NCBI GenBank assembly: GCA_017857235.1
Contig: JAFMDN010000008.1
Location: 1-42,755, forward strand
DNA from: Methanobacteriota archaeon
GTDB lineage: Archaea > Thermoplasmatota > Thermoplasmata > Thermoplasmatales > GCA-001856825
Length of the DNA: 42,755 nucleotides
Direction of reading: 5' to 3'
Shown here: piece after piece, positions 1 to 42,755 of the stretch
How the letters are laid out: each line of letters begins with the position of its first letter
Numbering within the stretch: position 1 is the first letter of the stretch
The notes under the pieces: model-generated
Seen by the model: the letters and a program-made list of their open reading frames with translations, nothing else
Databases searched by the model: none
What the model was told of the DNA's origin: nothing
Made by a program: the position numbers and the translations under genes

Positions 1-106
1 CACGTAGACGGGAATGCTTGAAAAGGGAGCACTGATACCCCAAGAGGGGCAACTCCGAGGACGACGGAGACCCCAGAACCTACGAAGCTTCAGCGAGGAG
101 AGTATG
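1..106 (+). mobile_element. Possible right-end remnant of an IS200/IS605 (tnpB) element
   Basis: This is a GC-rich stretch at the window edge in an AT-rich genome. It holds two perfect short hairpins, CCCC-AAGA-GGGG near 37-48 and CTCCG-AGGACGA-CGGAG near 54-70. It ends with GAAGCTTCAGCGAGGAGAG followed by TATGTCA, which resembles right ends of tnpB-carrying insertion sequences, where the tnpB 3' end overlaps a structured guide RNA (omega/reRNA). An open frame from about position 8 is arginine/proline rich and runs past the presumed end without homology that I can name. No tnpA or tnpB body is visible because the window begins here. The identification rests on resemblance only; a structured non-coding RNA of another kind is the main alternative. 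Confidence 0.38.
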
Positions 107-1564
107 TCAGCTGTACCATTTACCAATAACAACTTTTCTATCTGTGAAGAAATCTACATGCTCAAATCCTCCCTGTGGGTGTATTTCGCCGAAGAATGAA
201 TTTTTCATGCCGGCAAATGGATAGAATGCAATAGGGGCAGCAACACCAATATTGATTCCTATATTTCCGGCATTCACTCTTTTCACATACTCTCTAGCAT
301 AATAACCCGATCTGGTGTATATTGATGAAGCATTACCATACTGGCTAGAATTAACCAACTCTATTGCATGTTCAAAGTTTTCAGCTTTAATTATGGAGGC
401 AACAGGACCAAAGATTTCCTCTTTTGCAATTTTCATATCAATAGAGACATCATCAAAAATTGTGGGTCCTAAGAAAAACCCATTTGGATACTTTTCAACC
501 TTGATCTTTCTCCCGTCCAATAGGAGTCTTGCCCCTTCAGATTCTCCTGACTCGATGTAACTTATGACCCTCATAAGATGTTCTTTTCTGATTAGGGGCC
601 CCATATCTACATCTTTTTCCATGCCATATCCAACTTTTAACCCCCTGGCCTCTTTTAAGAATTTATCAACAACTTCATCGTGGTTTTCTTCAAATGTTAC
701 AAGTACGGAACCTGCAAGACACCTTTCTCCAGCATTTCCAAAGAAAGAACCTATTATGTTTTTAATGCTACCATCTAAGTCTGCGTCAGGCATTACAACA
801 ATGAAATTTTTGGCTGAGGCACCTGCTTGAACCCTTTTTCCATTGGATGTACCCTTATTATAGACGTATTTAGCAACAGGAGTACTCCCCACAAATGAAA
901 CACCTACGATTTTTTTGTTTTCAAGTATTAAATCAACGGTTTCTTTTCCGCCATTTAGAAGCTGAACTACATTCTTTGGGATCCCAGCTTTACTGATAAG
1001 ACCCATGATGTACTCCATGGTCATAGGAGTCCTTTCTGAAGGTTTAATGATTACTGTATTCCCCAATGCTATTGCGTAAGGCATAAACCAGAAAGGAATC
1101 ATGGAAGGGAAGTTAAATGGGGAAATTATAGCAAAGACACCTAGCGGGACTTTTATCAATTCTTCATCTATCCCATTTGCAATGTTTTTGTTGCTAACTC
1201 CCATGGAATGATATGTTGCTGCCGACGCACTTTCAACGTTTTGTATAGCCCTTATTAAATCACCTTTTGATTCCTCAAAGGTTTTTCCGTGTTCATTCGT
1301 AGTTATTTCTGCTATTTCATCCATGTGATCATACAGAAGATTTTGCAGCTTAAACAGCAATTTAATCCTATCGGGCACTGGAGTTTCCGACCATTTGAAG
1401 AAGGCTTCTTGAGCTAGGTCTATTGCATTATCTACTTCTTCTTTAGTAGATTCAGAAACTTTTGCAATCACCTCTCCAAACGCGGGATTGAAAACTTCGT
1501 ATTTGCCTTCATTTCTTGGTTCAACATATTCATTGCCTATAAAATTCCTAATTTTCCTAACCAT
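107..1564 (-). CDS. mmsA: Methylmalonate-semialdehyde-type CoA-acylating aldehyde dehydrogenase
   Basis: 485 residues, the usual length for the NAD-dependent aldehyde dehydrogenase superfamily. The N-terminal half has the SPFNFPSMIPFWF segment (about 148-160) typical of methylmalonate/malonate-semialdehyde dehydrogenases. The catalytic cysteine is C282 in NAGERCLAGS. The general-base glutamate of ordinary hydrolytic ALDHs is absent: the equivalent motif reads QAGASAKNF (246-254), as expected for CoA-acylating enzymes that form acetyl- or propionyl-CoA. It starts 1 nt after the stop of the upstream aminotransferase gene, so the two are surely co-transcribed. Together they suit beta-alanine (to malonate semialdehyde, then acetyl-CoA) or related beta-amino acid breakdown. 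The stop codon abuts the IS-like segment at 1-106, so the last residues may have been altered. Family assignment is firm; the substrate is inferred. Confidence 0.88.
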   Translation of the reverse strand: MVRKIRNFIGNEYVEPRNEGKYEVFNPAFGEVIAKVSESTKEEVDNAIDLAQEAFFKWSETPVPDRIKLLFKLQNLLYDHMDEIAEITTNEHGKTFEESKGDLIRAIQNVESASAATYHSMGVSNKNIANGIDEELIKVPLGVFAIISPFNFPSMIPFWFMPYAIALGNTVIIKPSERTPMTMEYIMGLISKAGIPKNVVQLLNGGKETVDLILENKKIVGVSFVGSTPVAKYVYNKGTSNGKRVQAGASAKNFIVVMPDADLDGSIKNIIGSFFGNAGERCLAGSVLVTFEENHDEVVDKFLKEARGLKVGYGMEKDVDMGPLIRKEHLMRVISYIESGESEGARLLLDGRKIKVEKYPNGFFLGPTIFDDVSIDMKIAKEEIFGPVASIIKAENFEHAIELVNSSQYGNASSIYTRSGYYAREYVKRVNAGNIGINIGVAAPIAFYPFAGMKNSFFGEIHPQGGFEHVDFFTDRKVVIGKWYS

Positions 1565-2914
1565 TTAGAACACCTCCCTGTCTGAAATCAATAATGCCTG
1601 ATCTATCACATCTAATCCTCTATTAAGCTCCTCTTCATTTATTATGAGAGGAGGTGCAATAATAAAATGTGATATCCAGGTACTTATATAAACTCCATTG
1701 TCCATGCAATATTTTGCAATCTTATCAGTCATCATCGGGTTTCCTTTAACCTTATCCTCGTAGGTATTGAAAGGTGTTTTTCTCTCTCTATTTTTAACTA
1801 TTTCAACTGCACCAAATAGCCCGATACTTCTCACATCCCCCACACTAATGTGCTTTTCCTTTATTTCCTCCAGTCTCTTCTTTAAAATTTTCCCCAGTTC
1901 TTTTGACCTAGGGATTAAATCCCTCTCTTTGTATTCTCTTATGGCCGCATATGCAGCCGCCAAAGGAACGGGATGCGCTTCATAGGTATGCCCATGAGCA
2001 AAGTAATTTTCTTCAAAATATTCTGCTATCTCACTATTGGTCGCAGTGAGAGATAGGGGTACATGTGCACCAGTTATACCCTTAGCTGTGGTTAATATAT
2101 CCGGTTTTATATTCCAATTATTAACTGCGAACCATTCACCAGTTCTTCCCCAACCTGACATAACTTCATCTGCGACTAAGAAAACATTGTTCTCCTTTGT
2201 TATCTCCCTGACCCTTTCAATGTATCCGTCAGGTGGAATGACAACCCCATTTGTACCTGTTACCGGTTCTATCAGAACACCTCCTACATTACCCTCATTT
2301 TTTATAATATATTCCATATAATTGGCACATGCCAGGTCGCATTCAGGATATTTCAATTTAAAGGGGCAGCGGTAGCAGTATGGTGGTGGTCCATGAATTA
2401 TGTGATTTGCAGTATATTCTGTATCAACCATAATTCTTCTAAAATCACCAGTTAAATTAACACTCCCCATGGTTGAGCCGTGATAAGAATTGTAATTGGA
2501 AATTATTTTAATTCTTCTATCATTCTTATGAAATAATCGTATCATTTTGATTGCGGCCTCATTTGCCTCTGTCCCTGAAGAGCCAAAAAAGTACTTGACA
2601 AGATTTTCGGGCAGTATTTCCCTCAATTCCAATGCAACTTTAGCTCTAATCTCAGTAGCATAGCCCGGTTGCACATATTCCAAGGTCTGCATCTGTTTGG
2701 TCACAGCTTCGATAATCCTTTTATTGGAATGTCCGAGATTGGAGCACATTAATTGAGAAGAGAAATCTAAATATTTCTTTCCATTAGCATCTTCAAAGTA
2801 TGAGTCATAAGCTTTTGTAACTAAAAGTGGCTTCCATCCTCCCTGTTTTCTCCATGTTCCATATGTATATTTTGAAGAAATTTCTGCTGGATCCATACTC
2901 TTAAGTTCTGTCAT
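1565..2914 (-). CDS. Class III omega-amino acid aminotransferase
   Basis: 449 residues, a PLP fold-type I class III aminotransferase. GSSGTEAN (112-119) binds the cofactor phosphate, D249 in VADEV contacts the pyridine nitrogen, and K278 in TTAKG is the Schiff-base lysine. A cysteine cluster C-x2-C-x8-C-x3-C lies at about 180-196; I recall similar cysteines in archaeal and bacterial relatives annotated as beta-alanine or taurine:pyruvate aminotransferases. It sits directly upstream of, and 1 nt from, the semialdehyde dehydrogenase, which would oxidise the semialdehyde it makes. Likely role: transfer of an omega-amino group to pyruvate or 2-oxoglutarate in the cytoplasm. The exact amino donor (beta-alanine, GABA or another) cannot be read from sequence. 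Confidence 0.85.
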   Translation of the reverse strand: MTELKSMDPAEISSKYTYGTWRKQGGWKPLLVTKAYDSYFEDANGKKYLDFSSQLMCSNLGHSNKRIIEAVTKQMQTLEYVQPGYATEIRAKVALELREILPENLVKYFFGSSGTEANEAAIKMIRLFHKNDRRIKIISNYNSYHGSTMGSVNLTGDFRRIMVDTEYTANHIIHGPPPYCYRCPFKLKYPECDLACANYMEYIIKNEGNVGGVLIEPVTGTNGVVIPPDGYIERVREITKENNVFLVADEVMSGWGRTGEWFAVNNWNIKPDILTTAKGITGAHVPLSLTATNSEIAEYFEENYFAHGHTYEAHPVPLAAAYAAIREYKERDLIPRSKELGKILKKRLEEIKEKHISVGDVRSIGLFGAVEIVKNRERKTPFNTYEDKVKGNPMMTDKIAKYCMDNGVYISTWISHFIIAPPLIINEEELNRGLDVIDQALLISDREVF

Positions 2915-3021
2915 AAATATAAATTGAAAATAAGTATTTTAATTCTTCCAAAGATTGGAAAATAACCAACAATTCAATTCAAAAATGGAAAAAATAACTC
3001 AAAAATCGAGTATATTAAAAA

Positions 3022-4431
3022 TTAATTTTCCCTATTATATTCCTTAATGGAATCCTCTAATGCTATTATGAAATTATCCACATCTTCTTCGGTATGAGCA
3101 ACCGACGGAGGTATTCTTTCTGCACTGTCCGGGTGATAGTAGAATCCCCTTTGCAACATTTTTCCCTGAATTACCTTGTACTTATTCCAGTCGATATTTA
3201 TACTATCCCTATAATTGGAAATTTTTCTCAAATCTGTAAATACGAATGATAAAACTCCAGTTTCATAGTTAACATAGATGTTTTCGTTTAGCGTTTCGGC
3301 TACTTCTTCTATGCCTCTCCCGAGACGCCTTGTGATTCTTGCTAAATGCGAATAAGCTTGGAAATCGTTTGCCCCTAAGAGTCTAAGATTTTCGTATGCC
3401 GCAACTAAAGATATTGGATTCCCAAAGTAAGTACCACCGTAACCTACCCCATTTCCAATAAGTTCCATATATTCCTTCTTTCCTGCTATTGCAGAAATTG
3501 GATATCCATTGCCCAATGCTTTTGCCCAAGTTGAAAGATCTGGAGTAACTCCATAAAGTTTCTGTGCTCCACCTTCGCTCACTCTGAAACCAGTAATGAC
3601 TTCATCAAATATTAGCAATATATTATATTCATCGGCGAGCTCTCTGACACCTTTCAGGTAATCATCTTCAGGAGTGATAACTGTTGAATTTGCCATTATA
3701 GGTTCCATTATTATGGCTCCTATTTCATTTCCTCTTATTTTGAGAATTCTGCTCAGAGATTCTAGGTCATTCCATGATGCAACTACGACTGTATCCATAA
3801 CCTCCGATGGTATTCCGGCTGAATATGGGAGAGACTTGGGGAACCACCTCAGTCCAGCTACGGGTGGTGGAGCTTCTACAGATACTGCTGCATAATCATG
3901 TAGTCCATGGTAGTGCCCTTCAAATTTAAGAACCATGTCCTTTCCAGTTGCGGCTCTTGCAATCCTCAAGGCGTTGAAAGTGGCGTCACTACCACTTAAA
4001 GCGAATATAACCATATCCTGCGTTTTTACAAATTTCTTAAATTCTTTAGCTAATTTTATTTCGTATTCGTTAGGGGCCCCAAATAAGCTACCGTTTTTTA
4101 AATATCTTTTGACAGCTCCGTTAATTTTATCGTTAGCATGTCCGTTTATTATGGGCCCGAAAGCCATAAGGAAATCAATATATTGATTTCCATCCACATC
4201 CCATATTCTTGTTCCTTTTCCTCCTTTGATATATATGGGATATGGATCCCAAGAGCTAGTCCTCATTAAGGAACTGGCTCCTGTAGGGATCAGTTTCTTA
4301 GCTTTCTTAAACAGGTTCATTGATCTCTTCGTGCTATAATTTTTTATTTTTTCAGACATATTTACAATATTATTGGAATCATTATTTGATTCCTCCATAA
4401 TCTCACATCCAATTTTTATACTCGTTAACAT
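3022..4431 (-). CDS. Glutamate-1-semialdehyde aminomutase-like class III aminotransferase
   Basis: 469 residues, closest in pattern to the HemL family: KFEGHYHG (169-176), IFDEVITGFR (274-283) and the PLP lysine K304 in STWAKALGNGYP. The cofactor-binding loop reads SGSDAT where true HemL has SGTEAT, and the protein is about 40 residues longer than usual HemL, mostly at the N terminus. M12 or M25 are possible alternative starts. No other tetrapyrrole gene is near, and the setting is a catabolic cluster, so a different amino substrate is more likely than haem synthesis. It lies 107 nt upstream of the other aminotransferase on the same strand and diverges from the saccharopine-dehydrogenase-like gene at 4568. 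Family is sure, function open. Confidence 0.78.
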   Translation of the reverse strand: MLTSIKIGCEIMEESNNDSNNIVNMSEKIKNYSTKRSMNLFKKAKKLIPTGASSLMRTSSWDPYPIYIKGGKGTRIWDVDGNQYIDFLMAFGPIINGHANDKINGAVKRYLKNGSLFGAPNEYEIKLAKEFKKFVKTQDMVIFALSGSDATFNALRIARAATGKDMVLKFEGHYHGLHDYAAVSVEAPPPVAGLRWFPKSLPYSAGIPSEVMDTVVVASWNDLESLSRILKIRGNEIGAIIMEPIMANSTVITPEDDYLKGVRELADEYNILLIFDEVITGFRVSEGGAQKLYGVTPDLSTWAKALGNGYPISAIAGKKEYMELIGNGVGYGGTYFGNPISLVAAYENLRLLGANDFQAYSHLARITRRLGRGIEEVAETLNENIYVNYETGVLSFVFTDLRKISNYRDSINIDWNKYKVIQGKMLQRGFYYHPDSAERIPPSVAHTEEDVDNFIIALEDSIKEYNREN

Positions 4432-4538
4432 TATCTTAATTAGGTATATTACCTTTTCCTCATTTCCTATAATATTTATGGAAAATATACCAAATTAAAT
4501 GTGATTATTAAAATATTTTTCACAATAAGGACGTAAAT

Positions 4539-4550
4539 CTTATATTAAAT
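4539..4550 (+). promoter_or_regulatory. TATA box of the saccharopine-dehydrogenase-like gene
   Basis: CTTATATTAAAT lies with its core 27 nt before the ATG at 4568. In archaea this spacing places transcription start at or within a base or two of the ATG, so the mRNA should be leaderless; no ribosome-binding site is present. Confidence 0.6.
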
Positions 4551-4567
4551 GATTTTAATATAGTAAT

Positions 4568-5719
4568 ATGAAGGTTGCAGTTTTGGGCGGCACTGGTATG
4601 ACTGGCAGGTGTTCAGTCTATGACCTTCTGGAGAACCCATCGATAGATGAAATAAAGGTTTTAGATATTAATAAAAATATAGAATTCAATAATCCAAAAG
4701 TCAAGTTTGTACAGGTTGATGCCAGGGAAACATCATCACTGATAAAGGCTATTAAGGGAGTTGATGTACTTATTAATGCAGTGCAATATTATTACAATGT
4801 GGAAATTATGAAAGCAGCATTGGAAGCTCGGGTTAATTATATTGACTTAGGAGGCTTATATTATACAACATTGGAGCAACTAAAGTTAGATCAGGAATTT
4901 AAAAATCAAAATATACTTGCCATTGTTGGTATGGGAGCTCAACCTGGAATTTCCAACGTCATGGCTAGTTATGGTGCATCAAAGCTGGATAAAATAGATA
5001 CAATTAAGATCAGGGATGCCTGGGTTGACAAGACCAATTATCCAAAGTTATTTTTCACATGGTCTCCGATGACTTTATTTGACGAATTTACACTGCAAGC
5101 AGTTTATTATGATAATGGTATTAAAACGGCACCGCCATTCTCTAACAGCGAAGAATTTGATTTCGGATGGGAAGTTGGAAAAGTTAGAGTTTTCAGAACG
5201 GTACATTCAGAATTGGCCACGATACCTGAAAGTTTCGCGGAAAAAGGGGTGAAATATGTTGAATGGTTGGAAGGGAGCCCAGAAATTGAAAAACTTAAAT
5301 TCCTCAGTGATATTGGATTTGGTAAAAAAGAAAAAGTGAATTTTAAAGGTACAGAAATATCCCCCAGGGAATTTTTATTTGAGTTCCTAAAGGAGCAAGG
5401 GATGCTATATCCTCCACCGGATCTACAGATAAGAGACTATGAAGTCACCGTGGTAGAATTAACCGGTGTTGATGCAGGTAAGAAAAAAACTATCAGAGTT
5501 TATGCGTATTTCAAATACGATGAGAAATGGAAAGTTTCTGCATCGCAAAAAGAAGTAGGAGTTCCTGCAAGCATTGCGGCTCAAATGATATTGAATGGAA
5601 CCATTAAGGGAAAGGGTGTGAAACCTCCTGAGCAAATTGTCCCCACAAAACAGTTCTTCCAAGAATTGGCAAAGAGGGATATTAAAATTTCAATTGAGGA
5701 AATTTACGATGTAAATTAA
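4568..5719 (+). CDS. Saccharopine dehydrogenase-like NAD(P)-dependent oxidoreductase
   Basis: 383 residues. The N terminus is a Rossmann dinucleotide fold with GGTGMTG at 7-13 and the VLINAVQYYYN segment, followed by the family's YIDLGG motif and GMGAQPGISN near 124-133. This matches the saccharopine dehydrogenase / homospermidine synthase superfamily, which reduces imines formed between amino acids and carbonyl compounds or runs that reaction backwards. The start is set by a TATA box 27 nt upstream (leaderless). It is followed after 15 nt by Opp ATPase genes, suggesting an operon for uptake and conversion of a nitrogen compound. The substrate (lysine, a polyamine precursor or another) is unknown. 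Confidence 0.7.
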   Translation: MKVAVLGGTGMTGRCSVYDLLENPSIDEIKVLDINKNIEFNNPKVKFVQVDARETSSLIKAIKGVDVLINAVQYYYNVEIMKAALEARVNYIDLGGLYYTTLEQLKLDQEFKNQNILAIVGMGAQPGISNVMASYGASKLDKIDTIKIRDAWVDKTNYPKLFFTWSPMTLFDEFTLQAVYYDNGIKTAPPFSNSEEFDFGWEVGKVRVFRTVHSELATIPESFAEKGVKYVEWLEGSPEIEKLKFLSDIGFGKKEKVNFKGTEISPREFLFEFLKEQGMLYPPPDLQIRDYEVTVVELTGVDAGKKKTIRVYAYFKYDEKWKVSASQKEVGVPASIAAQMILNGTIKGKGVKPPEQIVPTKQFFQELAKRDIKISIEEIYDVN

Positions 5720-5734
5720 AAATGGAGGATCCAT

Positions 5735-6751
5735 ATGATTAATTTACCAAGAGATATTTCACATGAGAAAAATTTGAGTGAGATCATACTGGAGGTCGAA
5801 AATTTAAGGGTCTCAATTGAAACCATAGACAAGAGAGTGGAAGTGCTACGAGGTGTTAATTTAAAGTTGAAAAGAGGTGAAGTAACTGCAATAGTTGGTG
5901 AAAGTGGATCGGGTAAAACAACTTTAGCACAGGCCATAATTGGTGTTTTAGATACCCCTCCTGTGTTCATAGAATCGGGAGAAATTTTCTTTGATGGGAT
6001 CAAAATTTTTCCATCTAATGAAAAAATCAATTTCAGAGGGCAAGGAATTAATATGGTATTCCAGGAACCATTGGTATCACTGAATCCAGTATATACAATA
6101 AGGAAACAACTCGAGGAATCAATAGAAGTCCAAGGACTTCATATGAAAAAGAAAGAAATTGAGGAGGAATTAAGCAAAATCCTATCAGACCTCATGATAA
6201 GAGATGTTGATAGAGTTTTGAACAGTTATCCGCATCAGCTTAGTGGTGGAATGAGACAAAGGGTTGCCATAGCCATGGCCATGATTCAGAGGCCAAAATT
6301 ACTGATTTTAGATGAACCTACAACAGGATTGGATTTAATAGTTCAGAGGAAAATTATCCAGCTTTTGCTGAAACTCAAGAAGGAATTTGGAACCACGCTC
6401 TTGATAATTACACATGATTTAGCAGTTGCTGCCAACATGGCGGATAGAATGTACGTTATGTATGCAGGAAAAATCGTTGAATCCGGCACAAAGGATCAGG
6501 TTATAAAGGATCCATTGCACCCTTATTCTAAAATGCTTAGGGATTCTGTACCTTCAGGTTACAAGGATTCTGGTCCTCTCAGGGTAACTGAAGGTAACCC
6601 TCCAGACATTTCTCATCTCCCATCTGGGTGTGCTTTCCACCCTAGATGCCCACTGGCTATGGAAATATGCAGAAAAGAGGAACCCACTAAAAAAGTTATA
6701 GAAGACAGGGAGGTGCTTTGCTGGCTATATGATGGGAAACAAAATACTTGA
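5735..6751 (+). CDS. Oligopeptide/dipeptide ABC transporter ATP-binding protein (OppD/DppD type)
   Basis: 338 residues with a complete ABC ATPase: Walker A GESGSGKTT (55-63), signature LSGGMRQR (169-176) and Walker B LLILDEP (190-196). The C-terminal oligo_HPY-like region has HPLHPYS-type residues and several cysteines (GCAFHPRCPLAMEIC); comparable cysteines bind a [4Fe-4S] cluster in some bacterial DppD proteins. A GGAGGAT ribosome-binding site lies 4-10 nt before the ATG. It overlaps the next ATPase gene by 23 nt. No permease or binding-protein gene lies in this operon, so the ATPases must work with membrane subunits encoded elsewhere, or those genes were lost. Confidence 0.88.
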   Translation: MINLPRDISHEKNLSEIILEVENLRVSIETIDKRVEVLRGVNLKLKRGEVTAIVGESGSGKTTLAQAIIGVLDTPPVFIESGEIFFDGIKIFPSNEKINFRGQGINMVFQEPLVSLNPVYTIRKQLEESIEVQGLHMKKKEIEEELSKILSDLMIRDVDRVLNSYPHQLSGGMRQRVAIAMAMIQRPKLLILDEPTTGLDLIVQRKIIQLLLKLKKEFGTTLLIITHDLAVAANMADRMYVMYAGKIVESGTKDQVIKDPLHPYSKMLRDSVPSGYKDSGPLRVTEGNPPDISHLPSGCAFHPRCPLAMEICRKEEPTKKVIEDREVLCWLYDGKQNT

Positions 6752-7724
6752 AGTGAAGGATCTTGAGGTCAAATTTCCTGTAAGAAGCAAACTTTTAGCA
6801 TCTAAAGAAGAAAAGTTCAAAATAGTTATTGAAAAGGTATCATTTTCAATAATGGAAGGCGAAACATTTGGGGTAGTAGGCGAAACTGGATCTGGGAAGT
6901 CAACTATCGCCAAAACACTCGTGGGTATAAACTATCCATCAGCCGGGGAAATCTACCTTATGGGGAGGAAAATCAACTTTAATAAAAAGTCTGATCTAAT
7001 ATTTTTAAGAAGGAATGTAGGGATAATATTTCAGGATCCTGTTGGATCGTTAAATCCAAAGCTAAGAATATTTGATATTATACTGGAAGGGCTAAATTTT
7101 GAGGAGAAGTATACCAAAGAAGAAAAAAGAGATAAGGTATATGCTGTAGCAAAAAAAGTCGGATTGAATGAATCTAAATTATTTTCATACCCTAGTGAAT
7201 TGAGTGGTGGAGAAAAGCAAAGAGTAAGTCTTGCAAGAGCTATAATATCCCCTAAGAAAATCCTCATATTGGATGAACCAACAAGTTCCCTAGATGTTTC
7301 AATTCAAGCCCAAATATTAAATCTCCTGCAAAATTTGAAAGAGGAACTAAACTTAACTTACATTTTCATCACTCACGATTTCAATGTTATAAAATACATG
7401 TGCGATCGCCTTGGGGTACTCTATTATGGAAGAATGCTCGAAATCAGTGAGGTGAAGGATGCTTATGAAAATCCTTTGCACCCGTATACGAAAGACCTAA
7501 TGAATGCTAACATAACAATAGAAGGGAATTCTGGGTTTGAATCAGAAACAGAATTGGGAGAGCCAGCTAGAAATGGATGCATATACCTCAATTCGTGCAG
7601 GTTCAAAATGGATATATGCAATAGAGACCCGCCTATGATCGAATTGAATTCCAGATTAGTCAAATGTTGGCTATATGATAAATCTCAGAAGGAAGATTAT
7701 ATAAAAGTAAAGGGTAGCAATTAG
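6729..7724 (+). CDS. Oligopeptide/dipeptide ABC transporter ATP-binding protein (OppF/DppF type)
   Basis: 331 residues; Walker A GETGSGKST near 56-64, signature LSGGEKQR and Walker B ILILDEPTSSLD. It is the usual heterodimer partner of OppD/DppD. Its tail again carries spaced cysteines (CIYLNSCRFKMDIC and a final KC). The start ATG lies inside the end of the upstream ATPase gene (23-nt overlap), indicating translational coupling. It energises uptake of peptides or similar solutes across the membrane; the permeases are not in the window. The next gene has its own promoter after a 103-nt gap. Confidence 0.87.
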   Translation: MMGNKILEVKDLEVKFPVRSKLLASKEEKFKIVIEKVSFSIMEGETFGVVGETGSGKSTIAKTLVGINYPSAGEIYLMGRKINFNKKSDLIFLRRNVGIIFQDPVGSLNPKLRIFDIILEGLNFEEKYTKEEKRDKVYAVAKKVGLNESKLFSYPSELSGGEKQRVSLARAIISPKKILILDEPTSSLDVSIQAQILNLLQNLKEELNLTYIFITHDFNVIKYMCDRLGVLYYGRMLEISEVKDAYENPLHPYTKDLMNANITIEGNSGFESETELGEPARNGCIYLNSCRFKMDICNRDPPMIELNSRLVKCWLYDKSQKEDYIKVKGSN

Positions 7725-7800
7725 AAATAATTTTTCAATTATTTGCAATAAGCAGAAATTTTTTTTCCTAACTTATGATTTTGGATTATAACCGTTACTC

Positions 7801-7808
7801 TTATAAAT
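7801..7808 (+). promoter_or_regulatory. TATA box of the second aldehyde dehydrogenase gene
   Basis: TTATAAAT begins 27 nt before the ATG at 7828. The spacing implies a leaderless transcript and a unit separate from the ABC ATPase operon. Confidence 0.6.
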
Positions 7809-7827
7809 GTTTTAAGAGTATTCAATT

Positions 7828-9327
7828 ATGTCTAAGGAACTCAAAGAATGGGGTTTGTTCATAAATAATGAATGGGTAAAATCAGATAGTAATGAAAGGG
7901 AGCCTGTAATAAACCCTGCAGACGGGAAGCCCATAGCCTATATACAAAAGGCCACAATAGATGATACTAAGAAAGCTATCGAAGCTGCCAGGGAAGCTTT
8001 TGATAAAGGGGAATGGCCTAGATTACCACCAGGTGTTAGAGCTGAGTATATTTTTAAACTTGCCAAGGCCTTGGAGGAAAGGATGCAAGAGTTTTCAATA
8101 GCTGAAACTGAAAACACAGGGAAACCGGTAAAACAGGTCTATGATTATGATATTGCATATACGGTGGACAATTTCAAATTTTATGCAGGGGCATCAAGGA
8201 TAATTGAGGGAATAGCAGCTAATGAATATATATCAGAAGGTACAAGTATTCTTAGGAGAGAACCTGTAGGTGTAGTGGGTGCCATTACGCCATGGAATTA
8301 TCCAATTATGATGGCAGGTTGGCGTGCAATTTCAGCACTTGCTGCTGGTAACACCGTTGTTATAAAACCAGCATCATATACACCTTTGACAACATTAATG
8401 TTAGCAGATCTGATTAAACAGGTAGGATTTCCAAAGGGAGTATTTAATGTTGTAACAGGTCCAGGGAGAACCGTGGGAGAAGAGTTAGCAAGAAATGATA
8501 AGGTAGATATGATTGCATTTACAGGTTCTAACGAGGTTGGTAAAAGAATCAGCGAGGTAGCATCAGGCTCGGTGAAGAGATTATCACTAGAATTGGGAGG
8601 CAAGGCACCATTCATAGTTTTCGATGATGCGGACTTAGATGCAGCAACTGAAGGGGCTGTAGTGGGAAGCTTAATAAATAATGGACAAGATTGTTCTGCT
8701 GCAACAAGGATTTATGTTCATGAAAAAGTTTTTGATAAATTCAAGGAACTTTTAATCAAGAAATTGAATAAAGTTGTAGTGGGCGATCCCAAGGATCCAA
8801 AAACGGACATAGGCCCTATGATATCAAAGGAACAGTTGAAAAAGGTCAAGGAATATATAGAAATAGGTAAAAAAGACGGAGAAATTCTCATGGACGGATC
8901 TTCATTCTCAATGGGAGAAGGATTTTTCATAAGACCGACATTGATTTATACAGACAACAATAAATCTAAAATAGTTCAGGAAGAGATTTTCGGACCGGTA
9001 CCTGTGATACTAAAGTTTAACACATATGAAGAGGTAATAGAAAAAGCAAACGATGTCATTTATGGTCTAGGGTCTTCAGTCTGGACTAAGGATGTAAAGA
9101 AAGCCATGAACGTTGCAAAAGACTTAAGATTTGGTACAGTATGGATTAACGACCATGCACCAATACCATCAGAATTACCCTGGTCACCTATGAGGAAATC
9201 GGGATATGGAGCTTCAACATCAAAATATGCATTGGAAGAGTTTACCGTGCTGAAGCATGTTTATGTGGATCTAACTGGGAAAGTTAGAAAGAGTTGGTAC
9301 TATCAGATATACGGTCAAAAGGATTAA
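7828..9327 (+). CDS. NAD(P)-dependent aldehyde dehydrogenase (betaine/aminobutyraldehyde type)
   Basis: 499 residues, with every residue needed for a hydrolytic ALDH: N157 in TPWNYP stabilises the oxyanion, E255 in LELGGK is the general base and C289 in GQDCSAA is the nucleophile. The GQDCSA pattern and overall sequence resemble betaine-aldehyde and 4-aminobutyraldehyde dehydrogenases. It would convert an amino- or other aldehyde to the acid in the cytoplasm, complementing the CoA-dependent dehydrogenase at 107-1564. It is leaderless, from a TATA box at 7801. It converges with the broken MFS gene, whose stop lies 60 nt downstream. The particular aldehyde is not predictable. Confidence 0.87.
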   Translation: MSKELKEWGLFINNEWVKSDSNEREPVINPADGKPIAYIQKATIDDTKKAIEAAREAFDKGEWPRLPPGVRAEYIFKLAKALEERMQEFSIAETENTGKPVKQVYDYDIAYTVDNFKFYAGASRIIEGIAANEYISEGTSILRREPVGVVGAITPWNYPIMMAGWRAISALAAGNTVVIKPASYTPLTTLMLADLIKQVGFPKGVFNVVTGPGRTVGEELARNDKVDMIAFTGSNEVGKRISEVASGSVKRLSLELGGKAPFIVFDDADLDAATEGAVVGSLINNGQDCSAATRIYVHEKVFDKFKELLIKKLNKVVVGDPKDPKTDIGPMISKEQLKKVKEYIEIGKKDGEILMDGSSFSMGEGFFIRPTLIYTDNNKSKIVQEEIFGPVPVILKFNTYEEVIEKANDVIYGLGSSVWTKDVKKAMNVAKDLRFGTVWINDHAPIPSELPWSPMRKSGYGASTSKYALEEFTVLKHVYVDLTGKVRKSWYYQIYGQKD

Positions 9328-9386
9328 TTTTATTCTTTTTTAAAATTTAATATGGTAAAATATAATAAAATAATTAAATTTTTATT

Positions 9387-10799
9387 TTAGCTGGGGGCTC
9401 CTTCAGATGAAGATTTTTGGTTTTCTTCCGTTATATCCTCTAGAGATGCATTTTTAGTTTCCTTAAGTCCGAAGGACAGTAAACCTCCGATCAAAGACAC
9501 AATTGCTAATCCCATAAGTACTTCTTTCAGTCCGTACCGGAGAAGTAAGTAGGTAAAATAGAACGTTGTTAACGCCGCTCCTGCTTTTCCAGCAGCAGCT
9601 GAAATTCCGTGACCTGTAGTTCTGAATTTAACAGGATATATTTCAGCAGGAATAATGAATGTAGTGGTATTCGGTCCGAAATCTATGAAGAAGAAAGTTA
9701 ATGCATAAAGCAGGAACATTAAGTTCACAGGTAGCATAAATCCAGTTATTTTGGTGCCTTTAGTAATCATTTCAGATGATACAACGAAGTATAATATGGC
9801 CATTCCAAAGAATCCTGAGATTTGGAGTGTCTTTCTGCCTATTTTATCGATAAATGCCACTGCGGAGAAATACCCAAAGAAACCTACCATGAACGGAACT
9901 CTGGCGAGTACTATCTTTTGCTCCAGAGAGTGAGGTGGAATAATCTGGGAAGTAATTGGGCCAGAGAATATACCAGTACCATAGAATGCTATATCCCAAA
10001 GGAACCATGAACCGGCAGTTACTATTAACATTTTCCAATAATTTGATATGAAAGCCCTGAAATTATTAACCCTTGTATCATTAATAGAACTGATGTTTGC
10101 GTCGGATTTAACAAATTTTGCAGCTTTTTCTGCCATTACCTTATCCTTTAGAACATATGCTGAATATCTGGGTGTTTCAGGTAATTTTCTTCTTAAATAG
10201 ATCACAGCTAATGCAGGAATTGCACCAAAGCCGAGCATGAGTCTCCATGCCAATTCAGGAGGTAGTGCAGCTACACTTCCTAAACCCACTGCTACTGCAG
10301 TTAACGAGCCTATACCCTGGTTGGCAAAAACCAAAGCAATAAGCTTTCCTCTATCTTTTACGTTGGCATATTCACTCATAATTGTTGCACTTACCGGATA
10401 GTCCCCTCCGATTCCTATACCAAGAATAAACCTAAATGCGAAAAGAGACCAATAATTCCATGCAAATGCGCTTAATATTGCACCGACAGCGAGAACCGTT
10501 GCTTCTATTCCATATATGGATTTCCTACCAAATTTATCAGCGAGTGTTCTCCACATCAGCTGACCAATTACAGCTGCTATTATGGCAGATGAACCTATTA
10601 AACCAGCGCCTGCTAATGCATTTCCTGCTGATATATGTATACTCGTACCTTAGTTACCTTCCAACAATATTAATACTATACCTATTATAAAGAGATCATA
10701 GGCATCTGTAAAAAACCCCATACCAGAGGTGAACTATATCTTTAGGTGTTGGAGTCCTAAAGGGACATTATCTATGTCCTTGAATGCGCTTTGACCCAA
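9387..10799 (-). pseudogene. MFS metabolite transporter interrupted by two in-frame stop codons
   Basis: The frame open from 10556 to 9387 (389 residues) begins at WRTLADKFGRKS, i.e. after transmembrane helix 2, and encodes the rest of a sugar/organic-acid or phosphate-type MFS permease. Upstream in the same frame the missing N terminus is plainly readable: SGMGFFTDAYDLFIIGIV (helix 1, about 10670-10725) and AGLIGSSAIIAAVIGQL (helix 2, about 10557-10610). They are separated by TAA at 10650-10652 and preceded by TAG at 10734-10736; no frameshift is needed. The family usually has a tryptophan or valine at the TAG position. The likely start is TTG at 10797-10799. As it stands the protein cannot be made full length without read-through. 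A start at the internal ATG would give a transporter lacking helix 1 and most of helix 2. Confidence 0.82.
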
Positions 10800-10897
10800 A
10801 ATGGTAAATATCGAAGTTTGAGTTAAGAAATAGCAATATATTGAAAGTGGCTGGAAATATATTATGTTCCGGTAGTTTCTCTATTTAGGAAGGATTA

Positions 10898-11380
10898 TTA
10901 TACAAAATTAGAGGAACTTTCATCCATAAGATTGATGGAAGAAAAATCCATTTCCTTATGAATTTCCAATATGGTCCTAGTATCAGATCTTTCAATCTCT
11001 GGTATAGACGATAATTTGTCAAGAATCTTGGTATATTCATCTTTATTTTTTGTGATGGTATAAATGATAAAGTCCACGTCTCCCAATAAAAAATATATTG
11101 AAACAACCCCTGGGATTTCCTTGAGCTTGGATGCAATTATGTCCTTGTAGTTGGGCCCGTACTTTCCCCTTATCATGGTTAATGTCTGGAATCCGAATCC
11201 TAACTTTGTGTAATCAATTTCTGCTCTAATTCTCTTAATATACCCCTGATCTTGCAAATTTTTAATTCTTTTGCTTACGGCAGAAGGTGAAAATAATCCA
11301 ACCTTTAAACCAATTTCCTTAAGAGAAAGAGTAGCATCTTCCTGCAGTATTTTCAATATACGGAAATCAAATACATCCAT
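10898..11380 (-). CDS. Lrp/AsnC family transcriptional regulator
   Basis: 160 residues. The N-terminal winged helix-turn-helix (about 4-55, DFRILKILQEDATLSLKEIG) is followed by a RAM/AsnC ligand-binding domain with the GDVDFI motif near 103. Such proteins are cytoplasmic, form dimers or octamers and respond to amino acids. Its place beside amino-acid catabolism and transport genes makes them plausible targets, but no operator can be proven here. A TATA-like TTTTATATTC lies about 27 nt before the ATG, so the gene is probably leaderless. It lies upstream of the broken MFS gene on the same strand, with about 100 nt between them. Confidence 0.85.
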   Translation of the reverse strand: MDVFDFRILKILQEDATLSLKEIGLKVGLFSPSAVSKRIKNLQDQGYIKRIRAEIDYTKLGFGFQTLTMIRGKYGPNYKDIIASKLKEIPGVVSIYFLLGDVDFIIYTITKNKDEYTKILDKLSSIPEIERSDTRTILEIHKEMDFSSINLMDESSSNFV

Positions 11381-11430
11381 ATTTAAAAATAGAAGAATCG
11401 AATATAAAATTTTTTAATAATTTTAGATAT

Positions 11431-13053
11431 TCAATAATATAATATTCCGGTTTCACCATCAAGACAAACATTTTTTCCATTTTCTGGAACAAATCTAAAA
11501 TTAAAATTTGTACAAATACCGATGCCGCTTTTAAGGAGTTTATCTCTTAACTTATTGGGAGGATCAATTTGGAATAAAATTATTTTGGCACCAGAAGGTA
11601 TATTTCCAGAATAATTGATGATATCTTTTCCGAATTCACCACATACGGTTTTACCATTATATTGGCCCCTTCCTATGAATTCACCGTTTATGTGTATCTT
11701 AACATCATTAGTTCCTCCAAAGATAAAATAATCCTCCCCTGATACAACTATAAATTTTCTGCCCTTCTCAAAACCGATATTTTCTGATACTTCTCTGATG
11801 TAATCAGTGACATCATAATTTTCCCGGAATTTTATAAGAATAGGGCTTATATTATGATAAGCAAGCATCTGCCGATACAACTTTTCATTGTAGGTCAGAC
11901 CAAAAATATTGTTCCTTGGTCTCATGGATGATATTATCTTAATTGTTGAACCGTTCTTTGTAAATGCAATGATATCAAATCCCAGATTATCACTTATAAG
12001 AGATGCAGATTCTCCCATGGAGAATGATATGGGGTTGTAATCATAATTTTCCACATCTGCTTTGAAACTCTGAAATTTCTCAGAATAATTAATAGTATCT
12101 ATCAGGAATTTAACGGCCTCAATGGGATATTTCCCAATTGCTGTTTCATCCGTGAGTAAAAATGAATCAACTCCATCGTATACTGCATTGGTTATATCTG
12201 ATATCTCAGCCCTCGTTGGCTCATCCATAAGAACCATAGATTCAAGAATCTGTGTAGCAAGTATAACTTGCCTCCCTATATTTTTAACTTCTCGGGTTAT
12301 TCTCTTTTGTGCTACGGCCACTTCACTTAATGGCAATTCTACACCTAGATCGCCTCTCGCCACCATCACAAAGTCACTATACATGGCAATCTTGGATGAA
12401 TTTTTAACACCAATAGCGGTTTCGATTTTTGCTATAACTAATTGATTACCCCCCATTTCACTTATTGTATCTTTTAATGACTTAGCATCCTCCTCATCCT
12501 GAGTAAATGATAATGCAAAAAAGTCTACTTCCTGTTTGATTCCCTCCTCTAAAAATTTTCTATCTCTTTCTGTTAATGACCCTAGGTCTAGTTTTATACC
12601 CGGTATATTAACTCTTGCTTTTGACCTTAAAATTCCATTGTCCAGAGACTCTGTAATTATGAAGTTGCTCTCATTGGTTAAAACCTTAAGTCTTATCTTT
12701 CCATCGTTTAGATAAATAATATTGCCGGAATTGAGTTGTTTCAATATATCGTTATTGTTTAATTGTATCTCTCCTTTCTCACCTATTTTATACTTATTAC
12801 CCTTAAAAATTTGGAACTGGCCTGTTGGAAAATCATTTGTCCTTAGCTCTGGTCCCTTTAAATCAATCATTACGGCAAAATCATTTCTTGATCCATATGA
12901 GTTCTTTATTAATCCTATGTACTTTTTAATATCAGAAATTTCCATATGTGCACTGTTAAATCTAAAAACTCTGACACCCATATTTTTTAACTGGCGAAGT
13001 TTTTTGGAATCCATAATGGATGGGCCTAATGTTACTATTATCTTTGATTTCAT
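11431..13053 (-). CDS. pyk: Pyruvate kinase with degenerate phosphohistidine-like tail
   Basis: 540 residues from the ATG at 13053. A longer frame from a TTG at 13101 adds 16 residues unlike the family, so I reject it. The family N terminus KSKIIVTLGPS is followed by MIDLKGPELR, the catalytic-loop AKIETAIG with its lysine and glutamate, the metal-binding VARGDLGVELP and LATQILESM. It converts phosphoenolpyruvate and ADP to pyruvate and ATP. After the normal C domain (ending near 440) there is an extra region of about 95 residues resembling the PEP-utiliser mobile domain attached to Bacillus-type pyruvate kinases, ending GETGILYY. The TSHAA histidine motif is missing. The gene diverges from 13162 and stands alone. 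Confidence 0.9.
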   Translation of the reverse strand: MKSKIIVTLGPSIMDSKKLRQLKNMGVRVFRFNSAHMEISDIKKYIGLIKNSYGSRNDFAVMIDLKGPELRTNDFPTGQFQIFKGNKYKIGEKGEIQLNNNDILKQLNSGNIIYLNDGKIRLKVLTNESNFIITESLDNGILRSKARVNIPGIKLDLGSLTERDRKFLEEGIKQEVDFFALSFTQDEEDAKSLKDTISEMGGNQLVIAKIETAIGVKNSSKIAMYSDFVMVARGDLGVELPLSEVAVAQKRITREVKNIGRQVILATQILESMVLMDEPTRAEISDITNAVYDGVDSFLLTDETAIGKYPIEAVKFLIDTINYSEKFQSFKADVENYDYNPISFSMGESASLISDNLGFDIIAFTKNGSTIKIISSMRPRNNIFGLTYNEKLYRQMLAYHNISPILIKFRENYDVTDYIREVSENIGFEKGRKFIVVSGEDYFIFGGTNDVKIHINGEFIGRGQYNGKTVCGEFGKDIINYSGNIPSGAKIILFQIDPPNKLRDKLLKSGIGICTNFNFRFVPENGKNVCLDGETGILYY

Positions 13054-13161
13054 CAAATGACATAATTTAATCTTAAGTTTATCTTTTTGGGGGAACTTCA
13101 ATATTTTTAAAATATAAGTATTTAGAAATAATGCGGAAATACGAACACTACAGAACTTACC

Positions 13162-13431
13162 TTGAACGCTATTAAATGCCCGTTGTGCAATTTCCTACAT
13201 AATTACAAGGTTACGGTTAAATATGATTCTAATCCTCCTGAGGATGGTAAGCCTTATTTCAATATGGCAAAAACAATTGAGAAGGTTAATGGGGAGTTAA
13301 AGGAAATAACTGTTTATGAAATTGAAGCAAGATGCCCTTACAGGGGTATTCCATTCAGAATCCTAGTAGATCCAAAAATACCAGAAGGAACTTATCCGGT
13401 TGAATTTATTGTTGAGGCAGTTTTTCCATAA
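13162..13431 (+). CDS. Small conserved-looking protein with N-terminal CxxC
   Basis: 89 residues, function not recognised. It begins NAIKCPLCNF, a CxxC pair; a third cysteine occurs in RCPYRGIPF, so a zinc site is possible but incomplete. The body is beta-rich and ends in EFIVEAVFP. No ATG is available: TTG at 13162 is the best start. A TATA-like AAATATAAG near 13110-13118 predicts transcription start around 13138, leaving a leader of about 24 nt without a clear ribosome-binding site. Its last 26 nt overlap the convergent hydrolase gene on the other strand. Codon and composition look native. Confidence 0.6.
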   Translation: MNAIKCPLCNFLHNYKVTVKYDSNPPEDGKPYFNMAKTIEKVNGELKEITVYEIEARCPYRGIPFRILVDPKIPEGTYPVEFIVEAVFP

Positions 13432-13969
13432 TATTATAGCTTTTTAAAATCTCTTCCAATTCATTAATTGATATAACACGGGTACCGTAGACTTTTCGAA
13501 AATAATTCTCCCAGTCTTTATCTATGTAAGAAGCCACTGCCTCCTTAATTACGAAGGTATTGTACCCCCTAAAAAATGCATCAGCAACAGTGTGCCTAAC
13601 ACATATGTCTGCATCAAGTCCTATAAAGAATAATGAGTCAGCTTTCAATGCTCTCAGATAATTGTCTAATATCGTTCCATAAAAACCACTATATGTGTGT
13701 TTATAGATGACTATGTCATCTGGCTTTGGCTTCAATTCATCAATTATATCAGACGAAGGGTCATTCTCCATAGAATGGTTACCCCAAACATTAAGCTCAA
13801 AATCTAGAGGATTGTGAGAATCCTTAAGATAAATTATTTTCCCCCCGATTTTTCTGAAGTAATTAACAACATAAATTGATGGTTCTATCAAAGACTTTGA
13901 TTGGTCTGTACTCAATCTACCATGTACGAATTCGTTAACCATATCAACAACTATTAAAACTGGCTTCAT
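13406..13969 (-). CDS. Isochorismatase-fold cysteine hydrolase (nicotinamidase-like)
   Basis: 187 residues. The catalytic triad of the family is visible: D9 in VVDMVNEF, K90 in IYKHTYSGF and C123 in DADICVRHTV. Possible metal ligands D50 and H52 (KDSHNP) and H65 resemble nicotinamidase/pyrazinamidase, which hydrolyses nicotinamide to nicotinate in NAD salvage; other members act on different amides. The SGFYGT segment after the lysine is typical. Its 3' end overlaps the convergent gene at 13162-13431 by 26 nt, which is unusual but intact on both sides. Subfamily assignment is uncertain. Confidence 0.8.
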   Translation of the reverse strand: MKPVLIVVDMVNEFVHGRLSTDQSKSLIEPSIYVVNYFRKIGGKIIYLKDSHNPLDFELNVWGNHSMENDPSSDIIDELKPKPDDIVIYKHTYSGFYGTILDNYLRALKADSLFFIGLDADICVRHTVADAFFRGYNTFVIKEAVASYIDKDWENYFRKVYGTRVISINELEEILKSYNIMEKLPQQ

Positions 13970-14018
13970 GTATAATGTATTGAAATTCGGATCATATATG
14001 TTTCGAACACGTGTTCAA

Positions 14019-14453
14019 TCATAATATGGACGGCTGTATAACTGCCAATAATTTAGGTTCTCCAAGAATTTCTATATAGATAAAACCAGCGGGTTCAAGA
14101 TCTATTTCGCACAAATCCAATCTCTGAAGAATCATTTCAATCTGAGGTCTGTGAGTGATTAATATGGAGTTCACATTTTTGATCAATAAATTATCAATGA
14201 ATGAATCTATTTCAACATAACTACTCTTCTCATCCAATGATTCAGAAATTTTAACCTTATCAGTATCTTCGATATAGCCTGCTGTCTGAATACACCTCTT
14301 TGATGGACTTGAAAATACATCATAATGCTGACCGTATAGAACATTCTTTAAGACATCTATTGACTTTAATAATTTTGGAATTCCATAACTTGATAATGAT
14401 TTATCCGGAAGGTTCTTATCATATTCTCCATGTCTCATTACTATTAATTTCAT
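14019..14453 (-). CDS. Histidine-phosphatase superfamily protein (SixA-like)
   Basis: 144 residues. The N-terminal RHG motif (R7, H8, G9) supplies the phospho-accepting histidine, and a second histidine sits in LITHRPQIE near residue 102. The short length matches SixA-type phosphohistidine phosphatases rather than phosphoglycerate mutase. Substrate unknown. It is divergent from the ABC exporter operon that begins at 14532. Confidence 0.75.
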   Translation of the reverse strand: MKLIVMRHGEYDKNLPDKSLSSYGIPKLLKSIDVLKNVLYGQHYDVFSSPSKRCIQTAGYIEDTDKVKISESLDEKSSYVEIDSFIDNLLIKNVNSILITHRPQIEMILQRLDLCEIDLEPAGFIYIEILGEPKLLAVIQPSIL

Positions 14454-14504
14454 AACACGGGAAACGTTTCATTGAATTTGTAGTAATTTATGACGGGTAA
14501 ATCA

Positions 14505-14512
14505 TTTATATA
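14505..14512 (+). promoter_or_regulatory. TATA box of the ABC exporter operon
   Basis: TTTATATA begins exactly 27 nt before the ATG at 14532. This supports that ATG, rather than the in-frame ATG at 14490, as the translated start of a leaderless message. Confidence 0.6.
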
Positions 14513-14531
14513 TATTTTTGATAAATGCTTC

Positions 14532-14840
14532 ATGTATTTGAATTATAAAAACACTCCAGCCAGAAAAGGAATGATTTCGAAGGATGGAATTTTTCTGGTA
14601 TTAAACGAATCCTCAATATATGAATTTTGGAAAAGCCTTGTGAAAAGAGCCAGATCCAAATTTTTTCAAAGTCCAGGCGTATCAAGTTTTTATATGATTA
14701 TCGAAGGTGGAAATAAATCTTCCGAAAGAAGCATATCCAAATTACCCGTGAAAATAATTTTAAAGGAACCAATTAAAATAATTCGAATGTTAAGCGGAAA
14801 ATTTAAATTAATATATTCCCTCGAAATGGAGGTGAACTAA
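14532..14840 (+). CDS. Unknown small protein, first gene of an ABC exporter operon
   Basis: 102 residues from the ATG at 14532, chosen because a TATA box lies 27 nt upstream; the in-frame ATG at 14490 lies above that box and would not be transcribed. No domain is recognised. The protein is basic and mixed alpha/beta, with no transmembrane helix or cysteine. Its stop codon is directly followed by the ATG of the ABC ATPase, and a GGAGGTGA ribosome-binding site for that gene (14829-14836) sits within its last codons. The tight coupling suggests a role in the exporter's regulation or assembly, which is inference only. Confidence 0.6.
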   Translation: MYLNYKNTPARKGMISKDGIFLVLNESSIYEFWKSLVKRARSKFFQSPGVSSFYMIIEGGNKSSERSISKLPVKIILKEPIKIIRMLSGKFKLIYSLEMEVN

Positions 14841-15833
14841 ATGTATTCCGTTGAAACTTATAATCTCACTAAAATATATTCCAATGGAGTTAAAGCAGTT
14901 GATAAAATAAATTTGCAGATAAACGAAGGGGAAATATATGGGCTCTTAGGGCCTAATGGGGCAGGGAAGACAACCACAATCAAAATGTTAACAACAGCAT
15001 TGAAACCTACTGAAGGTAGTGCTAAGGTGGCAGGCTATGACATTGTAAAGGAATCCATGAAGGTGAGAATGAACGTAGGAATAGTCCCTCAAGATCTTAC
15101 TGCCGACGAGGATCTTACTGGTATGGAGAATCTATTGATGGTTTCAAAATTCTATAATGTGCCATATGGAAAGGCTAAGGAAAATATAGATAAACTTGTT
15201 AAATTGGTTGATTTAAGAGATTCTATCAATAAACTTGTAGGGCAATATTCAGGGGGTATGAGGAGAAGGCTTGAATTAATTATGGGACTGGTACATAATC
15301 CAAGGGTACTTTTCTTGGATGAACCGACTCTGGGGCTAGATGTTCAAACACGTTCACTTATGTGGGAATATATTAGGAATATACAGCAGATTGAGAACAT
15401 AACAATAATTCTTACAAGTCATTATTTGGAGGAAGTAGATGCTTTATCGAATAGACTATCTATTATAAACAAGGGGAAAATTGTTGTTACAGGAACTCCC
15501 GAAGAATTAAAGAAAAGCATTGGGGGTGATATAGTTGTTCTGACATTCAAAAATGGGAAAGAGGCATTGCAAGCGACTGATATTCTTAAGACATATAAAG
15601 CTTCAAGAATTACAGAACTGAGCATTAAAATAAAATCATCTGATTTTTCAAAAGACTCCCAAACTATTCTTGGTATTTTGAAAGAGTCAAATCTTGAACC
15701 ATTAAGAATACAGGTGGAAAAGCCATCTCTGGACACAGTCTTTCTGGAATATGTGGGCAGAAGTCTGCCAGATGAAGAAGGGGATTCAGACTCCAGAAAG
15801 ATGATGCTAATGATGAGGAGGTTGAGAAAGTGA
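14841..15833 (+). CDS. ABC-2 type exporter ATP-binding protein (DrrA/NatA-like)
   Basis: 330 residues: Walker A GPNGAGKTT near 36-44, signature YSGGMRRR, Walker B VLFLDEPTLGLD, and a C-terminal domain of about 100 residues as in the DrrA/CcmA group of drug, lipid or sodium exporters. It has a strong GGAGGTGA ribosome-binding site. Its last 4 nt overlap the GTG start of the permease gene, so the two subunits are translationally coupled and should form the A2B2 exporter at the membrane. The substrate is unknown. Confidence 0.88.
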   Translation: MYSVETYNLTKIYSNGVKAVDKINLQINEGEIYGLLGPNGAGKTTTIKMLTTALKPTEGSAKVAGYDIVKESMKVRMNVGIVPQDLTADEDLTGMENLLMVSKFYNVPYGKAKENIDKLVKLVDLRDSINKLVGQYSGGMRRRLELIMGLVHNPRVLFLDEPTLGLDVQTRSLMWEYIRNIQQIENITIILTSHYLEEVDALSNRLSIINKGKIVVTGTPEELKKSIGGDIVVLTFKNGKEALQATDILKTYKASRITELSIKIKSSDFSKDSQTILGILKESNLEPLRIQVEKPSLDTVFLEYVGRSLPDEEGDSDSRKMMLMMRRLRK

Positions 15834-16633
15834 GTGGCCTAATACCTTTGACAATGAGAGAAATTAAAAAATGGTATAGAAATCCCACATTCTTTATAGT
15901 AGGACTTTTACAGCCACTATTCTGGATAGCGTTGTTTGGTAGCGCTTTTGATATAACCAGAACTGCTCCACAGTACTCATATTATATATTGCAAGGGGCG
16001 CCTAACTATATAACTTTTATAATTGGTGGAATTGCCACGACCACAGCTCTATTTACAGGAATGTTTGCAGGTATGAATATTATTTGGGACAGAAGGTTGG
16101 GACCTCTAGGCAGGTTTTTAGCTTCACCAATTAGGAGGAGTTCTATTGTTATGTCTAAGGTTTTAGGGGCTACCGTCAGAATAATCGTACAGATTTTTAT
16201 ATTATTCTTGGCAGCACTGTTAATTCCGTCGGGTCTAATACTGCCTAAAAATTTCAACATTCTTGATGTTTTAATAATCGCAGTAACAGTATTGTTAATC
16301 GGTATATTCTTTGCATCTTTATTCTCTGCTATAGCTATAAGAATAACCAGACAGGAAACAATAATGGGAATTGTTAATTTAGTAAATCTGCCACTGATGT
16401 TTGCAAGTTATGCTCTATTTCCGAAAAACCTGATGGCGCCATGGATAGGAAATATTGCACAATATAATCCGGTTTCTTGGTCCGCTATTATAATCAGAAC
16501 TATAATAATAAATGGCAAATTATCACAAGCACAATGGAATACGGTTTTAAACAATTTTGTTTATTTGCTATTAACTACATTATTTGTTGTAGTCATAACC
16601 ATAATTCTAGCGGAGAAGGAAATTAGAAATTAA
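15830..16633 (+). CDS. ABC-2 type exporter permease
   Basis: 267 residues beginning with GTG, which overlaps the ATPase stop as GTGA. About six hydrophobic segments are visible after an N-terminal amphipathic stretch REIKKWYRNPTFF. The MNIIWDRRLGPLGRFLASPI loop is the typical ABC-2 membrane-protein signature following helix 2. It is the membrane partner of the ATPase at 14841. The operon ends here, with an AT-rich T run after the stop that could serve as terminator. Confidence 0.86.
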   Translation: MSGLIPLTMREIKKWYRNPTFFIVGLLQPLFWIALFGSAFDITRTAPQYSYYILQGAPNYITFIIGGIATTTALFTGMFAGMNIIWDRRLGPLGRFLASPIRRSSIVMSKVLGATVRIIVQIFILFLAALLIPSGLILPKNFNILDVLIIAVTVLLIGIFFASLFSAIAIRITRQETIMGIVNLVNLPLMFASYALFPKNLMAPWIGNIAQYNPVSWSAIIIRTIIINGKLSQAQWNTVLNNFVYLLLTTLFVVVITIILAEKEIRN

Positions 16634-16698
16634 ACTATATTTTTTTTAATTTGTTAATTGCTTGGAATAATTACAAATACGTATAACATTGATCACTA

Positions 16699-16706
16699 TT
16701 TATATA
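16699..16706 (+). promoter_or_regulatory. TATA box of the small membrane protein gene
   Basis: TTTATATA with its core about 27 nt before the ATG at 16728, again predicting a leaderless mRNA. Confidence 0.55.
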
Positions 16707-16727
16707 TGTCATTAAAATAACTATCAA

Positions 16728-17006
16728 ATGGACATACTTACCATTATCCTATTGTTCTTCGGCGGTCTATTCCTCGGGCTAGCAATAAAGAAGGGAGTAG
16801 TATCCATAATACTCTTTATAATTGCGATTCTCATTTTATCATATGCCGGTATTCATTTTGCAAATATTTCCTATTATAGTTTCCTGCATATAATGTTCTA
16901 TGAATTCAATAAACACTTTTCAATTTTTTATTCAGATATACCTTCACTGGGAACTGGTTTCATTGTATTTATAATAGGTTTAGCAATAGGGTTGTGGAAG
17001 GGTTAA
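16728..17006 (+). CDS. Small membrane protein of unknown function
   Basis: 92 residues with three hydrophobic segments (about 2-20, 24-45 and 72-90) and a central hydrophilic part containing FYEFNKHFSIFYSD. No family recognised. It has its own TATA box and no operon partner; the symporter gene on the other strand converges on it. It is very likely real, given the promoter and the clean membrane pattern. Confidence 0.6.
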   Translation: MDILTIILLFFGGLFLGLAIKKGVVSIILFIIAILILSYAGIHFANISYYSFLHIMFYEFNKHFSIFYSDIPSLGTGFIVFIIGLAIGLWKG

Positions 17007-17060
17007 TACTTAATATAGAATTTTAAAAAAAAGTTTAAAAATATAATGGGCGAGAAAATT

Positions 17061-18566
17061 TTAGTTTTCAGTTACTGTGTTTTTCTTAGAAAATGGCAAT
17101 GCTATAAGGGAGATGATCAGGACTACAACTAAGTTGGCAAGCAACGCAATGAATCCAATAAACAGTGGATAATTAAACGGCGGCATGGTTATCAAGGTAG
17201 TGGTCCAAGGTTTGAAGTGGTTAGCTACCTCCATCAGATATAAACCGTACCCAATACCAACAATTAGTCCAGTCATGAGTCCATACTTATTGAGTTTATT
17301 GGTTATTAATCCTAAAAATACTGAAGGTAGGGTTTGCAGTATCAAAATTCCACCCAGTAGTTGTAACTGAACTGAATAGGACAGAGGGAACAGGAAGACG
17401 AACCCCAAAGCAATGAACAGGAATATTATAGTGCCCACTTTCGCCACTAGAGACTCTCCTTTTGATGTTAAATTTGGTTTTATCTCCTTTATTATGTTTC
17501 TTGTAAGAAGGTTGCTTTGAGAGATAGCCATTATGGATGCAGGCACTAATCCGCCAATGAATATACCCAAGAACGCCACACCTGTTAACCAGGAAGGCAA
17601 TGTATAGAATATCAAGGCAGGGACTACATAGGTTCCCCTTGAAGCCGCAGGAATTTGGATCAAAAATGCATGGGTGGATGAGCTACCATATGCAAGTATT
17701 CCAAAAAGTGCTAAAAGAGCTAGACCAACCCCATAAAGAGGTAGAAGGGATTGACTGATCCTTAGGGATTTTGGATCCTTGGCACTAAGTGATCCAGTGA
17801 TTGCATGAGGGTATAGATAAAGAGCCAAAGCACTCATTAGGAATAGACTCCAGTATGCATTGACTTGCAACGGAAGCAGATGGTAATATTTAACTGGTAA
17901 GCTTTGGAATGATTTTGTGAATCCGATATTGACCACAGCCACAATTATGACCAGTGCTACCGTAAAGAGTATAATGGCATCCTTGAAAATTGCTGTAAGT
18001 GTTGCCCCCCTTAGCCCACTGAAATATGTAAAAATTGCAAGTATTACAAATGAGAGTATGAGTGCTAGATCTGATACAAGTTTAATACTACCCAAACCAT
18101 AAAGCATTACAAACATTACAGAAAGCATGCCAACTATCTGTAATGCGATGTATGGAAGCTCAGCTACTATTCCTACAAGTGCTACCAAGATGGCGAGTGA
18201 TCTGCTGTTAAAATGTTTCCTAACAAAATCAGCACCTGTGACATGACCTTCTTTCTTTGATACCTTCCAAAGTTTAGGCATGGCCCACATAGCTATTCCG
18301 AAAGTTACAGCAACATAGGGTACGGCAAAGAAATATATTGCGCCTATGCTGAATACAGATGATGGTATAGCTATAAATGTATAAGCAGTATAGAGGTCGG
18401 CACCAACCAAGAACCAAACTATGAATGCCCCGAACCTTCTACCCCCAAGTGCCCACTCATCTAATTTTGATAGGTCTCCTTTTCTCCAATATCTTCCATA
18501 AAAACCCAGTATGAGGAACACTGCAAACAATATTGTAAAAGCAGCCGTACCATCTATTTGTAGCAT
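17061..18566 (-). CDS. Sodium:solute symporter (SSS family)
   Basis: 501 residues with about 13 hydrophobic segments. The GADLYTAYTFIAIPS stretch near 55 and GLVPASIMAISQSNLLTRNI near 340 fit the SSS family (PanF/PutP/Mct-type transporters). Acidophiles may couple to protons instead of sodium; substrate unknown, organic acids being common for this subgroup. The ribosome-binding site GGAGGTGA is encoded by the last codons of the upstream DUF3311 gene, whose stop codon directly precedes the ATG, so the pair is tightly coupled. Confidence 0.87.
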   Translation of the reverse strand: MLQIDGTAAFTILFAVFLILGFYGRYWRKGDLSKLDEWALGGRRFGAFIVWFLVGADLYTAYTFIAIPSSVFSIGAIYFFAVPYVAVTFGIAMWAMPKLWKVSKKEGHVTGADFVRKHFNSRSLAILVALVGIVAELPYIALQIVGMLSVMFVMLYGLGSIKLVSDLALILSFVILAIFTYFSGLRGATLTAIFKDAIILFTVALVIIVAVVNIGFTKSFQSLPVKYYHLLPLQVNAYWSLFLMSALALYLYPHAITGSLSAKDPKSLRISQSLLPLYGVGLALLALFGILAYGSSSTHAFLIQIPAASRGTYVVPALIFYTLPSWLTGVAFLGIFIGGLVPASIMAISQSNLLTRNIIKEIKPNLTSKGESLVAKVGTIIFLFIALGFVFLFPLSYSVQLQLLGGILILQTLPSVFLGLITNKLNKYGLMTGLIVGIGYGLYLMEVANHFKPWTTTLITMPPFNYPLFIGFIALLANLVVVLIISLIALPFSKKNTVTEN

Positions 18567-18803
18567 TTATTCACCTCCGTATCTGTTATATATTATGCCA
18601 GCCGTGGCAAATAAGGCAGCAGCCACAAATAGCCACAATATTTGGTACCAATAGAAAAATGGCAACCCGCCTAATTCTGGATTGGTTCGATTGTAGAAGG
18701 GTATGTCGATAAGAGCAAAAAATGGTATGATGGTTAGGATGGCAGAAATCACGATTATCAAACCTTTTGACTTATTTACATTTGCAGAATTGCTAGACAT
18801 CAT
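18567..18803 (-). CDS. DUF3311-type small membrane protein, symporter partner
   Basis: 78 residues with two transmembrane segments (about 13-35 and 50-70) separated by the FYNRTNPELGGLPFFYWYQ loop, which is characteristic of the small DUF3311-type proteins encoded just before SSS symporters. It presumably acts as an accessory subunit of the transporter that follows without a gap. Biochemical function is not established. Confidence 0.78.
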   Translation of the reverse strand: MMSSNSANVNKSKGLIIVISAILTIIPFFALIDIPFYNRTNPELGGLPFFYWYQILWLFVAAALFATAGIIYNRYGGE

Positions 18804-18897
18804 AAATAGATAATTGTTTATTATATTAAGATTTCTAGTACTAAATTTTAAATTTTTCTGTGGTAAAGTTAATTATGTCTAAACAATTTTTAGTTCA

Positions 18898-19470
18898 ATG
18901 ATACAAATTCCAATATACTTTTTTATATTTGGATACTTATTTGGGTTATCGCTTGCTGTCCCTCCAGGTCCAGTAAATGCCATAATAGCCAATGAATCAT
19001 TAAAGTCAAAATTACATGGAACATCCGTAGGGGCCGGTGCTATGACCGCTGATTTGATTTTTTTCATTATAATATTTCAAGTTAAGAGGTATATTACATT
19101 ACCAGTTTTACATATACTCTATTTCATTGGCGGATTCTACTTACTGTACCTATCAGTAAGTATATTAAGGTCTAAGATGCCGTCGAAGAAAATTTCTGGA
19201 AATTTTTTCGTGGGGCTCACTATGGGTCTGTCTAATCCCTTTCAGATAACATGGTGGATAACCGTTGGCTTATTCATGTTAAATCAATTTTCCTATATAT
19301 CAGCAATAGGTTTTTTCCTCGGGATTATAACATGGATAACTATATTTCCTCTGGGAATAAACAAGTTCCTTTCTGGTAAATTCAATGAACTGGTGAAAGT
19401 ATTCTCCTTTTTAACCGTCCTGATATTTGCTGTTATAATATTGTTTTATGCAGTACATTCTGTCTTATGA
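18898..19470 (+). CDS. LysE/RhtB family exporter
   Basis: 190 residues, about five to six transmembrane segments. The family motif near the start (GLSLAVPPGPVNAIIANESL, about 13-32) and SNPFQITWWITVGL near 113 identify LysE/RhtB-type amino-acid or metabolite exporters. The ATG overlaps the stop of an 8-codon upstream reading frame (18875-18901) as ATGA. It is followed after 47 nt by another small membrane protein gene. Substrate unknown. Confidence 0.8.
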   Translation: MIQIPIYFFIFGYLFGLSLAVPPGPVNAIIANESLKSKLHGTSVGAGAMTADLIFFIIIFQVKRYITLPVLHILYFIGGFYLLYLSVSILRSKMPSKKISGNFFVGLTMGLSNPFQITWWITVGLFMLNQFSYISAIGFFLGIITWITIFPLGINKFLSGKFNELVKVFSFLTVLIFAVIILFYAVHSVL

Positions 19471-19517
19471 ATGGTACTTAGCCATAAAGGTAAACTATTT
19501 ATTGGCATTACTTGATC

Positions 19518-19871
19518 GTGAAAAGGAAGCACAGGGGTTTAATATTTATAATGGGTTTCATCTTCTTTTCCACATCTTCAGTATATCTTCTCTCAAATTA
19601 TCCGAGATTTGACTATCTCGTCTTTGTTGCAGGTGCGATAAGTCTTTTCTTCGCAGAGCTAGCATTCAAATCGAGGATGAATATGGAAAGGCTAGCTGGC
19701 ACCATAATCTTAGTATTGTTAGGCTTATTTCTCCTATATTACTCTGCACTGAAATTCATTGATTTAATAGAAATGAACACAACCAATCAAATTTTAGGAG
19801 TAATTTATTTCTTGGGTTGGATCTTGATGTTTTACTCTGGTAAAGTTTTAAAATTGAGTAAAATATTCTGA
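19518..19871 (+). CDS. Small membrane protein of unknown function
   Basis: 117 residues from GTG at 19518; a TTG two codons upstream is the alternative start. A TATA-like AACTATTTATT near 19488-19500 would place transcription start close to that GTG. Four hydrophobic segments are visible, preceded by a basic KRKHRG start. No family recognised. It follows the LysE-family gene and converges on the HTa gene, 25 nt away. Confidence 0.55.
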   Translation: MKRKHRGLIFIMGFIFFSTSSVYLLSNYPRFDYLVFVAGAISLFFAELAFKSRMNMERLAGTIILVLLGLFLLYYSALKFIDLIEMNTTNQILGVIYFLGWILMFYSGKVLKLSKIF

Positions 19872-19896
19872 AAAATAAAATATAAAATTAATAAAT

Positions 19897-20166
19897 TTAT
19901 TTATATTTGACTTTCTGGGATGCACTGAAGTACAGTTTATTCTTGGCCGGTACCTTTATTGGTTGCTTTGTCCTGGGGTTTTTGGCTGTTCTGGCCTTGG
20001 TCATCTTTCTTGAGAATATACCAAAACCAGCAATCCTAACCTTTTCTCCCTTGTCAACGTGGGCAATAATCTTCTGGAATGCCTTCCTTATGACCTCTTC
20101 AGCACTCTTTACAGAAACATTTGCATCTTTCGCAACTTCCCTTGCGAGGTCGTTTATTCCAACCAT
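19897..20166 (-). CDS. HU-family DNA-binding protein (HTa-like)
   Basis: 89 residues, a complete HU/IHF-fold protein: N-terminal helices VGINDLAREVAKDANVS, the GFGIFSRKM strand, and the DNA-binding arm ARTAKNPRTKQPIKVPA with the conserved RNPRT-like core and proline. It coats and bends DNA as a dimer. Among archaea this family is typical of Thermoplasmatales, where HTa takes the place of archaeal histones, so the gene is a strong taxonomic marker. A perfect TATA box lies 27 nt before the ATG. Confidence 0.94.
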   Translation of the reverse strand: MVGINDLAREVAKDANVSVKSAEEVIRKAFQKIIAHVDKGEKVRIAGFGIFSRKMTKARTAKNPRTKQPIKVPAKNKLYFSASQKVKYK

Positions 20167-20185
20167 ATTGATAATATATTATTTT

Positions 20186-20195
20186 AATATATAAG
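20186..20195 (-). promoter_or_regulatory. TATA box of the HTa gene
   Basis: Read on the minus strand, CTTATATATT is centred about 25 nt before the ATG at 20166. It predicts a leaderless mRNA and, being near-consensus, probably strong expression. Confidence 0.65.
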
Positions 20196-20284
20196 TTTAT
20201 CGCTATTTTTGATAATTAGATCTAATGCCAATTTTTAAATTTAATCTAAAATATGTTATGAAAAATCGTCAATAAAATAAGGAA

Positions 20285-20740
20285 TTAGCTCAATTTTTCT
20301 AGGTCTGGGACAAAAAATTCTTCATTTTTCTCCAATTTTTTATGGGTTTCCATGATGCAAATTCCATAAATTATGTTTAGTCCGAGGTCCAGTGCTAATT
20401 TAATGGCATCCTTACTTTCTGCTCCCAACTGAAGCCACACTGCCCTTGGATTCAATTTAACCGATTCCTTTATGACTTCTTTCGAAGCTTCGGGATTCCT
20501 GAATACATCGACTATATCTATCTTAATATCCTTAGGAATGCTACTTAAATCGGGATAACATTTCCTGCCATAAATTTCGTTAACTGTTGGATTTACAGGT
20601 ATTACCGTATACCCCTTATCCATAAGGTACTTTCCGACTTTATTGCTATCTCTTTCAGGATTGGGGGACATTCCAACCACTGCTATTACTTTACTCTCAT
20701 CAAGTAATTTCCTAATTTCAGAAGGGTTAGATATAATCAT
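20285..20740 (-). CDS. CoA-binding domain protein
   Basis: 151 residues, a single CoA-binding Rossmann-like domain (VIAVVGMSPNPERDSNKVGKY near 18-38, VNPTVNEIYGRKCYPDLSSI near 50-70), as in the YccU/COG1832 family. These small proteins bind CoA and are of uncertain role. C-terminal residues IYGICIMETHKKL keep the usual conserved C and H. It sits 4 nt downstream of the unknown protein gene at 20745-21641 and is probably the last gene of the threonine dehydrogenase operon. Confidence 0.82.
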   Translation of the reverse strand: MIISNPSEIRKLLDESKVIAVVGMSPNPERDSNKVGKYLMDKGYTVIPVNPTVNEIYGRKCYPDLSSIPKDIKIDIVDVFRNPEASKEVIKESVKLNPRAVWLQLGAESKDAIKLALDLGLNIIYGICIMETHKKLEKNEEFFVPDLEKLS

Positions 20741-20744
20741 AAAA

Positions 20745-21641
20745 TTAAATCATGAACTTAAATAAATCTTTATTCAAGTTCGCAGAGAGAAACATTAAAG
20801 CTTTATCATAATTTTTAATGAAATTATATTTATTGTTATATGAATTAGATGTGAAAGTAATTACCTTATTTCCAATTTTATTTTGCATTAATGCTGGTCC
20901 AGATGGATGTCTAATTCCAAAAAGTGTAAAATGGTTCTCAGAAATTTCATTATATATTCCTATGGTTTTTCTAAATTTATAATATGCATTTTCAATTCGT
21001 ATATTTTCATCAACGAATTCCAGCCACATTACCTGGGAAAAGTCAGAATTTGAAAATATAAAAAATTCTATCTTTCCTGTTGAATGCTCAAGATCTCCTA
21101 CTGAAACATTATAATGATCCATCTTTTTTGGTAGCAAATACCAGTTAGCTAGTGCTATTCTCTTTTCTTCAAACCATTCCCATTTTTTTGATCTTGCATG
21201 GAAGCTCCTTAAGTGAAAAGGAAGATCATTTAAATTTGCATTTTCAATCTGATTAATACTTAAGATCAGTTCTTCAAAATTATTTTTGTCATAATTGTCA
21301 TCCAAAGCTTCAATTTCTATTTGCGTCCCTTTATGGTATATGCTCGCAGCATAGAGATTTTTGTAATCAAACCCAAAGAAGACATTGAACTCACCAATTT
21401 TTTCAAATTTGACTATGGAGTAGGTTTCCATAAAATTTTTCATCAGGGATTTTGGGTATCCCGTATAAAACCAATCTAAGAAGAATTCCTTGAATCTGTA
21501 TTTCATTCCTTTATAATCGCATAAAAATCTTAATGTGGACCATCTTTCTCCCTCTTCCCTAAAGCTAATTTCCTTTACATCACAAGATACAGGTATATAA
21601 AAATTAAAATTGGATTTTTTCAAAAAAGTCTTAATGTCCAT
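20745..21641 (-). CDS. Protein of unknown function (298 residues)
   Basis: No family recognised. It is soluble, rich in aromatic residues, lysine and asparagine, and without transmembrane segments or a metal-binding motif. The two halves look mainly beta. The start overlaps the end of the threonine dehydrogenase gene by 11 nt and the stop is 4 nt from the CoA-binding gene, so it belongs to that operon. This context suggests a link to threonine or acyl-CoA metabolism but does not prove it. Confidence 0.6.
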   Translation of the reverse strand: MDIKTFLKKSNFNFYIPVSCDVKEISFREEGERWSTLRFLCDYKGMKYRFKEFFLDWFYTGYPKSLMKNFMETYSIVKFEKIGEFNVFFGFDYKNLYAASIYHKGTQIEIEALDDNYDKNNFEELILSINQIENANLNDLPFHLRSFHARSKKWEWFEEKRIALANWYLLPKKMDHYNVSVGDLEHSTGKIEFFIFSNSDFSQVMWLEFVDENIRIENAYYKFRKTIGIYNEISENHFTLFGIRHPSGPALMQNKIGNKVITFTSNSYNNKYNFIKNYDKALMFLSANLNKDLFKFMI

Positions 21642-22572
21642 AGATTTCCTGAAGATGGTATATCATATCTTTAACAGTTTCCTTGAAGTTGTATTTCGGA
21701 GCAAAGCCCCACTCCCTTCTGGCTGCAGACGCATCAAGAGATTCTGGCCATGAATCAGCGATTTCCTGTCTGAAATCTGGTTTATATATGACTGAGAACT
21801 CCGGATAATAGTTTGATATTTCGTGTGCTAGTTCTTTAGGGGAAAATGAAAAACTTGTTAGGTTAAAGTCAGTGTGATGTATCAATTTTTCCAGAGGAGC
21901 TTCAGATAATTTAAGAATTGCCTCTAATGCGTCAGGCATATACATCATAGGAAGTACCGTATCTTCCCTAAGGAAGCAAGTATAATTTTGTTTCCTGACA
22001 GCACTAATTATCATTTCGATTGCATAATCCGTAGTACCCCCACCGGGAGGCGACTTGTAACTGATCAATCCTGGGAATCTCACTCCTCTGACATCCAATG
22101 AAAATTTTCTCTGATAATAATTCCCTAGCTGCTCAGCAAAAACCTTCGTGATTCCATACAGAGTAGTAGGCCTCGTAATAGTCTCTATAGGAACATTCCT
22201 CCTAGGTGTTTCAGGTCCAAAAACCCCTATGGTGCTAGGTATGAATACCTGGGATACTTTATTGATTCTCGCTGCTTCGAGTACATTGTGGAGACCATCC
22301 ACGTTAACGCGATAAGCTAAGTCTGGATATTTTTCACCGGTTGCGGAAAGAATTGCAGCCAGATGATAAATTGTATCGACTTTATATTTCTCCACTAAGA
22401 AATTAAGAGAATTAAAGTCAGTTACATCGATTTTTTTATATCGGGGATCATTCTTTTCTTTAATATCTGAAATAATTATTCTGTCCCTCCCGAATATTTC
22501 AGAGAGATATTGATCCAATTCTGATCCTATTTGGCCTAATGCTCCAGTGATCAATATTTTTTCAAAAGTCAT
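21631..22572 (-). CDS. L-threonine 3-dehydrogenase, SDR/epimerase-like type
   Basis: 313 residues of the extended short-chain dehydrogenase family. The NAD-binding GALGQIG is at 10-16, the catalytic YGITK at about 138-142 with serine/threonine upstream (PSTIGVFGP), and PGLISYKSPPGGGTTDYA is diagnostic for UDP-galactose-epimerase-like threonine dehydrogenases such as the studied Thermoplasma volcanium enzyme. It oxidises threonine to 2-amino-3-ketobutyrate, the substrate of the KBL enzyme encoded divergently from the shared 118-nt intergenic region. The pairing makes the assignment strong. Confidence 0.92.
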   Translation of the reverse strand: MTFEKILITGALGQIGSELDQYLSEIFGRDRIIISDIKEKNDPRYKKIDVTDFNSLNFLVEKYKVDTIYHLAAILSATGEKYPDLAYRVNVDGLHNVLEAARINKVSQVFIPSTIGVFGPETPRRNVPIETITRPTTLYGITKVFAEQLGNYYQRKFSLDVRGVRFPGLISYKSPPGGGTTDYAIEMIISAVRKQNYTCFLREDTVLPMMYMPDALEAILKLSEAPLEKLIHHTDFNLTSFSFSPKELAHEISNYYPEFSVIYKPDFRQEIADSWPESLDASAARREWGFAPKYNFKETVKDMIYHLQEIYGH

Positions 22573-22662
22573 ATGTGTAAATAAATACTAAAACAAATAT
22601 TAAACGGATTTTGTAACCAACTTTGAAAAAATTAAATGATATAAAAAATACATTGAAAAGCA

Positions 22663-22670
22663 ATTATAAA
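22663..22670 (+). promoter_or_regulatory. TATA box of the kbl operon
   Basis: ATTATAAA lies about 27 nt before the ATG at 22691 and predicts a leaderless kbl mRNA. It is back to back with the threonine dehydrogenase promoter, so both halves of the pathway may share regulation. Confidence 0.55.
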
Positions 22671-22690
22671 CTTTCAAACAATATACAATT

Positions 22691-23869
22691 ATGAGTAAAA
22701 TGGATTGGGTGAAGGATGAATTAAAGCAACTAAAAGAATCTGGTAGATATGTTCCGATAAGGGTTTTACAAAGTCCTCAGGGGGCATGGGTAAAAATTGA
22801 AGGTAGAAACTTGCTTAATATGTGCAGTAACAATTACCTTGGTTTAGCAAACCATCCTGAAGTTAGAGAAGCCATGAAAAAAGCAGTTGATGAATATGGG
22901 GTTGGAGCGGGAGCAGTAAGAAGTATTGCTGGAACAATGGAAATTCATATAAAGCTGGAAGAAAAGATTGCGCATTTCAAGCATATGGAAGATTCTATAG
23001 TTTACCAGGGTGGACTTCTAGCGAATTTAGGAACTATTCCAGCCCTAGTAGGAAAAGATGACGTAATTTTCAGTGAAGAACTCAATCATGCCTCTATAAT
23101 AGACGGAGTCAGACTTAGCGGCGCCACAAAAATTGTTTACTCTCACCTAGATACTAAAGATCTGGAGAATAAATTAAAGGAAAACAGGCGAAGTGGGATG
23201 AAATCTTTAATCGTGACGGACGGTGTGTTTAGCATGGATGGAGACATTGCCCCTTTGAATGAAATCGCTGACCTGGGAATTAAATATGATTCCATGGTTT
23301 ATGTTGATGATGCCCATGGTGAGGGAGTTCTTGGTAGGAATGGTAGAGGTATAGTCGATCATTTCAATTTAGTGGACAAAGTTGATATAGAGATGGGTAC
23401 ATTTTCCAAGGCAATTGGCGTTATGGGTGGTTTTGTGGCTGGATCACACGATCTCATAGATTATTTAAAACAGAGAGCAAGACCATTCTTATTCTCTTCA
23501 GCTCTAAACCCACCTGAAATAGCAGCTATTATGAAAAGTATAGAAATTATGGAAAGGGATGATTCTTTGCTCAGGAAGTTGTGGGATAATTCCAAATTTT
23601 TAAAAGAAGGGCTATCGTCTTTAGGATTCAATACTGGAAAGAGTAAAACACCAATAACACCAGTGATAATAGGTGATGAGAAAAAGACAGTAGAGTTTAG
23701 CAATGCCCTTTATAGAGAAGGGGTCTTTGCATCACCCATAGTTTATCCTACAGTACCAAAGGGTACAGCCAGAATAAGGCTGATGCCATCAGCAATTCAT
23801 TCCAAGGAAGATATACAGTTTGCCATTGATAAATTCCAAAAAATAGGAAAAGAAATGAAAATTATATGA
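22691..23869 (+). CDS. kbl: 2-amino-3-ketobutyrate CoA ligase (glycine C-acetyltransferase)
   Basis: 392 residues, a PLP alpha-oxoamine synthase. Key motifs: CSNNYLGLANHPEV (45-58), the VYVDDAHGEGVLG cofactor segment near 209-221 and the Schiff-base lysine in MGTFSKAIGVMGG (about 240-252). It splits 2-amino-3-ketobutyrate with CoA into glycine and acetyl-CoA, completing threonine catabolism begun by the divergent dehydrogenase. A GAGGTG ribosome-binding site for the next gene overlaps its stop codon, placing it first in a four-gene operon. Confidence 0.93.
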   Translation: MSKMDWVKDELKQLKESGRYVPIRVLQSPQGAWVKIEGRNLLNMCSNNYLGLANHPEVREAMKKAVDEYGVGAGAVRSIAGTMEIHIKLEEKIAHFKHMEDSIVYQGGLLANLGTIPALVGKDDVIFSEELNHASIIDGVRLSGATKIVYSHLDTKDLENKLKENRRSGMKSLIVTDGVFSMDGDIAPLNEIADLGIKYDSMVYVDDAHGEGVLGRNGRGIVDHFNLVDKVDIEMGTFSKAIGVMGGFVAGSHDLIDYLKQRARPFLFSSALNPPEIAAIMKSIEIMERDDSLLRKLWDNSKFLKEGLSSLGFNTGKSKTPITPVIIGDEKKTVEFSNALYREGVFASPIVYPTVPKGTARIRLMPSAIHSKEDIQFAIDKFQKIGKEMKII

Positions 23870-23878
23870 GGTGTTAAC

Positions 23879-25396
23879 ATGTATTTCGTAGAGTCTGTAC
23901 CCAATTTCAGTGAAGGAAGGGATAAAGGTAAAATAGATAGAATAGTCAATGCAATTAAGAAATATCCAGTAGAAATACTAGATATAGAGATGAATTCTGA
24001 TCACAATAGAAGTGTAATTACTATTGTAGGGGAAGGGGAGGCTGTCAAGGATGCTCTATTTGAGGCAATAAAGGAAGCATCTTCTATAATCGACTTAGAT
24101 GAGCACAAAGGGGAACATCCAAGATTTGGGGCGGCTGATGTAGTTCCTTTCGTTCCCTTATTGAATACTCCAATGGAATATTGTATTGAACTTGCCAGAG
24201 AACTAGGGAAAGAAGTTGGCGAAAAATTAGAAATTCCGGTTTATCTATATGGTGAAGCAGCAAATTTCCCATACAGGAAAAATCTAGCAGATATTAGAAA
24301 TGAAAGTACCCAATATGAGCAACTTAAAATTTTAATAAACACAGATGAGAGATACAAACCAGATTACGGGCCATCGGTATTAGGAAAAGCTGGTGCCACT
24401 ATAATTGGTGCAAGGGAATTTCTCATTGCGTTCAATGTTGATTTCAACTCCAGAAATATAAAAGGTGCAAAAGATATTGCAAAAAGGGTTAGAGAGAAAA
24501 CAGGGGGGCTTAAGAACGTAAGGGCACTTGGTTTTGAGTTAAAGGAAACAAATGAAGTACAGGTATCAATGAATTTGATAAATTTCAGAGAAACTCCAAT
24601 CCCACAGGTATTTGAATTTGTTAAAAGGGAGGGACAGGCTAGAGGAATGCAGATTTCTAGAAGCGAATTAATAGGGATGATTCCCATCGACGCATTCAAT
24701 GAAATATACAGGTTTTATCTTCAAAATTACGATTTCAAAACAGACCAGGTGATCGAAAAAAGATTAATAGACATCCTTTACAAGCAAACCATTAGGTATT
24801 ATCTGGAAGATCTGGGAAGTAACAAACCAGCACCTGGTGGAGGCTCTGCAAGCGCTCTGGTAGGAGCATTAGGATCGGCTTTAATATCAATGGTGGCGGG
24901 TCTTACCAAAGATAAAAAAGGTTATGATGAGCATCGTGAATTAATGATAAGCATAGAAAATGAAGCTAAAAAGGCAATGAATCTTCTATATTTGCAGAGC
25001 ATTAAAGATGTTGAAGCATTCAATAGACTTTCAGAGGCCATGTCATTGCCCAAAGAATCTGAAGAACAAAAGAAGTTAAGGTCTGAGAAGATACAATTGA
25101 GGCTAAAGGATGCAACTCTAGTACCTTTGGAGACAGCTGAGTTAGCATTTTCCATGATGGAAAAATCTCTACTAATAATAGAAAAAGGAAATAAGAATGC
25201 TATTTCAGATGGATATTGCTCATTGCTATTCCTTAAGGCCAGCCTAGATGGATCCTTATTAAATGTTAACATAAATCTGAAGCTAATTAAGGACGAAGAA
25301 TTTAAAAAACCCATAGCTGAAAGGGCGAAATTTTTAAAGGAAAGAAGCGATAATCTTGTGTCAAATCTATATGGAAAAATGTTTGAAGACCTATGA
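23879..25396 (+). CDS. Bifunctional glutamate formiminotransferase / formimidoyl-THF cyclodeaminase
   Basis: 505 residues, full-length two-domain enzyme. The formiminotransferase half (about 1-300) starts ESVPNFSEGRD and includes DLDEHKGEHPRFGAADVVPF with the catalytic-region histidines near 75-90. The cyclodeaminase half (about 305-505) begins with KPAPGGGSASALVGALG, the folate-binding glycine-rich segment. It takes the formimino group of formiminoglutamate (from histidine breakdown) to tetrahydrofolate and releases ammonia to give methenyl-THF. The next gene, formate-THF ligase, feeds the same pool. GAGGTG ribosome-binding site; gaps of 9 nt on both sides. Confidence 0.92.
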   Translation: MYFVESVPNFSEGRDKGKIDRIVNAIKKYPVEILDIEMNSDHNRSVITIVGEGEAVKDALFEAIKEASSIIDLDEHKGEHPRFGAADVVPFVPLLNTPMEYCIELARELGKEVGEKLEIPVYLYGEAANFPYRKNLADIRNESTQYEQLKILINTDERYKPDYGPSVLGKAGATIIGAREFLIAFNVDFNSRNIKGAKDIAKRVREKTGGLKNVRALGFELKETNEVQVSMNLINFRETPIPQVFEFVKREGQARGMQISRSELIGMIPIDAFNEIYRFYLQNYDFKTDQVIEKRLIDILYKQTIRYYLEDLGSNKPAPGGGSASALVGALGSALISMVAGLTKDKKGYDEHRELMISIENEAKKAMNLLYLQSIKDVEAFNRLSEAMSLPKESEEQKKLRSEKIQLRLKDATLVPLETAELAFSMMEKSLLIIEKGNKNAISDGYCSLLFLKASLDGSLLNVNINLKLIKDEEFKKPIAERAKFLKERSDNLVSNLYGKMFEDL

Positions 25397-25405
25397 GGTG
25401 GGAAA

Positions 25406-27028
25406 ATGAAAGAAATTAGTGAAATAGCTAAAGAGATAGGAATTTTGAATGATGAATTAGAATTTTATGGAAGATACATGGCAAAAGTGAACCCGAAGAT
25501 TCTTGAAAGATTGAAAGACAGGAAAAATGGAAAGTTAATCCTAGTAACTGCAATGAACCCTACTTCTGCCGGAGAGGGAAAGACAACTACCACAATCGCA
25601 CTCTCTCAGGGGCTAAAATACCTTGGAAAAAAGGTAATGATAACACTAAGGGAACCTTCTTTAGGACCGAACTTCGGTGTTAAGGGTGGAGGCACAGGAG
25701 GAGGAAAATGTCAAGTTTTACCATCGGATGAAATAAACCTGAACTTTACAGGTGATTTCCACGCAATTTCAGCTGCCCACAACCTGCTTTCTGCACTCAT
25801 AAACAACCATGTTTTTCATGGAAATGAATTAAATATTGATTTAAAGGAGCTCAGGTGGAAAAGAACAATTGACATGAATGATAGGTCTCTAAGGAATATA
25901 ATAGTTGGGATAGGGAATCAAGGAGGTGCACTGGCTGAAGATTCATTCCTCATCACACCAGCCTCTGAAATTATGGCCATAATGGGCTTTGCAGAGAATT
26001 ATCGACAATTAAAGGAAATGCTTGGAAACATAATAATTGGTTACGATAAGGACGGAAAACAGCTTAGAGCCAAGGATCTTAAAGCTCAGGGAGCCATGGC
26101 GGCACTCTTAAAAAACGTCATAAAACCAAATTTGGTACAGACAACAGAAGGAGTACCAGCATTTGTTCATATTGGTCCCTTTGGGAACATAGCACACGGT
26201 CACAATAGCGTATTAGCCGATAAAATCGCCCTAAAGTTAGCAGATTACGTCGTCACTGAAGCTGGGTTCGGATCTGATCTGGGGGCTCAAAAATTTATAG
26301 ATATAGTACTAAGGAGGGGAGGCTACAATATTGACCTTGCGGTCATAGTTATAACTATAAAAGCAATCAAGCACCACGGAGGAATGAAAAAGGAGGATAA
26401 ATTTGAATACTTGGTTAAGGGTCTTGAAAATGTTTATTATCACATTGAGAACATGAGAAGATATGGAGTGCCTGTGGTTGTATCACTTAATAAATTCAAG
26501 GAAGACAAAGATGAAGAAATTCAATACATAAGTAAAGAATTGAAGGCTAGAGGGATTGAATTTGCTGTAAATGAAGGCTATTTGAAGGGAGGCGAAGGAG
26601 CAGTTGATTTGGCAAACAAAGTACTAAAAGTTCTAAATGAGAATAAAGAAGTTAAGATCAACTTCACCTACGAACCAACCGACAAGGTCAAGGATAAAAT
26701 TGAGAAAATAGCAAAAACAGTATATGGAGCAAGCGGTGTGGAATTCTCAAAGAAAGCATTATCAGTTTTAAAGGAAATAGACGAGAACAACTTGAATGAT
26801 TTTGACGTCTGCATGGCAAAAACTCAATACTCCATTTCCGATGACCAGAATAAACTAGGGTGGCCCAAAAACTTCACTATAAAAGTTCAGGATATTATGT
26901 TATCTGGAGGGGTAAAATTTGCGGTTCCATTAACTGGAGAAATAATGACCATGCCAGGTTTGCCGAAGCATCCAATCTCAGAAGAAGTAGATATAGATGA
27001 CGAGGGAAATATACATGGATTACTCTGA
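25406..27028 (+). CDS. fhs: Formate--tetrahydrofolate ligase
   Basis: 540 residues, near the family's 550-560. The P-loop-like NPTSAGEGKTTTTIALSQGL (about 51-70) and REPSLGPNFGVKGGGTGGGK (about 83-102) are signatures of formyl-THF synthetase; FDVCMAKTQYS near the C terminus is also conserved. It makes 10-formyl-THF from formate, ATP and THF, or releases ATP in reverse. The GAGGTGGG ribosome-binding site overlaps the upstream stop codon. In this operon it links formimino-derived and glycine-derived one-carbon units. Confidence 0.95.
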   Translation: MKEISEIAKEIGILNDELEFYGRYMAKVNPKILERLKDRKNGKLILVTAMNPTSAGEGKTTTTIALSQGLKYLGKKVMITLREPSLGPNFGVKGGGTGGGKCQVLPSDEINLNFTGDFHAISAAHNLLSALINNHVFHGNELNIDLKELRWKRTIDMNDRSLRNIIVGIGNQGGALAEDSFLITPASEIMAIMGFAENYRQLKEMLGNIIIGYDKDGKQLRAKDLKAQGAMAALLKNVIKPNLVQTTEGVPAFVHIGPFGNIAHGHNSVLADKIALKLADYVVTEAGFGSDLGAQKFIDIVLRRGGYNIDLAVIVITIKAIKHHGGMKKEDKFEYLVKGLENVYYHIENMRRYGVPVVVSLNKFKEDKDEEIQYISKELKARGIEFAVNEGYLKGGEGAVDLANKVLKVLNENKEVKINFTYEPTDKVKDKIEKIAKTVYGASGVEFSKKALSVLKEIDENNLNDFDVCMAKTQYSISDDQNKLGWPKNFTIKVQDIMLSGGVKFAVPLTGEIMTMPGLPKHPISEEVDIDDEGNIHGLL

Positions 27029-28247
27029 TATAATTAATTCCAAAAATATCGAAGAGGCATATGGAAATTTAAAAGGTATCATAAAAGATACACCTTTGGA
27101 AAAAAGCAGATCCGTATCAGAAAAGGTAGGCGGAGAAGTATTTCTTAAACTTGAAAATCTCCAAAGGGGCGGCTCCTTTAAAATAAGGGGAGCTTATAAT
27201 TTTCTTTATAATATTAAGAAGGATGTAATAGCTGCAAGTGCAGGAAATCATAGTCAAGGAGTGGCGCTAGCCGCTAGGTTACTAGGTTTACATGCGACCA
27301 TTGTCATGCCGGAATTTGCCCCACCGGTTAAGGTTGAAGCCACAAGGAATTACGGTGCCGATGTAATACTTTTTGGAAAGACTTTTGATGAGGCAACAGA
27401 ATTTGCAAAGGACATGGCAAGGCACCACGGACTCGTATTTGCTCATGCATTTGACAATCCATTTGTCATAGCTGGCCAGGGAACCATAGGGGTTGAAATT
27501 TTAGAGGAGGCAATGGATTCAGATTTTGTTTTGATTCCAGTAGGCGGAGGGGGTCTAATATCTGGAATTTCATTATACCTAAGGGAAAAGGGATACAAGG
27601 GAAAGATTATAGGAGTCGAATCAGAAAAGGCAGCATCTATGAAATTAAGTTTCCAAAATGGGTTTCCAGTCAAACTTGAATCTGTATCAACAATAGCCGA
27701 TGGCATAGCTATAAAATCTCCTTCGGAACTCACATTTAATCTTGCTAGAAAGTATATTGATGATGTTGTAACTGTTTCAGATAACGAAATTTCCGAAGCT
27801 ATGTTCATTCTTCTTGAAAGGGGGAAAATAGTAGCAGAACCGGCAGGAGCCGCATCGGTTGCTGCACTTCTAAGCGGAAAAGTTGATGGCAGGGGTAAAA
27901 AATCTATTGCCCTTATTTCAGGTGGAAACGTAGACTTAACCCTCCTAACACAGATAATCGAATATAATCTGCTAAAAATCGGAAGGGAGTTTACAATTAA
28001 ATTTGTACTGGATAATAGGCCCGGGGAGCTAAAGAAAGCAGTTGAAACCATAGCAAGTTTAAAGCTAAGCATTGAGGAGCTAAATACAGAATTGTTTTCA
28101 TACGAAGTACCTGTTGGAAGGCAAATGGTTACTATGCGGTTGAAGGTATATGGGAATGAAGCACTGTCTAATCTTGTTGAGAAATTCAAAAAGTATGGTT
28201 TCGATATAATTGACATTAAAGGAATTGAAAATATTCCCCAGATGTAA
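27015..28247 (+). CDS. ilvA: Threonine ammonia-lyase (threonine dehydratase, catabolic form)
   Basis: 410 residues from the ATG at 27015, preceded by GAGGG at good spacing; the in-frame ATG at 26997 has no such site. PLP-binding GSFKIRGAYN carries the Schiff-base lysine near residue 52, and GGGGLISG binds phosphate near 177-184. A single ACT-like domain (about 325-402) points to the TdcB/biodegradative-like form that deaminates threonine to 2-oxobutyrate. The start overlaps the fhs end by 14 nt. With TDH/KBL next door, the cluster holds two alternative routes for threonine. Confidence 0.92.
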   Translation: MDYSDIINSKNIEEAYGNLKGIIKDTPLEKSRSVSEKVGGEVFLKLENLQRGGSFKIRGAYNFLYNIKKDVIAASAGNHSQGVALAARLLGLHATIVMPEFAPPVKVEATRNYGADVILFGKTFDEATEFAKDMARHHGLVFAHAFDNPFVIAGQGTIGVEILEEAMDSDFVLIPVGGGGLISGISLYLREKGYKGKIIGVESEKAASMKLSFQNGFPVKLESVSTIADGIAIKSPSELTFNLARKYIDDVVTVSDNEISEAMFILLERGKIVAEPAGAASVAALLSGKVDGRGKKSIALISGGNVDLTLLTQIIEYNLLKIGREFTIKFVLDNRPGELKKAVETIASLKLSIEELNTELFSYEVPVGRQMVTMRLKVYGNEALSNLVEKFKKYGFDIIDIKGIENIPQM

Positions 28248-28248
28248 C

Positions 28249-28272
28249 AAGGGAAATCATTATCATTCCCTT
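28249..28272 (+). terminator. Hairpin after threonine ammonia-lyase gene
   Basis: A perfect 7-bp inverted repeat AAGGGAA/TTCCCTT (28249-28255 and 28266-28272) with a 10-nt loop begins just after the stop codon. Only a short T run follows, so termination of the kbl operon is plausible but not certain. On the opposite strand it would lie at the 3' end of the candidate RNA next to it. Confidence 0.4.
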
Positions 28273-28273
28273 T

Positions 28274-28395
28274 GACCCATCCGGGGATATGGGGTGAATT
28301 CTGGCCTCCTTATCATCGATGGGCGACACACCCTACCTCTGGGAGGGGCCCAATAACCCCTGTAGTTCCCCGTCGTCCAGTGTTATCATATTTTC
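28274..28395 (-). ncRNA. Candidate structured non-coding RNA (GC-rich block)
   Basis: By hand count 63 of the 107 bases at 28274-28380 are G or C, far above the surroundings. Self-complementary pieces include CCCATC/GATGGG (28276-28281 with 28318-28323), CGAC/GTCG (28324-28327 with 28372-28375) and AGGGG/CCCCT (28344-28348 with 28357-28361). On the minus strand a TATA-like AGATATAAATG (28416-28426) would start transcription near 28395, and the hairpin at 28249-28272 could end it, giving an RNA of roughly 120-145 nt. No RNase P, SRP or tRNA signature is present. Strand and identity are inference; a 112-residue plus-strand frame across it shows no protein family. Confidence 0.45.
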
Positions 28396-28439
28396 AAACA
28401 CTATTCCAGAGGGAACATTTATATCTATTAAAATCTCAT

Positions 28440-28826
28440 TTATATCTTTTGGTATCGGCAGGTTATTGTGGTCTTAAGGCCTCCCCTAACGTTGAATATT
28501 CCTCTTACAACAACGAACTTAGGGTTTGCATATTTAACTATGTCTTCCAGAATCTTGTTAATCGCATTTTCCTGGAATATCCCAACGTTTCTATATCTAT
28601 AAAGATATAGTTTGAAGCTCTTCAATTCAATTAGTTTCTTGTCAGGTATATAGTTTATCTCTATCCTGGCGAAGTCAGGCAACCCCGTCTTTGGGCAAAC
28701 AGAAGTAAATTCATCCGTCTCTATCTTTATTATCGTATCCTTTTCTGAATATGCAAAATCCACGGTATCTATTGGCCCCAAATCCAGGTTTCTTATATTG
28801 TCCTGTAAATGTTCGTAGGTACTCAT
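28440..28826 (-). CDS. QueF-family protein (archaeosine/queuine pathway)
   Basis: 128 residues, a short single-domain T-fold protein. The catalytic-cysteine segment VCPKTGLPDFARIEI (about 43-57) holds the nucleophilic cysteine and the aspartate. ELKSFKLYLYRYRN fits the NADPH-binding pattern of preQ0 reductases, yet the following FHE motif reads FQE. In archaea, QueF-like enzymes turn preQ0 in tRNA into archaeosine; bacterial QueF reduces free preQ0 to preQ1. The tRNA-guanine transglycosylase at 39793 acts in the same pathway. The gene is single, convergent with the threonine operon and divergent from 28884. Which reaction it carries out is open. Confidence 0.8.
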   Translation of the reverse strand: MSTYEHLQDNIRNLDLGPIDTVDFAYSEKDTIIKIETDEFTSVCPKTGLPDFARIEINYIPDKKLIELKSFKLYLYRYRNVGIFQENAINKILEDIVKYANPKFVVVRGIFNVRGGLKTTITCRYQKI

Positions 28827-28883
28827 TCACCCTTAATAACAACCTATGAAAAATTTTTTCCGTATATTAGGTATTATGGTTTA

Positions 28884-29807
28884 ATGAATTATAAAATTGT
28901 TAGCAGAGTTTTAGCCATAGCAATAGTACTCGGTATACTTTATATATCCATGAACATAATATTACCTTATTATCTCCCACAGACACCAAGTGAATCTGGA
29001 ACTCACATATATATAGGTGAAATTTACAGCGGAAAAACTGTAAATGTGACAGGCATATCATTTGATGTATCCATTTCCAGGGCCATTTTCAAAAGTGACT
29101 ATATTACCTATTCAGTATTTTCCATTTGGGACAGTAATAAAAGCTATGATCAACTAGGTATTTCCACAATTAATGGTGTTGCTTTTGGAACATATTCTTA
29201 TACTGAAGTATCAAACGGGACAATAAGGTATATATTTAATCCAAAATGGTTTCCATTGGGCAGCGGAAATTATAAAGCTTCCATAAATGTATCCAACGGA
29301 TATGTGAAGTTTACACTCGACGGCAAAAGCTATATAGCAAAAAACGGGGCTAAATATTTGATATTGAGTAAAAATGAAAATTTGTTGAATGGAAGTTACG
29401 CGGGAACGACAGTGTATGAAGAAATATATAACTTTAAATGGAAAATGATACCCGTTGACTTCAATTTTTCAAATATTTATGCAGATCAATATCCAATCGT
29501 AAAGTGGAATTTATTTTTGCACAATATTAGCTACAATTATTCTCAGTACGTTTTTCAATTTTATAATACCGTTAACATTTATGATTCAGTGCCTTATTTC
29601 TTAAAGGGTTATCCATCAAGCGCTCTGGATAATTACATTTTCAAGATAGCAGACTTTGAAATTCACCTGTATTCTGGCATTAAGTATTCTTTGATGTTGA
29701 TGACATCAAATTATACATATTATCTGCTAAGCCCTAACAATGGTTCTATAGCTGAATCCGGCAGTATTTATTTGTATAAAAATACCTGGCTTAACTTGAC
29801 CCTATGA
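28884..29807 (+). CDS. Membrane-anchored extracytoplasmic protein of unknown function
   Basis: 307 residues from the ATG at 28884. A longer frame from 28809 would overlap the divergent QueF gene and add an unlikely segment. One hydrophobic helix at about 5-30 (IVSRVLAIAIVLGILYISMN) acts as a signal anchor, and the rest is a beta-rich outer domain with many Asn-X-Ser/Thr sequons (for example NYS, NGT, NLT), matching glycosylated surface proteins of wall-less acidophiles. No family recognised. It precedes the ribosomal operon, which has its own promoter. Confidence 0.62.
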   Translation: MNYKIVSRVLAIAIVLGILYISMNIILPYYLPQTPSESGTHIYIGEIYSGKTVNVTGISFDVSISRAIFKSDYITYSVFSIWDSNKSYDQLGISTINGVAFGTYSYTEVSNGTIRYIFNPKWFPLGSGNYKASINVSNGYVKFTLDGKSYIAKNGAKYLILSKNENLLNGSYAGTTVYEEIYNFKWKMIPVDFNFSNIYADQYPIVKWNLFLHNISYNYSQYVFQFYNTVNIYDSVPYFLKGYPSSALDNYIFKIADFEIHLYSGIKYSLMLMTSNYTYYLLSPNNGSIAESGSIYLYKNTWLNLTL

Positions 29808-29809
29808 AA

Positions 29810-29819
29810 ATATTTATAG
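29810..29819 (+). promoter_or_regulatory. TATA box of the L7Ae operon
   Basis: ATATTTATAG places transcription start near 29838-29840, about 30 nt before the rpl7Ae ATG. Unlike many single genes here, this operon should therefore have a short leader carrying a GGAGGT ribosome-binding site. Confidence 0.55.
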
Positions 29820-29838
29820 TTTAAAGGATTACATTGGA

Positions 29839-29862
29839 GCCAATGACTGAAATGTGAAGGAG
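29839..29862 (+). promoter_or_regulatory. Possible kink-turn in the rpl7Ae leader
   Basis: The predicted leader holds AATGACTGA followed closely by GTGAAGGAGG, i.e. box C-like and box D-like (CTGA) elements next to the ribosome-binding site. L7Ae binds kink-turns with such tandem G-A pairs and represses its own mRNA in Sulfolobus. The pairing stems are short here, so this is a suggestion. Confidence 0.3.
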
Positions 29863-29870
29863 GTAAGAAA

Positions 29871-30236
29871 ATGGTTGGAACATATGTTAAGTTTGAGACT
29901 CCAAGTGAGTTAAAGGAAAAGGCCTTGCAGTTAGTTGAAGTATCAAAGGAAACTGGAAAAGTGAAGAAGGGAACAAACGAGGTAACTAAGGTTGTGGAAA
30001 GGGGCGAAGCTAAGCTAGTTATAATTGCAGAGGATGTTGAACCACCGGAGATAGTGCTTCACTTACCAATGTTGTGCGATGAAAAGGGAATACCATATCT
30101 TTATGTAGCCAAAAAGGAAGATCTTGGAAAGAGGCTTGATCTAAAGAGTGCTGCTGCAGTAGCTGTTATTGAGCCTGGAAATGGTAAGCAGCTACTTGAA
30201 GAATTGACAAATAAGTTCAAAGAAATCAAGAAGTAA
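29871..30236 (+). CDS. rpl7ae: Ribosomal protein L7Ae
   Basis: 121 residues, the standard archaeal length. [19 protein letters not shown] (about 38-56) is the RNA-binding signature and [15 protein letters not shown] follows the family. It binds kink-turns in 23S rRNA, box C/D and H/ACA guide RNAs and RNase P. It has a GGAGGT ribosome-binding site 6-10 nt upstream and is first gene of the conserved L7Ae-S28e-L24e-NDK-aIF5B operon. Confidence 0.97.
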
Positions 30237-30247
30237 GAGTGATAGAA

Positions 30248-30460
30248 ATGGTAGAAAATGATGCCATTCCTTGTGAAGTTCTGGAAATAATCGGAAGAAC
30301 AGGGATGGCCGGTGAAGCTACTCAGGTCAAGATAAAGGTTCTTGCTGGACCAGATCAGGGTAGGGTTCTAACTAGAAACGTAATGGGCCCAGTGAGAGTC
30401 GGAGATATCTTGATGCTGAGGGAGACAGCTAGAGAAGCAAGAAAGCTGTCAGTTAGGTGA
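30248..30460 (+). CDS. rps28e: Ribosomal protein S28e
   Basis: 70 residues from the ATG at 30248. A GTG three codons upstream is in frame, but the GAGTGAT site just ahead fits the ATG and the family starts here. The OB-fold core [19 protein letters not shown] and the invariant end [14 protein letters not shown] confirm the small-subunit protein. The gap from rpl7Ae is 11 nt. Confidence 0.95.
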
Positions 30461-30465
30461 TTTAA

Positions 30466-30744
30466 ATGGAAATCAGGTACTGTTCATTTTGCGGCAACAA
30501 GATAGAGCCTGGTACAGGAAAGATGTTCGTTAGGAAAGATGGGACAATTCTTTTCTTTGATAAATCCAAATGTGAAAAGAATTACCTAAAACTTGGAAGG
30601 GAACCAAGGAAAGTAAGGTGGACTAAGGAATTTACAGAAGCAAAGAGATCGCTGAAGGCAGAACAACAAAATCAAAATGTCAAAAATTCTTCAGAAAGTA
30701 CAGTAGAAAATTCGAAATCTAAAACTGAGAACCAGAATGTTTGA
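30466..30744 (+). CDS. rpl24e: Ribosomal protein L24e
   Basis: 92 residues. The zinc-binding N terminus begins [16 protein letters not shown], with CxxC at 6-9 and a further cysteine in KSKCEKN. The core ends near 63; about 30 residues of a Gln/Asn/Ser/Lys-rich, probably disordered tail follow, longer than in most archaeal L24e. GGTGAT ribosome-binding site. Gap of 5 nt from rps28e. Confidence 0.94.
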
Positions 30745-30756
30745 AGCGGTGATTCA

Positions 30757-31197
30757 ATGAGAACTCTTGTTTTAATAAAGCCAGATGGAGTCCAGAGAGC
30801 AAAAATTGGTGAAATTGTAAAGAGATTTGAGGACAAGGGATTAAAAGTTGTTGCCATGAAGCTTATGATGGTAAGCAAAGAACAGGCCGAGAGGCACTAT
30901 GCAGTCCATAAGGGGAAGCCCTTTTACAACTCCCTGATTGATTACATAACTTCCGGTCCAGTAGTTGCTATGATTCTGGAAGGGAAGGAGGCAATTGAGG
31001 TCACAAGGAAACTTGTAGGGGCAACTAACGGAGCCAAGGCTGAACCAGGAACTATAAGGGGAGATTTCTCACTTAGCATAGATTTTAATCTGGTTCATGC
31101 GAGCGATTCTGAAAACTCTGCTTCTTATGAAATACCCATTTTCTTCAATGAAAAAGAAATCATTGAATATAAGAGGGTAGATGAAAATTGGTTGTGA
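30757..31197 (+). CDS. ndk: Nucleoside diphosphate kinase
   Basis: 146 residues. LVLIKPDGVQR at 4-14 and the active-site histidine in NLVHASDSENSA near 117-128 are diagnostic. It transfers gamma-phosphate between nucleotides through phosphohistidine. GGTGAT ribosome-binding site; fourth gene of the translation operon, a linkage shared by many archaea. Confidence 0.97.
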   Translation: MRTLVLIKPDGVQRAKIGEIVKRFEDKGLKVVAMKLMMVSKEQAERHYAVHKGKPFYNSLIDYITSGPVVAMILEGKEAIEVTRKLVGATNGAKAEPGTIRGDFSLSIDFNLVHASDSENSASYEIPIFFNEKEIIEYKRVDENWL

Positions 31198-31203
31198 ATT
31201 TAA

Positions 31204-32931
31204 ATGTGGATAAGGCAGCCCATTGTTGGGGTTTTAGGTCATGTAGATCATGGAAAAACATCTCTCCTGGATAGGATAAGAGGTGGGATGGTAGCTGCCA
31301 GAGAGGCTGGCGGCATAACCCAGCACATAGGGGCAACCGAAGTCCCGATTGAAGAAATATATAGAATTTGCAAAGATATTATTGGAAAGAGAACCTTCAA
31401 AATTCCGGGGTTGCTATTTATTGATACTCCCGGACATGAATCGTTTAGCTCCCTGAGAATCAGGGGTGGATCTATAGCAGATTTGGCAGTACTGGTCATA
31501 GACATAAGAGAGGGAATAATGCCTCAGACTAAAGAGTCCATAGAGGTTCTTAAAAAATTCAGGACACCCTTTGTTATTGCGGCTAATAAAGTGGATCTGT
31601 TAGAAGGATTTTCAGGCGAGAAGGGGGCATTCCTAACATCATTGAAAAATATGGATCAGAGGAAGGCTGAAGTTTTGGATGAAAGGATATATGATCTCGC
31701 CGGTCAGCTATCACGGATTGGAATCAGTGCAGAAAGATTCGATAGAATCTCAGATTTTACAAGGAATTTTGCCATAGTTCCCGTTTCTGCTAAAACCGGT
31801 TATGGTATTCCAGATCTGCTAATGGTACTTAGCGGATTGGCTCAAACTTACCTTGAATCCCAATTAAGGAACGAAAATGAAACTCCAGAAGGAACAGTTT
31901 TAGAAGTCAGAGAAGAGAGGGGAATGGGAGAAGTAGCCGATGCAATACTTTACAACGGTATTCTCAGAAGAGGGGATACCATAATGATAGGTACAGTTAA
32001 TGGTGTTAAAGCCCTAAGAATCAAGGGAATGTTCAAGCCAAAACCCCTGGATGAGATTAGAGACCCCCGGGATAAATTTTTGAGTGTGAACGAAGTGAGG
32101 GCTGCATCTGGGGTAAGGCTACTATTGCAGGGTGAAGGTGGAATAATACCTGGGAGTCCGTTTAAAAAAGCTGAAGGTGACTTGGTTAAAATTAGAGAGG
32201 AAATCGAAAATGCAATTAAAGGATCATTTAAACTTGAGCCCGAAGGAATCGTGGTTAAAGCGGATACTGTAGGCAGTCTCGAAGCATTGGTGTATGAATT
32301 ATCCAGGATTAATATCCCAATAAAAAAGGCTGAAGTGGGTCCAGTATCAAAGAGGGACTTTACAGATGCCAAGACAAACAATAAGATTGAAAATAGGATT
32401 ATTGTGGCATTTAATGTACCAGTAATGGTTAGAGAAGAAGGTGTTGAAGTCCTTGAAGGCAATATAATATACGGAATCAAGGACGAGATAATTAAAGTAA
32501 TCAACGACCTAAAGCAAAGAGAATTACAGGAAAAGAGAAAGCACATTACATTTCCTGTCAAGATCCAAGTTTTGCCAGATAGGATATTTAGGATTTCAAA
32601 ACCTGCGATATTCGGTGTGAGAGTAATAGCAGGCACTCTGAGGGTCAAGACTCCAATGATGCGGAGTGATGGGAAAGATCTCGGAATCATCAAAAGTATG
32701 AGGAACGGGGATCAGTCGCTGGAGGAAGCCAAGCAGGGTGAAGAAATTGCAGTAGCAATGGATGATGTTACTGTTGGCAGACAGATAAAGGAAAATGACA
32801 TACTGTATTCCAATCTTAATGAAAACGATGCGAAGGCACTGCAAGGAGAAGAACTAACATTAGATGAAAAAATGGTTTTGGATGAAATAATCAACATTAA
32901 AAGGAAAGAAAAACCCTTCTGGGGTACATGA
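31204..32931 (+). CDS. infB: Translation initiation factor aIF5B (IF-2)
   Basis: 575 residues, a typical archaeal length. G domain: GHVDHGKTSLLDRIRG (11-26), DTPGHESF (about 74-81) and NKVD near 128. Domain II, the alpha/beta domain III and the C-terminal tRNA-binding barrel (about 460-560) follow. It is the GTPase that joins ribosomal subunits and places initiator tRNA. It starts 6 nt after ndk, ending the operon; no in-frame intein is present. Confidence 0.96.
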   Translation: MWIRQPIVGVLGHVDHGKTSLLDRIRGGMVAAREAGGITQHIGATEVPIEEIYRICKDIIGKRTFKIPGLLFIDTPGHESFSSLRIRGGSIADLAVLVIDIREGIMPQTKESIEVLKKFRTPFVIAANKVDLLEGFSGEKGAFLTSLKNMDQRKAEVLDERIYDLAGQLSRIGISAERFDRISDFTRNFAIVPVSAKTGYGIPDLLMVLSGLAQTYLESQLRNENETPEGTVLEVREERGMGEVADAILYNGILRRGDTIMIGTVNGVKALRIKGMFKPKPLDEIRDPRDKFLSVNEVRAASGVRLLLQGEGGIIPGSPFKKAEGDLVKIREEIENAIKGSFKLEPEGIVVKADTVGSLEALVYELSRINIPIKKAEVGPVSKRDFTDAKTNNKIENRIIVAFNVPVMVREEGVEVLEGNIIYGIKDEIIKVINDLKQRELQEKRKHITFPVKIQVLPDRIFRISKPAIFGVRVIAGTLRVKTPMMRSDGKDLGIIKSMRNGDQSLEEAKQGEEIAVAMDDVTVGRQIKENDILYSNLNENDAKALQGEELTLDEKMVLDEIINIKRKEKPFWGT

Positions 32932-32979
32932 TTATAAAACTCAGCACAATAATATTTACCATGAAAAGATTTTATTCTA

Positions 32980-32988
32980 TTATTTATA
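32980..32988 (+). promoter_or_regulatory. TATA box of the zinc-ribbon/aEF1B pair
   Basis: TTATTTATA about 24 nt before the ATG at 33004 marks a transcript separate from the aIF5B operon, probably leaderless. Confidence 0.5.
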
Positions 32989-33003
32989 CAGGGACTGATA
33001 AAG

Positions 33004-33171
33004 ATGGAATATCCTGAATATTGCTCATCATGTGGAATAGGGCTCGAAGGAAGAGGCGCAACCTTCTTTTTATGCCCTAATTGCGGTCAGGAAACAATTG
33101 CTAGATGCGACAGTTGCAGGGAATTGTCTATAGCCTATGAATGTCCGAAGTGTGGGTTTAAGGGGCCGTGA
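33004..33171 (+). CDS. Small zinc-ribbon protein (HVO_2753-like)
   Basis: 55 residues, too short for many gene finders. Four CxxC pairs are visible: CSSC (7-10), CPNC (24-27), CDSC (35-38) and CPKC (47-50), enough for two zinc sites. It matches the archaeal family of tiny zinc-finger proteins (Haloferax HVO_2753) commonly encoded just ahead of aEF1B. The stop is 4 nt before the TTG start of aEF1B, and GTGAT at its end serves as the ribosome-binding site. Confidence 0.85.
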
Positions 33172-33175
33172 TAGT

Positions 33176-33445
33176 TTGGGAAAGGTTGCAGCAACAATAA
33201 AGGTAATGCCAGAATCCGAAGAAACAGATGTTTTTTCTATTAAAGAGCAGGTATCTTCGGTGGTAAAGGGAGATTATTACATAGGAAGTATAAATATAGA
33301 AGACCTGGCTTTTGGCCTAAAAGCAATAAAGCTTGTGGTTGTGATGGATGATAAAGAAGGCTTAATGGATAAGCTTGAACAGAGTTTGAGAAATGTTAAG
33401 GGAGTAGGAGAAGTAGAGGTTGAAGAAGTTTCTTTAATTTCCTGA
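33176..33445 (+). CDS. Elongation factor 1-beta (aEF1B)
   Basis: 89 residues with a TTG start at 33176; the longer frame beginning at 33137 lies within the zinc-ribbon gene and lacks homology there. MGKVAATIKVMPESEETD is the family N terminus, and the ferredoxin-like fold ends EVEVEEVSLIS. It exchanges GDP for GTP on aEF1A. Translation is probably coupled to the zinc-ribbon gene 4 nt upstream. Confidence 0.93.
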   Translation: MGKVAATIKVMPESEETDVFSIKEQVSSVVKGDYYIGSINIEDLAFGLKAIKLVVVMDDKEGLMDKLEQSLRNVKGVGEVEVEEVSLIS

Positions 33446-33528
33446 ATTTTTAATTTCAAATTTCATATAACTACTTTTTATCTAATGAATTGTCAAAATT
33501 TTAACATCTTTTCTATTATAAAATTTGG

Positions 33529-33548
33529 GTTATGGACTTGTTCATAAC
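33529..33548. promoter_or_regulatory. Inverted repeat in front of the surface-protein gene
   Basis: GTTATG and CATAAC form a 6-bp inverted repeat with 8 nt between, just downstream of a TATA-like CTATTATAAA (33513-33522) and near the predicted transcription start. It could be an operator or a leader hairpin. The gene itself has a GGAGGT ribosome-binding site at 33593-33598. Confidence 0.3.
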
Positions 33549-33608
33549 AATGGTTTAATAGTTAATTCGATTTACAGTGCGGTATAATCTAATGGAGGTA
33601 GTAACAAG

Positions 33609-36479
33609 ATGAGTTGGAATGCTGGGAAGATCTTAGCATTGGTAGCCATTGCCCTGCTCCTGGCAAGTGGCATGTACTATATGGCAGATGCCCAAATCAA
33701 AGGAGCAAGTCAGGTAAGTTTTGCATTTGTAACAATATCAAATAATATACCCATAACTGGGTTGACGGTTTATTTAGAATCACCTTCTGGTAATGTTATT
33801 CAGACAAATATAAGTTCACCATCTGTTGAATTTTCAGTCTATCCGGGAAATTATATAGTATATATTCCCAGCCAGAAGTTGAATGATGAAATTTATAATT
33901 ATGAATCTTTAAATATTGAAGTTAATAAATCTGGAGCTTTTTACAATGGACAACCTTTAACTTATGTATCATTGCAAAAGTTCCCAGTAAATTCAAATAT
34001 AATATTGAAGGTAAGCAACGGGGTACCGCAGTCCGTTTATTCTTACCTTAGTAATGGGCTTGAATTAGCATCAATCCAGAACGGAAGTACATTTACCATT
34101 AGTACAACAAACATTACCCAGACAGTGTTTATCCAGTACAATACTGGATCAGTGGCTTATTATACTGTGTCAATAACTCCAGTGGTTGGTAATAACTACC
34201 TGAATGTAAGCTTAGCCAACCTTAACGGTATCTCTGGATATGTGACCAGCACAAATGGTTCCGTGATCAAAAATCTCCAAGTATCAATATATCAAAACGG
34301 AATGCTGCTGGGAAGCCAGAATTTCTACGGTGGATACTTCCTTTTGACAATGCAACCCGGTTCTTACTACTTAGTTGTTTCAAGTCCAGGATACCTTCCA
34401 ACCGGTTTTAATGTTAATGTTTTGAGCAATAGTGGTATCACGTTCCAGACAGTTAAGCTTGTCCCAAGCATGGTACCACAAACTGAAGTTATTACCTTTA
34501 CACAAAATTTCAAGTCTCTAAAGGTTCAGGAATCCATTACAATAACAAATTCAACAATTCTTCTAACATTACCCTATTCTAATTCAGGTTCACTTTATGA
34601 TCAAATGAAGCTTTTAAATATGATAAGCAATGGAAAGAATACAATTTGGGAGATAATGAACTATTCAATTCCAACGGAGACCGTGAATAATATACTCTTC
34701 AATTCCTATTCTTACAATATGGTAAATTACTCCTCACAGTTGAGCCAGACGAACTATGGCGGCCAGTATGGATTTACATTCACTTATACTGCATATTATA
34801 CCCAGACAGTCAATGTTTCAAATACTAACACACTCCAAATTTATGTTAATAAAAATGGAGTATCTCAGAACTTTATTACTTACAACTATATTGTAAACAT
34901 TCCATCTGCGTACGAGAGGTCAAATATAATAAACCAGTCAATCGCTAATGTTACAGGTTATACAGGAACTATAAGTATAAGCAATTCAAACTTCAATGGT
35001 TGGCTTACAATAAAGTTAAGCCAGAGGGTTAAACCATCCATAACTCTATCTTCATTAATGTTCAGCTGGAGCGGTTATTTCGAGTCACCCATTGTAAATG
35101 ATTCAAGCTCCAATTTTACTTTCGTTGTACCGGCAAACAGGAATTTCTCACTAAATGCATCCAATGTTGCTTTTGATAACGTGCTAATGTTGGATAATTA
35201 CATGCAGATGAAGTTCAATTGGAACATATCTGGAGCATCCCTGACTGGTTACAATATAACAGATAATCTTCCTGCCGGAATATATCATTCCTCATTAATG
35301 GTAACGGATGTAGGTGGCAACGTAAACGAAACCAATTTCACAATAATTTCAGATTCAAATTCTCCAACCCTGTCACTTACGGTTGTGCAGGAAGGCAGGA
35401 CACTATTCAATAAGACATCGTCTTCATCTGGAACATATGTATTATGGGTAAATCAAACAGCTCCTGTTTATTTCAATGCTGTAAGGAGTAAGGACGTTCT
35501 GCCAAATGGCCAAAACAGCAGCCTACCATTGTTATTGAACTGGAATTTCACAGGTACAAAGAAAACAGGTTTGAACGTTACATATACCTTTGTTAAACCA
35601 ACATTCGGGTCTAAGTTCGTTTATGTCAATATAACACTAGAAAATGCTGCAGGTAATACAATAACCTGGAACCTCCAGGTACATGTCAATGATACCACAC
35701 CCCCAATTGCTGCATTCACGATTTACAATTCAACCGGAAAAGCCGTAACATCTGCAAAGGAATATGAAATGCTAACATTCAACGCATCAAAGTCATTTGC
35801 ACCTAATGGAGGATACATAGTATCATACAACTGGACAATATATTATGCGAACGGGACAAAGGCTCCAATTAATGTTGTATATAACATGACAAATGTAACA
35901 TCCAATATGTCAGTTGTAAAGGTATCATTCATACAATACGGAACATTCAAAGTCTCACTTGAAGTGACAGACCAATCCAATCACCATTCCTTTGATAATG
36001 TTAGCTTGTTTGTTTCAGCAGTAAGGCCTGAATTAGAAATATTGAATGTCACATATCCCAAATCCTTTGAGCAGGGATCTCCTGCAACAATGAAACTGGA
36101 ATTGAAGAATGTAGGATTAGAGAATGCCACGCAGTATTACATTACAGTTACAATCAACGGTAAGGTAATTGAAAATAAATCTTTCACAAATGTGATTGAG
36201 CCCAACAAAGCAATAAACCTAACATTAGTAATTTACCCACCAAGCTCTGGCCAATATACCATGGTAATAAAGGTATATGCTGTCGGGCAACCAAGCTTCT
36301 TCAATACGAATACCGAGGTTACAAAAGCTATATCTGTATCACAGCCAGCATACCTCTTACCACTGATAATCGCAGTGGTTGTAATAGCAATAGGCATATT
36401 GGCATATGCTTACTACAGTCTTTCAAGGAGAAAGAAAGAAGGTGGCAAGGAAGAGAAGCAAATAAGGAAACTTAAATAA
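33609..36479 (+). CDS. Large cell-surface protein with PKD-like domains and C-terminal anchor
   Basis: 956 residues. A signal helix (about 7-28, ILALVAIALLLASG) leads to an outer region of beta-sandwich modules. Two look like carboxypeptidase-regulatory/transthyretin folds (about 35-100 and 205-280), then a long Asn/Ser/Thr-rich stretch, PKD-like modules (about 490-590, 600-690 and 700-800; FNASKSFAPNGG is typical) and a CARDB-like module (about 810-890). A transmembrane helix (about 915-938) and a basic tail RRKKEGGKEEKQ anchor it. Sequons for N-glycosylation are abundant. It likely forms part of the surface coat or an adhesin of a wall-less cell. Single gene with its own leader. Confidence 0.75.
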   Translation: MSWNAGKILALVAIALLLASGMYYMADAQIKGASQVSFAFVTISNNIPITGLTVYLESPSGNVIQTNISSPSVEFSVYPGNYIVYIPSQKLNDEIYNYESLNIEVNKSGAFYNGQPLTYVSLQKFPVNSNIILKVSNGVPQSVYSYLSNGLELASIQNGSTFTISTTNITQTVFIQYNTGSVAYYTVSITPVVGNNYLNVSLANLNGISGYVTSTNGSVIKNLQVSIYQNGMLLGSQNFYGGYFLLTMQPGSYYLVVSSPGYLPTGFNVNVLSNSGITFQTVKLVPSMVPQTEVITFTQNFKSLKVQESITITNSTILLTLPYSNSGSLYDQMKLLNMISNGKNTIWEIMNYSIPTETVNNILFNSYSYNMVNYSSQLSQTNYGGQYGFTFTYTAYYTQTVNVSNTNTLQIYVNKNGVSQNFITYNYIVNIPSAYERSNIINQSIANVTGYTGTISISNSNFNGWLTIKLSQRVKPSITLSSLMFSWSGYFESPIVNDSSSNFTFVVPANRNFSLNASNVAFDNVLMLDNYMQMKFNWNISGASLTGYNITDNLPAGIYHSSLMVTDVGGNVNETNFTIISDSNSPTLSLTVVQEGRTLFNKTSSSSGTYVLWVNQTAPVYFNAVRSKDVLPNGQNSSLPLLLNWNFTGTKKTGLNVTYTFVKPTFGSKFVYVNITLENAAGNTITWNLQVHVNDTTPPIAAFTIYNSTGKAVTSAKEYEMLTFNASKSFAPNGGYIVSYNWTIYYANGTKAPINVVYNMTNVTSNMSVVKVSFIQYGTFKVSLEVTDQSNHHSFDNVSLFVSAVRPELEILNVTYPKSFEQGSPATMKLELKNVGLENATQYYITVTINGKVIENKSFTNVIEPNKAINLTLVIYPPSSGQYTMVIKVYAVGQPSFFNTNTEVTKAISVSQPAYLLPLIIAVVVIAIGILAYAYYSLSRRKKEGGKEEKQIRKLK

Positions 36480-36493
36480 AAAATTTATTTTTT

Positions 36494-38089
36494 TTATAAT
36501 TTTTCAGTTATTTCTAATCCTAAAGTTTCCATGGCATCTTTTAATACCATATTGAACGCCTTAACTATTTCTAATCTTCTGTCCCTATTCTCAGGGTCCT
36601 TTAAAACAGGGCAATCTCTATAGAATTGATTGAAAGTTGAAGCAAGTTCATAAATGTAGCGGGCTAACCTGTCAGGCCTATAGGTCCTTCCGGCTTCTTC
36701 TAGTATATCCGTATAATCTCCCATCTTTTTTATCAGTTCTATTTCTCTTTCCACGAATTTATTATCACCTTTATTGAAGGATTCAGTCTTGTTCAGAATG
36801 GAGTTACTTCTTGCATAGGAATACATTATGAATGGAGCGGATTCACCTTCGAAATTAAGGGCATCTTCCCATGTAAAAGTTATGGGCTTTTCTGGAGAAT
36901 ACCTAATTATATTATACCTGACAGCTGAATGCCCTATTCTGGTTGCAAGATCCTTTATGGAGTTCTCATCCAGATCAGGATGTCTTTTCCTTACTTCGTC
37001 TTCAGCCAATTGCACGCTTTCTTCCAGAAGATCCCTTAAATAGATTACATTTCCCCTCCTCGTGCTCATTTTTCCTTCCTTTGTGATTACATATGAATAA
37101 AATATTACCTTAATGTTTTCAATTCCAAGCAATTTCAGTACATAAGTAAGATTTTGAAAATGCAGTTTATGGTCTTCTCCGAGTACATCAATCGGTACAT
37201 TGAAATTTTTGGCTTTATAAATATGGTAAGCTATATCCCTGGTGAAATAAAGTGAAGTTCCATTGCTCCTTTTAAGGTATATCTTGTCATCATTATATTC
37301 TATATATTTAGCTCCATTTTCATCCTTTAGAAAGGGTTCCAGTTTTTCAAGAACTCCCTTAACATCTCCGTTTAAAATAAAATCACTTTCCCAAACGATT
37401 CCATCAAATCTAATTCCCAATGAATAAAGATCCCTTAAAACATCCTCCAATAGCATTTCTAATCTGGTTCTGGTAGACTTTAAAAAATCGATATCACCTT
37501 GTTCTGCTCTTAGCATATATTCTTCAATTTTAGATTTGTATTGTTCAATATTTTCGTATACTCTTCTATAGGCTTCTGTGTAACTCAGATCTGGAAAAAT
37601 TTCCATTCCGATTAGAAGGGCTTCCACCTGAGTTCCTATATCATTCATATAATATTCTACTCTTACTTCATTCCCCAACCTTCTTAAAATTCTCGCCATA
37701 GTATCTCCTATGATTGAGTTTCTAGCCCTTCCAATGTGTAAAGGACCAGTGGGATTGGCGCTTGTATGTTCTATCAGATATTTAAGACCTCCCTCATTTT
37801 TCTTGAAATCACCAGAATTTATGAAATCGAGAACAGTCCTTGCATATTTTTCAGGATTGAAGGTAATATTAATGAACTTGCCAGACTTCTGAAATTTTAT
37901 ATTTTCATCGCAAAGTTTCTCTACACTTTCCTGAGGTACATCTATTTTTAACTTTTGTGTATCCCATACCAGATCTCCGAATTTAGGATTTGGTTTATAG
38001 ATTATCAGTGGATCTTTAATTTGTAACTCTTTTGCTAATCTTTCTATTTTTTGCTTGGCTAAATCCTCAAAAAACCTTCTTGGATTCAT
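36494..38089 (-). CDS. argS: Arginyl-tRNA synthetase
   Basis: 531 residues, slightly short for the family. The class I motif appears as HIGR in TGPLHIGRARNSIIGD (about 113-128) instead of HIGH, as is common in ArgRS, and the KMSKS loop as GKMSTRRGN near 333. The N-terminal additional domain (1-90) and C-terminal DALR anticodon-binding domain (AFMVLK-like end) are present. It charges tRNA-Arg. It lies 5 nt downstream of a DUF72 gene, so the two are co-transcribed. Confidence 0.95.
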   Translation of the reverse strand: MNPRRFFEDLAKQKIERLAKELQIKDPLIIYKPNPKFGDLVWDTQKLKIDVPQESVEKLCDENIKFQKSGKFINITFNPEKYARTVLDFINSGDFKKNEGGLKYLIEHTSANPTGPLHIGRARNSIIGDTMARILRRLGNEVRVEYYMNDIGTQVEALLIGMEIFPDLSYTEAYRRVYENIEQYKSKIEEYMLRAEQGDIDFLKSTRTRLEMLLEDVLRDLYSLGIRFDGIVWESDFILNGDVKGVLEKLEPFLKDENGAKYIEYNDDKIYLKRSNGTSLYFTRDIAYHIYKAKNFNVPIDVLGEDHKLHFQNLTYVLKLLGIENIKVIFYSYVITKEGKMSTRRGNVIYLRDLLEESVQLAEDEVRKRHPDLDENSIKDLATRIGHSAVRYNIIRYSPEKPITFTWEDALNFEGESAPFIMYSYARSNSILNKTESFNKGDNKFVEREIELIKKMGDYTDILEEAGRTYRPDRLARYIYELASTFNQFYRDCPVLKDPENRDRRLEIVKAFNMVLKDAMETLGLEITEKL

Positions 38090-38094
38090 ACAGA

Positions 38095-38958
38095 TTACTC
38101 CATCTCCAATTCAAAAGACGAAAGGTCTCTTTGGTTATAACCCTTTTTATCTACATTTATGCCTAAAAGCCGAGAAAATTCGAGTGCATTTATGGCTGCC
38201 TTTGCATACGCGTGATTATTAAAATATATAAAAACATCCCCATTCATTCTCTTTACGAGATCCACCCACGGCAATAATTCTTCAATACTATACAAATAAT
38301 CGTACCTGTTTAATCTTCCATCATTGACATCATGCTTAAACCAAATATCATAGTTTCTGCCATGAAATCTAACATAGGAAAAATCAGCAGTTGGATAGTA
38401 GAAAGGGTTGAATAATGGAGAATCAATTGATACTAATGCAACGTTATGATCATAAAGTATCTTCAAAAAACTTTCCAGAATGCCAGGAACAAGAAAGCCC
38501 CTATTTCTTATTTCCATGGAATTTCTATAATCCTTAACATTTATAGAACCTAAGAAATCATTAATCCTTTTGATTATTGTTTGATCCTTTTCGGGATTTA
38601 AAAATGGTGATAATTGGATTAATGCTGCCCCAAGTTTACCTTCTTTCCTAAAAGGTTCTAATACATCCCTTTGAAATTCATTTGCTATGTCTATGGATTT
38701 TCCTTCAAATGGGTTTTGAGAATGGGTAACTTCCTGAGGGTATTTGAAGGAAAATATAAAACCTTCAACAGCCCTAGCTTTCCTAATCCATGAAATTACA
38801 GTTTCTCTTTGCGGGAAAGAATAGAAAGAGGAATTTATTTCCGTTGTATTAAAAAATCTTGAATAGTAATGGAAAAAATACTTCTTATCGAGACCTTCGG
38901 GATAGAATTTTCCAATCCAATCATCATATTGAAAGCCCGAGCATCCAATGTAAATCAT
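38095..38958 (-). CDS. DUF72 family protein
   Basis: 287 residues. IYIGCSGFQYDDWIGKFYPEG (2-22 region) and the TEINSSFYSFP segment are hallmarks of DUF72, a TIM-barrel family of unknown activity related to YecE. FSFKYPQEVTHSQ and the late YIYFNNHAYAKAAINA-type segment (here DVFIYFNNHAYAKAA) are also conserved. First gene of the argS operon. No function is proposed. Confidence 0.88.
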   Translation of the reverse strand: MIYIGCSGFQYDDWIGKFYPEGLDKKYFFHYYSRFFNTTEINSSFYSFPQRETVISWIRKARAVEGFIFSFKYPQEVTHSQNPFEGKSIDIANEFQRDVLEPFRKEGKLGAALIQLSPFLNPEKDQTIIKRINDFLGSINVKDYRNSMEIRNRGFLVPGILESFLKILYDHNVALVSIDSPLFNPFYYPTADFSYVRFHGRNYDIWFKHDVNDGRLNRYDYLYSIEELLPWVDLVKRMNGDVFIYFNNHAYAKAAINALEFSRLLGINVDKKGYNQRDLSSFELEME

Positions 38959-39009
38959 ACATTTGATATTGGATTTGAGAGATAATTATTTTATGTATGT
39001 CTCATATCT

Positions 39010-39255
39010 ATGAAAGAAATGGTAAATGAAAACATAATAAATCTAGAAAATTTCGACCCAGTTACACTTTTCAATCTTAAGAAGGAGGTTTACCTTTATT
39101 TGACCGCAAAAATATTATTTGAAAACAAAAGTGGAGATCCTGAAAAGCTGCAAAAATATATGAGTGAAAGAATAGATATAATAGAAAAAATAGCTAAAGT
39201 ATGTAGGCCGTTCAAGGTAGTTGAAAAAGGGACAACTTTAATGGAGGTGCCATAG
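39010..39255 (+). CDS. Small helical protein of unknown function
   Basis: 81 residues, mostly alpha-helical and charged, with no cysteine or transmembrane helix. No family recognised. Its stop codon touches the ATG of the CBS-domain gene, and a GGAGG site for that gene lies in its final codons, so the two are co-translated. The conserved-looking context (unknown-CBS-tgtA) suggests a real gene. Confidence 0.62.
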   Translation: MKEMVNENIINLENFDPVTLFNLKKEVYLYLTAKILFENKSGDPEKLQKYMSERIDIIEKIAKVCRPFKVVEKGTTLMEVP

Positions 39256-39786
39256 ATGAAAGAAATCAAAGTAGAAGAAGTAATGACCAGAAATCCAATC
39301 ATTATAGAAAAGGAAATTAGCATAATGGATGCAGCAAAAATAATGAAAATTGAAAGGATAGGATCTTTAATAGTTAGACTAAGCAAAAATGAATATGGAA
39401 TTATTACCGAAAGGGACATAATTTACAAGGTAGTAGCACAGGGTTTGGATCCAGCTATTACAAAGGTAGAAACTGTTATGACATTTCCGATAATAACAAT
39501 CGGTCCAGACCTGAACTTGGAAGATGCAGCCAATATTATGTGGAAGCATAGAATTAGGAGACTTCCAGTCGTTAGTGACGGCAAAATAATAGGTATACTC
39601 ACGGAAAATGACATAATCAGGTTATCCCCAGGATTGATAGAGGTTACTAGGGAAGTATTTGAGCAAACACAACCTCTGGTCTCAGGCGTAAGGGGGTATT
39701 GTGATAAGTGCAGGAAATATGATGAAAACTTGATATATAAGGCTGGAAAGTACTATTGCCAGGAATGTTTTCATAAATTGGAATAG
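39256..39786 (+). CDS. CBS-domain pair protein with C-terminal zinc ribbon
   Basis: 176 residues. Two CBS motifs (about 7-60 and 70-125; VEEVMTRNPIIIEKE and VETVMTFPIITIGPD) form one adenine-nucleotide-binding Bateman module. The last 35 residues hold CDKC and CQEC pairs, a single zinc ribbon. Such proteins sense energy state; the partner is unknown. It stands between an unknown gene and tgtA in a tight operon (0 and 6 nt gaps). Confidence 0.85.
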   Translation: MKEIKVEEVMTRNPIIIEKEISIMDAAKIMKIERIGSLIVRLSKNEYGIITERDIIYKVVAQGLDPAITKVETVMTFPIITIGPDLNLEDAANIMWKHRIRRLPVVSDGKIIGILTENDIIRLSPGLIEVTREVFEQTQPLVSGVRGYCDKCRKYDENLIYKAGKYYCQECFHKLE

Positions 39787-39792
39787 ATATTT

Positions 39793-40857
39793 ATGAATGA
39801 TAAAATACTTAAAACAAAGCATGGGGAGATAGAACTCCCTCTGTTTATGCCTGTCGCTACAAGAGGGTTTATAAAGGCCATGCCTTGGAAAAAAGTAAAT
39901 GAAATGAACATAAAGGCTGTAATATCCAATTCTGTGCATTTATCAATAACCCCAGGTCTTGAGAAAATTAAGGCCAAGGGTGGAATAAATGGATATACTG
40001 GGTTCGAAGGCTCTTACTTTACAGATTCGGGAGGCTTCCAGATCATAAGGGAGGAGTTAGTGGATATTGATGATGAAGGGATAGTTTTTAAAGATAAGAA
40101 ATCTGGAGTTCAAATAAAAGTAACTCCTGAAAAGAGTTCTGAAATTCAGGAAATAATCAATTCAGACGTTGCTATGATGCTGGATGATTGCCCTCCATAT
40201 GGATCACCGAAAGAAAGATATGAAATATCCATTGAAAGGACTTATAGATGGGGGAAAATATTCTTGCAAAAAAGGGTTCCAGGTCAATTAAGATTTTCCA
40301 TATTCCAAGGAGGTTATGACTATGATCTGAGAAAGAAATCCCTAGATCTGATGCTCTCTCTTCCTTCTGATGGAATTGCTATAGGTGGGTTAAAAATTGG
40401 AGAGCCTAAAGAAGTTACGGATAAAATAGTTGAATATGTGGTTCCATTAATTCCAAAGGATATGCCCATTTATTTGATGGGGGTAGGTGATCCATTGTCC
40501 ATATATGAGTATTCATTAAAGGGAATAGATATATTTGATTCAACCTATCCTACCAGAAATGCAAGGCACGGTTATGCATTAACTTCAAAAGGACCTATAA
40601 ATCTGAAGGCTAGCAAATACTCTATGGATTTTAATCCCATAGAATCGGGATGTGAATGTGAGGCTTGTAGGTATTACCATAGGAGTGGCCTCAGAGAATT
40701 ATTAAAAAGTGAAGATCCTCAGTTCCATTACCTGGTAACAGTTCATAACATAACATTCATGCAGAAACTGATGAAAACTTTAAGAGAAAATGTGGATATG
40801 GCCAAGGATATGGTAAAACATTATGTAAAGGATCCTAATACCCAAATTCAAGGGTAG
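39793..40857 (+). CDS. tgtA: Archaeosine tRNA-guanine transglycosylase, catalytic part (split type)
   Basis: 354 residues. Catalytic TIM barrel: the first aspartate is in YFTDSGGFQ near 73-81 and the nucleophile region in DIFDSTYPTRNARHG near 247-262. Zinc ligands are C-x-C-x2-C plus histidine in GCECEACRYYH and beyond. It swaps guanine-15 of tRNA for preQ0. Complete archaeal enzymes have about 200 more residues with a PUA domain; here the protein stops after the catalytic domain, as in split-type arcTGTs known from Thermoplasma. The C-terminal part must be encoded elsewhere. The stop codon lies inside the following tRNA gene. Confidence 0.92.
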   Translation: MNDKILKTKHGEIELPLFMPVATRGFIKAMPWKKVNEMNIKAVISNSVHLSITPGLEKIKAKGGINGYTGFEGSYFTDSGGFQIIREELVDIDDEGIVFKDKKSGVQIKVTPEKSSEIQEIINSDVAMMLDDCPPYGSPKERYEISIERTYRWGKIFLQKRVPGQLRFSIFQGGYDYDLRKKSLDLMLSLPSDGIAIGGLKIGEPKEVTDKIVEYVVPLIPKDMPIYLMGVGDPLSIYEYSLKGIDIFDSTYPTRNARHGYALTSKGPINLKASKYSMDFNPIESGCECEACRYYHRSGLRELLKSEDPQFHYLVTVHNITFMQKLMKTLRENVDMAKDMVKHYVKDPNTQIQG

Positions 40858-40923
40858 GTGGCAGAGCGGCGATGCGCGGGACTGCAGATCCCGTTTATTG
40901 GGGTTCGAATCCCCACCTACCCT
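40852..40923 (+). tRNA. tRNA-Cys (anticodon GCA)
   Basis: Full cloverleaf: acceptor GGGTAGG/CCTACCC (40852-40858 with 40916-40922), anticodon stem CGGGA/TCCCG with loop CTGCAGA, T arm TGGGG-TTCGAAT-CCCCA, discriminator T at 40923 and no encoded CCA. The anticodon is GCA (cysteine). No intron. G15 is present, the position modified to archaeosine. The first six bases are shared with the last two codons of tgtA (GGG TAG). Confidence 0.95.
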
Positions 40924-41159
40924 TTCTTAACCTTCAATTTTTGATAAATTTAAGAGATAAAACTTAAGGGAAAGATTCCAAAACTCTAATAGATTCCAGA
41001 ACTCTAATTAGAAGTAATAATTAAATGAAGGAAATGCGAATTTCTCAGATTATAAATTTATATAAAGAATGCAGAACTTATTTCGCAGGTATATCTATCA
41101 GAATCTTAAAAATTATAAGATAATGAAATGTAAAAAGAAATCCAATAAAGAATTGCTGT

Positions 41160-41939
41160 TTATTTCTTATCAAAAAAGACATCAGCAATCTGGGAAATTT
41201 TATTCATTATTCTAGAGTCCATGCCACGAATCCAGATTAACTGTTTTATTAATTCAAACTCGAGCTCATCAAGTTTATCGGAAGGAAAATTAATCATATC
41301 AAAAGGTAAAATAGATTTATAGAGAATTAAATTCTTTCCTTTCCCCTTATATTTGCAATTGATCTCTCCTTCTATGATTTTATCCCATTCTTCTTTATTT
41401 ATTTCCCCTAATGCCCTTTTAAGTATGCATTCTGATGAAATTCGTACAAAATTCCATGAAAAAGCTTTACCTTTGAAACTCAAAATTGTCCCGAAGTTCA
41501 GAATGTAGAAATCAATTTTATCAAGGTAAACTTTCTTTCCTTTATCCTTAGAAAATTTGGAATAATCTGATTTCATGAATTCCGATATCGTTTCAGCTAA
41601 TGCATCTGTTTCTGGAATTGAAGTAGAGAAATAGAGATACTCTTTAACAAATCTACCCCTTAAAGGCACATATTCATCTACATTGGCGTAGGATAACACA
41701 TATATACCATCAATGGAATTGATGGCACTGGCCAGGGCCATACAGTTCCCAAACTCAGCTTCTATTAGATTGGTTGAAGACCTAACAAATGAGTCTGTCC
41801 TTGAGGAAAAATAAACTTTTCTAATTCCCATTCTACTTGTTATCTTATTAATTTCACCCATCACAGTCCTAATCCCTGGTTGATATTGTACTCCATGAAA
41901 ACTAGAATCATATCCTATTTTAATTAGACAATATGGCAT
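41160..41939 (-). CDS. truA: tRNA pseudouridine synthase TruA
   Basis: 259 residues from the ATG at 41939. A GAGGAG site lies just upstream, while the longer frame from 41987 would sit within the previous gene and lacks similarity. The catalytic aspartate is in FSSRTDSFVRS near 44-54 (family SGRTDxGVHA), with KEYLYF and FSWNFVRISSEC also matching. It makes pseudouridine at positions 38-40 of the anticodon arm. It overlaps the alkyltransferase/EndoV gene by 20 nt. The motif is divergent but the key aspartate is kept. Confidence 0.85.
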   Translation of the reverse strand: MPYCLIKIGYDSSFHGVQYQPGIRTVMGEINKITSRMGIRKVYFSSRTDSFVRSSTNLIEAEFGNCMALASAINSIDGIYVLSYANVDEYVPLRGRFVKEYLYFSTSIPETDALAETISEFMKSDYSKFSKDKGKKVYLDKIDFYILNFGTILSFKGKAFSWNFVRISSECILKRALGEINKEEWDKIIEGEINCKYKGKGKNLILYKSILPFDMINFPSDKLDELEFELIKQLIWIRGMDSRIMNKISQIADVFFDKK

Positions 41940-42755
41940 CTCTGTATCTCCTCGAAAAAATATCTGGTATTTTAGTAATTGGGTCATAGGTAATTTTACT
42001 TCTTAAAAATTTTTCAAAGTATACTAATTGGGGAAATCCTAATCCAAAGCCTATAGAAATATAGGATTTGTTGCTGATAAGTCCCACGGGTTCTCCTTCG
42101 ATGTAAATCGTCCTACCAGTAAGATCACCAGTCAGCAATTTTTTAGCAACTCCAATGGTAACAGAATTTTTTAAATACCCGGCAACTGTCGCAAGACCTC
42201 TCTTATCCCTGTGTATCATCCCATTTCCATCAATAATGTTTATTTTATCATTCCTGATTAGATCTAAAATTATTTCTCCTTCTCTCAGGAAAAGGTAATT
42301 TGGTATGTAAGGTGATTTTATCGGTTTTATTTTAAATTCTATTTTTCCATCTACATAATCATAGGCGGCTCCGATTCCAATTCTGTTAATGTAAGATACA
42401 TCAATGATATTAATTTCAGAAAAATCAAGTTTATTTATTAATTCCTCGTCATTCTTTATAATCTTTAAGGAATCTCTGAACTTTAAGAGCGGAAAATCGG
42501 TTCTAAATTCTCTAAATCTAATCTTTTCAAAATTATCTATTTTTCCATTTGATACCTTAATACCTTCGGCCTCCAATCTTTTAAGCTTCTCTTTAACACC
42601 GTTAGGGTGAGTAAATCCTCCAATAGATCCATCCGTTTTAACGACCCTATGACATGGTATATTAATGGGATCATCATTTTCAGAAAGCATCTCACCAACT
42701 GCTCGGGATGCTATTACATCTCCTAGTGCTAAGGCAATATCTCCATAAGTTGTTA
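41920..42755 (-). CDS. O6-alkylguanine-DNA alkyltransferase / endonuclease V fusion (5' end off-window)
   Basis: Partial: the frame runs off the right edge (TYGDIALALGDVIASRAVGE precedes the first in-window methionine). The N-terminal part is the alkyltransferase DNA-binding/active-site domain with the acceptor cysteine in IPCHRVV and the GGFTHPNGVKEKLKRLE follow-on. After a linker comes an endonuclease V domain: NIIDVSYINRIGIG, the YLFLREGEIILDL glutamate and IIDGNGMIHRDKRGLATVAG. One protein thus repairs O6-alkylguanine and nicks DNA at deaminated bases such as inosine. The same architecture was described for a Ferroplasma acidarmanus enzyme with both activities. It is upstream of, and overlaps, truA. 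Confidence 0.92.
   Translation of the reverse strand, partial: TTYGDIALALGDVIASRAVGEMLSENDDPINIPCHRVVKTDGSIGGFTHPNGVKEKLKRLEAEGIKVSNGKIDNFEKIRFREFRTDFPLLKFRDSLKIIKNDEELINKLDFSEINIIDVSYINRIGIGAAYDYVDGKIEFKIKPIKSPYIPNYLFLREGEIILDLIRNDKINIIDGNGMIHRDKRGLATVAGYLKNSVTIGVAKKLLTGDLTGRTIYIEGEPVGLISNKSYISIGFGLGFPQLVYFEKFLRSKITYDPITKIPDIFSRRYRDAILSN

Follow-up and report, generated by a model that had tools for sequence, protein, structure and literature searches.

A HgcG/Pab40-like triple box H/ACA guide RNA with a predicted helix 69 target in a Thermoplasmatales archaeon

The window (the whole stretch of DNA analysed, 42,755 nucleotides of a Thermoplasmatales archaeon contig) contains a GC-rich block flanked by two convergent genes. 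Pfam identifies these convergent genes as a PALP-family, threonine-dehydratase-like gene on the plus strand (26997-28247; PF00291, 288.7 bits) and queF on the minus strand (28440-28826; PF14489, 102.6 bits), the latter located upstream of the RNA described here and on the same strand. The block had been reported as approximately 59% GC (63 of 107 nucleotides). A base count reproduces this figure exactly at 28272-28378 (58.9%), overlapping the GC peak of the window for that length: all 107-nt segments across the window have a mean GC content of 36.1% (sd 6.1), with a maximum of 59.8% starting at 28274. Located 1.5 kb from the RNA is a plus-strand gene for an L7Ae-family protein (29871-30236; PF01248, 96.2 bits), L7Ae being a protein partner of H/ACA RNAs. 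According to Pfam, it forms a consecutive run of ribosomal protein genes with those for S28e and L24e (29871-30744, plus strand). A Cbf5-type DKCLD domain is also encoded in the genome. An Rfam match to SNORD36 at 33878-33955 (plus strand; 30.6 bits against a cut-off of 30, E 0.49) lies within a 956-residue open frame, and is probably due to chance.

Folding of the minus strand over 28226-28395 yields a free energy of -65.6 kcal/mol (z -3.5), and none of 200 shuffled sequences was equally stable. A plus-strand RNA was considered and dropped, as the corresponding fold is weaker (z -1.56, with 16 of 200 shuffles equally stable). The proposal that the block encodes a structural RNA is thus borne out for the minus strand, where the stems also show compensatory changes. 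The block as originally delimited (28250-28395) is real, but constitutes a mere part of a larger predicted RNA spanning 28232-28416; the GC-rich portion makes up over half of this approximately 185-nt gene. Its position between convergent genes and its good folding could also be read as signs of an element acting at the DNA level, such as a two-way terminator. We consider this extremely improbable, given that the fold is strand-biased, that the unpaired pockets described below are near-invariant and that the RNA is present in 16 loci from f3, f4 and f5 (f1 to f6 being the family labels of the matched genomes) for which a search found neither queF nor the PALP gene as a neighbour. Both genes flank the RNA in 12 of the 14 f1 loci, and one only in the other two (L056 and L060).

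When searched at gathering thresholds, Rfam reports no family at the RNA locus, and ARAGORN detects no tRNA there. The Rfam search that had been suggested in the first-pass annotation does, however, retrieve RF00064 (HgcG, Pab40) when permissive filters are used, with a minus-strand match at 28227-28477 that covers 276 of 276 model positions (51.8 bits, E 1.5e-13). The block is therefore not an "unknown" non-coding RNA as had been supposed, but matches a box H/ACA guide family. As the score falls under the RF00064 gathering cut-off of 77 bits, we refer to the RNA as a homologue as opposed to a curated family member. Matches of the block to mir-384 and SNORD116 (E 0.45 and 4.2, respectively) were rejected as chance. 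Using stricter filters, RF00064 directly matched four relatives (31.7-65 bits) in a set of 61 genomes comprising the source genome and its relatives, while missing the source genome itself, and the cut-off of 77 bits was exceeded in none of the 61.

A DNA similarity search matched 17 of these 61 genomes at E <= 0.01, two of which (G029 and G035, with matches of 25-28 nt) were unused; the loci L014, L015 and L018 are partial and were excluded from the alignments. A covariance model built from 17 sequences (R1) has one match each in 78 of the 117 genomes of the order, representing 27 of 33 genera and 33 of 51 good-quality genomes. A second model built from 71 sequences (R2) has matches in 289 of 400 genomes across the class, which represent 92 of 104 genera and include 149 of the 192 genomes of good quality; among the matches listed, two genomes have two each. 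Some of the genomes without a match (39 of 117 for R1 and 111 of 400 for R2) are incomplete, and weak matches are lost under the stricter filters. The loci read came from 70 of the 78 R1-matched genomes and from Thermococcus. R1 also recovers the HgcG of Thermococcus sp. JdFR-02 (34.4 bits, E 7.9e-7), a locus that scores 194 bits with RF00064 and belongs to the sole genome found in a contig scan for HgcG. Searches of the open-licence literature brought up no publication that describes an RNA of the HgcG type in Thermoplasmatales.

The score below the Rfam cut-off might be taken to indicate a new type of structured RNA, unrelated to H/ACA guides and with only local likeness to HgcG. This is very unlikely: the RF00064 match spans the entire model, the R1 match to the Thermococcus HgcG is reciprocal, and the RNA has three ANA boxes, K-loops and the same helix 69 target, with co-change between guide and target (see below). 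We consider it secure that the RNA is an H/ACA guide and a homologue of HgcG/Pab40. The block very probably forms the middle of a minus-strand gene of approximately 185 nt (28232-28416, both ends being predicted), whose product, a box H/ACA guide RNA with three hairpins, is homologous to HgcG, Pab40, Pf7 and Afu-4.

The likely promoter of this gene is a minus-strand TATA-like box, GATATAAAT, at 28438-28446. It is located approximately 26 nt before the RNA, which is the usual archaeal TATA-to-start distance. The minus-strand TATA box named in the first-pass annotation is a second copy of GATATAAAT at 28417-28425; it is present as described, but is probably not the promoter, because hairpin 1 begins at 28416 and directly abuts it. 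In the alignment, this second copy carries changes in the nearest relative (L002) and was not seen in more distant ones. Inspection by eye identified TATA-like elements at a comparable place in several relatives as well as in Thermococcus. Transcription would thus start at hairpin 1, in agreement with the available text of PMC4652768, where transcription of Pab40 is reported to begin with the first nucleotide of its H/ACA motif. At the opposite end, the predicted RNA runs into the convergent PALP gene and shares its last ~16 nt. Here, the motif GUUAC (28244-28248) shares letters with the PALP stop codon (28245-28247).

All three minus-strand hairpins consist of a stem, an internal loop, a second stem and an apical loop, as identified by folding and covariation. 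Hairpin 1 (28361-28416) was recognised from its sequence, an inverted repeat and covariation, with a K-loop at 28386-28396 and an ACA box at 28361-28363. Sequence and covariation define hairpin 2 (28288-28360), which is H/ACA-like and ends in an AUA box (28288-28290). Hairpin 3 (28232-28287; fold z -3.16, in addition to covariation) has a K-loop at 28257-28265 and an AUA box at 28232-28234. Pocket and box are 14 nt apart in every hairpin, which places all three ANA boxes at H/ACA spacing, for which PMC4652768, in its available text, gives a rule of 14-16 nt between the ANA box and the pocket-closing pair. Hairpins 1 and 3 contain a K-loop-like UGA...UGA arrangement, whereas the irregular upper stem of hairpin 2 is K-turn-like. 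Most alignment rows have GUGUC as the apical loop of hairpin 2 (28327-28331), GAGUC and GGGUC being among the variants.

Covariation was analysed using two alignments. In a structure-blind alignment of hairpins 2 and 3 (A1, 17 rows), 21 of 33 pairs show two-sided changes and 94.7% of cells pair, values that are flattered because the structure was taken from the same alignment; none of the measures was reached in 500 shuffles, and sliding the partners as a control gave 5-8 two-sided pairs. The second alignment covers all three hairpins (A2, 15 rows, two f4 rows being omitted because they lack a recognisable hairpin 1) and shows two-sided changes for 22 of 42 pairs, a result that none of 500 shuffles reached; slid partners gave 5-11. 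The weakest helix in A2 is the upper stem of hairpin 1, for which 84.4% of cells pair, and no two-sided changes were seen in the lower stem of the same hairpin. Compensatory changes in a CCCATC/GATGGG stem had been named as possible support; such changes occur in the three H/ACA hairpins, but do not exceed shuffles in that stem. The letters of the latter exist, but connect two different hairpins, and the stem was not kept as a helix: 80.2% of cells pair, yet between 25 and 477 of 500 shuffles reach the five measures.

Homology and complementarity suggest how such an RNA might function. The K-loop or K-turn of each hairpin would bind L7Ae, while the 3' ANA box would bind Cbf5 together with Nop10 and Gar1. 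The internal-loop pocket would then pair on either side of a 23S uridine, allowing Cbf5 to convert it to pseudouridine. All three pockets can pair with rRNA on both sides of a uridine, hairpin 3 by 5+6 bp and hairpins 1 and 2 more weakly.

The target prediction is strongest for hairpin 3, with its 5' guide GGGUCA (28273-28278) and 3' guide GUUAC (28244-28248) located by target scan and alignment rows. When scored against every uridine of the organism's own 16S and 23S rRNA, U1951 of the 23S ranks top with a score of 28, the next site scoring 18.9, and none of 1000 shuffled guides equals the score at U1951. In alignments, this uridine corresponds to E. coli U1915 in helix 69 and to position 2020 in a 23S from Thermococcales. 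There is thus a strong case, as judged from sequence, that hairpin 3 is aimed at U1951. In HgcG/Pab40 the third hairpin is likewise aimed at this position of helix 69 (2016 in P. abyssi), a likeness that hairpin 3 shows at the level of complementarity, and the available text of PMC4652768 assigns Pa40.3 to L2016 of P. abyssi and Af4.3 to L1970 of A. fulgidus.

Guide and target change in concert at this site, with GGGUCA and UGACCC in this order as opposed to GGGUUA and UAACCC in Thermococcales. No 23S match was found in the Thermococcus JdFR-02 genome, and 23S loci from related genomes were therefore used instead; UAACCC follows U-A in 10 of 10 of these, GGGUUA being the sequence of the one Thermococcus guide read. 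One set of helix 69 loci is no proof by itself, since it was retrieved with a sequence that contains UGACCC. The same motif is, however, also found in six loci (L034, L035 and L041-L044) retrieved without mismatch by an unrelated 23S pattern. A single exception combines a GGGUUA guide (L085, genome G016) with a UGACCC 23S (L023), corresponding to a G-U pair.

The pocket of hairpin 2 comprises UGGGC on the 5' side (28348-28352; 64 of 71 rows) and CAG on the 3' side (28301-28303; 70 of 71 rows). Of the seven rows without UGGGC, six are f4 loci that read AGGGC instead, and the seventh is that of Thermococcus. Both halves are complementary to the A-loop of the 23S (CUG-U-N-C-GCCCA) around U2578, the equivalent of E. 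coli U2554. Among the loci read, those of f1, f3 and f6 have U at position N and those of f4 and f5 have A, a variation that indicates U2554 rather than U2555 as the target. In the f4 and f5 23S loci L024, L025 and L031, the A-loop reads CUGUACGCCC in place of CUGUUCGCCC, the difference falling on the position equivalent to E. coli 2555. At the A-loop, 27-32 of 1000 shuffles equal the score of the hairpin 2 core, while none of 1000 shuffles is as good as the longer guide of an f6 locus (L100) when scored against the 23S of the window's genome. In the proposed pairing, three bases of the target stay unpaired, as opposed to two. With the guide of L004, hairpin 2 also scores 31.2 against U1394 of the 16S, a value resting on several G-U pairs. 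We hold the prediction that hairpin 2 targets U2578 with moderate confidence.

For hairpin 1, the 5' guide core GGAA (28404-28407) and the 3' guide GACGAC (28372-28377) were located by target scan and locus counts. The best site is U2535 of the 23S (GUCGUC-U-G-UUCC, 7+4 bp, score 26.3), followed by a 16S site at 24.6, and 11 of 1000 shuffled guides are as good at U2535. This position aligns with E. coli 2511, in the peptidyl-transferase region. Its counterpart in a Thermococcales 23S is position 2607; the numbering of that 23S agrees with the T. kodakarensis sites published as 2589, 2592 and 2607. The published P. abyssi sites 2585, 2588, 2603 and 2685, when counted from the U1915 equivalent, are all U in 7 of the 10 Thermococcales-related loci; in the remaining three, the layout is off by one. 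In PMC6138745, as far as its available text goes, Pab40 guides P. abyssi 2588, while T. kodakarensis 2607 (P. abyssi 2603) is made by Cbf5 and Gar1 without a guide RNA. As the best site of hairpin 1 lies 15 nt beyond that of Pab40, it seems to be aimed at the guide-free site of Thermococcales. For none of the three hairpins do the listed sites include U2520, the equivalent of P. abyssi 2588.

Conservation of the hairpin 1 guide differs between families. GACGAC occurs in 14 of 14 f1 loci, with both guide halves present in 13. Five of five f3 loci contain GGAA and one contains GACGAC, whereas the single f5 locus has GACGAC without GGAA. Only the 3' half fits in f6 (GACGAC in 29 of 34 loci, GGAA in 2 of 34). 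GACGAC is absent from all 16 f4 loci, where no recognisable hairpin 1 precedes hairpin 2 (among L063-L082); the f4 RNA is apparently a two-hairpin form. The f4 23S likewise differs at the hairpin 1 target site, UUCC being replaced by UCCC in both loci read.

It could be argued that the RNA is a HgcG-type H/ACA guide in which hairpin 3 alone guides, hairpins 1 and 2 having other targets or none. The modest shuffle statistics of both hairpins would fit, as would the 32 of 34 f6 loci without GGAA and the higher scores that the window's own hairpin 2 letters reach at sites other than the A-loop. We find this rather doubtful, although it deserves serious weight: GACGAC is kept in f1 and largely in f6, its absence from f4 goes with a different 23S site in the two loci read, and the near-invariant CAG and UGGGC of hairpin 2 are complementary to the A-loop. 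The assignment of hairpin 1 to U2535 can be made with moderate confidence. That it guides pseudouridylation at E. coli 2511, equivalent to T. kodakarensis 2607 and P. abyssi 2603, and that a guided and a guide-free mode have been swapped at one conserved site, is a tentative proposal for which we see the balance as close to even.

A well-studied guide RNA can now be traced through an archaeal class where the Rfam model mostly falls short, and the co-change of guide and target provides natural evidence for the helix 69 site. At another ribosomal position, a test is offered of guided and guide-free modification replacing each other.

Overall, the RNA is a diverged relative of HgcG/Pab40, with one target kept and two probably changed. 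It shares with HgcG/Pab40/Pf7 of Thermococcales (RF00064) three hairpins in the same order, a TATA-like box just upstream, the ANA boxes and a third hairpin aimed at the same helix 69 uridine. It differs in scoring below the Rfam cut-off, and in its first hairpin, assigned to U2588 in P. abyssi Pab40 (PMC6138745, available text) while the best site here is the 2603 equivalent. The pocket of the second hairpin differs as well, UGGGC and CAG both being absent in the Thermococcus row (L079). Afu-4 of Archaeoglobus fulgidus (Af4.1-Af4.3), likened here by published assignments in the available text of PMC4652768, also has three H/ACA motifs, Af4.3 and its L1970 target being related to Pa40.3 and its target. 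In the same source, Af4.2b is assigned to L2601, 631 nt past L1970, and the spacing from the equivalent of U1915 to that of the A-loop U2554 is 627 nt in the own 23S and 630 nt in Thermococcales. Judging by these distances, hairpin 2 may share the target of Af4.2b. Af4.1, in contrast, is assigned to position 1167 of the 16S and not to the 23S (PMC4652768). The Hvo1/Hvo2 motifs of Haloferax volcanii, likened by their description in the available text, differ in comprising two hairpins with a long spacer; Hvo2 is nevertheless alike in being proposed for two helix 69 pseudouridines, 1956 and 1958 in that numbering (PMC2584109, PMC4652768).
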